This document shows positions 1-64,000 of a stretch of 64,000 nucleotides of DNA, piece after piece. The stretch is from positions 1-64,000 of the IMG/VR virus record IMGVR_UViG_3300020469_000002. One strand, 5' to 3'. Numbering within the stretch: position 1 is the stretch's first letter; every line of letters begins with the position of its first letter. This stretch comes from a virus. The translations under genes and the position numbers were made by a program. Below the pieces are notes generated by a model, which was not told the DNA's origin, did no database searches, and saw only the letters and a program-made list of their open reading frames with translations.

Positions 1-150
1 CACAGCGACGCTCTCAGCGTCTCAGCGTCTCACAGACGCTCACAGCGTCTCAGCGTCGCTCACAGACGCTCACAGCGACTCACAGACGCTCACAGCGTCT
101 CAGAGCGTCTCAGAGCGTCTCAGCGTCGCTCACAGCGACTCACAGCGACA
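1..150. repeat. Decamer tandem array at window edge
   Basis: About 15 degenerate 10-bp units of the form CACAGCGNCT or CACAGACGCT follow one another in strict 10-nt register. The array starts at base 1, so it probably continues outside the window. The unit contains AGACG/CGTCT half-palindromes. No gene runs through it. The period is close to one helical turn, which would place any bound protein on one face of the DNA. Its function is unknown. Confidence 0.75.
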
Positions 151-304
151 CACGTCTTCTATGCGAAGTCGATCTCTCAGTCGAAGACTGCTCACGGATC
201 TGCTGATAGTCGAGCTTTTCGAGATCTCACGAGATCTCACAGAATCGCACGCTCTGACGAAGAGAACGCGTCGATCGACGAGAAGAAGCGGATCATCGTC
301 GCTC

Positions 305-1028
305 TCGACGGATCAGCATCGCTCACAGAATCGAGCAGATGCGTCAGAATGACGTGAGGCTCAGCGCTTAGCCGATTTTCGTGCGCTCGCTCGCTTCGCT
401 TCGCTCGCTTCGCTGCGATCGTCGTCTCGACTCGCTGAGAGCGTCAGAAGTCGAGATCGTAGAGCGACAAGTACACTTCGTGTATCTCGACGGATCGCGC
501 TTCTTCGCTGCGCTCTGAGAGATCGTGCTGCGCTCTCGCAGCGCAGCGATCGACGCGTGCGATCTTCGTCGCGAAGAATTGCGGGAAGAAGTGCGATCCG
601 TCGATCTTCTCGTCGCACTGTATCGACTCGAATCGCTGCTCTCAGAGCGTCGCTCTCTCGACGCACGACGCGCGCTGTGAGACGCTGTGAGAGAGCGCAT
701 TCTGCGAGAATGGGCTGATGGACGCACGATCCGTCGATTCTTCGTCTCAGATCGACAGATGCGCGATCCGCGATCTTGACGCTCGCGATCTCGTGCTGTG
801 AGACGACGCGCGAAGATCGCGAAGAGATGCACGGATCGATCGTGTTCATCACGGATCTCACGTTTTCTGCGCGATCTGTACACGACTCGACGCACGTGTA
901 CAAGATCCATCGACGAAAGCATCGTAGCACCCATGATTCCCGTCGATCCGTCGCAACTTTCTCGTGTGAGATCGTTGACTTCTGAGATCCGTCGAGAATC
1001 AGCGATGGATGCACGTTCTCGACGGATC
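305..1028. repeat. Dispersed 10-bp word GATCCGTCGA in both orientations
   Basis: Six exact copies: plus orientation at 595-604, 728-737 and 986-995; minus orientation (TCGACGGATC) at 305-314, 487-496 and 1019-1028. Variants lie at 904-913 (GATCCATCGA) and 945-954 (GATCCGTCGC). The copies are 33 to about 260 bp apart, which suits a set of protein-binding sites such as an origin or partition region. The local sequence is low in complexity, which raises the chance expectation. Confidence 0.6.
706..722 (+). repeat. 17-bp direct repeat, copy 1
   Basis: GAGAATGGGCTGATGGA, identical to 1061-1077. The bases just upstream (TTCTGC) are also shared, with one inserted C in copy 2. The spacing is 355 bp. 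Confidence 0.8.
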
Positions 1029-1060
1029 GACGGGAACGTCGTGACGGAGCACGTTCTGCC

Positions 1061-1077
1061 GAGAATGGGCTGATGGA
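1061..1077 (+). repeat. 17-bp direct repeat, copy 2
   Basis: Second copy of GAGAATGGGCTGATGGA. It ends just before the run of seven G at 1092-1098. Confidence 0.8.
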
Positions 1078-1176
1078 GCGGGTTCCCGAGAAGGGGGGGC
1101 AGGATCAGCGATCCATGAGGATCCTCGACGAATGCTGAGGCGGTCTCGCGCCTGATTTTCCACATTCCGCACCCCC

Positions 1177-1215
1177 CTGCGCAGCGATTTTTTCTGCTGA
1201 TTTTTTTGTGCGCAG
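1177..1215. other. Inverted repeat enclosing two T runs
   Basis: CTGCGCA (1177-1183) and TGCGCAG (1209-1215) form 7-bp arms around a segment with runs of six and seven T. CTGCGCAG at the left arm is itself palindromic and is followed by a T6 run, so a short terminator for rightward transcripts is possible. The stem is short. Confidence 0.35.
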
Positions 1216-1572
1216 TGATGAGTGGTCCTTTCGCACTCGCTTCGTTTTACGATTTTGAGAAAACGAGATTCCGTGAAAGGGACTGGTCGATCTTCTTTGA
1301 TCCTCTTTGTGCGCTCGTGAATCGCTGACGCTACAATCAGATCGCACGCGTGACGATTCGCCTCGTGTCTGCGAACGACTCACACTCCCCCTCTGAGTCC
1401 GCAGTCCTAAGCCGGCTGCACTTTCGCACCCCCCTTTCCACGAAGCGTCGTCACGCGTGCTTCTCCAGCCAGTGTCTCGATTCATCGCATGTTTTCGAGA
1501 AATAGCTGTACGATTTGTGTGTGCGATCTTCGTCGCGCACGTCTATCTACAGATGAAAACTGCGAGAACACA

Positions 1573-1866
1573 ATGACCACGAGACATGCCCGCTCACTTA
1601 TCGAAGCCATCGACAGTCATCCCGATGTCTCTTCGTACACCACACTCGGCTGCGCCGCGTACTGTCTGAGACTCGAAAATCTCACATGGCGTGTAGTCGG
1701 ACTCAATCTGTACGCAGACAGCGAGAACAAGCGAGACGAGACTCCGACTGCATACGCGCAACGATGCGCGATCAAAGCTCAAATGGCTGCGATGCACTTC
1801 GCGAAACGACACGCGATGCCCTGGCCCGCCCCCTGCAAGCGTTCATCGAACACTGCGAGAGCATGA
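1573..1866 (+). CDS. Hypothetical protein (97 aa)
   Basis: The ATG at 1573 is chosen because the predicted protein then starts with a normal soluble N-terminus (MTTRHARSLIEAID); the frame is open upstream to 1489 but reads as low-complexity sequence. The stop overlaps the next start in an ATGA junction at 1863, which supports its being the first gene of a translationally coupled run of small accessory genes. I recognise no domain. The product is small, soluble and of mixed charge. Confidence 0.55.
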   Translation: MTTRHARSLIEAIDSHPDVSSYTTLGCAAYCLRLENLTWRVVGLNLYADSENKRDETPTAYAQRCAIKAQMAAMHFAKRHAMPWPAPCKRSSNTARA

Positions 1867-2105
1867 TGCCTGAAGAAAAGCCACTCACAGAATGGCTCAC
1901 TTTCGGGAACGGCTTTCGTCGCACGTCGCAAAACCCGCTCGCGACTGCTGATGTCTACCCCTTCGCAAAAAGCTGGCGCTTCGTCGTCATTCATGAAGAG
2001 TCACAGAGAGTGATCTCACAAGGGGTGCGACCGACTGCGACTGACGCGAGAGCGTGCTCCAGTGCTGTGCTCTACGACATGCAAGAAGACAGCTTGCCAT
2101 GGTAG
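1863..2105 (+). CDS. Hypothetical protein (80 aa)
   Basis: Begins MMPEEKPLTEWLTFGN at 1863, in the ATGA overlap with the preceding gene. A second ATG follows at once at 1866 and could be used instead. The C-terminal half has alternating hydrophobic residues (WRFVVIHEESQRVIS) suggesting a small beta-containing fold. The family is not recognised. It overlaps the next gene by 7 nt. Confidence 0.55.
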   Translation: MMPEEKPLTEWLTFGNGFRRTSQNPLATADVYPFAKSWRFVVIHEESQRVISQGVRPTATDARACSSAVLYDMQEDSLPW

Positions 2106-2308
2106 ACGCTCGACGAAAGATCGTGACTGCGCACTGTGCAACGTGCGGGAAGAAAGCCCGTCTCACGTTCTTGTCGAAGTGCTGCACGATGCATTGTGCT
2201 GCCCGAGAAATGCTTGCTCGAATCAGCGCGGGTGACCCCGCTCACTGTCGATTCTGCGGAGAGTACAACTTCATTCGATGCTGTCGCTGGCAAGGAGTGG
2301 AGGAATGA
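2099..2308 (+). CDS. Small Cys-rich zinc-ribbon-like protein (69 aa)
   Basis: The ATG at 2099 gives a protein with two CxxC knuckles, CATCG near residue 12 and CRFCG near residue 52, plus extra Cys/His residues between them (KCCTMHCAA). This is the layout of a small zinc ribbon, of the kind phages use for nucleic-acid or protein binding. The stop overlaps the ATG of the following gene at 2305 (ATGA). It is the first of four zinc-ribbon-like proteins in this window (also at 2657, 26535 and 26884). No specific family is assigned. Confidence 0.55.
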   Translation: MVDARRKIVTAHCATCGKKARLTFLSKCCTMHCAAREMLARISAGDPAHCRFCGEYNFIRCCRWQGVEE

Positions 2309-3531
2309 ACTCGGGCTCGATTGACCGCATGTCTTCTGCTGAAGAACTCGGTCGTCTTGCTGTCTCGTTGCCGAACTGGCGGTGGATGCCGGGGATGAAC
2401 ATACCCGGTCATGGCCGAATCATCGTCAGTTGGTACAAGGACAAAGAAGGCGACAAGTGGCCCGACCTCGACGACCCCGCGACCGCTGGGTGTCTACTGA
2501 AGATGCTCGGTGAAGTCGTTTCTGTGATGCAGTCGAAAGACAAATCATGGTGGGTGACCTCCCCGCGACATAACGGCTGGAAAGGCGAGTCCGCGACGTT
2601 AGGGCGAGCATGTGTTCTTGCTGCTCACGCAATCGGAAAATGGGAAGAACAAAGTCATGCCGATCTACCAGCACAGATGCAAGAAGTGTCTACATCGCTT
2701 CGAAAAGCTGATTCCGATGTCGCAAGCAAACATCATTCAGACGTGTCCGAAGTGTCTGAGCAACGCAACGATCCGAGTAATCAGCAAAACGAGCTTCATG
2801 CTGAAAGGAAGCGGCTGGGCGAAAGACGGGTACGCAAGTCAAGAGTGAAAGCAGCCCAGCTTGGGCTCTTCGCCTCTCGCGCTTCGTCGAACGATGAAAG
2901 CAATACTCGACTGGACTGGTCGTCAATCGAGTACACGCCCGCTCGAATCATGGTCGAGAAGTTTCACTACTCGAAGAAAATGCCGCGCGGAAGAAACATT
3001 TGCTACGGCTGGAAGCACTCGCACGACTTGTACGCAGCAGCAGTGTACGGAAACGGCGTGAACCCGTATCAAGCGAAGTATCTTTCGAAGATCACAGGGA
3101 TCGAAATCACGAACGCCACATACGTGGAGTTGAAGCGACTCGTTCGTGTAGAACCACGTCTTGAAGACGTGTATTTGTCGCAGCTTATGAATCTGTGTCA
3201 TCGCGATCTTGCTCGTCTCGGGTATCGCTGCGTGATTGCGTTCAGCGACCCCGACGAAGGGCACGAAGGCACAATCTACAAAGCCGCGAACTTCACTCAC
3301 ATGGGCAAAACCCAAGCTGAATGGCACTGCATCGACCGCGACGGAAACAAAGTGCATCGTCGCGTCGCGTATCGAGTCGCGAAAGCGAAGAACATCCCAA
3401 TCGAATGGGCGCGAGAAAATCTCGGGCTCACAAGAGTGAAGACGACACCGAGAGACCGATGGATCTGGTTCATCAGCAAGTCAGATCGTCGTCGCTTTCA
3501 CAGACACTTGAAAAAAGAGAGAGAATCATGA
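2305..3531 (+). CDS. Phage accessory domain fused in frame to Mom-type DNA-modification protein
   Basis: A 408-aa open frame starting at an ATGA overlap with a good AAGGAG/GGAGG site. Residues about 5-115 form a small phage domain (W-P-D-DDPATAG-CLLKML, then GRAC-AAHAIGKW) that recurs in the gene at 3528. Residues about 185-400 match the Mom family: KFHYSKKMPRG with HYS at 221-223, an AVYGNGVNPYQ segment, ELKRLVRVEP, then SDPDEGHEG at 314-322. Mu Mom, of GNAT-like fold, converts adenine to a carbamoylmethyl form that resists restriction; that function is inferred here from the family. The linker between the two domains is hydrophilic and is overprinted by an FmdB-type gene in another frame, so the two halves may really be separate proteins, the second starting at GTG 2845. 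Confidence 0.65.
   Translation: MNSGSIDRMSSAEELGRLAVSLPNWRWMPGMNIPGHGRIIVSWYKDKEGDKWPDLDDPATAGCLLKMLGEVVSVMQSKDKSWWVTSPRHNGWKGESATLGRACVLAAHAIGKWEEQSHADLPAQMQEVSTSLRKADSDVASKHHSDVSEVSEQRNDPSNQQNELHAERKRLGERRVRKSRVKAAQLGLFASRASSNDESNTRLDWSSIEYTPARIMVEKFHYSKKMPRGRNICYGWKHSHDLYAAAVYGNGVNPYQAKYLSKITGIEITNATYVELKRLVRVEPRLEDVYLSQLMNLCHRDLARLGYRCVIAFSDPDEGHEGTIYKAANFTHMGKTQAEWHCIDRDGNKVHRRVAYRVAKAKNIPIEWARENLGLTRVKTTPRDRWIWFISKSDRRRFHRHLKKERES
2657..2848 (+). CDS. FmdB-family zinc-ribbon protein, nested in another frame
   Basis: A 63-aa protein beginning MPIYQHRCKKC. It shows the FmdB pattern: MPxYxxxCxxC, then FE, a second knuckle CPKC near residue 34, R-ISK-SF and LKGSGW near the C-terminus. The match is clear enough to accept the gene although it lies wholly inside the longer 2305-3531 frame. 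Its TGA (2846-2848) overlaps a GTG at 2845 that could start Mom. In phage Mu the zinc-ribbon protein Com is encoded just upstream of mom, overlaps it, and activates its translation. Com and FmdB are different families, so the parallel is one of arrangement only. Confidence 0.75.
   Translation: MPIYQHRCKKCLHRFEKLIPMSQANIIQTCPKCLSNATIRVISKTSFMLKGSGWAKDGYASQE
2845..3531 (+). other. Alternative start: stand-alone Mom-type protein (228 aa)
   Basis: GTG at 2845 overlaps the stop of the FmdB-type gene in a GTGA junction, the same coupling used by terL and several other genes here. From this start the protein is 228 aa, near the length of Mu Mom, with HYS at 41-43. It contains the whole Mom-like domain and drops the upstream domain and linker. 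I list it separately because sequence alone cannot decide between fusion and independent initiation; both products may be made. Confidence 0.5.
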
Positions 3532-3887
3532 GTGACAGAACGAAAGAAGAATGGGGAGCACTCGCAGCGTCAATCGAAGGCTGGGACTGGTTGCCGGGAA
3601 TGCGCGATGTCGCGGGCTTTCGATTGCTTCGCGCAGGAAACCCTGAAGATCAGCCAAACTGCGTTCCTGACGTAGACGACATGGCGACTGCCGGGTGTAT
3701 GCTCGAACTTCTCGGCTACCCGCAGCTTACTCTCGTCGGAAAAGTCGATGGCGTCCCGCACTACCGTGTGCGAGTTCTCGATACGAACAATGCTTTCGTC
3801 TACGCTACCGGACAAGCATGGGGTCTCGGTCGAGCGTGTGTCGCTGCTGCTGCTGCACTCGGTCGCTGGTGCGGGGGTGACGTATGA
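3528..3887 (+). CDS. Phage accessory protein, paralogue of the 2305 N-terminal domain
   Basis: A 119-aa protein starting MSDRTKEEWGALAASIEG, in an ATGA overlap with the Mom frame. It shares the architecture of the domain at 2305: an opening helix, W-WLPGM, then a DVDDMATAGCMLELLG motif, a beta region, and a closing GLGRACVAAAAALGRW helix. This conserved phage domain (a DPATxGCLL-type motif) has no known function to my knowledge. The two copies flank the fmdB/mom pair, which suggests a local duplication or a modification cassette inserted between duplicates. Confidence 0.65.
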   Translation: MSDRTKEEWGALAASIEGWDWLPGMRDVAGFRLLRAGNPEDQPNCVPDVDDMATAGCMLELLGYPQLTLVGKVDGVPHYRVRVLDTNNAFVYATGQAWGLGRACVAAAAALGRWCGGDV

Positions 3888-4123
3888 CGAAATCTCAGAT
3901 CGCAAGAGTGCTCGCAGTGCTTGTCTGGACATCATCGTGCGCGATGATCTGGCTTGCATGGACATACTCAGTCATCGACGAGTCTACGAAAGACACAGCG
4001 GACCCAGCTTTCGAAGCAGCAGGCATCGTAGGCGGAACAATGTGTACGACCGGCTGCATGGGCGGTCTCTGGTTCATGGGACTCATCGTTGCAGCACTTG
4101 TCTGGGCACTGATCAGACGATGA
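3884..4123 (+). CDS. Small membrane protein (79 aa, two transmembrane segments)
   Basis: The ATGA overlap at 3884 fixes the start. Residues 8-28 (ARVLAVLVWTSSCAMIWLAW) and 60-77 (LWFMGLIVAALVWALI) are hydrophobic helices separated by an acidic then Gly/Cys-containing loop. It could be an inner-membrane accessory protein, such as one active in superinfection exclusion, or a holin-like protein; a better holin candidate lies at 61433. The function is not assigned. Confidence 0.6.
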   Translation: MTKSQIARVLAVLVWTSSCAMIWLAWTYSVIDESTKDTADPAFEAAGIVGGTMCTTGCMGGLWFMGLIVAALVWALIRR

Positions 4124-4482
4124 AACACAGATTCACGAGCGCAGATCTGGTCAAAATCAAGAAGCGATGGGAAACCGAAACGCTGCAAGAGATCGCAGAT
4201 AGCTACGACACCCCAATCGGGACTCTCAAATCGCTGCTGCATCGACAGAACATCAAGTGCCCGAGATCAAATGCGCAAGGGTCTCGTCGAAAGTTCGGGC
4301 CAGTCACTATCGAAGAGCGAGATCGAAACAGACGATGGTATCGCATGTATCACGGGATGCGGACCGAAGGCGTATCTTCGAAAGACGCGATGTCTGCGCT
4401 CAAAGCAGATGGATGCACACTCAAACGTCATCAGATTACATGTGGATGGTGGCATTACTCAAAGAGAGCTTTCAACAAATGA
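4120..4482 (+). CDS. Helix-turn-helix protein (120 aa)
   Basis: Starts MKHRFTSADLVKIKKRW in an ATGA overlap. Residues 7-45 read as a DNA-binding helix-turn-helix: LVKIKKRWETETLQEIADSY followed by TPIGTLKSLLHRQNIK, the recognition-helix pattern of homeodomain-like or sigma-region-4-like folds. The rest is basic (GSRRKFGP, RDRNRRWYRMY). It is probably a small DNA-binding regulator of the accessory operon; the target is unknown. Confidence 0.55.
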   Translation: MKHRFTSADLVKIKKRWETETLQEIADSYDTPIGTLKSLLHRQNIKCPRSNAQGSRRKFGPVTIEERDRNRRWYRMYHGMRTEGVSSKDAMSALKADGCTLKRHQITCGWWHYSKRAFNK

Positions 4483-4778
4483 AACCCAGCATCGAAGAAC
4501 TTGACCCGTACACAGATCGCGCGATTCGCGAACATTCGAAAGCGACACACATCATCGCTCGCTTCGTTGAAAGATGGTCTCGTCACAACAAGCAGACCGT
4601 TTTGCTGATTCGAAGCTGCGATGGGATTCGTTTGATCGACGTAGACGGCGACAGATGGTCGTCTTTCGATATTCAAGAAAGTGAACTGGGCGAGATCTGC
4701 GCGACTCTGAAGCAGTTGTCCGAGACGCGAAGACTCTTCAATGTCGGAGCGTGTATGCCCCGCGGAGCTTTGCGATAG
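4479..4778 (+). CDS. Hypothetical protein (99 aa)
   Basis: Start at the ATGA overlap (4479), last gene of the coupled accessory run. The N-terminal third is helical and charged; the middle (KQTVLLIRSCDGIRLIDVDGDRW) reads as beta strands. The family is not recognised. A 38-bp gap then separates it from the packaging genes. Confidence 0.5.
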   Translation: MKPSIEELDPYTDRAIREHSKATHIIARFVERWSRHNKQTVLLIRSCDGIRLIDVDGDRWSSFDIQESELGEICATLKQLSETRRLFNVGACMPRGALR

Positions 4779-4816
4779 CAGATGCGCAACACTGCGCAGC
4801 GTGGTAGTGTCGTCGC

Positions 4817-5764
4817 ATGAAACAGCAGCACGACGACAATCCCGGCGCGCAGCAGAGTGTAGATCGAACAGGCGGTCGTGGAGCACTACCTCGTGCTACG
4901 CACGTCGAGTCGATACCGGACTCGTTGAAGCAGCGTGAAAACGAATCGGACACTGCGCATTCCGCGTTTCTTCTTTACGCGATGCAAGTGCCCGAAGATC
5001 GTTCAAATCGTCTCGTTGCGAGAGTGCTCTCTACAGCGGAATCGAACATTCGACTCTGGCGAACGAAGTTCAAATGGCGAGAGCGATGCGCGAGTTGTCC
5101 GAACGTAGAATGGATAGCTCTCGACGTGTATCGAAGACGTATGGACGAGCACGTCGGCAGCGTACACGCTGATCGCTTGCGCGTAGCGTTAGATACAGTG
5201 CTCGACAGCGCAGGCTTCGCGTCTCTGCGTCGCGAAGTGCAGAGACAGCGCACAGCACAGACATCGCGACTCGACGCACGTACTGAGACGACAGACAGCA
5301 CCAAATCGACCGCTGTTTCCACGCAAAATGCGTATGCTTCGAAGCTCGCGACCAACGAGATTGACCAGATTGACGCTGCTCGACAGATGCGAGATCTCGC
5401 AGATCGAATCCGCAAAGATCATCTTCGACCAGAGGATGTCAAGCGTCAGATCGTGCTGATCGACGCTGTTCTCGGGCTCGTTGCGAAGAAGGTCAAGAGC
5501 GGAGAGTTGAAGGTTCGTGTGAGCGACATTCCTGCACTTCTGAAAGCTCGCGCAGCAATCACGGGACTTCCGATGGATCTGACATCGCAGCAGCAGCAGA
5601 GTCCGCAGCTTCATCAACATGCCCATGTACACGTTGTTGAATCTGTGCGTATGCGAGACGCACGAGCGACTGGAGATGACTCAGTAGTTCTCGACGCGAT
5701 GCGCAGTGAAGTGGACGATCTGCGTGTGATTCTCAATGCTGTTCCAGATCGTCGAGGGCAATAA
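4817..5764 (+). CDS. Probable terminase small subunit
   Basis: A 315-aa protein. Residues about 48-92 fit the N-terminal DNA-binding region of phage small terminases: a helix with YAMQVPEDRSNRLVARVLSTAES, then NIRLWRTKFKWRERC, the typical 'W..K..W.ER' ending. The C-terminal half is helical and charged, with a Gln/His-rich patch near 260, consistent with an oligomerising domain. It lies three genes upstream of the large terminase on the same strand. The small terminase recognises the packaging site and loads the motor. Assignment rests on this motif and on position. Confidence 0.6.
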   Translation: MKQQHDDNPGAQQSVDRTGGRGALPRATHVESIPDSLKQRENESDTAHSAFLLYAMQVPEDRSNRLVARVLSTAESNIRLWRTKFKWRERCASCPNVEWIALDVYRRRMDEHVGSVHADRLRVALDTVLDSAGFASLRREVQRQRTAQTSRLDARTETTDSTKSTAVSTQNAYASKLATNEIDQIDAARQMRDLADRIRKDHLRPEDVKRQIVLIDAVLGLVAKKVKSGELKVRVSDIPALLKARAAITGLPMDLTSQQQQSPQLHQHAHVHVVESVRMRDARATGDDSVVLDAMRSEVDDLRVILNAVPDRRGQ

Positions 5765-6090
5765 TGTCGGTCATCGCTTCACCGAACGAGTTTTCAAAGC
5801 TGGGAACAGACAAACGATCAAACGCTCAGAGCGACACTCTCGTGGGTGAGCACTCAATCGGTGGCCCTCTTTCGCTTCGTGACTCGCGCATGTTTCTGGA
5901 CGTTGCGACGCTTCGTCGTCTTCTCGAAGTGGCTGAAGCATCGAGCATCAAGCGAGTGCAGATCGACCGCTGCGGTTTGAGAATCAGATCATGGAAAGAC
6001 AGACACGGGCATGTCTACGAAACATGGCAGATCATCGGCGTTGAGCCGAAGCCAGAGAAGCATCTGATTTTTGACGGAGACACGAAATGA
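5764..6090 (+). CDS. Hypothetical protein (108 aa)
   Basis: The start overlaps the preceding TAA by one base. The C-terminal half (FLDVATLRRLLEVAEASSIKRVQIDRCGLRIRSW, then YETWQIIG) has a helix-strand-strand look that I associate with small phage proteins near ParB-like genes, but I know no function. The N-terminal 40 residues look disordered. It overlaps the ParB-like gene by an ATGA junction. Confidence 0.5.
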   Translation: MSVIASPNEFSKLGTDKRSNAQSDTLVGEHSIGGPLSLRDSRMFLDVATLRRLLEVAEASSIKRVQIDRCGLRIRSWKDRHGHVYETWQIIGVEPKPEKHLIFDGDTK

Positions 6091-6656
6091 TCAGCGGAGC
6101 AGAAGTTGCAGCAGTCTACGTGGACATCGACTCACTGACGCCATGGGCAGACAACCCGCGTCAAAATGAGCACGCTGTTGACCCGATCATGCGTTCGATC
6201 GAAGAGTTTGGATTCACTTCTCCGATTGTTGCTCGCACAGAAGATCGAGAGATCATCGCCGGTCACACTCGCTGGACAGCAGCAAAGCGGCTCGGGATGA
6301 AACGCGTTCCTGTTCGATTTGTAGATCTGACACAGCAGCAAGCTCGCGCGCTCGCAATCGCAGACAACAGACTCGGAGAGCTTGCAGACTGGGACGCCAC
6401 ACTTCTCGAATCAACGCTGCGAGAGTTGGGCGACTTCGATCAGTCTCTTCTCGACGTGACAGGCTTTGCAGAAGAGCTGGATTCTCTTTTCTCGCAAGAA
6501 GACGACGGTTTCGGTGATGATGGGAGCGGTGCTGGGAACGACCCGACTAAGCTCGAATATCGCGTGGTGATCGAGAATCTGGACGAAAAACAACAAGCGT
6601 CGCTCGTAGAAAAGCTGGAGAAGGAGGGATTCAAGTGCCACGCCTTGATCTCGTGA
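6087..6656 (+). CDS. ParB/Srx-fold N-terminal domain protein
   Basis: A 189-aa protein. Residues 5-95 contain the ParB N-terminal pattern: VDIDSLTPWADNPRQN, then SIEEFGFTSPIVA, the signature GHTRWTAAKRLGM, VPVRFVDL, and LAIADNRLGELADWD. In phages this fold acts as a nuclease, a CTPase-type DNA-binding module or a cofactor for DNA modification, and often lies near methyltransferases and terminases. The C-terminal 60 residues are acidic. It overlaps the next gene by 22 nt, which suggests the pair is co-translated and may work together. Confidence 0.8.
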   Translation: MISGAEVAAVYVDIDSLTPWADNPRQNEHAVDPIMRSIEEFGFTSPIVARTEDREIIAGHTRWTAAKRLGMKRVPVRFVDLTQQQARALAIADNRLGELADWDATLLESTLRELGDFDQSLLDVTGFAEELDSLFSQEDDGFGDDGSGAGNDPTKLEYRVVIENLDEKQQASLVEKLEKEGFKCHALIS

Positions 6657-7822
6657 TCTCTACTCCGCTGTCCTCTTCGACTCGTGCTCGACAAGTGTGC
6701 AGCATGTTCGATGTCCCGCCCGAGCAGAAGTGTGTTCGAGAGTGGCACGGAGAACTTCCGATAGACGAAAAGAAGTGGAACGTAGGTCTCGTTGTCGGGC
6801 CGAGCGGTTCGGGCAAGTCTTCAATCATGCGACAGCTATGGGGAGACGAGCCGAAGTTCGAGTGGAAAAGCAAGTCGATGCTCGACGACTTCTCGGAGAA
6901 TCTGTCGATCGAAGAGATCGCGAATGTCTGCAACGCTGTCGGGTTCAGCACGATCCCAGCTTGGCTTCGACCGTTTCGAGTGCTTTCCAACGGCGAGCAG
7001 TTTCGTGCGGACTTGGCTCGACGACTGATCGAGTTGCCCGATCCTGTTGTCGTTGACGAGTTCACGAGCGTCGTCGATCGACAAGTCGCAAAGATTGGTT
7101 CTCACGCTGTACAAAAGTGGGCTCGTCGAAAAGATCGGAAGTTCGTAGCGGTCACATGTCACTTCGACGTGATCGACTGGCTTCAGCCTGACTGGATACT
7201 CGAACCGGACACGATGACGTTCCGTTGGAGGTCACTTCAACCGCGACCACAGATCGCAGTCCGAATCGAGCGCATCGCGTATGAAGAATGGCAACGCTTC
7301 GCTCCATTTCACTATCTGAGTGCGCAGCTTTCTCGTGCTGCTCGATGTTTTGGGCTGTTCGTGGAAGGCGTGAGTCACCCCGTCGCCTTCACTTCGACGC
7401 TTCATCGACCACACCCGCGAGTGCATGACGTGATGGGCTTCAGTCGCACAGTGGTTCTTCCGGACTGGCAAGGAATCGGTCTCTCGTATGCTCTCAAAGA
7501 GACTGTCGCGTCTGCGTTCTCAGCGGTGGGCAAGCGCGTTCACAGCTATCCGGCGCACCCGGGCTACGTTCGATCTCTCGTTTCATCTGACAAGTGGAAG
7601 CAGGTGAAGTCTGCTGGTCTGTTTTCTCCCGCTGCCGGTTCAAGCTCTACAGTCGCAGGCTTCGGGGGCAGACCGTGTGCTGTGTTTCGGTACGTCGGAT
7701 CAAAGATGGATCTACGCACTGCTGAATCGTTGCTCGATGTCTCCGCATCAAATCTTCAACAGCGACAACGAGCACTCGTTTTGCGGAAGAAGCCATCGCG
7801 TATGCGAAGGAGAAAAAAGTGA
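6635..7822 (+). CDS. ABC-type ATPase fused to GNAT acyltransferase
   Basis: A 395-aa protein with a GTG start and a strong AGGAGG site (6622). Residues about 50-210 are an ABC-type ATPase: Walker A GPSGSGKSS, a signature-like VLSNGEQFRADLARRL and Walker B DPVVVDEFTS. No transmembrane segments occur, so it is not a transporter. Residues about 215-345 look like a GNAT domain (HYLSAQL, GLFVEGVSHPVAFTS, SRTVVLPDWQGIGLSYAL with the acetyl-CoA-binding QGIG turn). It may acylate a nucleic acid or protein in an ATP-dependent way; with Mom (also GNAT-like) and ParB nearby, DNA modification is a fair guess. The C-terminus is very basic. Confidence 0.75.
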   Translation: MPRLDLVISTPLSSSTRARQVCSMFDVPPEQKCVREWHGELPIDEKKWNVGLVVGPSGSGKSSIMRQLWGDEPKFEWKSKSMLDDFSENLSIEEIANVCNAVGFSTIPAWLRPFRVLSNGEQFRADLARRLIELPDPVVVDEFTSVVDRQVAKIGSHAVQKWARRKDRKFVAVTCHFDVIDWLQPDWILEPDTMTFRWRSLQPRPQIAVRIERIAYEEWQRFAPFHYLSAQLSRAARCFGLFVEGVSHPVAFTSTLHRPHPRVHDVMGFSRTVVLPDWQGIGLSYALKETVASAFSAVGKRVHSYPAHPGYVRSLVSSDKWKQVKSAGLFSPAAGSSSTVAGFGGRPCAVFRYVGSKMDLRTAESLLDVSASNLQQRQRALVLRKKPSRMRRRKK

Positions 7823-9465
7823 GCAACGCGCATACAGCAGGTGTTGTGGACGCGCTTTCTGCTGAGTTTCCACTGCTCGGAATCGCTCTGCGTCACCATC
7901 GCAACACGCGTGGACACCCGATGTCGTTTGCTACTCGACCGTACTTGGTGGAGTTGTACTGCGATGCTCCGCATATCGACGGCTTCGACGCGATGAAAGC
8001 AGTGCAGGTCGGCTGGTCAGAGCTTCTCGTTCAGTTGATTCTGGAGCGTGCCGGTTGGGGCGGTCGAATCGCAGCGTATGTTCTTCCGTCGTATCAGCTT
8101 CGCGATCGCTTCGTGAAGAACCGTGTCAACCCGCTTCTCGATAGAGTTGCTGCCTATCAACAGAAAGTCCCTGCTCACGATCCTGGTTCTTTGAAAATCA
8201 AGCGATTTGGTAATGGTTCGCTACTGTTTCTCGGGTCAAACACAGTCAACGACTTCGTGGAGTTCTCGGCAGACGTACTGGTCGTGGACGAGTTTGACCG
8301 ATGCGTAGCGGAGCACCTTGCGCTTGCTCGCGACCGTCTTCGAGAGTCGCCTTACCCGCAGCTTTTTCGTATCGGAAACCCCACAATGCCGGGTGTCGGT
8401 ATTGCAGCACTCTTCGATCACAGTGACGGGCGAAGATGGCACCACAAATGCACTCGATGTGGAGAAAGACAGCCGCTCGAATGGGCGACAAACATCGTTG
8501 AGCGAGACACGTCTGGGCGATGGGTTCCACTCGACAAGAAGCGCATAGAGGCGGGAAACATTCGTCCCATTTGTCGTCGGTGTAAAAAGCCGTTCGATCG
8601 AGTTGCAGACGGTGCTGAGTGGGTCGCAGAGAGACCTTCTCAGACGAGACGCGGCTATCAGATCTCTCGATTGGACGTGTTGTCGCAAGAGCTTCGACCG
8701 CTGCTGCACGAGTGGAGTGAAGCTCAGGGTGATGCAAGCAAGCTGGAGGCGTTCTATCGAAGCGTTCTCGGCAGACCATACGAGCCGAAGGGCATGGCGA
8801 TTGACAGAGAGATTCTGGCAAACTGCACGATTGGAGACCCGCTGGATGAGGGTGGTGGTGCGAGGCTCAGAGATCAGACAGTCGTTGTGGGGGTCGATGT
8901 TGGGCGTCTTCTGCACATCAACGTGTCTTGTGTGGAATACGATGAAGAGCGAGAGCAGAGTGTTCGAACATGTCTGTGGGTCGGGACGGTACAGACGTTC
9001 GATCAGGTCTACGACATCCTCGTTCGATACTGCGCGCGAGTGTGTGTGATTGACTCTCGACCAGAGGTCCGAAAGGCCCAAGAGCTGCGCGACAAGTGCA
9101 TTTCGAGCGGAGTCTGCGAAGTCTGGTTGGCTCAGTTTACGAGAGCAGACAAGATCGGCCGCATGGCGTACGGGATGACGCTCGACTACCGACGACGCGT
9201 TGTCAGTGTGGACAGAACACAGCTTCTCGATGCGACACTGGACGACTTGCAGGTTGACCCTCCGCGCAAAAAGTTTTCAGAAGACGTTTGGCGAGTGAAG
9301 GGCTGGGCAGACCAAATGGTCGCACCGAAACGTCGAAAAAGCGCGAACTCTGACAGATTCATCTGGGACGAGGGGAACGCAGAAGATCACTTTCGTTTCG
9401 CGGACGCTTACGAACGGGTCGCAGCAGACCTACACAACAGATCTGGTTCATATCTGGGGGCATGA
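7819..9465 (+). CDS. Terminase large subunit (GpA-like)
   Basis: A 548-aa motor protein that packages DNA into the prohead. GTG start in a GTGA overlap. The ATPase part has the deviant Walker A of GpA-type terminases (K60-AVQVGWS) and Walker B VVDEFD at 155-160. A zinc ribbon follows (C211, C214, C252, C255), typical of the GpA family. The nuclease domain begins at VVVGVDVG with acidic D360. Length and order match lambda GpA-type enzymes (about 550-650 aa). It overlaps the oxygenase gene by 4 nt. Confidence 0.92.
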   Translation: MSNAHTAGVVDALSAEFPLLGIALRHHRNTRGHPMSFATRPYLVELYCDAPHIDGFDAMKAVQVGWSELLVQLILERAGWGGRIAAYVLPSYQLRDRFVKNRVNPLLDRVAAYQQKVPAHDPGSLKIKRFGNGSLLFLGSNTVNDFVEFSADVLVVDEFDRCVAEHLALARDRLRESPYPQLFRIGNPTMPGVGIAALFDHSDGRRWHHKCTRCGERQPLEWATNIVERDTSGRWVPLDKKRIEAGNIRPICRRCKKPFDRVADGAEWVAERPSQTRRGYQISRLDVLSQELRPLLHEWSEAQGDASKLEAFYRSVLGRPYEPKGMAIDREILANCTIGDPLDEGGGARLRDQTVVVGVDVGRLLHINVSCVEYDEEREQSVRTCLWVGTVQTFDQVYDILVRYCARVCVIDSRPEVRKAQELRDKCISSGVCEVWLAQFTRADKIGRMAYGMTLDYRRRVVSVDRTQLLDATLDDLQVDPPRKKFSEDVWRVKGWADQMVAPKRRKSANSDRFIWDEGNAEDHFRFADAYERVAADLHNRSGSYLGA

Positions 9466-10196
9466 TGACAGCTTCACTCACTGATGAATGGTTCAAGCAA
9501 ACAGCGATCAGATTCCATGATTTGCGCGAGCAGTACGCGAATGAAGACCCATTCGAGCACGTGGTTCTCAACGACTTTTGGCCCAAGGACTTCGCTGAAG
9601 ATCTTGCGGATGCTCTCGCTGAAAAGCCCACAAACACAGACTCGTGGCACCACTTCGTCAACAGACGAGAGCGAAAGCGAGCGACGAAGCCGGGCAAGGC
9701 ACTCGTCGGTCAACCAGGGATTGTTCGAGAAGCTCTGTCGGCTCTGAATGACGATCGATTCGTCGCTGCGCTCGCAGATGTGTCCGCCACTCGCGATCTC
9801 GTCGCTGATCCCGAGTACGTGGGTGGCGGTGTTCATCGAATCGAGCGAGGAGGGATGCTTGCTGTTCATGTGGACTTCAACAGACACCCTACGACTCGGC
9901 TTTTTCGCCGCCTCAATCTTCTGATCTACATGAATCGTGACTGGAAAGAAGAGTGGAACGGCGAGCTTGAACTTTGGGCCAGAGATCGCTCGCGACTCGT
10001 GAAGAGTGTTTTTCCGCATGAAAACGTGGCAGTGCTCTTCGACACAGCACGCGACTCGTGGCACGGTCACCCGACACCGCTCGCTTGCCCCCCATCGAGA
10101 GCAAGAGTCTCTTTAGCGACCTATTACTATGCACCAGAAGCAGGTTCACAGCGTCGTCGTCAACACTCTACGAGATTCTTGGAGGACGAACGATGA
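9462..10196 (+). CDS. 2OG-Fe(II) dioxygenase (prolyl-hydroxylase-like)
   Basis: A 244-aa protein with the double-stranded beta-helix iron site: H136-x-D138 in AVHVDF, distal His 201 or 203 in DSWHGHP, and an Arg in SRARVSL that would bind 2-oxoglutarate. The order and spacing match prolyl-4-hydroxylase-type enzymes, which hydroxylate using O2 and 2-oxoglutarate. The substrate is unknown: a virion protein, a DNA base or a sugar are possible. It sits between terL and the portal gene, coupled to both neighbours by 4-nt overlaps, so it should be expressed late with the morphogenesis genes. Confidence 0.85.
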   Translation: MMTASLTDEWFKQTAIRFHDLREQYANEDPFEHVVLNDFWPKDFAEDLADALAEKPTNTDSWHHFVNRRERKRATKPGKALVGQPGIVREALSALNDDRFVAALADVSATRDLVADPEYVGGGVHRIERGGMLAVHVDFNRHPTTRLFRRLNLLIYMNRDWKEEWNGELELWARDRSRLVKSVFPHENVAVLFDTARDSWHGHPTPLACPPSRARVSLATYYYAPEAGSQRRRQHSTRFLEDER

Positions 10197-10510
10197 AGCG
10201 ATCCTCTCTGATGCTGTTTTCAGCCACGAACAGTCAAATGATGAAGGACCCCAATCTTTCGTCTTTGCTGGAGAGAGCGTCTCCAGAAGAGGTAGAGGCG
10301 TTCGGTCGCGCTCTGAGATCCGCGTATGTTGCAGGTCAAGATGACAGCGATGCGAGAACGGGGAAGCTCATGGCTCGAATCTTTGGTGGATTCGTGGGCG
10401 TCACACCTGGGATCGATGTCAATCGAGAAGACGATTCGGCTACTCCGCGAGAGCGACTGAAAGGCATCGTCTCTCTACTCGCAGGAGCAACTCGAAGAGG
10501 TGGTGGATGA
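10193..10510 (+). CDS. Hypothetical protein (105 aa)
   Basis: ATGA overlap with the oxygenase gene; GGAGG lies just upstream. Mostly helical (LSSLLERASPEEVEAFGRALRSAYVAG) with a Gly-rich C-terminus ending TRRGGG. It could be a small head-assembly factor, but I recognise no family. It converges on the leftward recombinase with a 20-bp gap and no visible terminator. Confidence 0.5.
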   Translation: MKRSSLMLFSATNSQMMKDPNLSSLLERASPEEVEAFGRALRSAYVAGQDDSDARTGKLMARIFGGFVGVTPGIDVNREDDSATPRERLKGIVSLLAGATRRGGG

Positions 10511-10530
10511 GGCTCACTCGTGTCTGAAGA

Positions 10531-11226
10531 TCATGCCGACTGGTTTGATTGACCCGCTGCGAGCAGACACTTCACGCTCGACGCGTGCCACTTCCCCCCC
10601 GTTCTCGTTTCGAACCCATGCTTGATCAACGACTCTCCGATTTTTCTGAGTGACAGCCCCTCGCTTCTCAGTCTGAGCGCGAGAGAAATAGCATCGCGCT
10701 CCTTTTCATTCTCGATCTCTTTGCCGTCGATCACATCGAAGCCGAATCGAGCATGACCACCAGTGTGCTCTCCCTTCTTTCGTTTTTGCGCGAGTGCTGC
10801 TCTTGTCCGTGCTCGAATCAGTTCTCGCTCGTACTGAGCGAACAGATCGAGCATTCCGCGGAGAAGCATGTCTTCTGGTGAGCTTCCGTTTGCCACCCCG
10901 TCTGCACAAAGCACTCTGGCACCGTGCCTTTCGACAAGTCGATGCACCATCGCAGCCACATACCCGTCGCGAGCGAGCCGACAACGCTTTGCGACGATCA
11001 GCCCCGTTGCTCTCTCGTCTCGAATCTCGTCGATCGCGGCGAGAAGTGCTGGTCGCTTGTCAAGCTCCAAACCCCCTGAAACGCCGTGGTCAACATGCTC
11101 TGCGATGATGATTAGGTCGTTCTTTCGACAGTACGACTGAACCATGTCTCTTTGCGCTTCGAGACCCAGCTTTTGATCGTCTGTAGAGACTCGGAAGTAT
11201 GCGACGACTGGTGTGCTTTCGGTCAT
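10531..11226 (-). CDS. Small serine recombinase (resolvase/invertase family)
   Basis: A 231-aa protein starting at ATG 11226, with the sigma70-like promoter 11254-11282 upstream. The catalytic Ser is S14 in AYFRVSTDDQ, with the usual Arg before it; R-CRLARDG and GMLDLFAQYERELI (the long E helix) follow. The C-terminal 75 residues (KRKKGEHTGGHARFGFD to SSVKCLLA) form a short Recombinase-type DNA-binding part with a helix-turn-helix. It is much shorter than large phage serine integrases (450 aa or more). It may catalyse inversion or resolution, or integration with a minimal DNA-binding part. It is the only leftward gene in the left 42 kb, which looks like a later insertion. Confidence 0.88.
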   Translation of the reverse strand: MTESTPVVAYFRVSTDDQKLGLEAQRDMVQSYCRKNDLIIIAEHVDHGVSGGLELDKRPALLAAIDEIRDERATGLIVAKRCRLARDGYVAAMVHRLVERHGARVLCADGVANGSSPEDMLLRGMLDLFAQYERELIRARTRAALAQKRKKGEHTGGHARFGFDVIDGKEIENEKERDAISLALRLRSEGLSLRKIGESLIKHGFETRTGGKWHASSVKCLLAAGQSNQSA

Positions 11227-11253
11227 TTCGCGCTCTCTCTTGTGATCTTTTCT

Positions 11254-11282
11254 CTTATACGCGAGTGATAAAACCCGTGCAA
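11254..11282 (-). promoter_or_regulatory. Sigma70-like promoter for the serine recombinase
   Basis: On the minus strand: -35 TTGCAC (11277-11282), 17-bp spacer, -10 TATAAG (11254-11259), 28 bp upstream of ATG 11226. It is one of the best promoter matches in the window and would let the recombinase be read independently of the late transcript. Confidence 0.75.
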
Positions 11283-11372
11283 GAGTAAAGATTGAAGAGA
11301 TCGGCTCCGAGCAATAGATAGTCTTCCGAGAATCCTTGTTGCGCGATACCATGCGGCAAACGGAGGGCCGAA

Positions 11373-14300
11373 ATGGCATCGAAGTTCACACCGGCTCAAC
11401 CGCAAATCGTCTCGATTGGTCGAAAGTCGATCGCAAACACTGATCGCACCGTTCTCAGTGCTGGTGGTTGGCTCAGTGGTCCCCCCCGTGGCGTACAAGA
11501 TGCGAGAGAGCGTCTTGGCTACTCACAGGCTGCACAGACTTCGAGTCTGTACGAGTCCCCAGAGTCTCACTACTCATTCTACCGATCCTATCGATCTCTC
11601 ATGCCCTCTCAATATTGGTCGCTGTACAAGAGCAGCCCCGATGTCCGAGTGTGTGTTGACTCGATCGTTCGACGAATCGCAACGCGAGATTGGATCATCA
11701 AGCCGACCACTGATCCGCGAGAGACTGACGAGTACAAGCGTCTCTCTGCAAAGTCTGCGGAGGTTGCTCAGTTTCTTCGAGTGCCAAACAAAGACGGTCA
11801 GACGTGGCAAGAGTTGATGACCGCGATGGTCACCGACTTGCTTGTGTATGACAGTGGTATTCTTGAAATGGTTGAGGACGGCGAAGGCAATCTCACAGAG
11901 GTTGTCTCGTGGCTCGGCAGTGAGTGGTTCGAGGTGATTGACACTCACGGCAATCTGGTTCGATACGATCAGACGCCAGAGAACTCCAACGAGCCTCCAG
12001 TCGAGGTTTCGCCAGAAAAAATCTGCGCGTTCAAGCTGTTCACGAACAACCGCTCTACGAACGGTCTCCCGATTTTGGAGTCTGTGATCACTGAGTGTTT
12101 GACTGTCCTTCTGTCGAGTGAACACGCGATGTTGGCGCTCGATGCGAACGAGATTCCGCCCGGTCTTCTTGTTCTCGGTGGTGTTGCGGGAGCAGCAGCA
12201 GAGCGAGCCCGCGCAGATCTACAGCAGATGAAGGGTCGAGATCACCGAATCCGCGTCGTGACTTCTCCTGAGCCGAACGGAATCGAGGCGAAGTGGGTTG
12301 AGCTTCGACACAACATCAAAGATCTGGAAATGCTGAGGGTGATTGACACCATGCGAAAGACCATTTGGCGGGTCTTCGGGGTGTCACCAACGGAGCTTGG
12401 CGAGACGATGAACCTCGCTCGCGCTGCTGCTGAAGTTCAGATGGATGTGTCCTCGTCTCACTTGATCTCTCCGATTCTGGAGACGATTCAGGCACGGGTC
12501 AACGCTCAGATTCTTCCTCGTCTGCTTGGAGAAGACGCTGGCAAAATCACGTTTGCTTTCGAGCGTGGTGCTGTTGCGTCTGCGAAAGAACGACTGCAAA
12601 TCGCAGAGCGAAGCGAGATTCTTCTGCGACGTGGAGTGATGACCGTAAACGAGGTTCGAGACGAGCTTGGTCTTCTCCCGATTGAGGGCGGAGATATTGC
12701 GACTGTTGAGACAAATCTCGGTCCCGTTCCTCTTGAAACACTTGTGGTTGGAATCGCAGATTCAGATGAGGTTCAATCTGCTCCTCAAACAGAAGATCAG
12801 GGCAGTGACGCAAGTTTTGAAGAGCTTTCGAAGCTGGGAGATCTCTCAAAGGCTGTGCAGAAGAACCTTCGAGAGCGGGCCAAGAAGCACAACGAAAAAA
12901 TGAAGGGTCGAGCAGCATGGCGTCGAACGAACGCGGGAACACTCGCGAAAGTGTTTGATCGTGGAGTGGGTGCATACCACAACAACCCGCAGTCGGTCAG
13001 GCCGGGCGTCGCAAGTGCAGAGCAGTGGGGATACGGTCGAGTCGATTCTTTCCTGCATGTGCTCGACAAGGACAAGTTCAGGAAAGGAAAGCACGACACT
13101 GACTTGCTCCCGAAGCAGCACCCTCTCTCCAGCAAGGGAGAAGAGCGTGGTGTTGTGAGTCGTGCTCCTTCGTTTGATCGTGCTGATCTGAATACCGCTT
13201 GGGGATGGAACGATCGACAAAGAGACAGACTGCTTGGCGATCCCTCAGATTGGCGACGATACGCCCGAGCACATCTTTGGAATGACGGAAGTGGCGACGA
13301 GCGTTTCGGGGCGTACAAGTTTCCGATCGCTCGTGTAGTGAAAGCGAACGATGAAGATCCCAAAATCGTGTTTCGCGGTGTCGCGTCTGTCATTGGCGCA
13401 CTGAATGAAGACGGAAAGCACGAGTCGCTTACGGGTGTCACACTCGAAGAGCAGCGACAAGTCTATGCCCGCGTCGCATCGCTGTACGACGACTTCGGAC
13501 AAGAGGTTCCCGTCGTTGCTCGACTGGAAGACGACCGCGCTCTGCGAGCGGTCGGGGATGTAGACCCGACAAACTTCCCTGCATCTGGAGACGACAAGGC
13601 TGTTTCACTTGCGAACTCTCAGTGGGAGATCTTCGATCACAAGTACGCAAAGAAGCTGAAAGACGAGTATCCAGAGATTTGGAAGAAGGGTGGAAACATT
13701 CGAGGCAACTCGCAGTGGAGAAAGCTGCTTCCGATCGTCGAGCGTGGCGGCTCAATGAAGCCGAAGAACGACACCGAGGAAGGTGCCATTCGATTGCGTG
13801 AAGCATGGAACGCGCGCCACTTCAAAGATCATCGAATCGCGGGAGTGATTGCGCAGGTAAAATGGCTCGCTGTGGGCTCTCGCGGTGAAGTCTACATGAA
13901 GAAGCTGATCGACGAAGAAAAGAAGAAGATCGACGACAAGCGGTCAAAGCATCACCATCACGATCATGATTGCGAAGAACATGGCTGTTTCGGGGGTCGC
14001 GAGACTTCGATTCCAGATGCTCGTCAACGATTGAGAGGCATGCACCCCGCTTCTCGGCTGATCGAAATCGAGAGAGCAGCGGCACAGACTTATCTGCCAA
14101 GTGAGTGGCAGCCGTCGTCCAAGTTTGCGAGCGTCCGAACTCTCGATCTGTCTTCGCTGGCAGACGAGATCGCTGCATACACAAGGACTGCTGCACGATT
14201 GTATGCAGACGCCGCTGGAGACATTGAGTCTTCGATTCGGGCTGCGTATGACGCTTCAGGAAAGCTGAGTGTTCAAAATGCCGCCTCGGTGCAAAGGCAG

Positions 14301-15020
14301 ATTGACGATAGGCTCAATGCTCTGGCGGCAAAGTGGGATGCCATCGGTCGAGAGTATTACCGTTCCGCTGCTCAGAACGGGGCACGCTCGGCAGAGAAGA
14401 TGTCTGGGACTTCGAGCGTCAGCGCGCTGTCTGTTGATGCGACTGCGGGTGCTTATGCGAACGAAGCGATGTCGTACCTCACAGACCAACAGGGGCTCGT
14501 TGGTACGCTCAGAGAGCAGCTTCGCAGACTTGTGAACAACGCAAGCGCGCCGAAGCAAGTGCGAAGCGTAGATCGCGACATCGACGACATCGACAACGAC
14601 TCAGAGCGATCAGAAGTGCTCGCGACAACCGGCGCGGTATTCGCTGCAAACGCACATCGAGTATCAAACTGGACGGGTAAGCTGGTTGGCTTGGCGAATC
14701 GGATGCTCGCAGAAACGCTTGAAAGTGTTGTCTCTATTGGAGACGGCAAAGCGACTGTCTGGTACTACGAGTGGGTGAGTGCTGGCGGTAGATCTTGTCC
14801 GATCTGTGCAGAAGAAGGAGTGCAGGGTTTTCGACGGCTCGACAGAATCGGTCGATACCCAGGGGAAGACACATACTGCGGCGCAAACTGCCGATGCGTG
14901 CTCGTTCTGTGGACAGAGGACGAGGTTCGAAGTGGGGCGGCAGAGTCACTCTCAACACCGGCTGGAGAGGTCTCGTCAAACCCGATGGAGACCAACTACT
15001 TGCCTCCTGGCATGATCTGA
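11373..15020 (+). CDS. Giant portal protein fused to accessory domains and MuF-type minor head protein
   Basis: A 1215-aa protein with CGGAGGG before ATG 11373. Residues about 50-430 are the portal (SQYWSLYKSSPDVRVCVDSIVRRIATRDW; WRVFGVSPTELGETMNLARAAAEVQ). About 480-585 is a phage accessory domain (AYHNNPQSVRPG, KFRKGKHDTDLLP). About 605-720 is the 'HLW' domain (HLW 634-636) that recurs twice in the next gene. About 745-855 is a WxKxGG domain (DEYPEIWKKGGNIRGNSQW). A His/Asp/Cys patch lies at 860-871. The C-terminus is a Mu gpF-like domain with a zinc-type CPIC (C1142, C1145) and CGANCRC. Portals form the packaging ring; MuF proteins enter the capsid with it. The four-part fusion is unusually long. 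Confidence 0.85.
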   Translation: MASKFTPAQPQIVSIGRKSIANTDRTVLSAGGWLSGPPRGVQDARERLGYSQAAQTSSLYESPESHYSFYRSYRSLMPSQYWSLYKSSPDVRVCVDSIVRRIATRDWIIKPTTDPRETDEYKRLSAKSAEVAQFLRVPNKDGQTWQELMTAMVTDLLVYDSGILEMVEDGEGNLTEVVSWLGSEWFEVIDTHGNLVRYDQTPENSNEPPVEVSPEKICAFKLFTNNRSTNGLPILESVITECLTVLLSSEHAMLALDANEIPPGLLVLGGVAGAAAERARADLQQMKGRDHRIRVVTSPEPNGIEAKWVELRHNIKDLEMLRVIDTMRKTIWRVFGVSPTELGETMNLARAAAEVQMDVSSSHLISPILETIQARVNAQILPRLLGEDAGKITFAFERGAVASAKERLQIAERSEILLRRGVMTVNEVRDELGLLPIEGGDIATVETNLGPVPLETLVVGIADSDEVQSAPQTEDQGSDASFEELSKLGDLSKAVQKNLRERAKKHNEKMKGRAAWRRTNAGTLAKVFDRGVGAYHNNPQSVRPGVASAEQWGYGRVDSFLHVLDKDKFRKGKHDTDLLPKQHPLSSKGEERGVVSRAPSFDRADLNTAWGWNDRQRDRLLGDPSDWRRYARAHLWNDGSGDERFGAYKFPIARVVKANDEDPKIVFRGVASVIGALNEDGKHESLTGVTLEEQRQVYARVASLYDDFGQEVPVVARLEDDRALRAVGDVDPTNFPASGDDKAVSLANSQWEIFDHKYAKKLKDEYPEIWKKGGNIRGNSQWRKLLPIVERGGSMKPKNDTEEGAIRLREAWNARHFKDHRIAGVIAQVKWLAVGSRGEVYMKKLIDEEKKKIDDKRSKHHHHDHDCEEHGCFGGRETSIPDARQRLRGMHPASRLIEIERAAAQTYLPSEWQPSSKFASVRTLDLSSLADEIAAYTRTAARLYADAAGDIESSIRAAYDASGKLSVQNAASVQRQIDDRLNALAAKWDAIGREYYRSAAQNGARSAEKMSGTSSVSALSVDATAGAYANEAMSYLTDQQGLVGTLREQLRRLVNNASAPKQVRSVDRDIDDIDNDSERSEVLATTGAVFAANAHRVSNWTGKLVGLANRMLAETLESVVSIGDGKATVWYYEWVSAGGRSCPICAEEGVQGFRRLDRIGRYPGEDTYCGANCRCVLVLWTEDEVRSGAAESLSTPAGEVSSNPMETNYLPPGMI

Positions 15021-15075
15021 ACCGACATCGCTCAATCAACCGTATCAGAACCCCATTGGCCTTATCGAGATCTGA

Positions 15076-17568
15076 ATGATACTGTCATCTTCGGACGCCC
15101 AGCCAGCAGGCGCAGAACTCGAAATCACGGGAGCGCCAAAAATGCACGTCCGCATCGATCTTCCATCTTGTAGTGGCGAGTCTACACAGCTTCATCTTCG
15201 TCAGATTGAATCTGTAGAAGAAAACAAGCGTCGATGGTCCGCCCGTTGTCGAATCCCGATGGCTGGCGTGCTCTCGGTTCGAGATTTGAGCGTTCGAAAC
15301 GATGCTTCGGTTGTCTCTGCGGACGCACAATGCGAAGACCGCGCATACCACGACGACGACGAAGAAAAGAAGAAGCGTTCCGACGAAATGGTCCTCGAAG
15401 GGATCGCAAGCTCGTCCTCGACGGACTGGCACGGAACCTCGATGTCTTTGTCTGCTTTGCAGCGTATGGCAGATCAGTTTCGATCTGGAGTGCCCTACGT
15501 CGCGACGCATCATGATGCAGAGTGGATGCACATGCTCGGGCGCACGTTCGACGCAGAGGTCGTCTCCAGTCAGGCTGCGCGAGCAGCATACGGAGAGGAT
15601 GTCGGATACGAGCTGAAGGTTCGAACGACTCTGTTCATGGACGACGAGCGTTCGAAGAAGCTTCTGCGACACTTGCAGCGTGGTGTTCCTGTTGGTTGGA
15701 GCATCGGTGGCTGGTTCACGGAAATGGAAATCGTGACCAACGATCAGGACGAAGTGGAAGCGATGATTGTTCGAGAGGTTGAGCTTGATCACCTCGCGAC
15801 AACTCGCACTCCATCAAACCCAGACTCTTTCGTTGCGAGCATCGTGGGTGATACCGGGGAAGCACTGCGCGCAGCACTTACTGGGGATGAGGTCAGTCGC
15901 AGTGCGTCTCCGGATTCCTCTAAGGTTTGGCGAGCCACAAGAGCATCAGGTCAAGTGCATGTTTCACTTCTCGATTCGGAGACTGGCAAGATGGATTCAG
16001 AAACCGATGATCGTGCGACTGTGGGAATCGAAGCGCCAGAAGGTCATCACTGGATGGACTATGAAGACGGTCCAGTCTTGATGCCTGGAGAAGACACCGA
16101 TCATGAGGGCGCAACCGACGTTTATGAGTTCGAGGTGGTCGAAAAGCATGATCCTGAACGCATGAATGAAGACACCGAGTATAGGTCGGATGATTGCGCG
16201 GAGACTCGTGAAGCGTCTGATTTTCAAGATCTGCCGGTAGCTGATGCTGGTACTCAGTGGGACTGGAGTACGGATGTCGCAAACGAGATTCTGTACTCGG
16301 AAGATCACAGCGAAGAAGATCCAAACTGGGTGATGTTCAAGAAGGCTCACTTGTGGGTTGACCCCGACAAAGATGAAACGCGCGAAGGCTACAAGCTGCC
16401 AATCGCGATGATGATGGACGGTGAGCTTAAAGTCGTTCCGCGTGCAGTCATCGCAGCGGTCGCGGCACTGAATGGTGCTCGTGGCGGTGTCGATATTCCA
16501 GAGTCAGACCGAAAAGAGGTCTACGACTTGATCGTCAAATACTACGCATCGTGGGGCGACGACGATCCTCCAGATTTGATGGCATACGACGACATGGAGT
16601 CAGAGAAGCGGTCAGTCATGAGCTACCACTCTCTCCCTCTCGAAGAGTCAGCGTCGCTGAACTGGGGTCGCGCAGCAGCCGACGAGGTTCTTGGCGCAGA
16701 ACAAGACTGGCAGCGATTCCAGCTTGCACATCTCGTCTACGACGCGTCTCGTCCAAACGAGCGAGAATCATACAAATACCCATTTGCCCGCATGTTCGAT
16801 GGCGAGCTTCGCGCAGTGTTGGAGACGATTCGATCGCTTCTCGACGCACTGAACGCAGGAGAGCTGGAGCTTGGTGAACCAGACCGAGCGAAAGCCCTCG
16901 AACATCTATCGCAGTATACAAGCGGCATCGACGATGCCGAACTGTATCGTGAGTCCCTTGACAGTCGATCTCGACTGTGTTCCAGTGCCAATGAAGGGAT
17001 CGACGCTCGACGAAGCGCAACCCCGGCACAATCCACAACACCCCATGCCGAGGATGCAGCCATGTCCGACACCCCTGTCGAACTCCCTGTTGCAGCGCCC
17101 GAAGCGTCGCAGAGCGATCGTCTCGACCGGATCGAGACCTTGCTGCTGCGCACGGTTGAGGCGATTAGCAACCCCACCGCAAGCGTCGAATCGACGCCCG
17201 AACCCCAGCCTGCCGTCGAGCAGATCGATCCCGAGGTTACCGAGCTTCGCTCTCGCCTCGCTGCCGCTGAGCAGAAAATCGTTCAACTCGCACAGCAGCC
17301 GCAGCGTCGCGGTCGTCCCCACGTCGCTCATGCCGTGCTTGGTGCTCCCAGCACTGCCTTCGACGGCTTTGTTCGTAGTGCTGAAAAGCATCTTCCGAGC
17401 AACAGTGCCCTCGTCGCTGTTTGCCGCGAGCAGGCTCCGCGTCGCTCCGCAGAGCGCGATGCTCTCCCCACTCGCCAGTCTCTCGAAGCTGATCTTCGTG
17501 CAGTCCTGCACGCAGCGATGGCAGACGGTGTGATCACCAACCCCGACGCTCGCGCCGCTTGGCGCTAA
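15076..17568 (+). CDS. Prohead protease with duplicated HLW domains and C-terminal scaffold
   Basis: An 830-aa protein. Residues about 100-260 are an HK97-type prohead protease: LEGIASSSSTDWHGTSMS, ATHHDAEWMHMLGR (His candidate), then VPVGWSIGGWF (Ser candidate) and EVELDHLATTRTPSNPDS. Two copies of the HLW domain follow, near 395-505 (HLW 425-427) and 525-625 (HLVY 552-555); a third copy lies in the portal fusion. The last 170 residues contain a coiled-coil-like stretch (EVTELRSRLAAAEQKIVQLA) and fit a scaffold. It directly precedes the capsid gene, so one protein supplies both scaffold and maturation protease. Confidence 0.8.
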   Translation: MILSSSDAQPAGAELEITGAPKMHVRIDLPSCSGESTQLHLRQIESVEENKRRWSARCRIPMAGVLSVRDLSVRNDASVVSADAQCEDRAYHDDDEEKKKRSDEMVLEGIASSSSTDWHGTSMSLSALQRMADQFRSGVPYVATHHDAEWMHMLGRTFDAEVVSSQAARAAYGEDVGYELKVRTTLFMDDERSKKLLRHLQRGVPVGWSIGGWFTEMEIVTNDQDEVEAMIVREVELDHLATTRTPSNPDSFVASIVGDTGEALRAALTGDEVSRSASPDSSKVWRATRASGQVHVSLLDSETGKMDSETDDRATVGIEAPEGHHWMDYEDGPVLMPGEDTDHEGATDVYEFEVVEKHDPERMNEDTEYRSDDCAETREASDFQDLPVADAGTQWDWSTDVANEILYSEDHSEEDPNWVMFKKAHLWVDPDKDETREGYKLPIAMMMDGELKVVPRAVIAAVAALNGARGGVDIPESDRKEVYDLIVKYYASWGDDDPPDLMAYDDMESEKRSVMSYHSLPLEESASLNWGRAAADEVLGAEQDWQRFQLAHLVYDASRPNERESYKYPFARMFDGELRAVLETIRSLLDALNAGELELGEPDRAKALEHLSQYTSGIDDAELYRESLDSRSRLCSSANEGIDARRSATPAQSTTPHAEDAAMSDTPVELPVAAPEASQSDRLDRIETLLLRTVEAISNPTASVESTPEPQPAVEQIDPEVTELRSRLAAAEQKIVQLAQQPQRRGRPHVAHAVLGAPSTAFDGFVRSAEKHLPSNSALVAVCREQAPRRSAERDALPTRQSLEADLRAVLHAAMADGVITNPDARAAWR
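17062..17568 (+). other. Possible nested scaffold product (in-frame start)
   Basis: The in-frame ATG at 17062 (MSDTPVELPVAAPEA) has GAGG about nine bases upstream and would give a 168-aa protein comprising only the scaffold-like coiled-coil region. Nested scaffold genes inside protease genes are known, for example lambda Nu3 within C. The sequence here shows a possible start, not proof of use. Confidence 0.4.
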
Positions 17569-17579
17569 GGAGACCTACG

Positions 17580-18575
17580 ATGGCAAACCCAACTTGGGCA
17601 GCACTCGACGGACAGCGACGCGAGGCGTTTCAGCGTGCAGTCAACGTGTCGAACGCTGGTTCGTACCTGATCCAGAACTACACAAACCGCATCATCGAGC
17701 AGCTTTCGGTTCGCGAGTTTGGTGCTCTCGGAACTATGGACCGCCGACCCGGTCAGGGCTCGCAGGCCATGGTCAACCGACGCACCGGCGCGACGATGAA
17801 CGCAGCGAACGTGTGGGTGTCGGACACTGTGGCTCTTACTGAGTCCACTGGTTCCTACGATCAGGCGACCTTCACCTACATGACTCTCGCCACTCGTGGC
17901 AAGGTCACTCGGAAGATGCGCGCTCGCGGTCGTTCGTACCTCGACATTCTCGCGGACGAAATGACCCACAAGCTCGACGACTTCAACAACTCGCTGGAAA
18001 GCGCGATCTTCACTGGCGACTCGGGTGCCATCTCGACTCAGATGGACGGTCTGCTCACGCAGATCAACGCCGTCTCGACTCAGGTGATCGCGAACACCAA
18101 CGCAACTGTTGGCGACTCGCTCACCTTGTCGAAGCTCGATGAAGCAATCGACGCTGTTCGTGGAGCAGGCAATCGTTCAGATCTTGCGATCTACGCATCG
18201 TTCCTCGGCGCCCGCAAGCTGAACGCTGCACTTCAGGCTGATCAGCAGTTCTCCAACATGGTTGAAGTGGCTGCTGGCTTCCGCGTGCGGACCTACGATG
18301 GCATCCCGATCATCGTTTCGACTGGTCTCGGTGACGACCTCGGTTGGAGCGGTAGCGCGCTGGACAAGCTCGCTGGCGAGACCACCGAGCCGACCACTTC
18401 GCTCGTGATCGTCAACAAGCGCCACGCATGGCTGGAGGAGCTTACGCCCACCACCATGATGCCGCTTGCTCGCGACGACAGCCAGTTCGAGCAGTTCGAC
18501 ATCTTCTGGGATGGCGCTTGCGTGCTGGGCAACACCAGCGGTGCAGCAATCCTTGGCGGAATCTCGATCTCCTGA
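17580..18575 (+). CDS. Major capsid protein (HK97 fold)
   Basis: A 331-aa protein with AAGGAG before ATG 17580 (MANPTWAALDG). It follows the protease/scaffold gene and precedes a terminator. Features fit HK97-like shells: N-terminal helices, an extended segment (SDTVALTESTGSYDQATFTYMTLATRGKVTRKM), the long helix EMTHKLDDFNNSLESAIFTG, and the P-domain segment TYDGIPIIVS. No Lys-Asn crosslink can be inferred. Codon choice differs from its neighbours: Arg is mostly CGC/CGT rather than CGA, as expected for the most highly expressed gene. Confidence 0.88.
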   Translation: MANPTWAALDGQRREAFQRAVNVSNAGSYLIQNYTNRIIEQLSVREFGALGTMDRRPGQGSQAMVNRRTGATMNAANVWVSDTVALTESTGSYDQATFTYMTLATRGKVTRKMRARGRSYLDILADEMTHKLDDFNNSLESAIFTGDSGAISTQMDGLLTQINAVSTQVIANTNATVGDSLTLSKLDEAIDAVRGAGNRSDLAIYASFLGARKLNAALQADQQFSNMVEVAAGFRVRTYDGIPIIVSTGLGDDLGWSGSALDKLAGETTEPTTSLVIVNKRHAWLEELTPTTMMPLARDDSQFEQFDIFWDGACVLGNTSGAAILGGISIS

Positions 18576-18606
18576 TCGTCTCGCGCACACTGCGCGGTCG
18601 TTCTTT

Positions 18607-18635
18607 ACGCGCCGACGGCATGTTCGTCGGCGCGT
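18607..18635 (+). terminator. Hairpin terminator after the capsid gene
   Basis: A perfect 11-bp inverted repeat: ACGCGCCGACG (18607-18617), loop GCATGTT, CGTCGGCGCGT (18625-18635), followed by a short TTGTG. The U tract is weak, so partial read-through into the connector genes is likely. That would give more capsid message than downstream message. Confidence 0.7.
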
Positions 18636-18689
18636 TTGTGCGTCTGGACTAAAAAGATTTCCGATGATACAGTTCGCATCGGAGGTCAG

Positions 18690-19163
18690 ATGGGTATCCA
18701 GACCGAGGTTCCTGAGCGTGGCACTTACGAGCACGTTTTGATTCGCAAGGATCGCGACGCAAGTGTCGAGCGCGGTGTTCCCATGCGGTTCGTTTGCTAC
18801 GGCGAAAACACCGTATCTCGCAGCGTAGAGTGGCAAGGGAATCGTGTACACACGATTTTTCTTCGAGACCATGTTTCTGCGAAACGCGCATGGCGAAAAG
18901 GGTGGATCGACATCACTGATCCATGGTTTGCGATGCTCGACGATCAGATCTGTGAGCCGACGAGCATTCCACAGCAGGCAATCTTTGAGGCTCTTGACGA
19001 CAAAGAGTGGAAGTCGAAAGCTGAGATCGTGAAGCAGGCTCAGATCAAGGACAGTGAGTGGCGAACAGCCATTCGCACTCTGATCGAAAAAGATCTTGTG
19101 AAGGTCACGGGTGCGACGAATCGAAGCTACCGATACCGTAGAACGGATGTGATCGATGGCTGA
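18690..19163 (+). CDS. Head-region protein with C-terminal winged-helix motif (157 aa)
   Basis: GGAGG at 18681 fixes ATG 18690. The N-terminal half is beta-rich (YEHVLIRKDRDASVERGVPMRFVCYG). The C-terminal 60 residues read as a winged helix: AIFEALDDKEWKSKAEIVKQAQI, EWRTAIRTLIEKDLVKVTG, YRYRRT. Position after the capsid gene suggests a head-completion or capsid-associated protein, but the helix motif would also allow DNA binding. It overlaps the connector gene by 8 nt. Confidence 0.55.
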   Translation: MGIQTEVPERGTYEHVLIRKDRDASVERGVPMRFVCYGENTVSRSVEWQGNRVHTIFLRDHVSAKRAWRKGWIDITDPWFAMLDDQICEPTSIPQQAIFEALDDKEWKSKAEIVKQAQIKDSEWRTAIRTLIEKDLVKVTGATNRSYRYRRTDVIDG

Positions 19164-19728
19164 TCTCACGACGCAAGCGAAGTGCAAGCGAGCACTTGGA
19201 ATCCCATCTGCTCTGACCATGCACGACGACTATCTGGACACTCTGATTGAAGTCGCAGACGCACAGGTCGTCGGGTACTGCGGCGTGGCTGGATTCACTT
19301 CGAGCACCGTCACTGCGGAAGCATACGACATCGAAATGACCTCTCAATCAGAGGTTGTTCTTCGGAACTTCCCCGTTTCTGCTGTTTCTGCTGTAGTTTC
19401 CGCGGGGACGACTCTGAACGAAAACGCATGGTATTTCGACAGCAATACGGGAACGATTCGTCTGGTCTCGTTGGGTGGCTTCTTTCCGCAGGGAAATCAA
19501 ACAGTCAAAGTGTCTTACACATACGGCTTTTCTACAATCCCCAGCGACCTCTCACACGCTGCAACGATTGTGGTGTGTGGACTATTCAACCGCACGAGAC
19601 ATGCTGGTCTCGCGACGGAAGCTGCTGCTGGATACCGATACAGAGTTGAAGATCAAGGGATTCCAAGAGCAGCAGAGGCGATTCTGTCTCGATACAGACG
19701 ACTCATTCCACGAGGGAGTCAACCATGA
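19156..19728 (+). CDS. Head-tail connector protein (gp6-like)
   Basis: A 190-aa protein. The N-terminus (LTTQAKCKRALGIPS...DDYLDTLIEVADAQVVGYCG) has the helical pattern of HK97 gp6/gp15-like connectors: short helix, 'LGI' turn, then a helix that packs on the portal. The middle is beta (RNFPVSAVSAVVSAG, YFDSNTGTIRL, QTVKVSYTYGFSTIPSDL), and the C-terminus has the conserved helix leading to basic residues. It probably forms the ring under the portal that closes the filled head. Confidence 0.75.
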   Translation: MADLTTQAKCKRALGIPSALTMHDDYLDTLIEVADAQVVGYCGVAGFTSSTVTAEAYDIEMTSQSEVVLRNFPVSAVSAVVSAGTTLNENAWYFDSNTGTIRLVSLGGFFPQGNQTVKVSYTYGFSTIPSDLSHAATIVVCGLFNRTRHAGLATEAAAGYRYRVEDQGIPRAAEAILSRYRRLIPRGSQP

Positions 19729-20090
19729 TGTACGAACGCTTCGTAGCCAGCGGCGATCCTACTGGCACTACAATGAAAGTTCGACTCCCTGAACGATACG
19801 CAAAAGCAAATCGTGATGGAGATCGATGGATCGTTCAAGCTCTCAATGCCGGCGAAGCAAGTCGATTGAAGCGAGAAGACTGGCGAGTCATGATCGCGGT
19901 CGCAGAACCCGCTGAAACCATTCCCTCCTTCGACGTTCTTCTAAGTACGGTCTCTGCTCTGGAGACAGCACTCGCGTCTGGAATCTTCGACGCGTTTTTG
20001 CACGAGCTTCGTGAGGAAGAGACATTCAACAAGAACCGAAGAACTGCACTCGCAGCGATCGATGAACGAATCGAAACGGTTGATGGTTGA
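19725..20090 (+). CDS. Hypothetical head-completion-region protein (121 aa)
   Basis: ATGA overlap with the connector gene. Begins MMYERFVASGDPTGTTMKVRLPERY, then a small beta domain and a C-terminal helical stretch (LETALASGIFDAFLHELREEETFN). Position suggests a stopper or neck component, though the family is not recognised. Its stop shares a base with the RmlB start. Confidence 0.5.
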   Translation: MMYERFVASGDPTGTTMKVRLPERYAKANRDGDRWIVQALNAGEASRLKREDWRVMIAVAEPAETIPSFDVLLSTVSALETALASGIFDAFLHELREEETFNKNRRTALAAIDERIETVDG

Positions 20091-21085
20091 TGCGCGCTCT
20101 GATTACAGGCGGCGCGGGCTTCATCGGAACGAGACTCGTGACATGGCTGCACGATCGCGCCGACGAGATCTTCGTATACGACTCTCGTGAGAAGCCTGCG
20201 ACTGGCTGGGGTACGTGCGTGAATCTTCTCGGTCATGATCGTGTGCTTCTTGGCCATGTTCAAGACATGCAGAGAATGTCTGACTTGGTTCAGCGAATCA
20301 GGCCCGACGTGGTTCTTCATCTTGCCGCTCAGTCGCACGTCGATGCTTCGATTAAGTCACCAACAGAAACGATTGAGGCGAATGTACTTGGAACTCACGT
20401 CGTTGCGATGGTTTGTGCAAGATGGAAAGTGCCTCTCGTGTACTGCTCGACGGACGAGGTGTACGGCGACGCTCTCGGGTGTGAAAGAGCATCGCGCGAA
20501 TATGACCCGCTCGAACCTTCCAGCCCCTACAGTGCGTCCAAAGCGTCAGGTGAGTTGTTGGTTCGTGCGATCTCGAGAACTTTTGGACTCGACTTCGCAA
20601 TCACACGAGGAACGAACGCGTTTGGTCCCGGTCAGTATCCCGAGAAGCTGATTCCTATCGCTTGCCGAATGCTGCATAGCGGAGAGCGAGTGCAGCTTCA
20701 TGGCGGCGGTTTTCAGATTCGACAATGGGTACACGTTGACGAGTTCGCAGAGTGTCTCGCGCTCGTGGCGCAGCGACTCGTCGAGAGAGATGAAGACGTG
20801 ATCGGGCAGACGTTCAATATCGCAGGACCCGAACGAATCAGTGTGATTGGACTTGTAGAAATGCTCGCGAAGCGAATGGGTGTGTCAGTCGATGACGCCC
20901 ACGAAGCTACTGCCGATCGGCCGGGTGGAGATGCAGAGTACTATGTTGATGGATCTCGGGCACGAGACGTTCTCGGTTTCCAAGCTAAACGAGTAATCAC
21001 GCACGATAACGAGCTTGAACTCTTGATTTCCGAATACGCATCTGTCGGATGCTTTCACGCGACAGTGTATGGAGGTGCAGCATGA
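20090..21085 (+). CDS. RmlB-type dTDP-glucose 4,6-dehydratase (SDR)
   Basis: A 331-aa NAD-dependent extended SDR. Rossmann motif GGAGFIG at 7-13; catalytic STDEVYG at 120-126 with the Asp-Glu pair typical of 4,6-dehydratases; YSASK at 147-151; and GPGQYPEKLIPI, the RmlB-type substrate loop. The known family reaction is dTDP-glucose to dTDP-4-keto-6-deoxyglucose, the first committed step to rhamnose and other 6-deoxy sugars. A related NDP-sugar substrate is possible. ATG 20090 is preferred to an upstream TTG. It lies among structural genes, so it should be expressed late. RmlC-like and RmlD-like genes are at 54982 and 60287. Confidence 0.85.
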   Translation: MRALITGGAGFIGTRLVTWLHDRADEIFVYDSREKPATGWGTCVNLLGHDRVLLGHVQDMQRMSDLVQRIRPDVVLHLAAQSHVDASIKSPTETIEANVLGTHVVAMVCARWKVPLVYCSTDEVYGDALGCERASREYDPLEPSSPYSASKASGELLVRAISRTFGLDFAITRGTNAFGPGQYPEKLIPIACRMLHSGERVQLHGGGFQIRQWVHVDEFAECLALVAQRLVERDEDVIGQTFNIAGPERISVIGLVEMLAKRMGVSVDDAHEATADRPGGDAEYYVDGSRARDVLGFQAKRVITHDNELELLISEYASVGCFHATVYGGAA

Positions 21086-21615
21086 GAAACGGTATCAGCG
21101 GTGTCGGGGTGGTGCTCGAAGCCTCAAATCTTCAGCCTTCTGATTGGAGCGCGATGCACAGGCTTGATGCTGTGATTTCTGCTCCCTTCCCTGCTCGCTA
21201 CGATCAGGACATCTTCTGCTTGGTGTTTCAGTCCGAAGATGATGCAGAGGACGCAGATACCATTCGAACTGCTGATGCATTACGAATCGTCTTCATCGGC
21301 AAGCCGGGAAAGAAAACACTCGCTGCGTTGATCGCGCGACACGAACCATCTGGTCTCGTGAAAGCGTTTGTGGTTGATACGACGGTTTTCTGTTTTCGTG
21401 TGTACTGGAAAGATTGGCAGCCGCCTTTGATTGAGAAGTCTCCTAACTTTGAGACCCGAGCGATGAAGTGCGTGACAGAGACACACGCTCAGAAACGCTC
21501 TCAGAAGCGCGCTCAGTCTTCGCGAGCGAAGAAGACGCGCAACGTGTCAGACAACAGCACGACAAGCAGCACAGACGCAGACAGACGCGCTACCGATGCT
21601 GCTGGGGATGAATAG
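21082..21615 (+). CDS. Hypothetical protein in the sugar module (177 aa)
   Basis: ATGA-type overlap with the RmlB gene, GGAGG upstream. Residues 1-130 form a compact domain (VGVVLEASNLQPSDWSAM, DIFCLVFQSEDDAED, KAFVVDTTVFCFRVYWKDW); the last 45 residues are a Ser/Arg/Lys-rich disordered tail (KRSQKRAQSSRAKKTRN). I do not recognise it. The context between RmlB and a methyltransferase suggests a role in sugar decoration, or a structural gene interrupted by the module. Confidence 0.5.
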   Translation: MRNGISGVGVVLEASNLQPSDWSAMHRLDAVISAPFPARYDQDIFCLVFQSEDDAEDADTIRTADALRIVFIGKPGKKTLAALIARHEPSGLVKAFVVDTTVFCFRVYWKDWQPPLIEKSPNFETRAMKCVTETHAQKRSQKRAQSSRAKKTRNVSDNSTTSSTDADRRATDAAGDE

Positions 21616-22125
21616 ATGCACGCTTCGATTTGCGCATGGGTCACACAGCTTCGACGAAAGTACCCGAAGCACTTTGATGTCGGCTGTAGAGTGCTCGAAT
21701 ACGGATCACGAGATGTGAACGGAAGCGTTCGACCATATTTCATGGCTCCGAAAGAGTACGTCGGGATCGACTGCTACGCTGGCCCGTGCGTTGACGTGGT
21801 TGGGGTTGCTCACGAGTATGAGCCGAAAAAGGCGAACTTCGATGTCGTGATCACGACGGAAATGCTGGAGCACGACCCGCACTGGAAGCTCACGCTGGAA
21901 CATGCTGCGCGTATGCTTCGATCTGGTGGTCTTCTGATCTTGACCTGCGCGGCACCCAAGCGACCCCCACACAACCACTCAGACAGCCCGACTCCCGGGT
22001 ACTATGAGAACCGTACACCGGCTGAAGTAGTTGACGAGCTTTCCAAGCACTGCAAATGGAAAGAACTCGACGCATGGCTGGAGCGAGCAGACTTGGATCT
22101 GCACTGCGTAGGAATCAAGAAGTGA
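21616..22125 (+). CDS. Class I SAM-dependent methyltransferase
   Basis: A 169-aa protein abutting the previous gene. Motif I is VLEYGSRDVNG (27-37), with the strand-loop-helix of the SAM site; motif II region YVGIDCYAGPCVDVVG gives the acidic D of strand beta2; FDVVITTEMLEHDPHWKLTLEHAARMLRSGGLLILT is the standard methyltransferase-11 core. It lacks a DNA-methylase catalytic motif, so a small-molecule, sugar or glycan substrate fits better. Its place between RmlB and the glycosyltransferase supports O-methylation of a sugar. Confidence 0.8.
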   Translation: MHASICAWVTQLRRKYPKHFDVGCRVLEYGSRDVNGSVRPYFMAPKEYVGIDCYAGPCVDVVGVAHEYEPKKANFDVVITTEMLEHDPHWKLTLEHAARMLRSGGLLILTCAAPKRPPHNHSDSPTPGYYENRTPAEVVDELSKHCKWKELDAWLERADLDLHCVGIKK

Positions 22126-22748
22126 GCACCGTTACCTCGATGGCGACGAGATACTGGACCTTCTATCGAAGGACCGCGTTCGTCGTAGACAGCACGACTC
22201 TCGCCGCCACAATCGCGGTGTCGAGAAACCTTGACTCGGCTGCTCACATCGACTTGGTGGTCACACTCGATACTGGTGGAAGCATCAACGCAACGATCAC
22301 GATCGTCGGGACAGACTCAGCGGGAAGCTCTACAACAGAGGCGATTGCCTTCACGGGAGCCGGTGCGCGTTCATCTACGAAAAGATGGTCGAGCATCACA
22401 GAGTTGCAGGTCTCGGGAAGCTACACTGGGGCGACGATTAAAGCACGCGCCGCAAGTGCAGACGGAACAGCAAACCTGATTCGATACGTCGCCGCGTCGA
22501 GCAGACCAATCGCCTTTGCGTTTGCAGGAGCAGCGAAGTACCCAGCACTGAATCAGGGGTCCCACGAGCTTGATCAGGGCACAGTTTTGATTGACTATGA
22601 AGAAGTCTGGACGCCCAGAGTCGGGGACATCGCGATCGACGATCAGAACAACGAAGAGTGGGAGATTCGCGGGGTGAGACAGCAAATCTTGGGCTTCGGG
22701 GTTCGACCACACCACTACCGGCTACATGCAACGATACTGGACTCGTAA
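22122..22748 (+). CDS. Probable virion structural protein (208 aa)
   Basis: GTG start in a GTGA overlap. The sequence is rich in beta strands, Ser, Thr and Ala (TLAATIAVSRNL, HIDLVVTLDTGGSINATITIVGTD, ITELQVSGSYTGATIKARA), like phage decoration or tail proteins. The C-terminal third (RVGDIAIDDQNNEEWEIRGVR...HHYRLHATILDS) resembles head-closure proteins. The exact role is uncertain. Confidence 0.55.
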   Translation: MSTVTSMATRYWTFYRRTAFVVDSTTLAATIAVSRNLDSAAHIDLVVTLDTGGSINATITIVGTDSAGSSTTEAIAFTGAGARSSTKRWSSITELQVSGSYTGATIKARAASADGTANLIRYVAASSRPIAFAFAGAAKYPALNQGSHELDQGTVLIDYEEVWTPRVGDIAIDDQNNEEWEIRGVRQQILGFGVRPHHYRLHATILDS

Positions 22749-22781
22749 TACACACTACGCCGCAGAAACCTTGGAGGTTCA

Positions 22782-25586
22782 ATGGCTACACAGTGGAAGC
22801 GTGACGAAACGAACAGCACGCTGATCATCATTCCCACGATGGGCAACCCGTCTCTCATCTTGCCCGCAGTACAGCGGGTGGTGATGCACAGCGGGTCTGA
22901 GTCTTTTCATCTTTGCATCGTTGCGAACCCACAGTGGGAGCATCGAGACGCAGTTGCCGCTGCCGAGCGTCAATGTCGGGTGATTGTCGAGGCGACAAAC
23001 GCGCTTCGAGAAAACAAGATTCACCTGACTTGGGAGCAGATGCCGGGACCTGCTGGATGGGTTGGCGCTGTTAATCAGGGTGTAGAGGTTGTCTCACAGC
23101 GCACAGGTCTTCCAGAGCACATCGTTGTCATGAACGACGATCTTCTGGTGACTGCTGGCTGGACTGATCGACTTCGTGCTGCGTTCGAGACTGAAAATGT
23201 CCATCTTCGAATCGAGCTTGTGACGCATGGGCAGCGGTATCTCGAAGGAGACGGGCACAGCGCGAAGGCATACGGCAAGATCGGAATGGTTGGTCCGGTG
23301 AGCGCGAATGTCGCTGGTGCTCAGAATCTTCAGCCCCCGTCTGCACGCGTTCCATCCGGTGCTCTTTTCGAGATTGACCCAGCGCAAGCTCTCGATGACT
23401 TCGCGGTTCAGAACGCTGATCAGAACGATGGTGTCGTGCTTTCCGCAGACTTCTTGTCTGGCTTCTGCACCATGTATACGCGGGACTGCTTCATCGCGCT
23501 TTGCGAGGACAGCGATGACGGGCTTCTGCTCGACCCGACATACCGAATCGGTGGTTTTGACGACAACGATGTCAGTGCCCGAGCCAGCATCCTTGGCTAT
23601 CGGTTGGGAATCGCGGTCGACTGCTACGTGCATCATCTTGGACATCGCACCTTGGACAAGGTGTATCCATCGCAAGCGCGAGGATTGGCGAACGCGCCAC
23701 ACTTCCTGAAGAAGTGGATGCCTCGAACCAAGCGAGATCAGCGACTCGTCGCCGTCTATCGAGTGGGCTTCTCTACATCGTGGGACATCACTATGTTCCG
23801 CACTTCACTCGAACGCACTGCCGAGCTTGTCGATGGCATCGCGGTTCTCGTGACCAACAATCCTAACGACATTCATCGTCATTCGTCGTTTCGGCTGGGC
23901 GAGCTTGGCCCTGATGAAGCAGAGCTTGTTGCGTCTACTGGACCAGACTACCCCGACAAAAAGAGTCCGATCGAAAAGTGGCTCAAAACGGTCGTGGACA
24001 CAGAGAAGGTCGATCTCGCAGTAGAGTTTCGAGACTCTGAAAAGCATGAGTGGAACGAACGAGACGAGCGAAACCAAGCAATCGAGCTTGCCGAGAGTCT
24101 GAGTCCAGACTGGATGATCTCGATCGATCATGACGAAATCGTGGAAGATCGTGTCACTCGCGAAAGTCTCGCTCGACTGATGCGTCACCCAAACCCACTC
24201 GTTCAGTCATACGACATCGGGTTTTTGACTCACTGGGACACTCCGCGTCTTCACCGCACAGATCGACCATACGCAAACGGCTACTCGTCGAATATGCGCG
24301 GTTTTCGTATGTGGCGATTCAACGCTGCTTCTCCCGCACGAATCCAGACCGGTACTCGAAAGGGTCTGCACTGCGGGAACGTCCCGCCGTTCAGTGAAAC
24401 GTCGCAGCGAGTATCGGGCATCCGTATGCGTCACTTCGGCTACTTGCGAGGCAGTGATCGTCTGCGGAAGTTCAAACGATACGCGGCTTGGATGGACCCG
24501 AATCCAAACGATCGACTGACTGGTGGTGGATACGGGCATATTCTCTGTGAAGAGGGCATGGAGATCAACGCGTACAGCCCGCGAAACGGAATCGTCTTCT
24601 CGATGCTCATGCACTCGGGCGAGCGTTCGTGGGATCTGTACCGTCACTTGGATACTCTGTACGGTCTCGTAGACAAGATCATTCTCGTGTGGACTGACTC
24701 TGCTGAGATCCCTGATGACATTCGCACAATCGCAGACGCGTTTGAGTGCAAGTGGGTGCATTCTCCATTCGAGGAGTCTTCGTCTCTCGCGAAGTGTCGA
24801 AACGCAGCGATTGATCTTGCTCACGAAGAGGGTGTTCAGTCTCTACGGTGGATGCTCACTTTCGATCCAGACGAGCATCTGGCTGCACCCGTCAATGATG
24901 TGATCGCACTGCGTCGAATGGCCGAAGTGACAGACTCGCTTGGTTGGATGATGCAGTTTCGCAATCACCGATCAGACGGTCAGTTCAATATGTCTGAGAC
25001 TGTTCGGATGTTCACGCTCGATGATCAACGAGTCATGCGGTATTCGGGCAGAGTTCACGAACGACTTGAAGACGCGATGAAGGAGCTTGGGTCTCGCGGG
25101 ATTCACCCGAAGATTCGATACTCTCCCTTCATCATCAACCACTATGGTCTCGCGAAAAGCGACCAGCAGATGCAGGATAAGCTGGAGAGGTACACGACTC
25201 TTCTTCATGCTGCGATCAAGGAAAACCCATACGAGTGCGGTCACTGGACATCACTCGGGCTTCAATACGCAAATGACGGCGAAGCCCAGAAGTTCGAAGA
25301 GTGTATGCGGATCGCTCGCGAGTGCAGCGGAAGTGCGTATCTTCCGTGGAAAGTCAGCGGTCAACATGCGCTCCGTCAAGCACGCAAGTATTTTGAGCAC
25401 TGCGTTCAATCACTTGTCCCAAGTCATCCATACGCACGCGATCTGACTCGCATTGTCGAGTGGCTTCGCGAGAACGCTCCGGACATGCCTGTTTCTGGTC
25501 ACGCTCGAACCGGTGCTGCCTCTCCACCAAAAATCGACCTCGACGAGCTTCTGGATCGATACAACAATGGAAGTGAGCAGGAGTAG
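22782..25586 (+). CDS. Three-domain glycosyltransferase with C-terminal TPR-like region
   Basis: A 934-aa protein, TTGGAGG before ATG 22782. Three GT-A-like modules are visible. Module 1 (about 12-300): TLIIIPTMGNPS, donor-site NDD at 118-120, and GGFDDNDVSARASILGYR. Module 2 (about 315-560): LVAVYRVGFSTSWDITMFRTSLERT and DHD at 449-451. Module 3 (about 605-780): VFSMLMHSGERSWDLYRHLDTLYGLVDKIILVW and DPDE at 695-698. Residues about 800-880 look TPR-like. Each module keeps an acidic metal-binding motif. It probably transfers several sugars in sequence, perhaps the dTDP-6-deoxyhexose made by the Rml-type enzymes. The acceptor (virion protein, host glycan or DNA) is unknown. Confidence 0.8.
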   Translation: MATQWKRDETNSTLIIIPTMGNPSLILPAVQRVVMHSGSESFHLCIVANPQWEHRDAVAAAERQCRVIVEATNALRENKIHLTWEQMPGPAGWVGAVNQGVEVVSQRTGLPEHIVVMNDDLLVTAGWTDRLRAAFETENVHLRIELVTHGQRYLEGDGHSAKAYGKIGMVGPVSANVAGAQNLQPPSARVPSGALFEIDPAQALDDFAVQNADQNDGVVLSADFLSGFCTMYTRDCFIALCEDSDDGLLLDPTYRIGGFDDNDVSARASILGYRLGIAVDCYVHHLGHRTLDKVYPSQARGLANAPHFLKKWMPRTKRDQRLVAVYRVGFSTSWDITMFRTSLERTAELVDGIAVLVTNNPNDIHRHSSFRLGELGPDEAELVASTGPDYPDKKSPIEKWLKTVVDTEKVDLAVEFRDSEKHEWNERDERNQAIELAESLSPDWMISIDHDEIVEDRVTRESLARLMRHPNPLVQSYDIGFLTHWDTPRLHRTDRPYANGYSSNMRGFRMWRFNAASPARIQTGTRKGLHCGNVPPFSETSQRVSGIRMRHFGYLRGSDRLRKFKRYAAWMDPNPNDRLTGGGYGHILCEEGMEINAYSPRNGIVFSMLMHSGERSWDLYRHLDTLYGLVDKIILVWTDSAEIPDDIRTIADAFECKWVHSPFEESSSLAKCRNAAIDLAHEEGVQSLRWMLTFDPDEHLAAPVNDVIALRRMAEVTDSLGWMMQFRNHRSDGQFNMSETVRMFTLDDQRVMRYSGRVHERLEDAMKELGSRGIHPKIRYSPFIINHYGLAKSDQQMQDKLERYTTLLHAAIKENPYECGHWTSLGLQYANDGEAQKFEECMRIARECSGSAYLPWKVSGQHALRQARKYFEHCVQSLVPSHPYARDLTRIVEWLRENAPDMPVSGHARTGAASPPKIDLDELLDRYNNGSEQE

Positions 25587-25590
25587 TGTC

Positions 25591-26115
25591 ATGGAAGTTG
25601 AGATCAGATTCCCAGAAATGGGGACAACGCTGAAGGACATCGACAAGTTCGGCAGCAAGAAGGCATCAAAGGCAAAGAAGAAGGCACTCCAGAACGCTGG
25701 AGCAGTCTTGAAGATTGCGATCCAACAACATCTGAGCTTGACTACCTACACGCTCGCAGATCTCGAACGTATGGACCACCCATATGCGAAGCGACACGGA
25801 TCAATCAAAGTTCATCCATCTCGACCGTTTGTGGTTCATCAAAGAAGCACGAAAATGCGCAACTCCGTCACGAGTGAGTCGAAGTGGCGAGCAGGCGGGT
25901 ACGGCGGTGGAGGTGGGTGGGGGCAGCTTGTCGGACTTGACTACGGAAAGGAAAAATACTTCAAGTACGTGATCGAAGGAACCAACAAGATGCTTCCTCG
26001 AAACACTGTTTTCATGGTGAGTCAGCTTAAAAGTGTTCGCAAGGGCATGATGATGGCTGTTGTTCAAACGCTCGGTCGTCAGCTTCGCACCAAAGCAACT
26101 GTGAGATTCAAATAA
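25591..26115 (+). CDS. Tail completion protein (HK97 gp10-like)
   Basis: A 174-aa protein; ATG 25591 has GCAGGAG upstream (ATG 25567 is an alternative). The N-terminus (KFGSKKASKAKKKALQNAGAVLKIAIQQHL) is the basic helix of gp10-like minor tail or neck proteins; the C-terminus ends with a helix typical of that family (RKGMMMAVVQTLGRQLR). A Gly-rich loop (GGYGGGGGWG) lies in the middle. It precedes the probable tail terminator, the usual order in siphophages. Confidence 0.65.
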   Translation: MEVEIRFPEMGTTLKDIDKFGSKKASKAKKKALQNAGAVLKIAIQQHLSLTTYTLADLERMDHPYAKRHGSIKVHPSRPFVVHQRSTKMRNSVTSESKWRAGGYGGGGGWGQLVGLDYGKEKYFKYVIEGTNKMLPRNTVFMVSQLKSVRKGMMMAVVQTLGRQLRTKATVRFK

Positions 26116-26531
26116 TGCCTGCCGCAAGTCTCGCAGACGCGAAGTTTCTGATTCGTGATGTTCTACTCAATGACAGCGATGTTTCTGCCATTGTTGGTGG
26201 TCGCGTATTCGGTGCTCATCTTCAAGATCCTGATGCACGAACAGTCGAGTACCCGATCGTGATTTTGGATCTTCGATCTGGAGTCGCCTCTACTTCAAGT
26301 GTTTCACGAGCAACGCTCGATCTGTGGGCATACTCGCGGAAGAGTGGTGGAGACGCGTTGCGACTCTACGATGCTTGTCAAAAGGCGCTTCAGCAGGAGC
26401 TTCTTCGTCGAGAAGGGATCGCAGTTGCCGGTTACGTGGTTGAGCAGAACAGACCCAATGAAGGCTGGAATGACAACGTGCGCGCCTACTACGCGCAGGG
26501 TGATTTCACCGTTCGCACTGTCAACAGGTGA
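26115..26531 (+). CDS. Tail terminator-like protein
   Basis: A 138-aa protein starting one base into the previous stop. The pattern fits tail terminators/completion proteins: N-terminal helix with LIRDVLLNDSDVSAIVGGRVFGAHL, strand YPIVILDLRSGVAS, RATLDLWAYSRKSGGDALRLYDACQKAL, and C-terminal strands RAYYAQGDFTVR. Such proteins form a hexameric ring that stops tail-tube growth. Order with the gp10-like and tube genes supports this. Confidence 0.68.
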   Translation: MPAASLADAKFLIRDVLLNDSDVSAIVGGRVFGAHLQDPDARTVEYPIVILDLRSGVASTSSVSRATLDLWAYSRKSGGDALRLYDACQKALQQELLRREGIAVAGYVVEQNRPNEGWNDNVRAYYAQGDFTVRTVNR

Positions 26532-26534
26532 AAA

Positions 26535-26765
26535 ATGCGTAGTCAAGACTGGTCGAACAGCGCCTCGAAACCCACATCCAGACCTCGATCTCGTGTTTTG
26601 ATTCGATGTCGTACTTGTGATGAGCTTGTCGAGGTGACTCCCAGCATTTCTGCTGAAACATTCGCAGAAGCGCAACGAGAAGGAAAGCGTGTAGCGGATT
26701 GCTCACGAGTCGTTTCCGCTCGATGTTCATGCGGAGAGATTTCGTCAACCAGAGGGGCTCTCTGA
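26535..26765 (+). CDS. Small zinc-ribbon-like protein (76 aa)
   Basis: Starts 4 nt after the tail terminator gene. Two Cys pairs (CRTC near residue 25 and CSCG near 66) could bind zinc. Between them is a helix (SAETFAEAQREGKRVADCS). No family is recognised. It is translationally coupled (TGATG) to the next short gene. Confidence 0.5.
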   Translation: MRSQDWSNSASKPTSRPRSRVLIRCRTCDELVEVTPSISAETFAEAQREGKRVADCSRVVSARCSCGEISSTRGAL

Positions 26766-26887
26766 TGCACGCTCATTTCGCAAACTGTCATGGTGAATGG
26801 ATCATCGTCGCAACCATTTTCACTCATTGTGCTGTGATGGTCAGTTGGCTGCGTTGCCGATTCGTTTCGTCGGAAGGTGATTCGTGA
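26765..26887 (+). CDS. Very short membrane protein (40 aa)
   Basis: ATG 26765 shares a base with the preceding stop, and its own stop overlaps the next GTG start. The peptide (MHAHFANCHGEW then a hydrophobic stretch IIVATIFTHCAVMVSWL) would be a single-span membrane protein. Evidence is the coupling on both sides and the hydrophobic segment. Confidence 0.4.
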   Translation: MHAHFANCHGEWIIVATIFTHCAVMVSWLRCRFVSSEGDS

Positions 26888-27219
26888 GTGTTGAGGATAA
26901 GCCCGAAGATCGGCTCACTCAGATGGAGCGCGTTGTTGCAGAGCAAGAGCAAGCGATCCATATGATTTTTGCTACAGTTCAAGCGATGCGTCGTGGAGAT
27001 GCAGAGCAGACGCCTCAGCAGGACCGTGCCCCAATGCGGGACGAGATCTGGTCTTGCTCAAACTGCTCTGCTCGTCTCGGGCTCTACAACAAAGAACGAG
27101 AAGAAATGCGCGTTCGATACAAGGACTTTCTCGTTTACGTGAAGCCCGGTGTGGGTGGAGTGCTTCGCGTCCCGTGTAGACGTTGCGGAGAAGAGAACAT
27201 TCTGAATAGTACAGACTGA
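26884..27219 (+). CDS. Com-like zinc-ribbon protein (111 aa)
   Basis: GTG start in a GTGA overlap. The N-terminal half is a helix that could form a coiled coil (LTQMERVVAEQEQAIHMIFATVQAMRR). The C-terminal half is a zinc ribbon: CSNC near residue 58, the strand VRYKDFLVYVKPG and CRRCGEENIL near 101. The ribbon layout is like small phage zinc proteins including Mu Com, but the similarity is generic. It is followed by a 117-bp gap before the tail-tube gene. Confidence 0.55.
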   Translation: MSVEDKPEDRLTQMERVVAEQEQAIHMIFATVQAMRRGDAEQTPQQDRAPMRDEIWSCSNCSARLGLYNKEREEMRVRYKDFLVYVKPGVGGVLRVPCRRCGEENILNSTD

Positions 27220-27336
27220 CTCTCTGCTGATCGACGCGTACTGGCGAATGTTCCTCACTCGTGGTAGAACAGAGTCCAGCACGACGCCATACGAAGGCGC
27301 ACGCGATCTCCATCTACGAACCTCTCGGAGCACGCG

Positions 27337-27891
27337 ATGCCGTTCAACGTACCTACCGTCACCACAAGCGACATTTCCTTCGGCCCAGCGGTCGTCTATC
27401 TCGGAGCAGCAGGCGCGACTCCGAGTGTTGATGTCGGGGCAATCACCGAGGATGGGGTCTCTGTCGAGATCACCAGTGAAAAGCGATACATCGCTCAGGG
27501 CAACCCTCGGATCAACTACTACAACTTCACTCAGGCTCAGTCCGTCATGGTCGGCTTCACGTCGATCGAATGGGACTTCGAGAACTTTGTGAAGGCACTC
27601 GGAGCAGGTGTCACCACCGGCAGTGGTGCAAGCCCCGACACTTTCTCGTTTGGCGGTGACCCGCTGGTCGATGAGGTTGCGATTCATGTTCAGCACTACA
27701 TGGCGAGCAGTGGAAACACTCTCAACGTGTACGTGTGGAAGGCAACAAGTGAGCAGGGTCTCACGATGCCATTCGGTCAAGATGAGCACCAGTTCGAGTT
27801 CAAGTTCACCGCGCTTGCGTCGAACACTGAATGGAACGGTGGTGCTACCGCTGCGTCCACACGCCTGATCAAGCTGTCTCGCGAAGCGTGA
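27337..27891 (+). CDS. Major tail tube protein
   Basis: A 184-aa beta-rich protein between the tail terminator and the chaperone genes, the usual position. Features: PTVTTSDISFGPAVVYLGAAGATPSVDVGAITEDGVSVEITSEKR at the N-terminus, a strand-rich core, and the late TMPFGQDEHQFEFKFTALASNTEW segment common in tube proteins. It stands alone between a 117-bp gap and a strong terminator, as expected for a gene made in high copy. Confidence 0.75.
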   Translation: MPFNVPTVTTSDISFGPAVVYLGAAGATPSVDVGAITEDGVSVEITSEKRYIAQGNPRINYYNFTQAQSVMVGFTSIEWDFENFVKALGAGVTTGSGASPDTFSFGGDPLVDEVAIHVQHYMASSGNTLNVYVWKATSEQGLTMPFGQDEHQFEFKFTALASNTEWNGGATAASTRLIKLSREA

Positions 27892-27900
27892 TCTATAGTG

Positions 27901-27933
27901 TCGCTCACAGTGCGAGATTCGCGCTGTGAGCGA
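27901..27933 (+). terminator. Strong hairpin terminator after the tail tube gene
   Basis: TCGCTCACAG (27901-27910) and CTGTGAGCGA (27924-27933) are perfect 10-bp arms. The intervening bases extend the stem (TGCGA with TCGCG, one G-U pair), giving about 15 paired bases in all. TTCTG follows. It ends the tail-tube message and limits read-through to the chaperone genes. Confidence 0.7.
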
Positions 27934-28078
27934 TTCTGATCGCTGCACTGACGAATGATGCACGCTCGACGCTTGCGCTCACACAGCGAGCGGCGAGCGT
28001 CGCTTCTGCGCGTCTGCGGTATGTCGCTGGACTACATGCTCGGCAAACGCTACACTGCGACAACGCCCTGGAGGTGAA

Positions 28079-28576
28079 ATGTCTGAAGTGTCTCAGCCCG
28101 ATCAAGAGCCTACTGTTCCAGTCGATTTTCTCGACAACCTCGAAAAGCTGCTTTCAAAGCTGGTTCCACCGTCAAGCGTGACCGTGACGAAGTGCGATGG
28201 CACCGAAATCACGCTCCCTGGTGCAATCCCAGCACGACGACAGGTCGAGGTCTTCCGTTTGATGCGAGATCTCTCGGAGCAACCTGTTGTGAAACAAGCT
28301 CTCGCTGGTGCGGGCACCGGAGCAGCAGCGAGCATCGTTGACGCAATCCTTCTGTTGGCGATCGACATCGAAGTGGCAGAGTCGCTCGGAAAGATCTTCG
28401 ACGTTGCATACCCAGGGGTTTTGATCGACGAAGACGGCAACAGTCCAGAATCGATCGACGTAATGCCGATTGAGGAGATTGTGGTTGCCCTCGTCCCTTT
28501 TTCGGAGAGGTTCATTCGCAGGGTGGGGGGCGGGTTGTCCGTCCTCGCAGCGAGCGCGATGGACCTCAACGAGTAG
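28079..28576 (+). CDS. Tail assembly chaperone, short form (gpG-like)
   Basis: A 165-aa protein, GGAGG before ATG 28079. It sits between the tail tube and tape measure genes, where siphophages encode the G/GT chaperones that coat the tape measure during tail assembly. N-terminal strand-rich segment with SSVTVTKCDGTEITLPG, then helices (ARRQVEVFRLMRDLSEQP, IVDAILLLAIDIEVAESLGKIF). A slippery heptamer near its end leads into a second frame (next entry). Confidence 0.78.
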   Translation: MSEVSQPDQEPTVPVDFLDNLEKLLSKLVPPSSVTVTKCDGTEITLPGAIPARRQVEVFRLMRDLSEQPVVKQALAGAGTGAAASIVDAILLLAIDIEVAESLGKIFDVAYPGVLIDEDGNSPESIDVMPIEEIVVALVPFSERFIRRVGGGLSVLAASAMDLNE

Positions 28577-28866
28577 AGATCGAAGACATCGAACGCGCGC
28601 TCGGGATGCTTTTTTCGAGCGGTTGGCGACTCGACGATGTTCTCGATCTTTCGTGGACTCAGATCACCGTCGTGGTCTCGTGCGTGTTGTCGTACAAGGT
28701 GGAGCAGGCGAATATCGTCACTGACGCTGTGACCACTGCTCTCGGCGGCAAAGTCGAGAAGAAAGGCTCGAAGCGAAAGCGCCCGAATCGAGCCAAGCAG
28801 CAGGAATCAAAAGACCGAGCCGTTCTCGCTCACTTTGCGAATCACGGATTCGACGTGGGTGTCTAA
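28079..28866 (+). CDS. Tail assembly chaperone, -1 frameshift product (gpGT-like)
   Basis: Reading 141 codons of the G frame, then slipping back one base at C CCT TTT (28495-28501), gives a 262-aa protein. After the slip the -1 frame is open from TTC 28501 to the stop at 28866. It passes through GMLFSSGWRLDDVLDLSWTQI and ends in a basic segment (KVEKKGSKRKRPNRAK). The T part has no good start of its own. This matches the conserved G/GT scheme in which a few per cent of ribosomes make the longer chaperone. Confidence 0.78.
28495..28501 (+). promoter_or_regulatory. Slippery heptamer for -1 frameshift
   Basis: CCCTTTT in the exact X XXY YYZ phase (C CCT TTT in the zero frame). The G frame stops at 28574-28576, 73 bp downstream. 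A G-rich run (GGGTGGGGGGCGGG, 28521-28534) follows 19 nt later and could form a stimulatory structure. Confidence 0.75.
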
Positions 28867-28877
28867 TCCGATCCAGT

Positions 28878-28896
28878 CGAGACTTCACGAGTCTCG
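28878..28896 (+). terminator. Short hairpin between chaperone and tape measure genes
   Basis: CGAGACT (28878-28884), loop TCACG, AGTCTCG (28890-28896); outer ATCCA/TGGAT bases can pair as well. No U tract follows, so it could be an attenuator or processing site. Confidence 0.4.
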
Positions 28897-28934
28897 TTGG
28901 ATAGAGTGTGAGAGCACTCGAACGGAGACGGACA

Positions 28935-31900
28935 ATGGCCGATTCCACCATAGCCAAGCTGTTCGTCGAGCTTGGATTCAAGGACAAGGACTTCAAGAGG
29001 GGTCTGAAGAGCACGAAGTCCGGCTTGAAGAACATGGAGAAAGTCGGTCAACAGATCTCAGGGATCTTTGGCGGAATCGTCGTTCGCGCGTTCAAGGCTG
29101 CGACAGCTTCGATCACTGCTCTGGGCGCGGCGAGTGCTGTTGTTGGCGCGAAGTTCGAGCAGGAGATCACGACCGTTGCGGCTGTTTCTGGTGCGACCGC
29201 TGCCGATCTTGAAAGACTGACGAATACAGCGAGAGACTTCGGTTCGACAACCACGTACTCAGCGACACAGGCTGCGACCGCTATGCAGTCACTTGCTCGC
29301 GCGGGTATGGAAACGAACGAGATCATCACAGCTACTGGACCTGCACTGAACCTCGCTGGTGCATCCGGCGAAAGCATGTCTCTTGCTACTGAATCGCTCG
29401 CAGCGACGATGGCCCAGTTTTCACTCGACGCATCAGAAGCAGGTCGAGTCAGTGACGTGTTCGCAGAGGCTTTGCGTTCCTCTCTCTTCAATCTCGGTTC
29501 TCTCCGAGAGGCGATGAAGTACGCAGGTACCGTTGGTGCCGGCTTCAACATGACACTGGAAGAAACAGTCGCAGCGGTCGCTCAGTTCCGAGATCTTGGT
29601 CTCGAAGGCAGCATGGCTGGTACGCAGTTGCGAATGGCGATGTCTTCCGCGGCACGAGGAACGGAACGAAGCAAAGAGGCACTGAAGAAGCTCGGGCTGG
29701 TACAGGCACAGATCAACCCGACAATGAACACATTTTCAGAGATTCTAAAGACCGTCGGTGACGCCGGAATCCAAGCCGACGATGCGATCGCAATCTTCGG
29801 ATCACGCGCTGGCTCGAACATGGCACTGCTCGCAAAGCAGTTCGCAGCAGGCGGCGAGAAGTACAACGAGTTGCTTTCTAAGTTGGAGACATCAACGGGC
29901 ACTGCACAGCAGATGTTCGAGGAAATGACGGATACAGTGAGAGGTCAGTTCACGATCGCAAGAAGCGCGATGGAAGAGCTATTGATCTCCCTCTTCGACT
30001 CGTACAAAGGCCCACTCAAAGACGCTCTCAGTGCGGTTGCCGAGGTGATTCAAGACATCGCAACCGAGTTCAAACGATCAAGCGATCAAATCGCAGGTAC
30101 AGCCGAAAGTGTTTTCGGCAGCTTCGCGAGAGACATTCGAGCGAACAGCGAAGAAATCGCGAAGCAGTTTGTCTCCATCATTGAGTTTGTGACCACTCTG
30201 ATCGGAATGTTCGCGAGTCTTCGACCGATCGCGAAAGAGCTTTTCCTGATCATGACTGCGGTGTTTGCAGTCGGTCAAATCATCGTGTTCATGGCTGTTC
30301 TGGGACAGGCAGTTCTTGGCTTTCATTTGCTCAAAGCCGCAATAATCTCAACCGCAGCGACACTCACAGCGACAACAGGTGGGCTTTACGCGCTTGTGGT
30401 TGCGGTTGGAATTCTAATCACAACCGTCGGGGTGCTGACTGTCAAATACTCTTCTGCTGGTGCGGCGGCAGAGAGGCTGTCGAAAGCACAGGCGGAAATA
30501 GACAAGCAAAGAGCGAAAGAAGACGCTCTTGCGATGGAGGGTGCACAAAACGCTCAGACCATCACCGCAGAGCTAATGCGGCAGAAAGAGCTGGAGTTGA
30601 AGTCTCAGAATACTCTTACTGAGTCGTACTCTCGACAGTTGAAAATGCTCCAGAAGCTCAGTGCAGAGCAGCTTCGACAGAAAGAGCTTTCTGGTGAAGT
30701 CGTTCGAGTCAATCAAGATGGGCAGGAGGTCTTCAAGACTACCGCGATGCTCGTCGAAGAGGCTTCGAACGCGTCTCTCGGAAGCGCAGACGCGGCAGAA
30801 CAGCTTTCCGGAGCGATTCGGAATCTGCAACAGAGTTTCGCAGACAACTCAGCAGAGCTGGAAGCGGGTCACGCAGAGATTGACAAGTACGAAGAGGTGT
30901 TGGAGGCAACAGGCGGATCAGTCAAACTTGCCGGCGTAGAGTTGAAGTCATTTGGTGGTTCAGTCGAGAAAGCCACCAAGCAGATGGCGTTTCTCGGTGA
31001 GAAAAATCAGGTTCTCACAAAGACCTTTGAAGGGCTCGAAAAGAACATCAAGGAGACCCAACATTCTTTGGCGAGAGGAGAGGTTTCAAAGGCGTTGTTC
31101 GTCGAGGGAGAGAATGCAGAAGAGGCAGCGAAAAAGCTGAAGGAGTACCAAAAGGCACTGGATGCTGCTCGAAAGGCTCGGAAAGATCTCGTAGATCAGA
31201 TGTCGGAGGACTTCACTGCTACCTTCGAAACGGAAACACAAGCTCGTAGACGCGCACTGGACGAGCAGGTTGCTCTAATCGAGGAGACTTTCGCAAAAGA
31301 GATCGCTCTGGTCTCGAAAAACAAGGCTCTTGTTGAGACACTGGAGCGCCTGAAGCAAGACACGATTCTTCAAGCGAGAATCGTTGCCGGGCACGAGCAG
31401 CGAGACGAGACGCAATCTCAGGTAGACCAGCTTCTCGATATTCGCAGACATGAAGGTCTGTCTGAAAGCATGATGCGGGCAAAGAACCGCCAGTCCCAAC
31501 TTGAAGAAATGAAAGCCGCGTTCGTGATTGAAGCTGGACTTCATCAAGAGGGTTCTGCTGAAAGACAGGCGGTTCTGGTTCGCGAGCAAGAGGCTCTTTC
31601 TGTCCTTCGAAACCAGTTTCGCGCAGAAGATCTACGAATCGCGTCTGCGACAGCGAAAGAGACAGCGGAAGTAGTCGCAGGGATCGAGAAGCAGGTCACG
31701 CTCGAAAACGGTCACGAGTTGACCCGAATCAACATGGAGCTTGCAGACGCGAAGAAGTCGATTTCGAAAGGGTCAGCGGACGAGCTTGCTCGTGTAGACG
31801 AGATTTATGCTGATCGAGCGAAGAAGGTTGGTCAGCGAATCAAGGAAGATGCGAAGGCGATTACGGACTCGCGATACGCAGAGCAGCTTGCGTTGACGAG

Positions 31901-33662
31901 AGAGAAGGAAGAAGCACTCGCGAAGATTCCTGAAGAGTTTGGAGAAGAAAGACTCGCGGTATCGCAATTCTACGACCAGCAGATGCTCGCGCTGAAGGCA
32001 CAACAGAAAGAGGAGATGGAAGAACCGCCAGAACCGACAAAGTTTGAAGCGGCGATGAAGAAGATTGGGGAGGTCGGCAAGAAGACCTTCAAGGGCATCG
32101 CCAAGTCGGTCGAAGTGATGAAAAAAGCCGTGGACAGCGCCATGGCAGGATTCGGCAAGCTCAGAGGTGGCTTCGAAACACTAACGGGCATGAACGTCGA
32201 TCTCATGGGTGCTGTCACTGATGTGAACAGTTCAATGGAGAAGCGTCAGGAGCTTTCGGCACAGTTGGCCGCAGGAGAGATCTCGCAGGAGGACTACAAC
32301 GCGCAGATGGCTGATCTTCCGTCTTCTGCCAGCGAGGCAGCGACATCGTATGTCACTGAAATGGTCGAAGGCGCGGCTCAGATGGTCGAAACGCTTGTCG
32401 AGGTTGTCCCTGTAGTTGTGGACGCGTTCGTCGAAGCCTTGCCGGGTCTGGTGCAGAAGGTTGTCAACGCTGTACCCGTCCTCTTCGACGCGCTGATCAC
32501 CGCACTTCCCGTAATCATGGAAGCAGTGGGTAATGCTGTTCCGCATCTGATCAACACGTTCGCAGAAAAGCTCCCGCTGCTGATCCAAGCCTTCGTTGAC
32601 TCACTGCCAGATCTCGTCTCGAAGATCGCCGCTGCTCTACCGACACTGATCACCGCGCTCGCAGACGGTATCGGTCAGCTTGTCTCGATGCTTCCGCAGT
32701 TCATCGACGCGTTCCTGTCCGAGCTTCCAAGAATCATCACCGCTCTGTTCGACGCGCTGGACACGATCATTCTTGCGATAGTCGCTGCTTTGCCAGGAAT
32801 CTTGGACGCAATCATTTCGAATCTGCCCGAGATCATCGCTTCGATCATCAACGGTCTGATGGGATTCGTCACCATGGTTATTGGTGCAATCCCGCGAATC
32901 ATCAAGGCGGTGCTGTTCGCGATTCCAAAACTTATCGGTGCGATTCTCAATTCTGTTCCGCTGATCATACGAGGGTTCATTACGCTTCTTCCAGAACTGG
33001 TCACGAATCTCGTTCGGATTTTTCCTCGAATCGCAAGTGGTTTGATCGCTTTGATTCCAGGGATCGTGATCGCAGTGATCAACGCAATCCCCGAGATTGT
33101 GATGGCTCTGGTGACAGAGCTTATTCCAGCACTTTTGGAAGCGATTCCGAAGCTCGTTGTTCGCTTTCTCAAAATGCTTCTCAGATTCTTTCAGGACGTG
33201 TTCACTGAGATCGCAGGGTTCATCAAGCACCCAGCAAGTCCAAAGAAGCGACCGAAAACGAGAACATTCGGAGATACACCGGGAGCACTCGCGGTTGGGG
33301 CACGAGGTTTGAGAGCAGATTTCAGTCCCGGCGACTTCGTTGCAGCAGCACGAAACCCGATGAACCTTCTCGCGCAGGCTGTGTCAGCGGTGGGCTCTAC
33401 ACAGTATGTCCCTGGAAGACTTGCTCTTCCTCAAACGTCTGGTGGTCTCGACGAAGAGGCTTTGCAGCGAGTCGTGGGTGCCGCTCGCACCACTGAGCCT
33501 TTGCGAGTCACAGTGACAGCAGAGGGCCGAACGCTTGACGATGTTCTGCACGTCGCGTCTAAGCGCGGGACAGCCCCTCGCCTTTCGCGTATGGTCAAGC
33601 GAGCAACGCAAGCGGGCGCACATGTAGGATTCGATCGCGGGCGATACAGTCCCGCAAGCTGA
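28935..33662 (+). CDS. Tail tape measure protein
   Basis: A 1575-aa protein; ATG 28935 (MADSTIAKLFVELGFKDKDF) is chosen over an upstream GTG because of the GGAGACGG site. The N-terminal domain (VGAKFEQEITTVAAVSGATAADLERLTNTARDFGSTTTYSATQAATAMQSLARAGM) is the conserved phage tail-tape motif. Membrane-like segments lie near 410-520, long coiled coils at about 540-1040, and a run of about twenty 11-residue hydrophobic repeats, each opening with L/V/I-P, at about 1169-1415. The tape sets tail length; at about 0.15 nm per residue of helix it would predict a tail near 0.2 micrometre. The hydrophobic repeats may help cross the host membrane. Confidence 0.93.
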   Translation: MADSTIAKLFVELGFKDKDFKRGLKSTKSGLKNMEKVGQQISGIFGGIVVRAFKAATASITALGAASAVVGAKFEQEITTVAAVSGATAADLERLTNTARDFGSTTTYSATQAATAMQSLARAGMETNEIITATGPALNLAGASGESMSLATESLAATMAQFSLDASEAGRVSDVFAEALRSSLFNLGSLREAMKYAGTVGAGFNMTLEETVAAVAQFRDLGLEGSMAGTQLRMAMSSAARGTERSKEALKKLGLVQAQINPTMNTFSEILKTVGDAGIQADDAIAIFGSRAGSNMALLAKQFAAGGEKYNELLSKLETSTGTAQQMFEEMTDTVRGQFTIARSAMEELLISLFDSYKGPLKDALSAVAEVIQDIATEFKRSSDQIAGTAESVFGSFARDIRANSEEIAKQFVSIIEFVTTLIGMFASLRPIAKELFLIMTAVFAVGQIIVFMAVLGQAVLGFHLLKAAIISTAATLTATTGGLYALVVAVGILITTVGVLTVKYSSAGAAAERLSKAQAEIDKQRAKEDALAMEGAQNAQTITAELMRQKELELKSQNTLTESYSRQLKMLQKLSAEQLRQKELSGEVVRVNQDGQEVFKTTAMLVEEASNASLGSADAAEQLSGAIRNLQQSFADNSAELEAGHAEIDKYEEVLEATGGSVKLAGVELKSFGGSVEKATKQMAFLGEKNQVLTKTFEGLEKNIKETQHSLARGEVSKALFVEGENAEEAAKKLKEYQKALDAARKARKDLVDQMSEDFTATFETETQARRRALDEQVALIEETFAKEIALVSKNKALVETLERLKQDTILQARIVAGHEQRDETQSQVDQLLDIRRHEGLSESMMRAKNRQSQLEEMKAAFVIEAGLHQEGSAERQAVLVREQEALSVLRNQFRAEDLRIASATAKETAEVVAGIEKQVTLENGHELTRINMELADAKKSISKGSADELARVDEIYADRAKKVGQRIKEDAKAITDSRYAEQLALTREKEEALAKIPEEFGEERLAVSQFYDQQMLALKAQQKEEMEEPPEPTKFEAAMKKIGEVGKKTFKGIAKSVEVMKKAVDSAMAGFGKLRGGFETLTGMNVDLMGAVTDVNSSMEKRQELSAQLAAGEISQEDYNAQMADLPSSASEAATSYVTEMVEGAAQMVETLVEVVPVVVDAFVEALPGLVQKVVNAVPVLFDALITALPVIMEAVGNAVPHLINTFAEKLPLLIQAFVDSLPDLVSKIAAALPTLITALADGIGQLVSMLPQFIDAFLSELPRIITALFDALDTIILAIVAALPGILDAIISNLPEIIASIINGLMGFVTMVIGAIPRIIKAVLFAIPKLIGAILNSVPLIIRGFITLLPELVTNLVRIFPRIASGLIALIPGIVIAVINAIPEIVMALVTELIPALLEAIPKLVVRFLKMLLRFFQDVFTEIAGFIKHPASPKKRPKTRTFGDTPGALAVGARGLRADFSPGDFVAAARNPMNLLAQAVSAVGSTQYVPGRLALPQTSGGLDEEALQRVVGAARTTEPLRVTVTAEGRTLDDVLHVASKRGTAPRLSRMVKRATQAGAHVGFDRGRYSPAS

Positions 33663-33671
33663 GAGGAAACA

Positions 33672-36600
33672 ATGGCACTGCGATTCTGCGACGGTTTCGA
33701 GACCGGCATCGCGATCACTCTGTACAACGCAGATCTCGACGCAAACGGATGGCAGTTCAACTACGGACCTGCTGGTCCGCCAGATGCAGCGAGCACAAGC
33801 TCTCTGCGATGGACTCACACGTCAGGCTATGGCGGGGGCTCATACGCGCTTGCTCTCCCGTACAACGCTCGCGCACGAACGATGGCTATGCCAGCCCGCG
33901 GGGTGTTCACTCTGGAGTCTTTCGTCATCGCCTTCTGCTTTGCGATGGACGCTGACGCAGCGGGAATCACTGACAATCAAGATCTGGTTCGGGCACTCGA
34001 CACAAGCGGCACAGAGTACATCCGCGTGCGAACGAACGGGTCTTCTGACCCTGTTGCTCTGGACATCGAGGTCTATGACGGAGCTTCCTGGCAGAACGTC
34101 GGGTCTTCAACCGCTCAGTTTGAGGTCGGGAAGAAATACTGGCTCGCTCTCGAAGTTCAACGCGCAGCACTCGCACCGTTCATCGCAACAGCCAAGCTCT
34201 ACGTCGGGACTGAGACCACTGATCCTGTTGAAACAATCACTGGGACACCGCAGAACTTGAACAGCGCGCGAGAGCTTGGGTTCGTGCAGTGGAGAGGAAT
34301 CGTAAGCACGACGGGAGGGGGCAACGGAGACACCATCATCGACTCGACGTTCGTTTGGGACGACCCGACTGCCGATGCGACAAACGCTACTCAGCGACGA
34401 TGGTGGATCGATGGCTTCGAGGCTGAAGCAACGCAGGCGACTGACGGTCCCGGCACATGGTCTGCGCAAGGGGGCGCAGCAAGCATTGACGCGGCTGTGA
34501 GGACAAAGACTGGATCTGAGTGGGCTCAGATTCAAAGTGGCGCACCACACGGCGCGCAGATCAACACCCAAGCACTTCAGATCGCGAATGTTTCGACTGG
34601 ACTCGCCACGATTCTTGGGACAGTTCTTTGTGTTTCTGGCAAGGGGATCGTGTCTCAGTGTTCTGGGCAAACGCTGAAGCCGCTTGCTTGGCGTGGCGGT
34701 GCATACGAGCCGGTTGGGCCGACAGTGAGCGATGGATCAACCAACTCTCGATACATCACTGCCTTGTACGAGCTTGATCCGACAAGTACCGTCTGGACCA
34801 GATCTACATTCGATGATGCAAGCGGGATTTTGTATGCGAGCACATCTACCTCTGTGACCGCTCGATTCGAGCGATTCATCATCGAGCTTGCATGGAACGA
34901 TTTCAACGCGCCGGGCGGTCGCGTTCGTCCCACCTTTCCCGAGCCCAAGACGTTCCTGCTTCCGCATGATCGCAAGATGGTTCGCTCGAACACTTCGCTC
35001 AATCATGAAGATGGGGTGACCACGCCATCGCAGCTTGGCCCGTACATCGGCACGACTTTTCCCGCTTCGACAAACAGCGGCAACGTCATGCCTTTCCACA
35101 ACGCAGACTCTTGGGAAACGGGCGCGACAACCAAACATCCCGTCCCTACGGGATTCACGTATCGACTACAGGTCGCTGGCGGCGTGCTGTCTGCTGCTGA
35201 GTTTGCATGGAAGTTCTTGGAAGACGACGAGGCGCAGTACCGAGGCGAGATCGACATTCGGCATGAGTGTGATCACCACAATCCATGGTCAAACGACAAG
35301 CAGGCACACGCTCTGATCGCGGTCTACTCCAAGGCGTTCAATCGTCTGATCTGCGGTCGATACGAGGGCTTCGCATCGATCAACTATTGGTGGGAACTGA
35401 AGTACAAGTCCATCTCTAAGTCAGATCGCAGATCATGGGATGGCTCATTCTTCTACCCGAGTGCTGCTGGACTCGCGGCGTTTGGGTATGCGCCCGAACG
35501 TCTACCCGACACAGCGAACTGCTCGTGGGCGATCGCTTGGGAGACTCCAGATGGTGCTCTTCGAGTCGGGTACGTGTACAAAGCGTCGTTTTCATCTACA
35601 GCAGATTTGGACATTTGGGGGAGCGTAGATGGAGGCGAAACGTGGCAGATTCTCCGCGAGCGCGTTCTGTCTGAGACTTTCGGAAGAAATGTCCTTCCCA
35701 GCTACGTCACATGCGACACGAGTGGTGACTGGGTTCGCATCATGATCTTCGACACAGCATCCACTCCAAATGCTGGTCTCTGTACGATCGCGAGTAGTGA
35801 TCGAGGCGCATCGTGGAAGATCGTCAACGCATCAGCGGACGGTTTCGACGTGTTCCCGGGCAACTACATCAACTCGGTCCTTGGCGGTGCGAGCAGAGCA
35901 ACGAGCGACATCGTTGGGGTTGACAGTGTGGATGGGGCGTTCATTCGCGCGCGGTCGTACTGGGACGGCGTGAACCCTCTGACGAAGGAGCTTTACATTG
36001 ACTACGCAGCAGGAACAGATGATTTCGTGAACATCTGGGGGAGTCTCGTCACTCACCAGTGGGATTCTCGAAACCTTCAACGAGTACACGCGTTTCGCAC
36101 ATCGAACCATCTTGCGCTTCTCTTCGAGTACACAGACGGAACACGAGACGATTTCAAGCTCACCGGCTTGCTGATTCCACGAGACAAGGTTCTCAGTGGG
36201 CTTTGGACAGACGCTACAGATCAGCCGATCACAGATGAATGGACGATGTTTTCGTACCAGTTCAATCGCGGCGCGATGGGTCTGGACGACAACGTGTACA
36301 CAGCACCAATGCGGAATCGCATGGTTTGGGCGGGTGATTCCATCGCTCACGTTGCTGGTCTGTACTCGCAAGGCAGAAGCGCGGGCAGTCTCGCAGAAGA
36401 CTTTACATACGTCTCCTACTTGGGCGGCTGGGATCGACGAGCACTGCACATCTCAGAACCAGATGACATTGGAATCAGGGGCGGGTTCTTCGAAAAGAAG
36501 TTTTCGAGTCAGTTCGGGAACATTCAAGACTACAACACGCCATCATGGCTTGAAGCGTCAGCCGGAACACCCATTCTGACCTGGGACCCATTCGCTCTTC

Positions 36601-38327
36601 ATCTACGCACACCCGTGTCTTCGAGCATTTATTGGATCTCGTCTACTCTCACAACGGCGGTCACTGAGCACTTGGCAGACGAGAGCATCATTGTCTGGAC
36701 AATGAACTCGGGAGTCACGACCGCACTGACGGCTCCGACAAGCTCTGCCGACTACGACAAGCCGAAGCTGGGGATGTACACGACAGCAACAGCAAGCGCA
36801 GGAACAACGGTCCACATTGGTGTTCACTACACGACGACCGGAATCCACATCTACGATCAGTTTGCTGGGACAACGATCTACACTGACTCCACTACTGACT
36901 TCGAGCAAGAGCGAGAGTATCGTTTATCGCTTGCTTTTGGTCAGCGTATTGGACTTGGCGGTGTGAACTACTATGCGGAGTTTGCTCACAAAGCGAGAGG
37001 CGTTGATGAAGCATGGGTCGCATCTGGTCTTCTGACGCTCACGAATGGACACATCGCAGGTCACATTTCGGAGGTCATTCACTGGGGGCACATCCAAGCA
37101 CCTACCGGAACAACGACGTTCAGCAACTGGAGCGACGTTGCGTTTCAGCGTGACTGGCTCTCGAATCGACCTGGGTTCGTGAACCCGAGAGACTTGCGAG
37201 GGGCACAGCTTTCTCCATTCGCTCGACACTCCGCACAAGGGATTCATGTCGCATGGGGAGGCGGTGGCGGGTTCGTTGGCGACTACTGGTCTTCGAGAGT
37301 GAAGTATGAGTATGGGGTCGATCAGCTTGCTTCACCATCACCGAGCATGTTTTGGCAGACTGACGGCGCAGTCACCACGTCCATCATCTTTGACGCGTCT
37401 ACGAATGACCCGTCTTCTGCGACTCACGCTTCTGCGTTTCTTCACAATGCGACTGCAATCGTTGGATCAAACTTCCGAAAGTGTGTCGTCGAGTACGCGG
37501 CCACGACCAGCTTCGCGTCTCCGGTGTCTGCTCTACTGACGCTCGATGCGGCGGTTTTCACCTTGCGCGTGACCTCTGCATCAACAAACAGCGTGACGGT
37601 TGACAGAGCTACTGCCGCTGGAGATCTGCTTCGATCCAATATCTGTGCGGGCTGGTATGCCGAGATCTCGTACCCAACAGCAGGCGCGACTCTCGACGGT
37701 GAGGTTCTGAAGATTCACTCTACGTGGGATGACAAGATCACATTCGAGCAACCGCACGAATCGCTGAATCTTCTCGCAGGAGCAACACTGACGTTCTTCC
37801 CGTCAACGATGCTTCTTCCGTTTGAGAATATCGACTCGTCGTATGCTTCTGGAGTCGAGGCTCGATTCATGCGGCTGAAGCTCGACCCCAGCGTTGCGAA
37901 GCCGAGAAGCGGAGACGCAGGCTTTCGAGTCGGTCGAGTAGTCGCTGGCATGACGCTGCCAATCGACGTTCCGCTTGATTGGAAGTACAGAGACGAGCAA
38001 GAGTCGAACGTCGATCTTTTCACTGCTGATAGCGGGACTCGCAGTGCGTACCGACAGGGCAAAGAGCGCAGAGTGATTCGCGCAGACAGCATCGGAGACG
38101 TTGATCGATGGAGAGAATCGTTCCGCGGTACTATTCGAAAAGTCGCTGAGTACGAAGCGAACCCGATGGTGCTCGTGATGGACTCACTCAGCCCGAATGA
38201 CTCAATGCTGTATTCTCGTCTGGTCAGCAGCACTGAGCTTGAAAACGACGGCTGGCGGTACGATGGCGACAACACTCGCTGGTACTCGGTGGGTGATGTG
38301 TCTGCCATCTGGGAAGAGGAAGTCTGA
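33672..38327 (+). CDS. Large tail protein with sialidase-type Asp-box repeats
   Basis: A 1551-aa protein, GAGAGGAAAC before ATG 33672. The N-terminal part (FCDGFETG, LESFVIAFCFAMDADA, YWLALEVQ, TAKLYVGTE) reads as a concanavalin/LamG-like jelly roll. A similar unit starts near 245 (WWIDGFEAEATQATDGPGTWSAQGG). Asp-box motifs (SVDGGETW at 651-658; SSDRGASW near 710) point to a beta-propeller of sialidase type that could bind or cut glycans. Another jelly roll lies near 930-1180. The last 150 residues look like a tail-tip connector. Directly after the tape measure it is probably the tail-tip or receptor-recognition protein; the enzymatic role is not shown. Confidence 0.7.
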   Translation: MALRFCDGFETGIAITLYNADLDANGWQFNYGPAGPPDAASTSSLRWTHTSGYGGGSYALALPYNARARTMAMPARGVFTLESFVIAFCFAMDADAAGITDNQDLVRALDTSGTEYIRVRTNGSSDPVALDIEVYDGASWQNVGSSTAQFEVGKKYWLALEVQRAALAPFIATAKLYVGTETTDPVETITGTPQNLNSARELGFVQWRGIVSTTGGGNGDTIIDSTFVWDDPTADATNATQRRWWIDGFEAEATQATDGPGTWSAQGGAASIDAAVRTKTGSEWAQIQSGAPHGAQINTQALQIANVSTGLATILGTVLCVSGKGIVSQCSGQTLKPLAWRGGAYEPVGPTVSDGSTNSRYITALYELDPTSTVWTRSTFDDASGILYASTSTSVTARFERFIIELAWNDFNAPGGRVRPTFPEPKTFLLPHDRKMVRSNTSLNHEDGVTTPSQLGPYIGTTFPASTNSGNVMPFHNADSWETGATTKHPVPTGFTYRLQVAGGVLSAAEFAWKFLEDDEAQYRGEIDIRHECDHHNPWSNDKQAHALIAVYSKAFNRLICGRYEGFASINYWWELKYKSISKSDRRSWDGSFFYPSAAGLAAFGYAPERLPDTANCSWAIAWETPDGALRVGYVYKASFSSTADLDIWGSVDGGETWQILRERVLSETFGRNVLPSYVTCDTSGDWVRIMIFDTASTPNAGLCTIASSDRGASWKIVNASADGFDVFPGNYINSVLGGASRATSDIVGVDSVDGAFIRARSYWDGVNPLTKELYIDYAAGTDDFVNIWGSLVTHQWDSRNLQRVHAFRTSNHLALLFEYTDGTRDDFKLTGLLIPRDKVLSGLWTDATDQPITDEWTMFSYQFNRGAMGLDDNVYTAPMRNRMVWAGDSIAHVAGLYSQGRSAGSLAEDFTYVSYLGGWDRRALHISEPDDIGIRGGFFEKKFSSQFGNIQDYNTPSWLEASAGTPILTWDPFALHLRTPVSSSIYWISSTLTTAVTEHLADESIIVWTMNSGVTTALTAPTSSADYDKPKLGMYTTATASAGTTVHIGVHYTTTGIHIYDQFAGTTIYTDSTTDFEQEREYRLSLAFGQRIGLGGVNYYAEFAHKARGVDEAWVASGLLTLTNGHIAGHISEVIHWGHIQAPTGTTTFSNWSDVAFQRDWLSNRPGFVNPRDLRGAQLSPFARHSAQGIHVAWGGGGGFVGDYWSSRVKYEYGVDQLASPSPSMFWQTDGAVTTSIIFDASTNDPSSATHASAFLHNATAIVGSNFRKCVVEYAATTSFASPVSALLTLDAAVFTLRVTSASTNSVTVDRATAAGDLLRSNICAGWYAEISYPTAGATLDGEVLKIHSTWDDKITFEQPHESLNLLAGATLTFFPSTMLLPFENIDSSYASGVEARFMRLKLDPSVAKPRSGDAGFRVGRVVAGMTLPIDVPLDWKYRDEQESNVDLFTADSGTRSAYRQGKERRVIRADSIGDVDRWRESFRGTIRKVAEYEANPMVLVMDSLSPNDSMLYSRLVSSTELENDGWRYDGDNTRWYSVGDVSAIWEEEV

Positions 38328-40021
38328 TGGCGTCGAGTGAAGCCGAGGTCACTTCTGCACACCCTGCCTACACTCGATGGAGGATGAACAGGTCTGCGAT
38401 AGCCGGTGAGCTTAATGAGTATTGGATCAACATTCTCGAAGAGGATTTGAGTCTGCGAGATGTCGTATTTTGTGTGGAGCTGGTCTTTGGGAAAGATAAG
38501 ATCGTGCGAATCGCAAACAAGTCATGCAGTGTTGTGAGCGGGAGAACAGGGGAGGTTGTCTCGTATCTACCCGTGCTTCAGGACACTCCTGACTTCGTGC
38601 AAGCGTACAGCTTTGGCGATGCAACCAGCGAGGCAAGATCGCTCACATTCAAGCTGCCCAGTTCTCTCGTGAATGTTCGAGAGCTTATTCGTGATGGGCG
38701 AACGCTCGCAGGAGTCGCGGAGATCACTCTTCAGGTTGATGGTGGAGACTACGATCAAAGATGCGTTCTGATGCGGGGCGACATGGCAGACGGGGTTTCG
38801 TTTGCATCCATCGACGAGTTGATCGAGCTTACTGTCCAAGATCCAAAAACTACCGTTGATGTCTACGCTCCCCCATTCGTGATCGACTCCGACACCTTCA
38901 GCACGAACGAAGCGGAAACAACGATCGGTCAGAGGTACGCCGTTGTTCTTCCGAAGTACAGTGGAATCCCTGCACCATTCATTTCGACCTCTGTTTTTCA
39001 GGCAAAGGTTTTGGTTGGGTATGGGCGATTGACTGACATCGCGAATCGAGTGATCATCGACGGAGACTCGTTTTCGAGAACGCACGCCACATACGGGTAC
39101 ACCTTCGCATACGAGCTGGACAATGACGGGAACAGCGTGACCACAGTTACTTTCGGCACTACGGCAAGTGGAACATTCGAGTTCAGTGAGCAGATTTACT
39201 TTTCCGCTTCGTCGAGCTTCGAGAGTGCTTCTCCCATCGATCAGGTTCACGAGATCGCAAACCGATTCACCGCTCTCGGTTTGATCGGACTGTCCCCAGA
39301 GCTTTTCGCGGCTGCACAGGCGAAGATGGGCGGGATGAAGTCTCGCATGTTGCTCAATGCGGGAGGAGCAGCGACGGCAACGGCCATCTCGTATATTGAG
39401 GGCGAGTTCTTGGCTTCGTTCCCGATGGTCTCGATGCTGTTTCACGGGAGCGGCTACGGGCCAATCGTTGTAGACAGGCGAAGCGATATTTCCGTAATGA
39501 GGCTTGATGCAGACCAGTGGCCGATTCTGGACAGAGCTTCATACGTGACTGAGACACCGAAGGACGACTGCTCCAACGAGTTCGTTCTTTCGTATGCTTA
39601 CGACCCTGTTGAGGACGTGTACACAAAGATCGTGACCCGAGGCGTTTCGGATTCTTTGCTCTGCTCAATCTCGCAGCAGCAAATCGGGCATCGACCCCAT
39701 GAAGTGATCGAGTCCAGATACATTCACGACGAGAACACCGCTCGTGCAGTTGTAGACTGGATGGTTGATCATCTGACGCTGCCCTCATACCTCGTAGAGT
39801 ACGCGGTAGACGCTTCTCTCGTCATGCGAGTCAAGCCGGGAGACAACATCCGACTCACAGATCCCGAGTTCGGCTGGAGTGAGATCGCTGCTACGATTGA
39901 GTCCATCGTCTACAAACGAAGTCACAGCGTTCTTCTTCTCCGTGTGTGGTGGAGATACTACACGCTCGGAACAGGCGCTCTGAACGCTCAGGGTGGCTTC
40001 GCAAGCGGAGGTCAGGGCTAA
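38327..40021 (+). CDS. Tail hub/baseplate protein (564 aa)
   Basis: The start overlaps the preceding stop (TGATG). The region 60-180 (VVSYLPVLQDTPDFVQAYSFGDATSEARSLTFKLPSSL ... EITLQVDGGDYDQRCVLMRGDM) describes local geometry typical of tail hub proteins; the end (MRVKPGDNIRLTDPEFGWSEIAATIESIVYKRSHSVLLLRVWW) resembles the closing beta domain of hub and distal-tail proteins that define 'orientation' strands. No enzymatic motif is seen. Position after the large tail protein supports a tail-tip hub. Confidence 0.62.
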   Translation: MASSEAEVTSAHPAYTRWRMNRSAIAGELNEYWINILEEDLSLRDVVFCVELVFGKDKIVRIANKSCSVVSGRTGEVVSYLPVLQDTPDFVQAYSFGDATSEARSLTFKLPSSLVNVRELIRDGRTLAGVAEITLQVDGGDYDQRCVLMRGDMADGVSFASIDELIELTVQDPKTTVDVYAPPFVIDSDTFSTNEAETTIGQRYAVVLPKYSGIPAPFISTSVFQAKVLVGYGRLTDIANRVIIDGDSFSRTHATYGYTFAYELDNDGNSVTTVTFGTTASGTFEFSEQIYFSASSSFESASPIDQVHEIANRFTALGLIGLSPELFAAAQAKMGGMKSRMLLNAGGAATATAISYIEGEFLASFPMVSMLFHGSGYGPIVVDRRSDISVMRLDADQWPILDRASYVTETPKDDCSNEFVLSYAYDPVEDVYTKIVTRGVSDSLLCSISQQQIGHRPHEVIESRYIHDENTARAVVDWMVDHLTLPSYLVEYAVDASLVMRVKPGDNIRLTDPEFGWSEIAATIESIVYKRSHSVLLLRVWWRYYTLGTGALNAQGGFASGGQG

Positions 40022-41130
40022 TGGCTGGCAACCTCAAACGTCTTCGACAGAACCTCGCAGACAACCCGCCGAAGCTGAGAGACACTCTCGCAGGCAACAC
40101 GACTGATTCCGCTCATGGCCAGGTTCTCGCCTGGGATACGAACACAGAAGCGTTTCACTTGGTGAACAACTCGGGTGGCGGCGGCGGTGGTGGAGCGCCA
40201 ACCGACGCCTTCTACTTCGTCGGCGCAGCGAGCGGAGGCTTGTCCAACGAAAGAGTGCTCACTGTTGGCTCTGGACTCGCATACGTCGATGGTGGTCCCG
40301 GCGCAGCTTTCACTCTCTCAGCGACGGGTGGTGGGGGAGGCGGTGCTCCGACAAACGCTCAGTACATGGTGCTTGCAGCCGACTCGACTCTTTCGCAAGA
40401 GCGCATTTTCACCGTGGGCACAGGTCTGACGTTCGTTGATGGTGGAGCAGGCGCAGCGTTTACGATCTCGACCACTGGTGCTGGGTATGCTCCAGACAAC
40501 GCTCAGTATTTTGTTCTGGCTGCCGACGCGACGCTCCAGTACGAGCGCGTTTTGACAATCGGAACTGGTCTGACGTTCACAGATGCCGGTGCAGGCGGTG
40601 CGTTCACGATCTCTACGACTGGCGATGGTCAAGCACCCAGTACCGCTCAGTACGTGGTTGTCTCTACAGACACCACTCTGACGAATGAAAGGGTCCTCAC
40701 GGTCGGCGCAGGGTTGTCGCTACAAGACGGCGGTGCTGGAGCAGCATTGACGATCGCTGCTCTTTCCGATGTCGAGATCGTTCCCGTTCTCTCCAGTGCA
40801 ACCGATGTCCGCAAGCGTGATTCGATCGTCGTCGCGTCTGCGTTCTCTCACGCGGCGAGTGAGTACATTGGAAGCACGACGATGGTGGGGATTCTGGCGA
40901 GTCAACAATCACACGTCACGAGAGCGCGACTCTTCGATGTCTCTACGCAGTCGTATATCGCTTCTGCGACGCTCACGACAGACAGCACTACCCCGACACG
41001 TCTAACGTCGAGCGCGCTCGCTCTGACGACTACAGCGACGATCTACGAGCTACATATCGACACTGTAAGCGCAGCACAGGATGACGATTCGTCGATCGTG
41101 TCCAGCGTGACTCTCGAAGTGGCTGACTGA
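40021..41130 (+). CDS. Repeat-containing tail fibre protein
   Basis: A 369-aa protein starting at ATG 40021. Four tandem units of 48-50 residues start at residues 59, 109, 157 and 205; each opens with AP--AQY and contains ER(V/I)LTVGTGL, VDGGAGAAFTIS. Units 1 and 2 are preceded by runs of Gly (GGGGGGG, GGGGGG), units 3 and 4 by short GAGY and GDGQ linkers. The last 125 residues form a non-repeated beta domain (SHVTRARLFDVSTQSYIAS). Such beta-repeat shafts with a terminal domain fit a tail fibre that contacts the host. Confidence 0.72.
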   Translation: MAGNLKRLRQNLADNPPKLRDTLAGNTTDSAHGQVLAWDTNTEAFHLVNNSGGGGGGGAPTDAFYFVGAASGGLSNERVLTVGSGLAYVDGGPGAAFTLSATGGGGGGAPTNAQYMVLAADSTLSQERIFTVGTGLTFVDGGAGAAFTISTTGAGYAPDNAQYFVLAADATLQYERVLTIGTGLTFTDAGAGGAFTISTTGDGQAPSTAQYVVVSTDTTLTNERVLTVGAGLSLQDGGAGAALTIAALSDVEIVPVLSSATDVRKRDSIVVASAFSHAASEYIGSTTMVGILASQQSHVTRARLFDVSTQSYIASATLTTDSTTPTRLTSSALALTTTATIYELHIDTVSAAQDDDSSIVSSVTLEVAD

Positions 41131-41402
41131 TGCCTTTCGAGTACACCAATCGCGCACGAAACACGGGCACGGGAGCGTTCGTTTACTGGGTCACACAGAC
41201 GAGTGCAGATCCTACAATGACTGCCTCTAACGCTCCAAACTCAGCCTCTCACACTCAGTCCGTTGTCGTCGCGAGAAGACAGGTTGACTCTCCTTCATCG
41301 ACACAAGATCCAAATCTTTGTATTTCCGTCTCGTCTCGACACATCCTTGTTGACGCAGTTCCGCCACTGCAAGTCACGAGCGCCCCAACGCGCGTTCAGT
41401 AG
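41130..41402 (+). CDS. Small tail-region protein (90 aa)
   Basis: The start shares a base with the previous stop. Composition is Ser/Thr/Ala-rich with short strands (GAFVYWVTQTSADPTMTASNAPNSASHTQSVVVARR) and no charge clusters, as in small virion proteins. Probably a minor tail or fibre-associated component. The family is not recognised. Confidence 0.5.
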   Translation: MPFEYTNRARNTGTGAFVYWVTQTSADPTMTASNAPNSASHTQSVVVARRQVDSPSSTQDPNLCISVSSRHILVDAVPPLQVTSAPTRVQ

Positions 41403-41411
41403 GAGACTTCT

Positions 41412-42491
41412 GTGCCTCTTCCAACATTGACATGGCATCAACGATTTCTCGGAAGCGTCAGCGATGGGAATGACCCAGTGACCGTTTTGACTGCGCTTCG
41501 CGACTATCTCGCGACAAGCGTCTCCCCTTCGTTCAAGTGGACGGTCACTGCTGATGGTGTCTCGAACACTGAGTCGGGAGGCTCAGTTGCTGCTCCGTAT
41601 CTGGAGCTTACGAGTGCAGCGAACGTCGGTGCCAACCCGATCAAGATCCTTATTGCAGGATCAGACTCTTCGAGCTTCCCGACGAACGACAGCTTCTACG
41701 GCGGAAACTCCGGTATCGGGGACTACAAGCCGTCTCTGAGTCGTCAGAACTCGATCGTCATCGGGATTGCTCCTGACGGCGGCACACTCAACGGTCCTCA
41801 CACTCAAGCGAACCCATACGGAAGTGCTCGTTGGTCAGGGTACGTGAAGCTCCACGAGCCTTTGACGGCAACACAAATCGACAATCTTTGGGTTGTGGAT
41901 AGCGCAGAGGTGATCGCTATTCTAACCCAAGGGTCGGACAACTTGATTCGCGGAGTAATCGCTGGTGCTTGCATCGCTCCGCTCAGTGACAATGCAGGTG
42001 AAACGCAGCACGGTGGCGTCGGTAGAACATACGGAATCGTGACGATTCACGCAGGGCTCGGGTTCAGAAACTACTGGCGAAAGAACCCGCCAACAGCGAA
42101 CTTCCTTTCTCCGCAAAGCAACAACGGGAACAACACCGATGGAAAGGGGGGTCAGGGAATCAGCTTGTGCTGGGACCCCGATGGTGGCGGGTTGGCACAC
42201 TTCGCGTACTACCACGTTGTCCCGACTCAAACGAATACAGGTACAACCATCTTCCCCGGTGCTCTTCTCGATAGTGTCGGGAACTACGCAACGATCCCCA
42301 TTCCTCTCGTGAATCGAAGCACTACCACGTATCAGCAGACTCGAATGATCGGCGTGATGCGGCAAGTGAAGTATGCGGCAACCAGTCGATGTCGCGCGGT
42401 CTTTCAAGATTCTACGGGTAACGATGTAGGGTTCGTAGTATCTACGACTCTTACCGCTGATGGTGAGGCGTTTGCGTTCACGAACAGCTAA
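41412..42491 (+). CDS. Tail/virion structural protein (359 aa)
   Basis: GTG start at 41412 with AGGAG five bases upstream. The protein is strand-rich with many Gly, Ser and Thr (FKWTVTADGVSNTESGGSVAAPYLELTSAANVGANPIKILIAG; GGVGRTYGIVTIHAGLGFRNYW). It is the last rightward gene of the tail module, where adhesion proteins are common. It overlaps the convergent PAS-protein gene by 4 nt. Confidence 0.58.
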   Translation: MPLPTLTWHQRFLGSVSDGNDPVTVLTALRDYLATSVSPSFKWTVTADGVSNTESGGSVAAPYLELTSAANVGANPIKILIAGSDSSSFPTNDSFYGGNSGIGDYKPSLSRQNSIVIGIAPDGGTLNGPHTQANPYGSARWSGYVKLHEPLTATQIDNLWVVDSAEVIAILTQGSDNLIRGVIAGACIAPLSDNAGETQHGGVGRTYGIVTIHAGLGFRNYWRKNPPTANFLSPQSNNGNNTDGKGGQGISLCWDPDGGGLAHFAYYHVVPTQTNTGTTIFPGALLDSVGNYATIPIPLVNRSTTTYQQTRMIGVMRQVKYAATSRCRAVFQDSTGNDVGFVVSTTLTADGEAFAFTNS

Positions 42492-43249
42492 TCGCTGGCT
42501 CTGCTTCGAGAATCAAACACTGCCGACATCGCACTTCCAAGTATTCCGGTCAACACGAGCAGCACTCTCTCGACCATGGCGATCCCCTCGATGTCGCTTG
42601 TCCCGGTGACCCACTGACCGACAACGAGCGCACCGAGCAGACACACGAGCAACACGGTTCCGCCGTAGATTTGTCTGAGAAGAGTGATCTGACCCGAGAG
42701 ACGCCTTTGTCTAAGCAGACCGTTCTCTGCCGCTCTGCGAGCGTTTTCCGCTTCATCGCGAAGCTGCTCTGCCTCCCCTCTGAGTCGATCGGCTTCGCTT
42801 AGGGCGTCTTCGCCTTCACGTACTGCGGAGGCAAGTGCCTCTTCTCGGGCGTAGTATTCGGTTCGATCCATAAAGAGAGCGACGAAGTACCGCTCTCCTG
42901 AGTGCTCAACGGGCGCGACGTTCGCAAGTACAGGCACGAGTGCGCCGTCTCGTCTCTTCGCGTCGAGTCTTCGCCATGTGCCCATCACTGAAGAACGACT
43001 GTGCTTTCTTGTGGACTTGATGTGGCGCTCTACGATCTCCTGATGTTTGCTTGCGATCTCTTCGGACATAAGCTCGCGAACATTCATTTGGTTCATGAGC
43101 GTGCCGCTGGAATATCCAAACAATATCGCGGCGCTGTTGTTCGCGAAAAGAACGAATATCTCGCCGCTCTCGTCATCTGGAAAGGTCCCGACTACGAATC
43201 CTATTTGTAGCCGAGACCCAACCTGTTCGAGTGTTTCGAGGACATTCAT
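42488..43249 (-). CDS. PAS-domain membrane protein
   Basis: A 253-aa protein; ATG 43249 (MNVLETLEQVGSRLQIG) fits the PAS start. Residues about 10-135 are a PAS domain (IFVLFANNSAAILFGYSSGTLMNQMNVRELM, HSRSSVMGTWRRLDAKRRDGALVPVLANVAPVEHSGERYFVALFMDRTEYY). Residues 140-195 are a coiled coil (EADRLRGEAEQLRDEAENARRAAENG), followed by two hydrophobic segments (GGTVLLVCLLGALVVGQW; MVERVLLVLTGILGSAMSAVF). It has no kinase or output domain. PAS sensors are common in bacteria but rare in phages. The membrane end suggests a regulator of lysis, of superinfection or of a host signal. Confidence 0.7.
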   Translation of the reverse strand: MNVLETLEQVGSRLQIGFVVGTFPDDESGEIFVLFANNSAAILFGYSSGTLMNQMNVRELMSEEIASKHQEIVERHIKSTRKHSRSSVMGTWRRLDAKRRDGALVPVLANVAPVEHSGERYFVALFMDRTEYYAREEALASAVREGEDALSEADRLRGEAEQLRDEAENARRAAENGLLRQRRLSGQITLLRQIYGGTVLLVCLLGALVVGQWVTGTSDIEGIAMVERVLLVLTGILGSAMSAVFDSRSRASD

Positions 43250-43272
43250 GCGCGGATCATACCGCGCCACGT

Positions 43273-45261
43273 TCAGTGCCGCGAGCCCATGGGCGTCTGC
43301 TCCCATGTGTCTGCGTAAACGCAAGCCTCTGGATCGTAGAACAGAACGACTCTCGCCCCCTGCAATCCGAACTCACTTCTGCACTTGTCCACGTGAACAG
43401 CAGTTGCGGGGTGTTCAACGCCTCTTCCCGGCAAGAGTCGTTCGAGCACGATTCCGACATGAGCATCCTGTCTGATCGCGCTTGCTCCTTTGAGGTCTGA
43501 GATTCGCACTCTGCGCTGTTGAGAGATTGAGAGGTTGTTCGGGTGACAAATCAGAATGACCGAGATCTCCAGTTGCACGGCGAGCATCGCGAGCTTTCGA
43601 ACTGCGTTTTCGATTCCTCTTCTTTCGTCTTCCGCCCCATCTACGAGAAAGCCCAAGTGATCGATGATCACCCATCGAGCATCGCGTCTGCGAACAGCGT
43701 AGGAGATCAAGCGAAGAAGCTCCTCGAACTCCAAGTGACCGTAGTGATCGAGCAAATAGATCGGGAGAGATCCAAGTCGAGCAAGTGCGGTTCGTCGCTG
43801 ATTCTCAGTGAAGGCTGTGAAGTCTCCACCCATTTCGGCTCGCAACAGCTTTTGGACCTGCCCGATGGGTCTTTGCTCAAACGATGTCATCATTCCAGGG
43901 ATGCCTCTTCTTCCTTGTTCGAGACCAACCCAGTTTGTGAATGAAGTCTTCCCTGCTGCTGTGTCGCCTGTCACCACGATTAGCCCGGGTCTGAGACCAC
44001 CGAGTGCAGCATCGAGACCCATGCTTCCAAACGTGAGCCCTCGAAGACTGCCTGGATTCTGAACAAGATCTTCCAGTTCGTCCGCAAACGCATCGACACG
44101 AACCAGCCCAGCTTCGAGCAGCGGTTGGGCTGCATCGAGAACATCGCGCATCGTCTGTTCGGACACTCCATTTCTCAAACAGTCCGCAGCATCGTTGTGC
44201 GGGAGTCGAGCGCGAGAGCATCGATCTCGACCCAGCTTGTCTGCAACCGACTTTGCTCCCTTGTCTCCAGCAGCATCGTCGTCGTAGGCAAGAATGAAGT
44301 GTCTGTATGGTTCGAGCGTGTCGAGCCATTCGTCGGCCCATGTTCCCGCCCCCGCTGTTCCCGAGACAAGATGCTCTCTGAATCCAAGCTGCCAAAGTGC
44401 CATCGCGTCAAGCTCGCCCTCGGTGATAATCACGTCCTTGTCGTGATCTTCAGTGAGAGTTGCGATTCCGAAGAGAGTCGTAGGTCGACCCGGTGCTCGT
44501 CGGTATGTCTTCTTCACTTCCCCCTGATCACATCTTCTGCAACCAGCTCCATCGCAGTGAAGGCATTTTCCAGGCACGCTGCGAAAGCGCATGTTCACAG
44601 GCTTTTCATGCTTGTCGAGAACGGGAATCGAAACGTACTGCTCGACTGTCTTCCCATTTCTGTCTCGAACGATGAGTGCCCCAACCTTCCAAGCCTTCAG
44701 CGTTCGATCTTCAAACCCACGACTGAGCAAGTATTCGCGCACGGCTTGCCCATCGTCTGACCACAGATTGTTGATGCACTCGTCCGTCAACGAGTCAGAC
44801 CACTTGAATGGCCCATTGTAGTTCTTCGCGTCTTCGACCTTCGGCTTGGTTTGTTCTCGTTTTCTGCGAGTGTTCGAGACAGGCAGAATCTTGGAGGCGA
44901 TGTCGTCCCGTGTGCAGAGCCCGAGATCAGCAGCGCGTTTCCGAACATCATCAAACTGATCTCGATTCAGTGTCCGCAAAGGAGTGCTGTGCACGTCATA
45001 CGAGATCAGATCAACACCGTCTCCCGCGCGATCGCACACAAAGCACTTCCATCCCTGTCCGTCAGGTCTCGCACCGATGGGACCTCGCGAGTCTGAGCTT
45101 CCACGCTTCTCAGCGTTGCAGCCGGGACAAGGTGAGATCGATCGCGATCTCTTCATCGTCATCCCGAGAGCTTGGGCCACCTCTCGAACGTCATGCTCTT
45201 TGATTTGCTCAATCCATCTACGAATCATTGGAAGAGCCTTCGTCTGTTGAGTGTGGTTCAT
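43273..45261 (-). CDS. Primase-helicase (Twinkle/T7 gp4-like)
   Basis: A 662-aa protein with a zinc-ribbon primase head (C45, C48, C73, C76), a TOPRIM domain with E281 in VIITEGELDAM and the acidic cluster YDDD at 326-329, then a RecA-like hexameric helicase with Walker A GDTAAGKT at 432-439, an IIDHLG Walker B-like segment, and ICHPNN. The order matches T7 gp4 and mitochondrial Twinkle, which unwind DNA and prime the lagging strand. A second CxxC pair (CLHCDGAGCRRC, near 235) sits between zinc head and TOPRIM. The start overlaps the upstream gene by 44 nt. Confidence 0.9.
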   Translation of the reverse strand: MNHTQQTKALPMIRRWIEQIKEHDVREVAQALGMTMKRSRSISPCPGCNAEKRGSSDSRGPIGARPDGQGWKCFVCDRAGDGVDLISYDVHSTPLRTLNRDQFDDVRKRAADLGLCTRDDIASKILPVSNTRRKREQTKPKVEDAKNYNGPFKWSDSLTDECINNLWSDDGQAVREYLLSRGFEDRTLKAWKVGALIVRDRNGKTVEQYVSIPVLDKHEKPVNMRFRSVPGKCLHCDGAGCRRCDQGEVKKTYRRAPGRPTTLFGIATLTEDHDKDVIITEGELDAMALWQLGFREHLVSGTAGAGTWADEWLDTLEPYRHFILAYDDDAAGDKGAKSVADKLGRDRCSRARLPHNDAADCLRNGVSEQTMRDVLDAAQPLLEAGLVRVDAFADELEDLVQNPGSLRGLTFGSMGLDAALGGLRPGLIVVTGDTAAGKTSFTNWVGLEQGRRGIPGMMTSFEQRPIGQVQKLLRAEMGGDFTAFTENQRRTALARLGSLPIYLLDHYGHLEFEELLRLISYAVRRRDARWVIIDHLGFLVDGAEDERRGIENAVRKLAMLAVQLEISVILICHPNNLSISQQRRVRISDLKGASAIRQDAHVGIVLERLLPGRGVEHPATAVHVDKCRSEFGLQGARVVLFYDPEACVYADTWEQTPMGSRH

Positions 45262-46267
45262 TCAGCATGTAGAGGTTGTTTCCGTCAGAGCTTCGCTGAG
45301 CCAAGTAGACATCGAACCCAGCTCCGCGAAGCTCAGACAGTCGAGCCCCGTACCTTCGACCGATTTTCGCAAGCTCGCTCGTGGTCACACCCTTTTCGCC
45401 TCTCTCTCGAAAGAGAGCCAGAATCTCGCAGCACTGAGCAGACAATCGTTCAGCACCATCTGGTGATGTCGAGACTGTGCCAATAGGCCCTCGTCTTCGA
45501 TACGCAGCAAGCGGACCAAGAGTTGTACCAGACTCACTCTTCACGTCGCCCTGTTTTGCTGTGAACGCTCGCATGGCTTCGATCCGACCCGCGATTCGAG
45601 TGATTCGAAGAAGATTGTCGAGCCCGAGATACGTTCTCTGACTCGGGTTCTCGCCTCTCCAGTATCGTGGACCTGCATCGTCGCTTGTGTATGCGTACTC
45701 GATGAAATCGCACAGACTGTCCACGTCTGACTCTCGAAGAGCGGGCTCGATCATTCGCTTCGCGCCTGCACCAAGCCTGCATCGGGATGGTTCACGTTGA
45801 TGCTTTTTCCAAGAATCGAATACACGCTCGACATCTCGCGAGACGATTCCTGACGCTTTCGATCGCTTGCTGCCAAACGCGCGAGGCGACGCTCTACGCG
45901 CTTCGGCAGTAGTTGCGCGTCTACTGAGCAGCAGAGACAGCGTAGCACGCACCAAATCGCGCGAGGGGGGCGGCAAAGCGTATGAAGCGCAAGCAAGAGC
46001 GCCTCTCGTCGGCTGCTCACCCGATCGAGTCACCCATGCGTATCTGTTTCCGTCTGGTGCAAGGTAGATCGCGATGTGACCCGCATCGACCAGCTTTTCC
46101 ATGGCTGCATCTTGAAAGTGAAGAAACCGAGAGTCGAGCAGAACGATTCCGTCTCGATCTGTGTGTGAGTAGAGCCGCAGAAGCTCCAGCTTCTCTCTGT
46201 GTTCCATCTTCTGAATCGACTGATCGTGCCAGAACGATGCTCGAAGAACCAAGTCTCTGGTAGTCAT
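45218..46267 (-). CDS. Probable replication initiator or helicase loader
   Basis: A 349-aa protein; ATG 46267 has the GAGGACAC leader one base upstream. The N-terminus (MTTRDLVLRASFWHDQSIQKMEHREKLELLRLYSHTDRDGIVLL) has the look of phage replication proteins with an N-terminal winged helix. The central part is basic and helical (RRASPRAFGSKRSKASG). The C-terminus has a second winged-helix-like segment (CCEILALFRERGEKGVTTSELAKIGRRYGARLSELRGAGFDVYLA). It is placed just before the primase-helicase, so lambda O-like origin binding or helicase loading is inferred. There is no AAA+ motif. Confidence 0.5.
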   Translation of the reverse strand: MTTRDLVLRASFWHDQSIQKMEHREKLELLRLYSHTDRDGIVLLDSRFLHFQDAAMEKLVDAGHIAIYLAPDGNRYAWVTRSGEQPTRGALACASYALPPPSRDLVRATLSLLLSRRATTAEARRASPRAFGSKRSKASGIVSRDVERVFDSWKKHQREPSRCRLGAGAKRMIEPALRESDVDSLCDFIEYAYTSDDAGPRYWRGENPSQRTYLGLDNLLRITRIAGRIEAMRAFTAKQGDVKSESGTTLGPLAAYRRRGPIGTVSTSPDGAERLSAQCCEILALFRERGEKGVTTSELAKIGRRYGARLSELRGAGFDVYLAQRSSDGNNLYMLNEPHSTDEGSSNDS

Positions 46268-46268
46268 T

Positions 46269-46276
46269 GTGTCCTC
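46269..46276 (-). promoter_or_regulatory. GAGGACAC leader (initiator gene)
   Basis: Shared leader motif one base before ATG 46267. Its GAGG serves as the ribosome site. Confidence 0.6.
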
Positions 46277-46299
46277 TTGTTGATGTGGTCCGAACGAAA

Positions 46300-46329
46300 A
46301 GCGCGCACGACGAAATCGCCGCACGCGCT
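46300..46329 (-). terminator. Leftward terminator after the SSB-like gene
   Basis: Arms AGCGCGCACG (46300-46309) and CGCACGCGCT (46320-46329) pair over 10 positions with two G-U pairs. Read leftward, TTTTCGTT follows the stem. It separates the SSB-like gene from the initiator gene, which has its own leader. Confidence 0.55.
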
Positions 46330-46352
46330 GAAGGTCCTTGCAGGCGTGCAGA

Positions 46353-46895
46353 TTAGAACGGGATGTCAGACCCGCCCACCGCCGAGTAGCTACCGCCACC
46401 GCTTGCAGGAGCAGCACTCTTCTTCTTCGCTCCTTCTGCGTAGTCTTCGAGCGCGACCACCAGTTCTTCCATCTGCTTCGTGATCTCGCCCTTGTAGGGA
46501 TCGATCTGACCCTTCGCAAGCTGCGGGCGCTCTGCGTTCTTGTTGTTCACCCACGTCGAGACGCCGCACTGCACGGGACGGGAGGTCAGAATGTCCCGAG
46601 TCCGCTCCTGATCGCTTGCGTCCCACGACTCGTTGTGACCAACAGCACGAGCGAATCGAGACAGCTTCCATGCAGCGCCAGCAGTCAGGTAGAACCGCTC
46701 GTACATGCGAGCCCCAGCCTGTTCGCCTTGAACACAGCAGAACAGCACTTCGATCACGGTGTCTCCGCGCTTGCTCTGATTGTAGTTCAGATCCGCAGCC
46801 CAGCAGACATGATTGCCGGCGGTGAGCCAAGGCGGTGCGCTCACTCCAGAGCCGTTGGTAGAAGAGTCATCTTGCGGGTTGATGATGAATGACAT
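46353..46895 (-). CDS. SSB-like single-strand DNA-binding protein
   Basis: A 180-aa protein, GAGGACAC leader upstream. The N-terminal domain (GNHVCWAADLNYNQSKRGDTVIEVLFCCVQGEQAG ... ERFYLTAGAAWKLSRFARAVG) resembles DUF669-type phage SSB proteins. A Gly/Ser-rich linker (PASGGGSYSAVGG) leads to the tail SDIPF, the acidic-hydrophobic tip with which SSBs recruit partners. It sits beside the recombination and replication genes. This combination of fold pattern and tail makes the role fairly secure. Confidence 0.75.
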   Translation of the reverse strand: MSFIINPQDDSSTNGSGVSAPPWLTAGNHVCWAADLNYNQSKRGDTVIEVLFCCVQGEQAGARMYERFYLTAGAAWKLSRFARAVGHNESWDASDQERTRDILTSRPVQCGVSTWVNNKNAERPQLAKGQIDPYKGEITKQMEELVVALEDYAEGAKKKSAAPASGGGSYSAVGGSDIPF

Positions 46896-46898
46896 CGA

Positions 46899-46906
46899 GT
46901 GTCCTC
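46899..46906 (-). promoter_or_regulatory. GAGGACAC leader (SSB-like gene)
   Basis: Copy of the shared leader, 3 nt before ATG 46895. Confidence 0.6.
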
Positions 46907-46954
46907 ACTTTGCGCATTTGCGCGGTTGTTGCGGCAAAGCCGCGATTGAATGTT

Positions 46955-47815
46955 TCAAGCCAGGGTTGCGCCGGTTGTACGACGACGAGAGCGACGACGC
47001 TTCTTTGCGCCACCCGTCTCTTTCGGATCAGCATCGCTGACGCCCGCTTCGACCACAGGCGCGTCGTTGCTCATGATCTTTTTGACCCAGTTGCTCATGT
47101 TCGGATCTTCCACAGCATCAAGCTGCGGGAGAGACTTCGTGAGATAGTTCGAAGCCCCGCGCAACAGAACACGGTGCGACAAAACCTGCGAGCCATCTTC
47201 GTTTTCCTCACTGCGACGAAAGACGTACCCGACGACGTTGAAGTACCCAGCGACCTCGTTCGGCAGCTTCTTGCCCTGAAACGATGGGACAACGTAGCGA
47301 GTCCCACTGTCGTCAGTCTCGGTGTCCGACAGACAGATCGCGACGACATGAAACGGCAGGTCGCGAATGGTGCGAACCAGCTTTCGCATACGATCGGTCA
47401 GGGTAGACCAGTCTTCGAGAGTCCACTTGACCTCTCCGTTCGGACCAGCACGCTTGCTCGACATGATCTCGTCTCGCAGCATCCGTTGAAGCTCGGTGAG
47501 AGAGTCGATCACAACAGTCTTGACTTCCGCGTTCGCGAGCGTTCCGTCGAGTGCAGCGGTGAAGAACTCTCGAACAATCTGCATCGAAGAGACGTTCCGA
47601 TTCTGCGAAGTGCTCACGACATCGACAACGATGGCATCGGGATTCGACGCTCGAATCGAGAGCAGCCCGTTCGGCTCCGTGAGCAAGAAGCACGGTCGAG
47701 GCATCTTCGAAGCAGCGGTTGTCTTACCGGCACCACTGTCGCCGTGCAGCAGTGCGCGAAGCAGAATCGTGTCCTCTGCTCGCTCGCGAAGAGGTGAAAG
47801 ATTCAGAAGGGACAT
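46955..47815 (-). CDS. Sak4-like RecA-type ATPase
   Basis: A 286-aa protein with Walker A GDSGAGKT at 25-32, Walker B region KTVVIDSLTEL near 100, and VVAICLSDTE further on. Size and layout fit Sak4-type phage ATPases (RecA core without N-domain) that support single-strand annealing together with an SSB; the SSB-like gene lies directly downstream. The C-terminus is a very basic tail (GGAKKRRRSRRR) suited to DNA binding. Its start overlaps the nuclease gene by 13 nt. Confidence 0.78.
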   Translation of the reverse strand: MSLLNLSPLRERAEDTILLRALLHGDSGAGKTTAASKMPRPCFLLTEPNGLLSIRASNPDAIVVDVVSTSQNRNVSSMQIVREFFTAALDGTLANAEVKTVVIDSLTELQRMLRDEIMSSKRAGPNGEVKWTLEDWSTLTDRMRKLVRTIRDLPFHVVAICLSDTETDDSGTRYVVPSFQGKKLPNEVAGYFNVVGYVFRRSEENEDGSQVLSHRVLLRGASNYLTKSLPQLDAVEDPNMSNWVKKIMSNDAPVVEAGVSDADPKETGGAKKRRRSRRRTTGATLA

Positions 47816-49212
47816 TTGATCTCCGTGGTTTGGGGTGCCTCAGACTGAGTGAGGCTGTTTTGTGAAAGCCAGCGCAGTGCGGGGCTTTCGATGAAGTCGC
47901 GACGCGCTTCGGTACTGTCGTGTAGGCAGATAGACTTGAAATCGCACCCGTGACCCTGCACGCGACAAACCGCAGTGCGAGGGAAGTGCGCTGATACTGC
48001 ATCTTCGTTGACTCGCTCACATCCGCTGCTCATGCGAATCGAGTTCCGACGCATTTTCGCGAATCTTTGCGCGTCTGCAAAGAGCTCCATTTCGAAGCGA
48101 CGCATCAAGCGTTCATCGAAGGTTCCGAACTCTCGCAAGTACAGCTTTTGATCCACAGTGAACTCGCTCTCTCGGGCGAGAGCTTCGATCTTGTCCCACT
48201 CGGCATCGGTGTGCTTCGCTTCAATGCCCGGTGTTTCGACGCACTTTTTCCAAGCCCACGAGGGCACGCTTGCTTGTGTTCTCGCGGCAGTCGAGAGCTT
48301 GCCCGATTTGAGAAACTTCGGTCGAGACCAACCACGTGAAGAGATCACATCATACTGATACCCGATCACGTTTCCGCTCCCTTCGAACCAGTCTGCGAAG
48401 TGTCTCCCGTGGTTCAGCAGCCGCATGTACCCGGGGATCTGTGTGTCCAGATGAAGATCTCGAACGAAGCTCGTGGGGTTCGCACTGGTCTTGAACTCGT
48501 GAACCAGCAGATCTCCCGTCTTTCGATTCTGAAGAACCGCGTCCAGCCTGCCGACTTGATAGAATGGCAACAGCACCTCGTCAATCGGTTGCTTGAACTG
48601 GTCGCCGGGACGAGCCATTCGCCATCCCCCTTCTTCTTCGACCACGGGAACTTTCGAGCGATAGATTTTGCCGGTGCGCCACGAGACCACAGGACACGCG
48701 AAAGCACGCTCCGTATCAACGACCTTCCAGTCGCTCAGAGGGTACGCCCCCCAACGCTCGATGTACCCTTGCAGCATTTGGCTGAGTCGGCTCTCTTCTT
48801 CGTCCCACTCAATCGAAAGCTCTTGATTGGCCCACCAGTCTCTACGCATCGACTCCATGCAGATCTCGACGATTCCGCCACCCGTACCATCACAGACAGG
48901 ACAATCTGAATCGTATTGATCGCGAACTTTGCAGAGCGGGCAGACGCGTGCCCAATCATGAGGGACCGGCAAGTCGGTGTGTTTGTAGAAGGTGAACAAC
49001 GCGTCCAGTGCATCATGCACCCAGCGACCGCGGGACATCGCCTTGTTGCCCGCCCCCTTCATTCGCAACGCATACGCGAAGTGCCAGCGACGGTCGCACC
49101 ACGCTGACTTTCGCTCGCTGTTTGTGAACGCCATGGCTGCTGCCGGCAAGCCGAGAACGTCGTCCTCGTACCTCGGCAAGATCGTCTGTGTTGGCTTGAA
49201 AGGTCGTGTCAT
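47803..49212 (-). CDS. PD-(D/E)XK nuclease, Cas4/RecB-like with probable Fe-S cluster
   Basis: A 469-aa protein; ATG 49212 has GGGAGAGA upstream. The nuclease site is H66 (GRWVH), D224 (VGRLDAVL), E239 and K241 (VHEFKTSA). C39 (WCDRRWHFAY) plus three Cys near the C-terminus (CRVQGHGCDFKSIC) match the split Fe-S arrangement of AddB/Cas4 enzymes. A DnaJ-like CxxC pair (C91, C94, C104, C107) is inserted between, which is not usual for the family. Next to Sak4 and SSB it probably resects ends for recombination. Confidence 0.82.
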   Translation of the reverse strand: MTRPFKPTQTILPRYEDDVLGLPAAAMAFTNSERKSAWCDRRWHFAYALRMKGAGNKAMSRGRWVHDALDALFTFYKHTDLPVPHDWARVCPLCKVRDQYDSDCPVCDGTGGGIVEICMESMRRDWWANQELSIEWDEEESRLSQMLQGYIERWGAYPLSDWKVVDTERAFACPVVSWRTGKIYRSKVPVVEEEGGWRMARPGDQFKQPIDEVLLPFYQVGRLDAVLQNRKTGDLLVHEFKTSANPTSFVRDLHLDTQIPGYMRLLNHGRHFADWFEGSGNVIGYQYDVISSRGWSRPKFLKSGKLSTAARTQASVPSWAWKKCVETPGIEAKHTDAEWDKIEALARESEFTVDQKLYLREFGTFDERLMRRFEMELFADAQRFAKMRRNSIRMSSGCERVNEDAVSAHFPRTAVCRVQGHGCDFKSICLHDSTEARRDFIESPALRWLSQNSLTQSEAPQTTEIKCPF

Positions 49213-49375
49213 GTTCTCTCCCTCGCTGTCTGATGTTAGCCTTCGTGTGTAATCTTCACACACTGATCAGCAGTATGACTGCCAAAAAGTGTCCGACAAA
49301 GTGAAGTCACGCAGGGCTATCTCGCACAATGAGGCGCGCGGCCGCGAATCGACCACGCGCACTCGAAGCGCGGTA

Positions 49376-50299
49376 TCATGCAGAAGCCGCAGTCTCAGTA
49401 GACTCGATTGCGGGCTCGCTGACGGGCTGAGTCTTCGAGAGCAAGATCGTGAGGAACTTGGTCTCGGAGTCCTTTTTGACTTTGACGTTGAAGCCGCGTT
49501 CGATCAGCATCTTGCCAGCCTGACCGCTGCTGTACCAGATTGCGCGATGCTTGGTCCACGACTTGGGTGCATCGAAGCCCAGAGTCGAGCACTCGATGAC
49601 GAGCGTTCCATCATCCGTTTCGACTGCTGCTGCCATGAACTGATCGAATCGCGCGATCGTGTTGGGACGCGGTTGACTCTTCGTCTTCTTCTTGGTCGGC
49701 TTGTCCGCGAGCAGGTCTGCCACAACCGCACTCTTCGCGATCGCTTCTGCTCGCTTCTTCTGCTTCTCGTCGGCTTCCTGAGACTGCTCGCTGTCGGCAC
49801 TTTCGACAACCATATCGAACTTGACCACGGTCACGTCGGAGTCGTCTTCGACCGACACCTCGGGCTCGGCTTCATCCTCGGTGTTCGGTGCTTCCATCGC
49901 TTCGAGAACTTCGCGAGTGTTCACAGTGCGAACATCGACGATCTCTCCACCCTGCACGGTCTCGATGACGAGATCCCCATCGTTGTCGAACGAGGCGTAC
50001 CCCTCTTCCGTGTGAGCGACTTCTTCGTCATGCTCGACAGTCGAGTCTCCGATGATTGCGGCTTCGAAAAGCTCCTGATGATTCTTGACGCTGATTGGTC
50101 CTTCGAAGCCCGAACTCCGAATCTTCGCAACCTTCGTCGCGTAGGTATACACGTCTTTCTTGTTCCAGCCATCGCTCTTCCGAGCAGCCTTGACCCCACC
50201 CGACGCTTTCGCATCGCGCAGAGCACTCATAAGGTAGGCGAGAGAGGTTCGAGCGTTGATGCTCTCGATCATGGTCTTCTTGGGCTTGGTAGCAGGCAT
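49376..50299 (-). CDS. Hypothetical acidic protein with basic linker (307 aa)
   Basis: Start at 50299 with a variant leader (GAGAACAC) 4 nt upstream. Residues 1-90 are helical and basic (KASGGVKAARKSDGWNKKDVYTYATKVAKIR); 90-190 are acidic and probably disordered (DEEVAHTEEGYASFDNDGDLV, EDEAEPEVSVEDDSD); 190-215 are Lys-rich (DKPTKKKTKSQPR); the C-terminal 90 residues form a compact domain (TLVIECSTLGFDAPKSWTKHRAIWYSSGQAGKMLIERG). It lies between helicase and nuclease genes. Its function is not known; a DNA-mimic or scaffold role is possible. Confidence 0.55.
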   Translation of the reverse strand: MPATKPKKTMIESINARTSLAYLMSALRDAKASGGVKAARKSDGWNKKDVYTYATKVAKIRSSGFEGPISVKNHQELFEAAIIGDSTVEHDEEVAHTEEGYASFDNDGDLVIETVQGGEIVDVRTVNTREVLEAMEAPNTEDEAEPEVSVEDDSDVTVVKFDMVVESADSEQSQEADEKQKKRAEAIAKSAVVADLLADKPTKKKTKSQPRPNTIARFDQFMAAAVETDDGTLVIECSTLGFDAPKSWTKHRAIWYSSGQAGKMLIERGFNVKVKKDSETKFLTILLSKTQPVSEPAIESTETAASA

Positions 50300-50303
50300 T
50301 GTA

Positions 50304-50311
50304 GTGTTCTC
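50304..50311 (-). promoter_or_regulatory. Variant leader GAGAACAC
   Basis: One-base variant of the GAGGACAC leader, 4 nt before ATG 50299. A weak promoter-like pair (TTGTAT, 17 bp, TAGAAG on the minus strand) lies upstream, near 50345-50375. Confidence 0.45.
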
Positions 50312-50476
50312 ACGTTTGAGTGATCGCGAGACGACACAGACGCCGCTCGCAGGTCTCTTCTACTAAAGAGCTAAGACCCATACAAGCGTTTTCTGCCAAA
50401 AGATGCTTCCACCCGTAGTCACAGAGCGACAAGTGATTTCGTGATCGCGCTGTCAGACAATGTTCCACTCACTGTC

Positions 50477-51946
50477 TTAGGCGACCATCATCGCTTCAAT
50501 CTTTCGCAGATCTTCGAGATCGCGAACATCCATCGTGTGTTCGATCTCGATGGAAAGCTGCTCTCGATACGCGATTCGTCTCGACTTCCATTGTGAGCGA
50601 AACGGTCCCGGGTCAACAATCTCAATGACGAGCGGAGGTCTTTTGTCCGCAGCCTTTCGAAGCACGCGTCCTACTCTTTGAATCGCTCGACCTGCGGCAC
50701 GCCCGGTACTTGCGTTGATCAGAGTGTCGAGCACCGGGACATCGAGACCTTCATCTGCAAGCTGAGTCGCGACGGCGACCTGTATTCGCCTCTCTCTGAG
50801 GGCGCGTAGTGCTCCCTCTCTTTGAGTCTTCGAGACGGAACTCGAAAGCGCAACAGCGGAGACTCCGCGCTCACAGAGGGTAGTGGCAAGCGAGTGCGCG
50901 AGAGCCTTTCTCGGTACGAGCAGAAGAACGGTTCTTCCGTTTGATGCAGCAGACTTTGCCAGTCCAGCCAGTAGCTCGTTTCTTCCCTCGTCTTCGCAAA
51001 GAGCCGACACCGCACTGCTCATGTTCAATCGACCAGAACGATTTGTGTGATCGTCGAAGTTTATCGGGACACGAGTGATGACGGCTATGATAGACGGCTT
51101 GACAAGATGTCCGAGATTGAGCAGATCGGATGTCGTCATTCCGTAAAGCTCAGGCCCGATGACGAGTGGAAGTGCGAACGTCCAGCCGTCTGCTCTTTCT
51201 GGTGTCGCTGTCAGACCCCACCTGAATCGAGCGGAACAGTTTTCGAAGACCGCTCGAAATGTACTCGCGGGAGCATGATGGCACTCGTCCAGCAAAACGC
51301 ACCCGGCACTTTGCAGCAGAGCGTGAGAAGCGCGCCCTGCATTATGAATCGCTTGAACCATGACAACGGCGATCTCACCGGGCTTCAGCGGTCGAAATGA
51401 CTGATGTGTTCGAACTTTTCGACCGTACAGCTTCGAGAACGTGTCTGCCCACTGCATCGCGAGATCAATCGTGTGGACAATAACGATCGTTGATTCTCCG
51501 GTCATCAGAACCGCAGCACAGCCCAGCACCGTCTTCCCTGCTCCACACGGAAGACGGACATAGCCCTGCACTCGTTGAATCATAGAGTTGACCGCCTCTT
51601 TTTGGTACGGTCTGAGATCGATCGACAGTTCTTCCATCGAGAGCGTTGAGCCACGAGAAGACATGGTTTCGTTGATGAATCGCAGCGAGACCCCGCAGCG
51701 GTCTGCAACTCTTCGGAGGATGTCCAAAGCGCCTCTTGCGATTCGCAAAATCGAACCATCACTTCGAGCGAAAGAAACTCGATGCGGAATGTTGTGTGTC
51801 CTGACGTTCATCGCAGATCGCTTCACATGATCTGGATTATCGAAAGTGAGTAACTGACGAAGCGTCTGCTCCATGCTGGTTGGGAGATCTTGTCGCGCGA
51901 TCTCGAACTCGCTTCCGACCCGTACCTCAACTTCTTTCGTGAACAT
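50477..51946 (-). CDS. SF2 DEAD/DEAH-type DNA helicase
   Basis: A 489-aa protein starting MFTKEVEVRVGSE at ATG 51946 (a GTG at 51976 is possible). Motif Q/I region LRPYQKEAVNSMI and LPCGAGKT, motif II LLDECHH, motif III GLTATPERADG, motif IV-VI segments ATQLADEGLDVP and QRVGRVLR. It fits UvsW/RecG-like or restriction-helicase-type phage SF2 enzymes that remodel recombination or replication forks. The N-terminal 110 residues form a separate small domain. It is the first leftward gene after the divergent regulatory region. Confidence 0.88.
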   Translation of the reverse strand: MFTKEVEVRVGSEFEIARQDLPTSMEQTLRQLLTFDNPDHVKRSAMNVRTHNIPHRVSFARSDGSILRIARGALDILRRVADRCGVSLRFINETMSSRGSTLSMEELSIDLRPYQKEAVNSMIQRVQGYVRLPCGAGKTVLGCAAVLMTGESTIVIVHTIDLAMQWADTFSKLYGRKVRTHQSFRPLKPGEIAVVMVQAIHNAGRASHALLQSAGCVLLDECHHAPASTFRAVFENCSARFRWGLTATPERADGWTFALPLVIGPELYGMTTSDLLNLGHLVKPSIIAVITRVPINFDDHTNRSGRLNMSSAVSALCEDEGRNELLAGLAKSAASNGRTVLLLVPRKALAHSLATTLCERGVSAVALSSSVSKTQREGALRALRERRIQVAVATQLADEGLDVPVLDTLINASTGRAAGRAIQRVGRVLRKAADKRPPLVIEIVDPGPFRSQWKSRRIAYREQLSIEIEHTMDVRDLEDLRKIEAMMVA

Positions 51947-52134
51947 AGGCGACACCACCTGCAAATGCGAGGACACGTGCCTTGCAGGCGATGTCGCCCA
52001 GTGCGATGACTATAGCGTATCGCGACATCGATCGCACAGTGCGAAACGCTCACCCACGCGCTATGAAGTAGAAAGCGCGTCGAGGGTCAGACACCCCTCG
52101 ACGCGCAAGCCCGAGAACCAAGGAAGCAGTAGCA
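51947..52134. promoter_or_regulatory. Divergent regulatory region with palindromes
   Basis: 188 bp between the leftward helicase and the rightward primase-like gene. It holds TCGCAC-A-GTGCGA (52032-52044), two direct copies of CAGTGCGA (51999 and 52037), CCTGCAA/TTGCAGG arms (from about 51957), and TATAG with its complement near 52009-52014, which could be a -10 for either strand. A 12-bp hairpin at 52075-52106 lies in the rightward leader. Operators for the nearby XRE-type regulator are a possible reading. Confidence 0.5.
52075..52106 (+). terminator. 12-bp hairpin in the leader of the AEP-type primase gene
   Basis: GCGCGTCGAGGG (52075-52086), 8-nt loop, CCCTCGACGCGC (52095-52106): perfect arms. 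No U tract follows. It would lie in the 5' leader of the gene starting at 52135, so attenuation or RNA stabilisation fits better than simple termination. Confidence 0.5.
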
Positions 52135-54393
52135 GTGACTTCAGTGAGAGAGAACACGGTTCCCGAACAGATTGAACCGTATCAAGAGCGCAGCATCGCG
52201 TCCAGCCTTGTTGCTATTGCAGACGGTCGAAACGCAGCAGCGGTCGGGTTGAAGGCGTTTCTGTGGGTATGCGCGATCGCTAAGAGAGCGGACTGGCAGA
52301 AGACATCCTGCGGCTTGATGATGGAGCTTTGCCCGGCGTATCTTCGAACAATCGAGGGCGTGACTCAATGGGCGGGAAGGTGTGGCTGGAACGCCGCTCG
52401 TGATCTTCTCAAATGGCAGGAGATTCAGCCCGATAGAGCCAGAGAGCTTGGAGCAGAGCTTAGATTCGTCGGCAAAGGCAGAAGAAGAGGTCGACTGATC
52501 CTGCTTTCGGAAGAGCAGCTTCGAAACATCGAGACTGCCCACACAAAACTGAAGCGTCTCGAATCCTCTCACGAATGTGAGAACGAAACCGACAACTCTT
52601 GCAGACTGGAGCACGTAGCGAATCTTCCTCGAAAAGAGCTTCTCAACAGGAGATCATTCGCTGTCTGCTGCCCCGCTCACAATGACGCTCACCCTTCACT
52701 GGTTGTTTGGCCGAACGCAGACAAGCGAACGGGCGGAGCACGTTGCATGGTGTGTGAGAGAGAAGGGCGGCCAGCTACTTGGGCGGTGAGGTTTGAAGAT
52801 TCAGAAATCAAAATGTTTCGTCCGCGGGCAGCAGACTCTTGGTCGAGCATGTCAAGTCAGTCGAGCTTTTCCCTCTCTCGCAACAATAAAGACCCCCAAG
52901 CGAGCACAGCGCAGCAGATCACCCGCTCGCGTGTTGACTCTTTCGTCTCTACCCAAGAGAGCAGCGCGACACAGATCAACGCACTGATCGAGGGCTACAC
53001 TCATGCAGATGGGTACTCGACTGCTCGAAGAGTGACCGGTCGGGCTCGCAGAGATCTGATCTCGACTCTGAAGTGGCACGATCAACGAAGTGCAGGTCCA
53101 GCGGCAAGCACTCGTGCCGCTATGCTTTGCTCGTTTATGATGGAAAACGAGAGTCGAGTCGAAATGCTGTGCCCGTCTCGGTTGATCTCTGTCTCGAATA
53201 TGCGACCGACAGCAAGAGATCAGTTCGGCAAGCCAATCTCATGGAAAGCTGCTCGTCAACGATGGATCTTGCTCGACATTGACGACATCGATCTTTCCGC
53301 GTGCGATCTCGACAAGTGCGCTGAGAGAATCGCGAAAGTGGTCGAACAGAACGAGCACTGCTCTGGTCGCTCTGCGATTGTGCAGACCAGCCCGACCGGG
53401 CTTCAGGTGTGGTGTGAGTTGAGCCGCGTAAGACATTCACCAGAGAAGTGGCATCGACTTCCAGCCGTCGTTGACTGGTACAGCAGGCTTGGGGAGAAAG
53501 TGCTGAAAGCCGCCCGTAGCGAAAACGCAGACGGGGGCTATTTGGACATGTCAGCGTGTGCAGCGGGCAGATTCGGCAGACGACCCGGCTGGCGGCTCTA
53601 TTCCGATGGCTCAGTCTTTCGAGCCCGACTCCTGCTCACGGTTGATTTCAACCGCGACGTTCAGCCACCCGTCGTCGTCGAAGCATCGGCCGATGTCCCC
53701 TGCTTCTCGCATGTTGATGCTCGCGCTACCGGCAGGAGCCCGTCGGTTGAGGCATTTGAAGTGCCACCATGCGTGCCATACTCTCGACAGAGTGTTCCAC
53801 GGAAGTACGAAAGAGACTCGACCTTGGGAAAAGTGCAGAAGCACAGCCGCGAACCCACCCTCACGATTCCACTGATCGAGTCGAAGAGCTTGATGCTCGT
53901 GAAGGTTCGAGAGAGACCATCTTTTAGAACCGCAGTTCTTCGCTTCGAGCATGAAGGCGATCCCGCTCGAAATGGCGATGTAGTCGGGCGGCCCGGCAGA
54001 ATCGTAGACAGCGACAAACTGTCCAGGGGCTTTCGTTTGTCGAATGATCCTCATGGTGGGAGGCGTTCGAACCACACACGCTCGTTTTTCCGCAACGTAG
54101 CGGGAGTGATGCCACTCCAAAAGCGACTCAAACGCCTTCCCTCGGTTCGCGTGAGACCGCGACTTCACTACGACCGCCTCTTTCGTCGGCGCGCGACTCT
54201 CATTCCGTCCCCGTCAACGATGATCTGGCAGTTGACTGCGTTGCACAACCAAATCAGCTTCGCCCAGGTAGGACTTCGACCACCGCTGCCTGTTTTCCAC
54301 TGTGAGCATGACTGCGGTGAGATTTCCAAGATCTGCGCGAGCCCGGCATTTGAGACCTCGAATCGATCGCAGTACAAATCCGCAAGCTCGTAG
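52135..54393 (+). CDS. AEP/RepB-like primase with zinc finger; long antisense extension
   Basis: GTG start at 52135 with AAGGAAG upstream. Residues 20-130 have winged-helix-like features; a DnaG-type zinc finger follows (C179, H182, C204, C207). Residues about 330-500 show primase-polymerase features: LLDIDDID (D381, D383), VQTSPTGLQVW and GRRPGWR (481-487), as in RepB-like archaeo-eukaryotic primases. The recognisable protein ends near residue 500 (about 53640). The frame nevertheless runs 250 codons further, exactly antisense to the RecU-like and XRE genes, with low-quality Arg/Ser/Pro-rich sequence. Either the tail is a true overlap or a frameshift hides the real stop. Confidence 0.6.
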   Translation: MTSVRENTVPEQIEPYQERSIASSLVAIADGRNAAAVGLKAFLWVCAIAKRADWQKTSCGLMMELCPAYLRTIEGVTQWAGRCGWNAARDLLKWQEIQPDRARELGAELRFVGKGRRRGRLILLSEEQLRNIETAHTKLKRLESSHECENETDNSCRLEHVANLPRKELLNRRSFAVCCPAHNDAHPSLVVWPNADKRTGGARCMVCEREGRPATWAVRFEDSEIKMFRPRAADSWSSMSSQSSFSLSRNNKDPQASTAQQITRSRVDSFVSTQESSATQINALIEGYTHADGYSTARRVTGRARRDLISTLKWHDQRSAGPAASTRAAMLCSFMMENESRVEMLCPSRLISVSNMRPTARDQFGKPISWKAARQRWILLDIDDIDLSACDLDKCAERIAKVVEQNEHCSGRSAIVQTSPTGLQVWCELSRVRHSPEKWHRLPAVVDWYSRLGEKVLKAARSENADGGYLDMSACAAGRFGRRPGWRLYSDGSVFRARLLLTVDFNRDVQPPVVVEASADVPCFSHVDARATGRSPSVEAFEVPPCVPYSRQSVPRKYERDSTLGKVQKHSREPTLTIPLIESKSLMLVKVRERPSFRTAVLRFEHEGDPARNGDVVGRPGRIVDSDKLSRGFRLSNDPHGGRRSNHTRSFFRNVAGVMPLQKRLKRLPSVRVRPRLHYDRLFRRRATLIPSPSTMIWQLTALHNQISFAQVGLRPPLPVFHCEHDCGEISKICASPAFETSNRSQYKSASS
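53611..54168 (-). CDS. RecU-like Holliday junction resolvase
   Basis: A 185-aa protein. ANRGKAFESLLEWHHSRY at the N-terminus is the RecU opening motif; RTPPTMRI, then the PD-(D/E)XK site D62 (PPDYIAI), E75 and K77 (FMLEAKN); LSNLHEHQALRLDQWNREGGFAAVLLHF matches the conserved RecU C-terminal half. RecU cuts four-way junctions, here likely to resolve replication or packaging concatemers. It is the last gene of a coupled leftward operon and lies wholly opposite the 52135 frame. The homology is much better on this strand. Confidence 0.85.
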   Translation of the reverse strand: MKSRSHANRGKAFESLLEWHHSRYVAEKRACVVRTPPTMRIIRQTKAPGQFVAVYDSAGPPDYIAISSGIAFMLEAKNCGSKRWSLSNLHEHQALRLDQWNREGGFAAVLLHFSQGRVSFVLPWNTLSRVWHAWWHFKCLNRRAPAGSASINMREAGDIGRCFDDDGWLNVAVEINREQESGSKD

Positions 54394-54503
54394 AAGACGA
54401 GATTCGTCGGGCTGGGGTAGTACAGATGGGCCTTTTTGATCGGTCGAAGATTGTCTCTCAGTGATTCGAGAACAAAATCGGTAGGTTCTGGTACTTCTTT
54501 CAT
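54168..54503 (-). CDS. XRE/Cro-type helix-turn-helix protein
   Basis: A 111-aa protein. Residues about 50-95 give the HTH: VSNAGLAQILEISPQSCSQWKTGSGGRSPTWAKLIWLCNAVNCQIIV, the lambda-repressor-like pattern with LAQILEISPQ as the first helix-turn and SCSQWKTG as recognition helix. The C-terminus is basic (ARRRKRRS). It overlaps the sigma-like gene by 4 nt and shares a base with RecU, so the regulators are co-expressed with the resolvase. It could control the palindromic region at 51947-52134. Confidence 0.75.
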   Translation of the reverse strand: MKEVPEPTDFVLESLRDNLRPIKKAHLYYPSPTNLVFYELADLYCDRFEVSNAGLAQILEISPQSCSQWKTGSGGRSPTWAKLIWLCNAVNCQIIVDGDGMRVARRRKRRS

Positions 54504-54985
54504 TGTTCCATTCCTTCGGCTCGCTCTGCGAGTCGAGCCACACGTCGCCGCACAGAAAACGGCGCACAGTTCAAACGGTCGCGAATCTCTCGCTCAGTCC
54601 AGCCTTCGACCCGAGCGCGTACTGCATCGCGCTCGTCCTTGGTCGCAAGCTCCAAAACTCGTTGTGCTTCCACACCTGCTTCGATCTTCTTCTGAGAAGC
54701 GTTGCTGGGGTGCTCGTTGTCCAAATACTCGGTCTCCGTCATTCTTCGACGACGTTGACGAAGAAGTGTGGTCGCAACAGCCCTGCACTGCCATGAAGCC
54801 CAGGTTGCCGCGTTGCTTCTCGACTCGTCGAACCTGCTGTGACACTCGACCAGTCGAACCACGAGGGACTGACGAACATCATCAACGTCCAGACGTTTTG
54901 ATCGAGCCCAGTGAGCGGCGGTCCGCTCGACGATGTTGATCCTTGCGAGCCAGTAGACCCACGCTTCAGCGTTGCTCTCGCTCAT
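54500..54985 (-). CDS. Sigma-factor-like protein (regions 2 and 4)
   Basis: A 161-aa protein. Residues about 25-80 match sigma70 region 2 (LDVDDVRQSLVVRLVECHSRFDESRSNAATWASWQCRAVATTLLRQRRRR); residues about 110-155 form a region-4-type HTH (ATKDERDAVRARVEGWTEREIRDRLNCAPFSVRRRVARLAERAE). Phages use such small ECF-like proteins to redirect host RNA polymerase to middle or late promoters. The leftward promoters in this window look like ordinary sigma70 sites, so its target may be the late rightward genes. Confidence 0.72.
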   Translation of the reverse strand: MSESNAEAWVYWLARINIVERTAAHWARSKRLDVDDVRQSLVVRLVECHSRFDESRSNAATWASWQCRAVATTLLRQRRRRMTETEYLDNEHPSNASQKKIEAGVEAQRVLELATKDERDAVRARVEGWTEREIRDRLNCAPFSVRRRVARLAERAEGMEQ

Positions 54986-55590
54986 CCGTCAATCTCCTTG
55001 TTCCAGTCGAACGCGACCTTGTGAACCAGATCTGGGTTTTCGTGAGGGCTCTTTCTGTACTCGTCGGTTCCGTCGTATTCGTGAGAACAGATGTTCAAGA
55101 CCCAGGACTCTGTGGACCCCAGTGCTTTCCAGCCGTGTGCGACTCCAGGCGGCACACAAACAACTCGCGGGTTTCGCTGACTGTCGAGGACGAGTCTCGT
55201 AGCTTTGCCCGTTTGCAGATTGCACAGGCCCAGCAAGATGCGCCCTCGCAGCACGACGAAGCGGTCCGTCTGCTTTGAGTGAAGATGCCAGCCCTTGATC
55301 ACTCCAGGCGCAGTCGTAGAAATGTACGCTTGCCCAAACGTGGCTGCCATCTTGCCCATGAACGGGGTCAGAGCTTCGAGTGTCGTGAAAGATTCCTCAG
55401 CCCAGGACGCTCGATACAACTCTACGAGCGACCCGCGCTCGTCAAGATGCCAGCGAAGGGAGAAGGAGTAGTGCGTCTCGTCCCACGTCTCGTGTGGTTT
55501 CGGGATGTTGATTGGCTCCGTGAAGTGCTGCGAGTATCCATTCGCAAGCGCACGGCGCACAACAGATTCAGGTGGTTCATTCTCACTCAT
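54982..55590 (-). CDS. RmlC-like sugar epimerase (cupin)
   Basis: A 202-aa protein starting MSENEPPESVVRR, with the GGAGGACAC leader upstream. The core is a cupin: GVIKGWHLHSKQTDRFVVLRGRILLGLCNL, then VCVPPGVAHGWKALGSTESWVLNICSHEYDGTDEY, the arrangement of dTDP-4-keto-6-deoxyglucose 3,5-epimerases (RmlC), in which H of the first strand and a Tyr near the end act in catalysis. WxcM/FdtA-type ketoisomerases share the fold, so the exact reaction is unsure. It would act on the RmlB product; an RmlD-like gene is at 60287. Confidence 0.75.
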   Translation of the reverse strand: MSENEPPESVVRRALANGYSQHFTEPINIPKPHETWDETHYSFSLRWHLDERGSLVELYRASWAEESFTTLEALTPFMGKMAATFGQAYISTTAPGVIKGWHLHSKQTDRFVVLRGRILLGLCNLQTGKATRLVLDSQRNPRVVCVPPGVAHGWKALGSTESWVLNICSHEYDGTDEYRKSPHENPDLVHKVAFDWNKEIDG

Positions 55591-55979
55591 TTTGTGTCCT
55601 CCTTTTGGATCGGTACAAGTTCGAGTGGGGGCGCGTACCCATGCACGCGAATCCACTCCTGACGCAAAGCGCCGTAGACTGCGCCCGAGACTGGTGCCCG
55701 AGACGCGTTTAGAACTCGCCACAGCGCGCCTACTGCGCTGCGACGCGTTGATCGAGTCGAGACAAGCGCAGACGCGTAGAACGCGCGCAGGCGAGCAGAT
55801 AGCGCGTGCCATCGACGTGCAAAGAGACAAGCGCGATCGACATCTTGACAAGTCATTCCATCATTTTCGTGAAGTGCGAGAACGATCGTCTCGATTGTAG
55901 ATCCCACGAACTCCACGTCTCGGAGAGAGTGAAGAACCGCAAGCGCGTGCAAGAGTCGCACGCGCGTGTCCGTTTTCAT
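55587..55979 (-). CDS. Hypothetical protein (130 aa)
   Basis: ATG 55979 (MKTDTRVRLLHALAVLHSL) lies 10 nt after the VWA gene. Mainly helical with many Arg and Ala (LFARRWHALSARLRAFYASALVSTRSTRRSAVGALWRVLNASRAP). The stop overlaps the RmlC-like start. The family is not recognised; the sequence has some likeness to small DNA-binding phage proteins, but without a clear motif. Confidence 0.5.
   Translation of the reverse strand: MKTDTRVRLLHALAVLHSLRDVEFVGSTIETIVLALHENDGMTCQDVDRACLFARRWHALSARLRAFYASALVSTRSTRRSAVGALWRVLNASRAPVSGAVYGALRQEWIRVHGYAPPLELVPIQKEDTK
55594..55601 (-). promoter_or_regulatory. GAGGACAC leader (RmlC-like gene)
   Basis: Leader copy 3 nt before ATG 55590, inside the preceding gene's 3' end. 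Confidence 0.6.
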
Positions 55980-55989
55980 TTTCACGAAC

Positions 55990-57408
55990 TCAGGCGAGGG
56001 CACTGGCAACCTCTTTGTCGCTCGCAGTGTCCACATCGACAATCTCGTGAGCGAGCGAGCGAACAGCAGCAGACAGGGACCCGCCGCCAACCGTCAGTGC
56101 GTAGAGTCGCATCCCATTCTCGCGTGATTCATCGAGTCGAGCAGACACCCCGGTGGGGACGGTCGCGTACCCGTCAGTGATCAGCACGAGGTCGGCCCGC
56201 TCTTGCTCGATTCCATGCTCGTGATCGAGTGCGTGCTTCAGTGCAGGTCCAAAGTCTGTTCCGCCGCCAAGTCGAGAGCGAGCGATCGACAAGATCATCT
56301 CCGCGCATCCCCCGGGAAGATCGCTCGTCCCGTCTGCTTTCAGCGTGTGTGACCATCGAACGCGAGTGTCGAATCCGATGACAGTGCAGGCGCGACCTTC
56401 TCGCTGCGCCATTCCAAGCACCGCGATAGCGCACGCACTCGCGTATTGTTGACGGGTCATTCCGTCGCGAGCTTCGATCCCCATGCTGCCCGATTCATCG
56501 ACACACACAACGACTGGCCCGCGACCCTGCGGCTCAGAGCCGGCCATCCGATACTGACGCATCTGCCCGCTTGCGAATCGAGCCATCGCGATTGCTTGCA
56601 GTGCGCGATTCGGAGACTTCAGCAGGGCAAGCTCGCTGGGAAGGGCGCGAGTGATGTTCCGCCCAACCTCGACGCCGATGATCTTGCTTCTCGCAGAAGT
56701 GCTGTCCATCTTGCGGTCTGCACTTGCGAGACGACGAAGACGACCGGCAAGCTCCAGCACCTTCTTCAGCCCTTCGTTCGAGCCCAGCATCGCAGCCAGC
56801 TCCAGTCTCGACGTGTCTTCTGCATCGTACTGAGCAGACTTGGTGCCCGTAGACGGTGCGAGAGTCTGAAGTGCCTCCGTCAACGATTCGACTTCACGAG
56901 CAGCGTCGTCCGACTCGACCCGCATGATTGCTCGCGCCATGTCGCCCGCAGTCGCACTCGAATCGTCTCCCTTCTCCGCTGCTTCGAGCTTCATGTCTGC
57001 AACCATCGGCGCGATCTTCGAAAGCATCCGAGCAGCAGCGACCGCAGCCATGTCTGCATCGTCTCGCGTCGTCGCGAGAAGTCGCGAGTCGTATCCGATA
57101 GCGTCGTGAATCATGTCCACGAACTCGGTGTCGGGAGCAGGGAAGTCAAGCTGCTCCGTCTCGCCCGAAAACATCATCGAGAAAACCTCGCACGCGATTC
57201 CGTCCGCGAGCGCTCGAACTCGGGCAGACGAACCGCGCTCAGTCTCGTGCTGCTTGACCGCTGCGACTGCGAGCCCCTTCTCGACCGCCTTCACAGCGTC
57301 GCGAAGATCTGCGAGTCGAGCAGAGCGAATGGTGTACATGGCGTCCGACCAAGCACTGACTCTTCGGGTCAGTTGAGGTCGATTTCCGACTGTGAACTGG
57401 TAGGTCAT
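55990..57408 (-). CDS. VWA-domain protein (ViaA/CobT-like), partner of the MoxR ATPase
   Basis: A 472-aa protein with the GAGGACAC leader and its own promoter. The C-terminal 190 residues are a von Willebrand A domain with a complete MIDAS: D304-E-S306-G-S308 (VVVCVDESGSMG), a Thr in SRLGGGTDFGPALKHAL, and the Asp in LVLITDGYATVP. The N-terminal 290 residues are helical, as in ViaA. In bacteria a MoxR AAA+ ATPase and a VWA protein act as a chaperone pair (RavA-ViaA, or NorQ-NorD and BchI-BchD types). The MoxR gene lies directly upstream. The target is unknown. Confidence 0.85.
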   Translation of the reverse strand: MTYQFTVGNRPQLTRRVSAWSDAMYTIRSARLADLRDAVKAVEKGLAVAAVKQHETERGSSARVRALADGIACEVFSMMFSGETEQLDFPAPDTEFVDMIHDAIGYDSRLLATTRDDADMAAVAAARMLSKIAPMVADMKLEAAEKGDDSSATAGDMARAIMRVESDDAAREVESLTEALQTLAPSTGTKSAQYDAEDTSRLELAAMLGSNEGLKKVLELAGRLRRLASADRKMDSTSARSKIIGVEVGRNITRALPSELALLKSPNRALQAIAMARFASGQMRQYRMAGSEPQGRGPVVVCVDESGSMGIEARDGMTRQQYASACAIAVLGMAQREGRACTVIGFDTRVRWSHTLKADGTSDLPGGCAEMILSIARSRLGGGTDFGPALKHALDHEHGIEQERADLVLITDGYATVPTGVSARLDESRENGMRLYALTVGGGSLSAAVRSLAHEIVDVDTASDKEVASALA

Positions 57409-57409
57409 A

Positions 57410-57417
57410 GTGTCCTC
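57410..57417 (-). promoter_or_regulatory. GAGGACAC leader (VWA gene)
   Basis: Leader copy one base before ATG 57408. Confidence 0.65.
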
Positions 57418-57458
57418 ACAAGCGGCGATAACGAAGCGCGATCGCTTCTCGCCTCTCA

Positions 57459-57487
57459 GTTATACAAGAGCGCGAATCCTAACGCAA
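57459..57487 (-). promoter_or_regulatory. Sigma70-like promoter for the VWA gene
   Basis: Minus strand: -35 TTGCGT (57482-57487), 17-bp spacer beginning TAGGATT, -10 TATAAC (57459-57464). The TAGGATT start of the spacer recurs in the promoter at 60209-60237. Confidence 0.75.
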
Positions 57488-57534
57488 GCGATTTTATACT
57501 CCTGCGTTAAGATTCTTCTCGCGCGATCGTCCAG

Positions 57535-58731
57535 TCAGATTCGAAGGTCGATGTCGTTCATCGCCTTTCCGACTTCCTTCCTTTGAGCGTTCAGCTTGTC
57601 GATGACTTGCTTGACCGAGGGGTCGTCGAGATCGAGACTCGGGTTGGCTTCAATCTCTCGGATTGCTTGCTTGACCTTGATATTGAAAGCGCGACGAGCC
57701 TTCCGCTTGGGGCGACGAACATCATCGACCTCATCCTTTCCAAACATGTCGAGCTTGTTTCGCTGAACCAACACTGCGTCGAGCAGCACTCGGGCTTCCA
57801 GCAAAGCAGAGTCAACGATAGTCGCGATCGTCTTCCAAACCGTTGCTCGCTGCTCGTGGTGATCCCACACGCTGTCTGCGAGAATGAAGAGATCCTTGAC
57901 AGTGGCGACTGCTCGCCCATCGAGGGCTGCGACTGCTTGAACCAGACGCATCTGAGCCATGTGACGACGATCACTGTAGACGACACCCTCGTCACCCAGC
58001 TTGCTTCGCACGTCAACGAGTGCGGTCAGAACATTGTCGGGGACATGAACCATCTTGCACGCGTCTTGAATCAGATCGCAGTCTCCGTCCATCAGTCGCT
58101 CAGTGAACTTGACCCCACCGTCGCGAGCGATTCGAAGGAGCGCCATGTTCTCGTTGCGAGTCTCGACATAGGGAGTCCAGTAGCGAAGCAAGAATCGATC
58201 GTACAATGCAGCGAGCGCGAGGTCGCCTTGCGGGTAGACGTTCGCAGCACCCACGACCATCTTCAGCGGGACATTGAGTCGCTGAGTGCCCTGCTTCATG
58301 CGACGCTCGTTGAGAATGGTGTTGAGGGTGACCAACATTTCCGCAGTCGCGTTGAAGATCTCGTCGAGGAATCCAAAGTGAGCAGTCGGCAGGTAGCCAT
58401 CGACGTTGCGCTCGTAGACTCCAGTGAGCAGCTTCGCAGGGTTGTACGGCCCGAACACTTCGTCGGGGTTCGAGTAGGAGCCCAGCAGCGTCTCGAAGTA
58501 TTCGCTCGATTCGACATCGAGACCGATTGCCCGAGCGAACTCGGTGGCCATGAGCGACTTGGCAGTGCCGGGAACGCCAAGCAGCAGGGTGTGACAGTCT
58601 GCGAGGAGACTGATGCACAGTCCGTTGACCTCGCGATCACGACCGACCAAGTTGGTCGCCATGTCATCGCGAACGGCGCGAAGTCGTCTCAGTGCTTCGG
58701 CTTGTGAGGGGCTGAAGGTCGGGGTGGTCAT
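57535..58731 (-). CDS. MoxR-family AAA+ ATPase (RavA-like)
   Basis: A 398-aa protein; ATG 58731 (MTTPTFSPSQAEALRRLRAVRD) carries the GAGGACAC leader. Walker A GVPGTAKS at 52-59, Walker B FLDEIF with D123 and E124, sensor-1 region VVGAANVYPQGD, and the arginine-finger-type segment ALYDRFLLRYW. Region 75-105 (FETLLGSYSNPDEVFGPYNPAKL) matches the MoxR/RavA insert. The C-terminal 100 residues are helical and basic. MoxR ATPases remodel partners through a VWA protein, encoded next downstream. The trio has separate promoters. Confidence 0.88.
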   Translation of the reverse strand: MTTPTFSPSQAEALRRLRAVRDDMATNLVGRDREVNGLCISLLADCHTLLLGVPGTAKSLMATEFARAIGLDVESSEYFETLLGSYSNPDEVFGPYNPAKLLTGVYERNVDGYLPTAHFGFLDEIFNATAEMLVTLNTILNERRMKQGTQRLNVPLKMVVGAANVYPQGDLALAALYDRFLLRYWTPYVETRNENMALLRIARDGGVKFTERLMDGDCDLIQDACKMVHVPDNVLTALVDVRSKLGDEGVVYSDRRHMAQMRLVQAVAALDGRAVATVKDLFILADSVWDHHEQRATVWKTIATIVDSALLEARVLLDAVLVQRNKLDMFGKDEVDDVRRPKRKARRAFNIKVKQAIREIEANPSLDLDDPSVKQVIDKLNAQRKEVGKAMNDIDLRI

Positions 58732-58735
58732 TGTC

Positions 58736-58743
58736 GTGTCCTC
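58736..58743 (-). promoter_or_regulatory. GAGGACAC leader (MoxR gene)
   Basis: Leader copy 4 nt before ATG 58731. Confidence 0.65.
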
Positions 58744-58795
58744 GATACTCAGGGTCGGTCGTGCGTTGGCGATGCAAGTCATCGATCGCCTTTCT

Positions 58796-58824
58796 GTTAT
58801 ACATTCGAGATAACCAGTAATCAA
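58796..58824 (-). promoter_or_regulatory. Sigma70-like promoter for the MoxR gene
   Basis: Minus strand: -35 TTGATT (58819-58824), 17-bp spacer, -10 TATAAC (58796-58801). The same -10 as the VWA promoter, the same -35 as the promoter at 60209. Confidence 0.75.
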
Positions 58825-58955
58825 CGAGAATCGGCTTCTTTGTTTCCAACATCATCGAAAAGACTCGCCGATTCTGTGTTCTGAGAATCTTATTGCGGAT
58901 ACGATCTCGCGTGCGTCTGCTGAGATAGTCGCGATCGTCGCACCCAAGAAAGCAA

Positions 58956-58984
58956 ACCGCCCACGATAAGCGCTCGTGGGCGGT
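58956..58984 (-). terminator. Intrinsic terminator after the MoxR-module partner gene
   Basis: Perfect 11-bp arms ACCGCCCACGA (58956-58966) and TCGTGGGCGGT (58974-58984), 7-nt loop. Read leftward, the stem is followed by TTTGCTTTCTT. It lies 22 bp past the stop at 59006. It is the clearest intrinsic terminator in the window. Confidence 0.85.
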
Positions 58985-59005
58985 GAGATTCGACTCGCTG
59001 GCGAA

Positions 59006-60133
59006 TCAGAGCAGAGCTTCGAGCAAGGGAATCAGGGCTGCTCGCTTCTCTTCCATCGTCGAGTCCACGTGATCACCCGGGGCGAGTGCGTCGATCGCTT
59101 CATCGACCCGCTCTTCGCTGAGAGCGGCGACCTTCTCAGCAGTAGTCAGCGGGGCTGCGGGAGCAGCAGCCGCCTTGCGACGCTCACCCGACCGCTCGAC
59201 CGCTTCAGCTTCGCATGTGTCCACAGCTTCTCGTGCCCGAAGTCGCATCGACTCGATCCGCTCGCGCAGATCATCGAGCTTGAACTCCAGAGCAGCCTCG
59301 TATGCTTCTGCTCGCTCGTGCAGATCCTCGAATGTGTCGAAGACGCCCTGCTCTGACTTGTGAGAGACGCGACGCGACATCTGCTCCCAGCCTTCGATCT
59401 TTTCGAGCAGCTTGTCGAGGTCGTTGGTCATCGACTCCTTCGCGTCTTCTTGCAGCGCAGACTCCATGCCCATGCCCGGCGCGATTCCGGCGACAGTGAA
59501 TCGAAAGTTGTCCAGCCCGTCGAGAATCTGCTGCACGCGAGCCAGCTCTTCCTTGCCGCCCTTCGGCACGAAGTACATCGGCGCGCAGATTTCGAACGCC
59601 CCCGCGCGCTTCAGTGCGGGCTTGACGACCATGGCGCGAACCTCGTTTCCGTCGAAGTACGTTTGCATGTGCAGAATCTTCTTCCGAAGCGTCTCTGCGA
59701 ACTCGCTGACGCCGGGGTCAGTCCAGCCCTTGTTGTCGCGGTCCCAGATCAGCGTCTCAGTTTGACCCTTGTTGATCGTCCGAGCACCCAGTCGCTCGTG
59801 TCGAAGCACTCCGATGATGATCTCGCTGTCGGTCGTCGTGACGACTTCAGCCTTCACGCGGGCTCGCTCGACCGTCTTCTGCTTGCCCTTGATGACAGTC
59901 TGCACAGTCTCCGTCATGCGAAAGTTCCGCACAGCAGCCTTCAACGCGCTCTCGGGGTCGATGTCGGGGATGCAGTCTCCGTCGAGACCGGCAGCGACGC
60001 ATCGAAGACGAAGCGTATCGGGCTCGACGGCGCAGTTGTGGAACTTGTGGTAGACCTGATAGCCAAGTGCTTGGGCGAGAGATTCGACGACTGAGTTAGC
60101 GCGGGAGTCAGTCTGAACTTCGGGTGCAGTCAT
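59006..60133 (-). CDS. Unknown protein in MoxR-VWA module (375 aa)
   Basis: ATG 60133 with the GAGGACAC leader and its own promoter. Residues about 1-230 form a mixed alpha/beta domain (VVESLAQALGYQVYHKFHNCAVEPDTLRLRCVAAGLDG; ETLIWDRDNKGWTDPGVSEFAETLRKKILHM; FEICAPMYFVPKGGKEE). Residues 230-310 are coiled-coil-like (ESMTNDLDKLLEKIEGWEQMSRR, FEDLHERAEAYEAALEFKLDDLRERIESMR); the tail is Ala-rich and acidic. No known catalytic motif is visible. It is probably the effector, substrate or adaptor of the MoxR/VWA pair, inferred only from adjacency and shared control signals. Confidence 0.65.
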   Translation of the reverse strand: MTAPEVQTDSRANSVVESLAQALGYQVYHKFHNCAVEPDTLRLRCVAAGLDGDCIPDIDPESALKAAVRNFRMTETVQTVIKGKQKTVERARVKAEVVTTTDSEIIIGVLRHERLGARTINKGQTETLIWDRDNKGWTDPGVSEFAETLRKKILHMQTYFDGNEVRAMVVKPALKRAGAFEICAPMYFVPKGGKEELARVQQILDGLDNFRFTVAGIAPGMGMESALQEDAKESMTNDLDKLLEKIEGWEQMSRRVSHKSEQGVFDTFEDLHERAEAYEAALEFKLDDLRERIESMRLRAREAVDTCEAEAVERSGERRKAAAAPAAPLTTAEKVAALSEERVDEAIDALAPGDHVDSTMEEKRAALIPLLEALL

Positions 60134-60137
60134 TGTA

Positions 60138-60145
60138 GTGTCCTC
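60138..60145 (-). promoter_or_regulatory. GAGGACAC leader (partner gene)
   Basis: Leader copy 4 nt before ATG 60133. With the flanking CTACA it is nearly the same as the 50299 leader. Confidence 0.65.
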
Positions 60146-60208
60146 ACATTCGTGCATTTTCGCGAGTCAATCGGGCGGCGTCTTTCGCTGCTCGCTTCTC
60201 GCACTTAG

Positions 60209-60237
60209 ATAATGCTCTGCTGATAATCCTAAATCAA
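60209..60237 (-). promoter_or_regulatory. Sigma70-like promoter for the MoxR-module partner gene
   Basis: Minus strand: -35 TTGATT (60232-60237), 17-bp spacer starting TAGGATT, -10 CATTAT (60209-60214). Downstream bases GCGAGAAGCGA resemble those after the VWA promoter (GGCGAGAAGCG). Confidence 0.65.
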
Positions 60238-60286
60238 CACGATTTCGCCAAATACTATGAAATGGAACGTGTCGATTAGCTGAGAA

Positions 60287-61036
60287 TCACTGCCAGCACT
60301 TCGTTACCGAATGTTTCACTATCTCGTGATCGTGTACTCGATTGAAGCATGTTGAGGACGGCGCAGCGACTCCAACGCGCGCCTTCATGTCTTCGGGTGA
60401 CCAGACTGTGCAATCCAGCGCTTTGTGATGTGGGAATCTTGCGCGTAGCAAGTCTTCGAACGTCGTCTCGGGTGGGCACAGTGAAGCGATGGGCGAAAGC
60501 TCGTCTCGCAAGATGTAGCCGGAGAGTGCTTTCGCTGTGTCTTCAACCCATGCGCGATTCGATCTCGTGTACGAGTTGACGAAAGACCAAGCAGAGGATT
60601 GCTCTGGAGTAGTGAAGGCGACGCGCAAGACGTTGCTTCCGTGCTGAAGCGCCAAGTGCTCTGCGACGAGCTTGGATGAAGCGTAGACATTCGCGGATTC
60701 GTTGAGAAGCAGCGGCACAACGTAGTCCGTCGATATGTAGACGGATTCGACGAGATGATCAGTGCAGACCCGGGAGACGACAGACGCGATCTGAGGGTTG
60801 ATGGACGCGTACTCCAGATCTCTTTCGCATCGAGCTACGTCCGTCGCTGCTGCGAGACATACGCATCTGTCTATCGAGTGTTCCACGAGGAACATTGAGA
60901 GATCTTGCGCGCTCAGAGCATCGAGATCAGCGCGAGAAGGGAAGAACGCCGTGGCGTTACCTTTAGGCAGAGAAGTTTTCAGTCTCCTGCCGAGCCTTCC
61001 GCTGCCGCCGAGAATCAGCAGCCTGCGCGCCTTCAC
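60287..61036 (-). CDS. RmlD-like dTDP-4-dehydrorhamnose reductase (SDR)
   Basis: A 249-aa extended SDR. Rossmann motif LILGGSGRLGRRL at 6-18; PSRADLDALSAQDLSMFLVEHSIDRCVCLAAATDVARCE, the RmlD-type pattern; VYISTDYVV and the catalytic YASSK. It fits enzymes reducing dTDP-4-keto-rhamnose with NAD(P)H, the last step of the pathway. It is somewhat shorter than cellular RmlD (about 290 aa), lacking part of the substrate domain. It overlaps the preceding lysis-operon gene by 4 nt, so it is expressed with lysis genes. Confidence 0.75.
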   Translation of the reverse strand: MKARRLLILGGSGRLGRRLKTSLPKGNATAFFPSRADLDALSAQDLSMFLVEHSIDRCVCLAAATDVARCERDLEYASINPQIASVVSRVCTDHLVESVYISTDYVVPLLLNESANVYASSKLVAEHLALQHGSNVLRVAFTTPEQSSAWSFVNSYTRSNRAWVEDTAKALSGYILRDELSPIASLCPPETTFEDLLRARFPHHKALDCTVWSPEDMKARVGVAAPSSTCFNRVHDHEIVKHSVTKCWQ

Positions 61037-61428
61037 TGTTCTGGAGCGTCGCTTTCAGTCGTTACGCACGAGGACTGAAGAGCAGCGAGCATCGCGTCTT
61101 CCACTTTTCGACACTCGGGACGTTGAGCACTGGACTGCCCGTACTGCAAGCATGTCGCCCAAGCGCACATTGGCGAGTCCGGACTGCCGCCCGAATCTTT
61201 CAAGCACTGAATGGGGATTGCAGCGAGCGTAGCGCGAAGCTCGGCATCGAGGACGACTGGCTGAGTGGCAGCAGTCAGGATCTCAGTTTGTCCGTCTACG
61301 ATCAGATCGAGAGTCTGGTTCTGCTGTGCAAGAACTCTCTCCGTGTCATTCGATTTGAGCCCCCACCCAATGCCGAAACCTGCTCCTGCTGCTGCGAGAA
61401 GCCCTACAACCAGTAGTGTTGCCGCCAT
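61033..61428 (-). CDS. Membrane-anchored lysis-region protein (131 aa)
   Basis: ATG 61428 (MAATLLVVGLLAAAGAGFGIG) has GGGGAG seven bases upstream; ATG 61443 is an alternative. One N-terminal transmembrane segment precedes a soluble part with helices (NDTERVLAQQNQTLDLIVDGQTEIL) and five Cys residues. N-in/C-out single-span proteins next to holin and endolysin often act as i-spanins that connect inner and outer membranes; no outer-membrane lipoprotein partner is seen here. The spanin role is inferred from position. Confidence 0.55.
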   Translation of the reverse strand: MAATLLVVGLLAAAGAGFGIGWGLKSNDTERVLAQQNQTLDLIVDGQTEILTAATQPVVLDAELRATLAAIPIQCLKDSGGSPDSPMCAWATCLQYGQSSAQRPECRKVEDAMLAALQSSCVTTESDAPEQ

Positions 61429-61432
61429 TCCT

Positions 61433-61636
61433 TCACTCCCCATCAGCTTCGCTCTCCGCGATTGCCTTCTTTCCATCGACATACGATTGACCGAACACGT
61501 ATGCAACAAGAATGGCAGCGGACAGCGACATCGCGTCGTATGCGGAGATCTCTTCTGTCAGAAGTTGACCAACGACGGGAAGCACCGCTCCGATCAGAGC
61601 AAGCCAGAACTTTCGAGATTTGAGACGATCGGGCAT
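61433..61636 (-). CDS. Holin-like membrane protein
   Basis: A 67-aa protein, GGAGG eight bases before ATG 61636. Basic N-terminus (MPDRLKSRKFW), then two hydrophobic segments (LALIGAVLPVVGQLL and AMSLSAAILVAYVFGQSYV) and a charged C-terminus (KKAIAESEADGE). This is a common class II holin layout, and the endolysin-like gene ends 3 nt upstream. Holins form the membrane holes that time lysis. Confidence 0.75.
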   Translation of the reverse strand: MPDRLKSRKFWLALIGAVLPVVGQLLTEEISAYDAMSLSAAILVAYVFGQSYVDGKKAIAESEADGE

Positions 61637-61638
61637 CA

Positions 61639-62244
61639 CTACCTCCATTCATCCAAGAGTGTGTAGGTGAACTTTGTCCAAGTGGGATGAGCTTCAAGCT
61701 GCTTGTGGGCGAGCGCCATCATCGCGTCGAATCCGCCCTGAGTCGCGTGTACTTGGCACCCTGCACTCCACTTGCCTACCCGGGTAGATCGAGCATCCCC
61801 ACGCTTGTTTTGCGCGCTTGCGTGGATGTTGATTCCATAGATGCCCTCGACCGGATCGCCTTCGAAGTCCAGCACATTGTCGCGATCGTCGTCTCGCCAC
61901 ACCTTCACAGGAGCGCATTGGACAAGTGCTTCATACTGTCCTCGATGCTTCCCAATCATGTATGCGCTGCGATACTGCCCGGTTGCGAGAATCGCTGTTC
62001 CCGCGCTGTTCATCGGATCTTTGAGATAGTCCGCGCCCGGATCGGTGGTAGCGGGCCAATAGTCAATCCGCCACGGACCGTCAGCAGTCTCACGATACGC
62101 GCATCCAATCAGATCGTCGAAAGAATCAGCGGTTCTGTTCGGAGAGCGAATCCCGAACAAGTTGAGATCGTATGGGCCGCTGTCAAAAACAGCGTATCCA
62201 AGCGATTCCATACGAAGAAGAACGGGTGGTAGCTCACTTCCCAT
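61639..62244 (-). CDS. Endolysin-like protein, L,D-transpeptidase-type motif
   Basis: A 201-aa protein (ATG 62244 preferred to TTG 62247). The motif YGINIHASAQNKRGDARSTRVGKWSAGCQV has the His ... Ser-x-Gly-Cys arrangement of L,D-transpeptidase (YkuD-like) active sites, in which the Cys attacks the peptide stem. Phage proteins with this motif sit in lysis cassettes. No signal peptide is present, so release through the holin is expected. The enzyme may be a peptidase or a peptidoglycan-modifying transpeptidase. Confidence 0.68.
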   Translation of the reverse strand: MGSELPPVLLRMESLGYAVFDSGPYDLNLFGIRSPNRTADSFDDLIGCAYRETADGPWRIDYWPATTDPGADYLKDPMNSAGTAILATGQYRSAYMIGKHRGQYEALVQCAPVKVWRDDDRDNVLDFEGDPVEGIYGINIHASAQNKRGDARSTRVGKWSAGCQVHATQGGFDAMMALAHKQLEAHPTWTKFTYTLLDEWR

Positions 62245-62398
62245 CAAACTTACTCACTTTTGAGAATGATTGAGCCAGAACGCTCTGCGCTCGCGCTGAA
62301 ATACGCACAGGGCGCAATAAATACCGAGCAGCACGGACATCGACTCTCGACTGCATGAGAAGAACGGCACACTGCTTCCGTCGATTGTCGTCTTTCAT
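62234..62398 (-). CDS. Small basic protein (54 aa)
   Basis: ATG 62398 overlaps the preceding stop (ATGA) and its stop overlaps the endolysin-like start, so it fits the coupled operon. The sequence is short and basic (MKDDNRRKQCAVLLMQSRVDVRAARYLLRPVRI). No homology is recognised; it could also be an untranslated coupling segment. Confidence 0.45.
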   Translation of the reverse strand: MKDDNRRKQCAVLLMQSRVDVRAARYLLRPVRISARAQSVLAQSFSKVSKFDGK

Positions 62399-62706
62399 GA
62401 TTGACCCGGCTGCTGAAGCATGGCGATCACTGTTTCCAGTCGATCGTCTACTGCTTGAAGTCTGTGATCCACACTTACCAGACTCGTTTCGTCTTTCCGT
62501 TGTCTGCTCTCGACCATTGAAAGACGCTTCGTGAGTCCTGCGCCTTGCAGGCGATCTTTCCATGACTGAACCTCGCCCAGCTTTGCCTGCAACGCTTCGA
62601 TCTTGTCTTCCAGTTGATTGTTTGCTCGACTCCAGACCGTTTCGATCGCTACTGCCAGCGAAATAATCAGAGGAGCCCAGGTAGCCGCAAAATCCGTCAC
62701 GTCCAT
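62395..62706 (-). CDS. Membrane protein with coiled coil (103 aa)
   Basis: ATG 62706 (MDVTDFAATWAPLIISLAVAIETVW). One transmembrane segment at about 9-25, then a long coiled coil (NNQLEDKIEALQAKLGEVQSW, RLSMVESRQRKDETSLVSVDHRLQAVDDRLETVIAML). The layout matches DUF2730/gp25-like phage lysis-region proteins and hemolysin XhlA-type holin partners. It is the first gene of the leftward lysis operon. Confidence 0.6.
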   Translation of the reverse strand: MDVTDFAATWAPLIISLAVAIETVWSRANNQLEDKIEALQAKLGEVQSWKDRLQGAGLTKRLSMVESRQRKDETSLVSVDHRLQAVDDRLETVIAMLQQPGQS

Positions 62707-62891
62707 CGCACGCCTCGACACTATTCTCGATCGCGTAGACGGGGGAAGTGTCAAGCTCTGTTCGCTTCATGGACAACTCTCCCGCGGCACTTACATCGTC
62801 GCACGTTTTGCCCACTGTGTCGACTTAGACAGATCGTAGTGGTTGTGTGCGAAAACGCTTCGAAGGACCTACAAACAGTCGGAGGTCGGTA

Positions 62892-63746
62892 ATGCTGAAT
62901 CTTTCGAGTCTTCCAACAACCGCAGCAGCACGAATCGCAAAATGCGTCCCTCGTCGCGATGCGGGCGGTTCAATCGTTTGGGATGTTGACGTGGTAGTCG
63001 ATATTTCGAGCGAAGAAGACGCAAAAATGGTCGAGTCATTCGTCCCTGGAACAATCAGACAGTACAAGGCGGGACACGAGCTTTCTTCAAACGGATCTGC
63101 GAAAGTCGCGGGTGGATTCGATGTTGTTCGAGTGTTCTTCGACGAGATCGATGGAAGCGAACAAATCGCAAGCGGACATGCAGATGTTCGACAGTGCGTT
63201 GCGAACGTGAAGGGCGACAGTTCCGTACTTGTCGTCAAGTTTCGAGTTCACGGATTGCTCCCGCACGCTGCTGCTGATCTTGCGTACTCTCTTGACGACT
63301 GTGTGGACGTTCGGGTCGAGTCTCACCGAGCAGTTTCGTCGTCTTCGAGCGAGTCGAGGAATCAAGACTTGTCGAACCTTGTCGGATCGCTGATTGCGAT
63401 CGAAGACACGGCTGGAATCGTGATCAAAGTGGACGAAGAGTCGATTCTTCTGTCATCCCTCGTCGGATCGCGATTCAGAGTCAAACATTCCGGAAAAGCA
63501 TATCGGTCACTTCAAGTGAAGTTCGTGGATTCGAAGATTCAAGACTTCGCGGGAGTGTGTCTCGAAGAGACAGGGCACGTTCTTCTCTGGAACGACGTGA
63601 TCGAAGCAATCGGGCTGCTTTACGCTCGGAATGAGCTTCTTCCGGCAGCAGATTTTTCATGGGTAATCGAAGATCAAGTGCTGGAGCAAGCTCTCGATGT
63701 TCTCCAGCGAAGAGTCAAGCCGGAATCTGATCAGGAGAAAAGTTGA
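62892..63746 (+). CDS. Hypothetical protein (284 aa)
   Basis: GGAGG at 62881 before ATG 62892 (MLNLSSLPTTAAARIAKCVP). The protein is mostly beta with regular alternation: SIVWDVDVVVDISSEED, GGFDVVRVFFDEIDG, VLVVKFRVHGLLPHAAADLAYSLDDCVDVRVESH. A second half begins near residue 155 (LVGSLIAIEDTAGIVIKVDEESILLSSLVGSRFRVK). The N-terminal half could be a DNA-clamp-like or SSB-like fold, but I make no assignment. It starts a rightward operon. Confidence 0.6.
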   Translation: MLNLSSLPTTAAARIAKCVPRRDAGGSIVWDVDVVVDISSEEDAKMVESFVPGTIRQYKAGHELSSNGSAKVAGGFDVVRVFFDEIDGSEQIASGHADVRQCVANVKGDSSVLVVKFRVHGLLPHAAADLAYSLDDCVDVRVESHRAVSSSSSESRNQDLSNLVGSLIAIEDTAGIVIKVDEESILLSSLVGSRFRVKHSGKAYRSLQVKFVDSKIQDFAGVCLEETGHVLLWNDVIEAIGLLYARNELLPAADFSWVIEDQVLEQALDVLQRRVKPESDQEKS

Positions 63747-63749
63747 GCG

Positions 63750-64000
63750 ATGGAATATCGAGCGCGTCGAGAAATGACGTTCTCCCTCAACGGGCGAACG
63801 AATCAACAAACGAAGATCAACCCAGGAACAACGCTCGAAGCAGTTCAGCTTTCGGAGGTAGATCCGGTAGAGCGAAAAAATCTGGAGAAAATGCAGCAGC
63901 GAGAGCAGAAGAGCGATTCTCGGGTTCGACTTCTCTTCTTTCGCTGGCAAGGAGTCGTGCGATCAGCGCACGCCGGTCGAGATCTCGAAGTGGTCACGAA
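63750..64000 (+). CDS. Hypothetical protein, truncated by the window end
   Basis: ATG 63750 begins MEYRARREMTFSLNGRTNQQTK; AGGAG lies about 13 bases upstream. The open frame runs to the end of the window (83 codons) with no stop. It contains a charged helix (ERKNLEKMQQREQKSDSRVR). It follows the previous gene by 3 nt and so is probably in the same operon. Confidence 0.5.
   Translation, partial: MEYRARREMTFSLNGRTNQQTKINPGTTLEAVQLSEVDPVERKNLEKMQQREQKSDSRVRLLFFRWQGVVRSAHAGRDLEVVT

What the first reader, a model, noticed from the sequence alone, without database searches (positions are those of the whole stretch)
2305..3531. Mom-type gene overprinted by an FmdB-type zinc-ribbon gene
One continuous 408-codon frame joins a phage domain to a Mom-like domain. 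An FmdB zinc-ribbon gene (2657-2848) is encoded in another frame inside the linker and ends in a GTGA junction that could start Mom alone. In Mu, the zinc protein Com overlaps mom and activates its translation. A similar layout with a different zinc family would be convergent. The overlap could also be a rare case of dual coding.
Basis: partly seen in the sequence, partly recalled or inferred. Interest (0 to 1): 0.82.

Follow-up and report, generated by a model that had tools for sequence, protein, structure and literature searches.

The report
Three phage genes, one lost stop
A phage DNA-modification gene (mom) sits directly behind a small zinc-protein gene, and because the gene in front has lost its stop signal its reading frame runs on through both; the genes are real, but the fusion and the proposed Mu-like control are so far seen only in this one genome and not otherwise supported.

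Summary
Frame 2305-3531 is open for 408 codons, an FmdB-type zinc ribbon is encoded in another frame at 2657-2848, and a GTGA junction (GTG 2845 / TGA 2846) could start Mom alone. All three parts are real and each is complete. Domain A (2305 to about 2655) is a common small phage protein that stands alone in every relative found. FmdB passes curated cut-offs. Mom matches PF25680 and the solved Mu Mom. The nearest Mom relatives (38-54% identity) are standalone, and one (L173) has an N-terminal tail alignable with the sequence just after GTG 2845. The simplest reading is therefore A-fmdB-mom, in which A lacks its usual stop and its frame happens to stay open across fmdB (4-15% by chance). Evidence for selection on the overlapped frame is weak: an apparent signal disappears when fmdB's own codons are permuted. 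A Com-like mechanism is not supported. There is no Com homology, no Com RNA motif, no unusual fold at the mom start, and no recurrent FmdB-mom pairing. A stop-loss fusion protein may still be made, and a sequencing or assembly error cannot be excluded. In passing I found that many other mom genes overlap a covarying tRNA-Gly-like gene, fitting reports that Mom uses glycyl-tRNA.

The parts
2305..2655 (+). Gene/domain A: small phage protein family (W-W-PGM ... PDxDDPATAGCLL ... GRACxxAAxAxGKW); its usual stop is missing here
   Evidence: 80 relatives in viral contigs, none fused to Mom; paralogue at 3528-3887 (40% identity); AF2 model pLDDT 86, alpha-beta-beta-beta-alpha, no significant fold match; strong SD, -8.1 kcal/mol
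2657..2848 (+). fmdB: FmdB-family zinc ribbon, 63 aa, two CxxC, complete
   Evidence: PF09723 3e-13 and TIGR02605 2.7e-17, both over cut-off; relatives with C-terminal GWAKDGYA
2656..2844 (+). 63 codons of the long frame overprinted on fmdB, a hydrophilic linker without homology to A or Mom
   Evidence: translation; chance of open frame 3.7-14.6%; within-gene codon control; lowest pLDDT in the fusion model around residues 142-156 and 187-198
2845..3531 (+). mom: Mom-family GNAT DNA-modification enzyme, 228 aa from GTG 2845
   Evidence: PF25680 93 bits, phrog_1384, PDB 8bv8 by sequence E 2.9e-10 and by fold E 3.3e-10; L173 (46%) has an N-terminal tail M-QFDIFAE alignable with QLGLFAS just after GTG 2845
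2845..2848 (+). GTGA junction: mom GTG overlapping the fmdB stop TGA
   Evidence: sequence; weak SD, -3.8 kcal/mol
3528..3887 (+). A': second copy of gene A directly after mom, ATGA overlap, with its own stop
2099..2308 (+). small Cys-rich gene ending in an ATGA overlap with A
   Evidence: ORF; only a sub-threshold zinc-finger match

Best explanation
This is a tightly packed accessory operon of complete phage genes: small Cys-rich gene, A, fmdB, mom, A'. Gene A has lost the stop codon it normally carries just before fmdB. Its frame therefore continues through fmdB in another register, stays open largely because of fmdB's base composition, and joins mom, which happens to lie in the same frame. 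Ribosomes that start at the strong site of A (2305) would make an A-Mom read-through fusion. Ribosomes that start at fmdB (2657) make FmdB and can re-start on the overlapping GTG 2845 to make free Mom. Mom is predicted to modify adenines in phage DNA against restriction enzymes, as in Mu. FmdB is most likely an independent small zinc-ribbon protein and not a Com equivalent. Shown: the frames, the families, the completeness of each gene, and the absence of fusion in relatives. Inferred: which products are made, and Mom activity.
For: Every A relative found is a standalone gene ending just after the conserved C-terminus, and so is the paralogue A'. The closest Mom relatives (38-54%) are standalone, and L173 (46%) has an N-terminal tail alignable with the sequence just after GTG 2845 (M-QFDIFAE against QLGLFAS). 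The 63 linker codons match neither family. The coding signal of the long frame dips in the overlap, 0.6-2.6 against 4.4-7.3 in the first 180 bases or so of mom. Open-frame chance is 3.7% (synonymous redraw) to 14.6% (own genes). Other mom genes also have fortuitously open frames upstream, 2 of 77 by 64 codons or more. The junctions around mom are 4-nt ATGA/GTGA overlaps. Related phages (TerL 61-64%) lack the cassette, so it is accessory.
Against: The synonymous-redraw chance (3.7%) is low enough to leave room for selection. fmdB is depleted in third-position T (7 of 63 against 23% genome-wide), as selection against stops in the long frame would also produce. The shared tail rests on one other relative; most have different tails. 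No sequence of a close relative of this exact cassette was found, so loss of the stop is inferred from distant relatives.
Confidence: 0.62

Rival explanations
1. Real dual coding: the A-Mom fusion is the working enzyme, the overprinted stretch is a selected flexible linker, and FmdB is made from the same RNA in another frame.
For: Frame open for 408 codons. The linker is more hydrophilic than expected from genome codon usage (z -3.6; 0 of 240 control segments as extreme). Open by chance in only 3.7% of synonymous redraws. The model shows a low-confidence linker between two domains.
Against: The signal is lost when fmdB's own codons are permuted: 52% of control segments are as extreme when codons are permuted within amino acids, 23% within degeneracy classes. 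Synonymous codon use in the linker frame equals random expectation. No fused relatives in 80 A loci or about 160 Mom loci.
Confidence: 0.17
2. Sequencing or assembly error: the natural stop of A is present in the real genome.
For: All relatives of A have a stop at this place. Single uncultured contig; no reads available.
Against: A one-base indel would not give a normal end: the two other frames next stop at 2709 and 2846. So a substitution error at one position would be needed, which is rare in deep assemblies.
Confidence: 0.12
3. FmdB acts like Com of Mu: it binds the mRNA and switches on translation of mom from GTG 2845 (convergent regulation).
For: Same layout: a small CxxC/CxxC zinc protein (63 aa; Com is 62 aa) whose end overlaps a GUG-started mom. 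In Mu the mom GUG lies in an inhibitory stem opened by Com (PMC6483171). GTG 2845 has a weak SD.
Against: P0002 does not match the Com family. There is no CC(N)2-3GAG motif within 2601-3000 and no fold at the mom start beyond chance, z 0.2. FmdB is not a regular neighbour of mom: of 80 FmdB loci one abuts a divergent Mom-family GNAT and one has a mom about 1 kb downstream, and of 166 mom loci none has fmdB adjacent.
Confidence: 0.07

Closest known systems
Bacteriophage Mu com-mom operon
   Same: Mom-family enzyme; small four-cysteine zinc protein encoded immediately upstream and overlapping a GUG-started mom
   Different: The zinc protein is FmdB/Zn_ribbon_8, not Com; overlap is 4 nt; no Com RNA target or inhibitory stem found; an extra upstream frame (A) runs into mom
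Standalone phage Mom-like genes (phrog_1384, PF25680), e.g. Arthrobacter, Microbacterium and IMG/VR phages
   Same: Same enzyme family; conserved HYS, ELxRL, FxDPxxGHxGxIYxAxNF
   Different: Elsewhere usually preceded by a ParB-like gene and often overlapped by a tRNA-Gly-like gene; here by fmdB, no tRNA
Phage FmdB-type zinc ribbons (phrog_13665, phrog_1076, TIGR02605)
   Same: MP-[IL]-[YF] start, CxxC...CxxC, GWAKDGYA C-terminus
   Different: Not linked to mom elsewhere
Jumbo-phage Mom-nuclease fusions (PMC7824862)
   Same: Mom domain fused to another domain
   Different: There the partner is a predicted nuclease; here domain A of unknown function, and no other genome shows it

Membership tests
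Mom family (PF25680) | profile score over curated cut-off | tested here: met
   93.2 bits against 27.1
Mom family (PF25680) | GNAT-like fold closest to solved Mu Mom | tested here: met
   8bv8 top match of the AF2 model, E 3.3e-10; by sequence E 2.9e-10
Mom family (PF25680) | adenine modification of phage DNA | not testable with these tools
   needs nucleoside mass spectrometry
FmdB zinc ribbon (TIGR02605 / PF09723) | profile score over curated cut-off, two CxxC | tested here: met
   62.6 / 31.3 and 50.0 / 34.4 bits
Com-type translational activator | Com zinc-ribbon sequence family (PF10122) | tested here: not met
   No PF10122 match for P0002 at E <= 1 in the Pfam scan. The separate genome search was uninformative because its controls did not ring.
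Com-type translational activator | RNA motif CC(N)2-3GAG in a hairpin and an inhibitory stem holding the mom GUG | tested here: not met
   no motif within 2601-3000 and fold z 0.20
Com-type translational activator | zinc protein activates mom translation | not testable with these tools
   needs a reporter
Dual-coding overlap | both frames under protein-level selection | tested here: inconclusive
   signal against genome codon usage, none against fmdB's own codons; no close relatives

The most novel reading that the evidence does not exclude
Genuine overprinting: one stretch of phage mRNA encodes a complete FmdB zinc ribbon in one frame and the linker of a working A-Mom DNA-modification fusion in another, with FmdB or its termination setting the ratio of fused to free Mom.
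Probability: 0.15. Interest if true: 0.62.

Novelty: new member of a known kind. Interest (0 to 1): 0.36.

Why it matters
If the overlap were truly dual-coding it would be a rare case of a conserved zinc-ribbon gene nested wholly inside the linker of another enzyme, and a second, independent way to couple a zinc protein to mom. As it stands it is a useful example of how loss of one stop in a dense phage operon can produce a fusion frame. The comparative work also turned up a widespread overlap between mom genes and tRNA-Gly-like genes, which bears directly on how Mom enzymes get their substrate.

Tried and rejected
Com-like RNA switch: no motif, no structure. Selection on the overlapped frame: at first looked strong, but vanished under a within-gene codon control. 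FmdB-mom linkage elsewhere: only L329, a divergent Mom-family GNAT abutting fmdB but missing from its sister contig L327, and L285, about 1 kb apart. Function of domain A: no Pfam, PHROG or NCBIfam family at E up to 0.1 or better and no significant fold match; weak dsRBD-like hits not used. Related phages by TerL: three contigs, none with the cassette. Closest genome contig with the Mom subfamily: one MAG locus, standalone. A tRNA-like element in the window: searched with filters off, none.

Full report
1. Observation. The window holds one frame open from 2305 to 3531 (408 codons). A 63-aa ORF at 2657-2848 lies in another frame inside it. That ORF is a true FmdB-family zinc ribbon: PF09723 50.0 bits against a cut-off of 34.4, TIGR02605 62.6 against 31.3. 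The end of the long frame is a Mom-family enzyme: PF25680 91-93 bits against 27.1, phrog_1384, PDB 8bv8 (phage Mu Mom) E 2.9e-10 by sequence and top fold match of the AF2 model, E 3.3e-10. GTG 2845 overlaps the fmdB stop and is in the mom frame.

2. Chance of the open frame. With FmdB fixed and synonymous codons redrawn from this phage's usage, the other frame stays open in 3.7% of draws. In the phage's own genes 14.6% of 64-codon stretches are open in that frame. Other mom genes also have fortuitously open frames upstream of their start, some running through tRNA genes. So the open frame across fmdB is mildly unusual at most. The real anomaly is that gene A has no stop.

3. The parts are complete genes. 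Domain A belongs to a common small phage family. 80 relatives were fetched, none fused to Mom, and those complete at the 3' end finish at or close after the conserved C-terminus. A second copy with its own stop lies directly behind mom at 3528-3887. A copies occur in tandem elsewhere (L105). The nearest Mom relatives (L171-L196, 38-54% identity) are standalone. L173 (46%) carries M-QFDIFAE where the window has VKAA-QLGLFAS, at the same distance from the HYS motif, which fits a mom start at or near GTG 2845. The remaining 63 codons of the long frame correspond to neither family and are simply fmdB read in another register.

4. Is the overlapped frame selected? Against genome codon usage the linker peptide is more hydrophilic than all 240 control segments (z -3.6). 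When fmdB's own codons are permuted within amino acids or degeneracy classes, 52% and 23% of control segments are as extreme, and the codon adaptiveness of the linker frame equals random expectation. The signal is therefore one of base composition (few third-position T). That could itself come from selection against stops, but the data cannot tell. No close relatives exist in the collections searched, so dN/dS cannot be computed.

5. Is it Com-like? In Mu, Com (62 aa, CCCC zinc finger) binds a hairpin next to an inhibitory stem that holds the mom GUG and activates translation (PMC6483171). The window shares the layout: zinc protein, overlap, GUG start. It fails the tests available here: no Com family match, no CC(N)2-3GAG motif, no structure beyond chance at the start (z 0.20). 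FmdB is not a regular neighbour of mom: two of 80 FmdB loci have a Mom-family gene within 2 kb (L329, a divergent GNAT abutting fmdB; L285, about 1 kb away), and three mom loci (L048, L056, L060) have fmdB 1 kb or more upstream. A Com-like role is not excluded but has no support beyond geometry.

6. Most likely working. Translation from the strong site at 2305 (-8.1 kcal/mol) reads A and, lacking a stop, runs on to 3531. Translation from 2657 (-4.2) gives FmdB, and re-start at the overlapping GTG (-3.8) gives free Mom. Mom is predicted to modify phage adenines. A 2025 meeting report states that Mu modification depends on tRNA-Gly for transfer of a glycyl group (PMC12908700), and a 2023 preprint by Silva et al. 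[quoted passage not shown] Sequencing or assembly error at the A stop cannot be excluded; a simple indel would not explain it, because the two other frames next stop at 2709 and 2846.

7. Side observation. While checking upstream frames of mom relatives I found tRNA-like sequences. ARAGORN finds 18 tRNA-Gly and 6 unassigned tRNA-like genes among 33 tRNAs in 166 mom loci (some loci are overlapping fetches of the same contig), and no tRNA-Gly among 17 in control loci. A covariance model built from 18 of them hits 53 times in 94 mom-locus sources and 2 times in 81 control sources. All mom-locus hits are on the mom strand, and 38 of the 47 stronger ones lie within 140 nt of the mom stop, mostly inside the last 100 nt of the open mom frame. 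The cloverleaf is supported by changes on both sides in 15 of 22 pairs and a covariation score of 0.57 against 0.17 shuffled. Of the 18, 13 lie at the mom 3' end. In another group (L184, L186, L189, L191-L196) the element sits at the 5' end and the mom frame reads through it; there the anticodon loop is [A/U]UUCCA in those whose fold I inspected. This fits glycyl-tRNA as the Mom donor and suggests many phages carry a dedicated tRNA-Gly overlapping mom. Whether the overlap has been described I could not check. The window and the rest of its record have no such element.

8. Verdict. Observation correct; interpretation partly supported. The best account is three complete genes with one lost stop. 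Overprinting as a selected feature stays possible at about 15%.

Noticed in passing
L006, L008, L009, L020, L021, L023, L025, L028, L034, L048, L056 and about 40 more mom loci (3' end of mom): A covarying tRNA-Gly-like gene overlaps or abuts the 3' end of many phage mom genes (covariance model: 53 hits in 94 mom-locus sources, 2 in 81 controls). Fits glycyl-tRNA as Mom donor (PMC12908700). Absent from this window.
   Followed up: partly
L184:162-237, L186:77-153, L189:2454-2529, L191:2415-2489, L194:2481-2555, L195:2487-2561, L196:1223-1298: In one Mom subgroup the tRNA-like element lies at the 5' end, with a 6-nt anticodon loop [A/U]UUCCA in those inspected, and the mom frame reads straight through it, with no ATG, GTG or TTG between it and the Mom domain.
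   Followed up: partly
window 2857-2871 (QLGLF) and L173 (QFDIF): QLGLF near the Mom N-terminus fits the bacterial beta-clamp-binding motif QLxLF (PMC11139829). Similar motifs in 3 of 58 distinct Mom tails against 0.4 expected by shuffling. It may tether Mom to replication.
   Followed up: partly
window 6087-7822: ParB-like gene overlapping a P-loop/ABC-type ATPase gene (phrog_11143) with an FHYLS stretch that recalls Mom (by eye), just before the terminase; absent from the related phages L333 and L335.
   Followed up: no
L008, L020, L022, L030, L052, L059 and many other mom loci: Mom genes are commonly preceded by a ParB-like gene that ends in a CPxCGHEF-type zinc knuckle and overlaps the mom start.
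   Followed up: no
L329:1134-1780: A phage fmdB abuts a divergent Mom-family GNAT gene (TAATG junction) that is absent from the sister contig L327.
   Followed up: partly
window 2305-2655, 3528-3887; L105: The domain A family occurs in tandem copies in phages; function unknown, alpha-beta-beta-beta-alpha model.
   Followed up: partly
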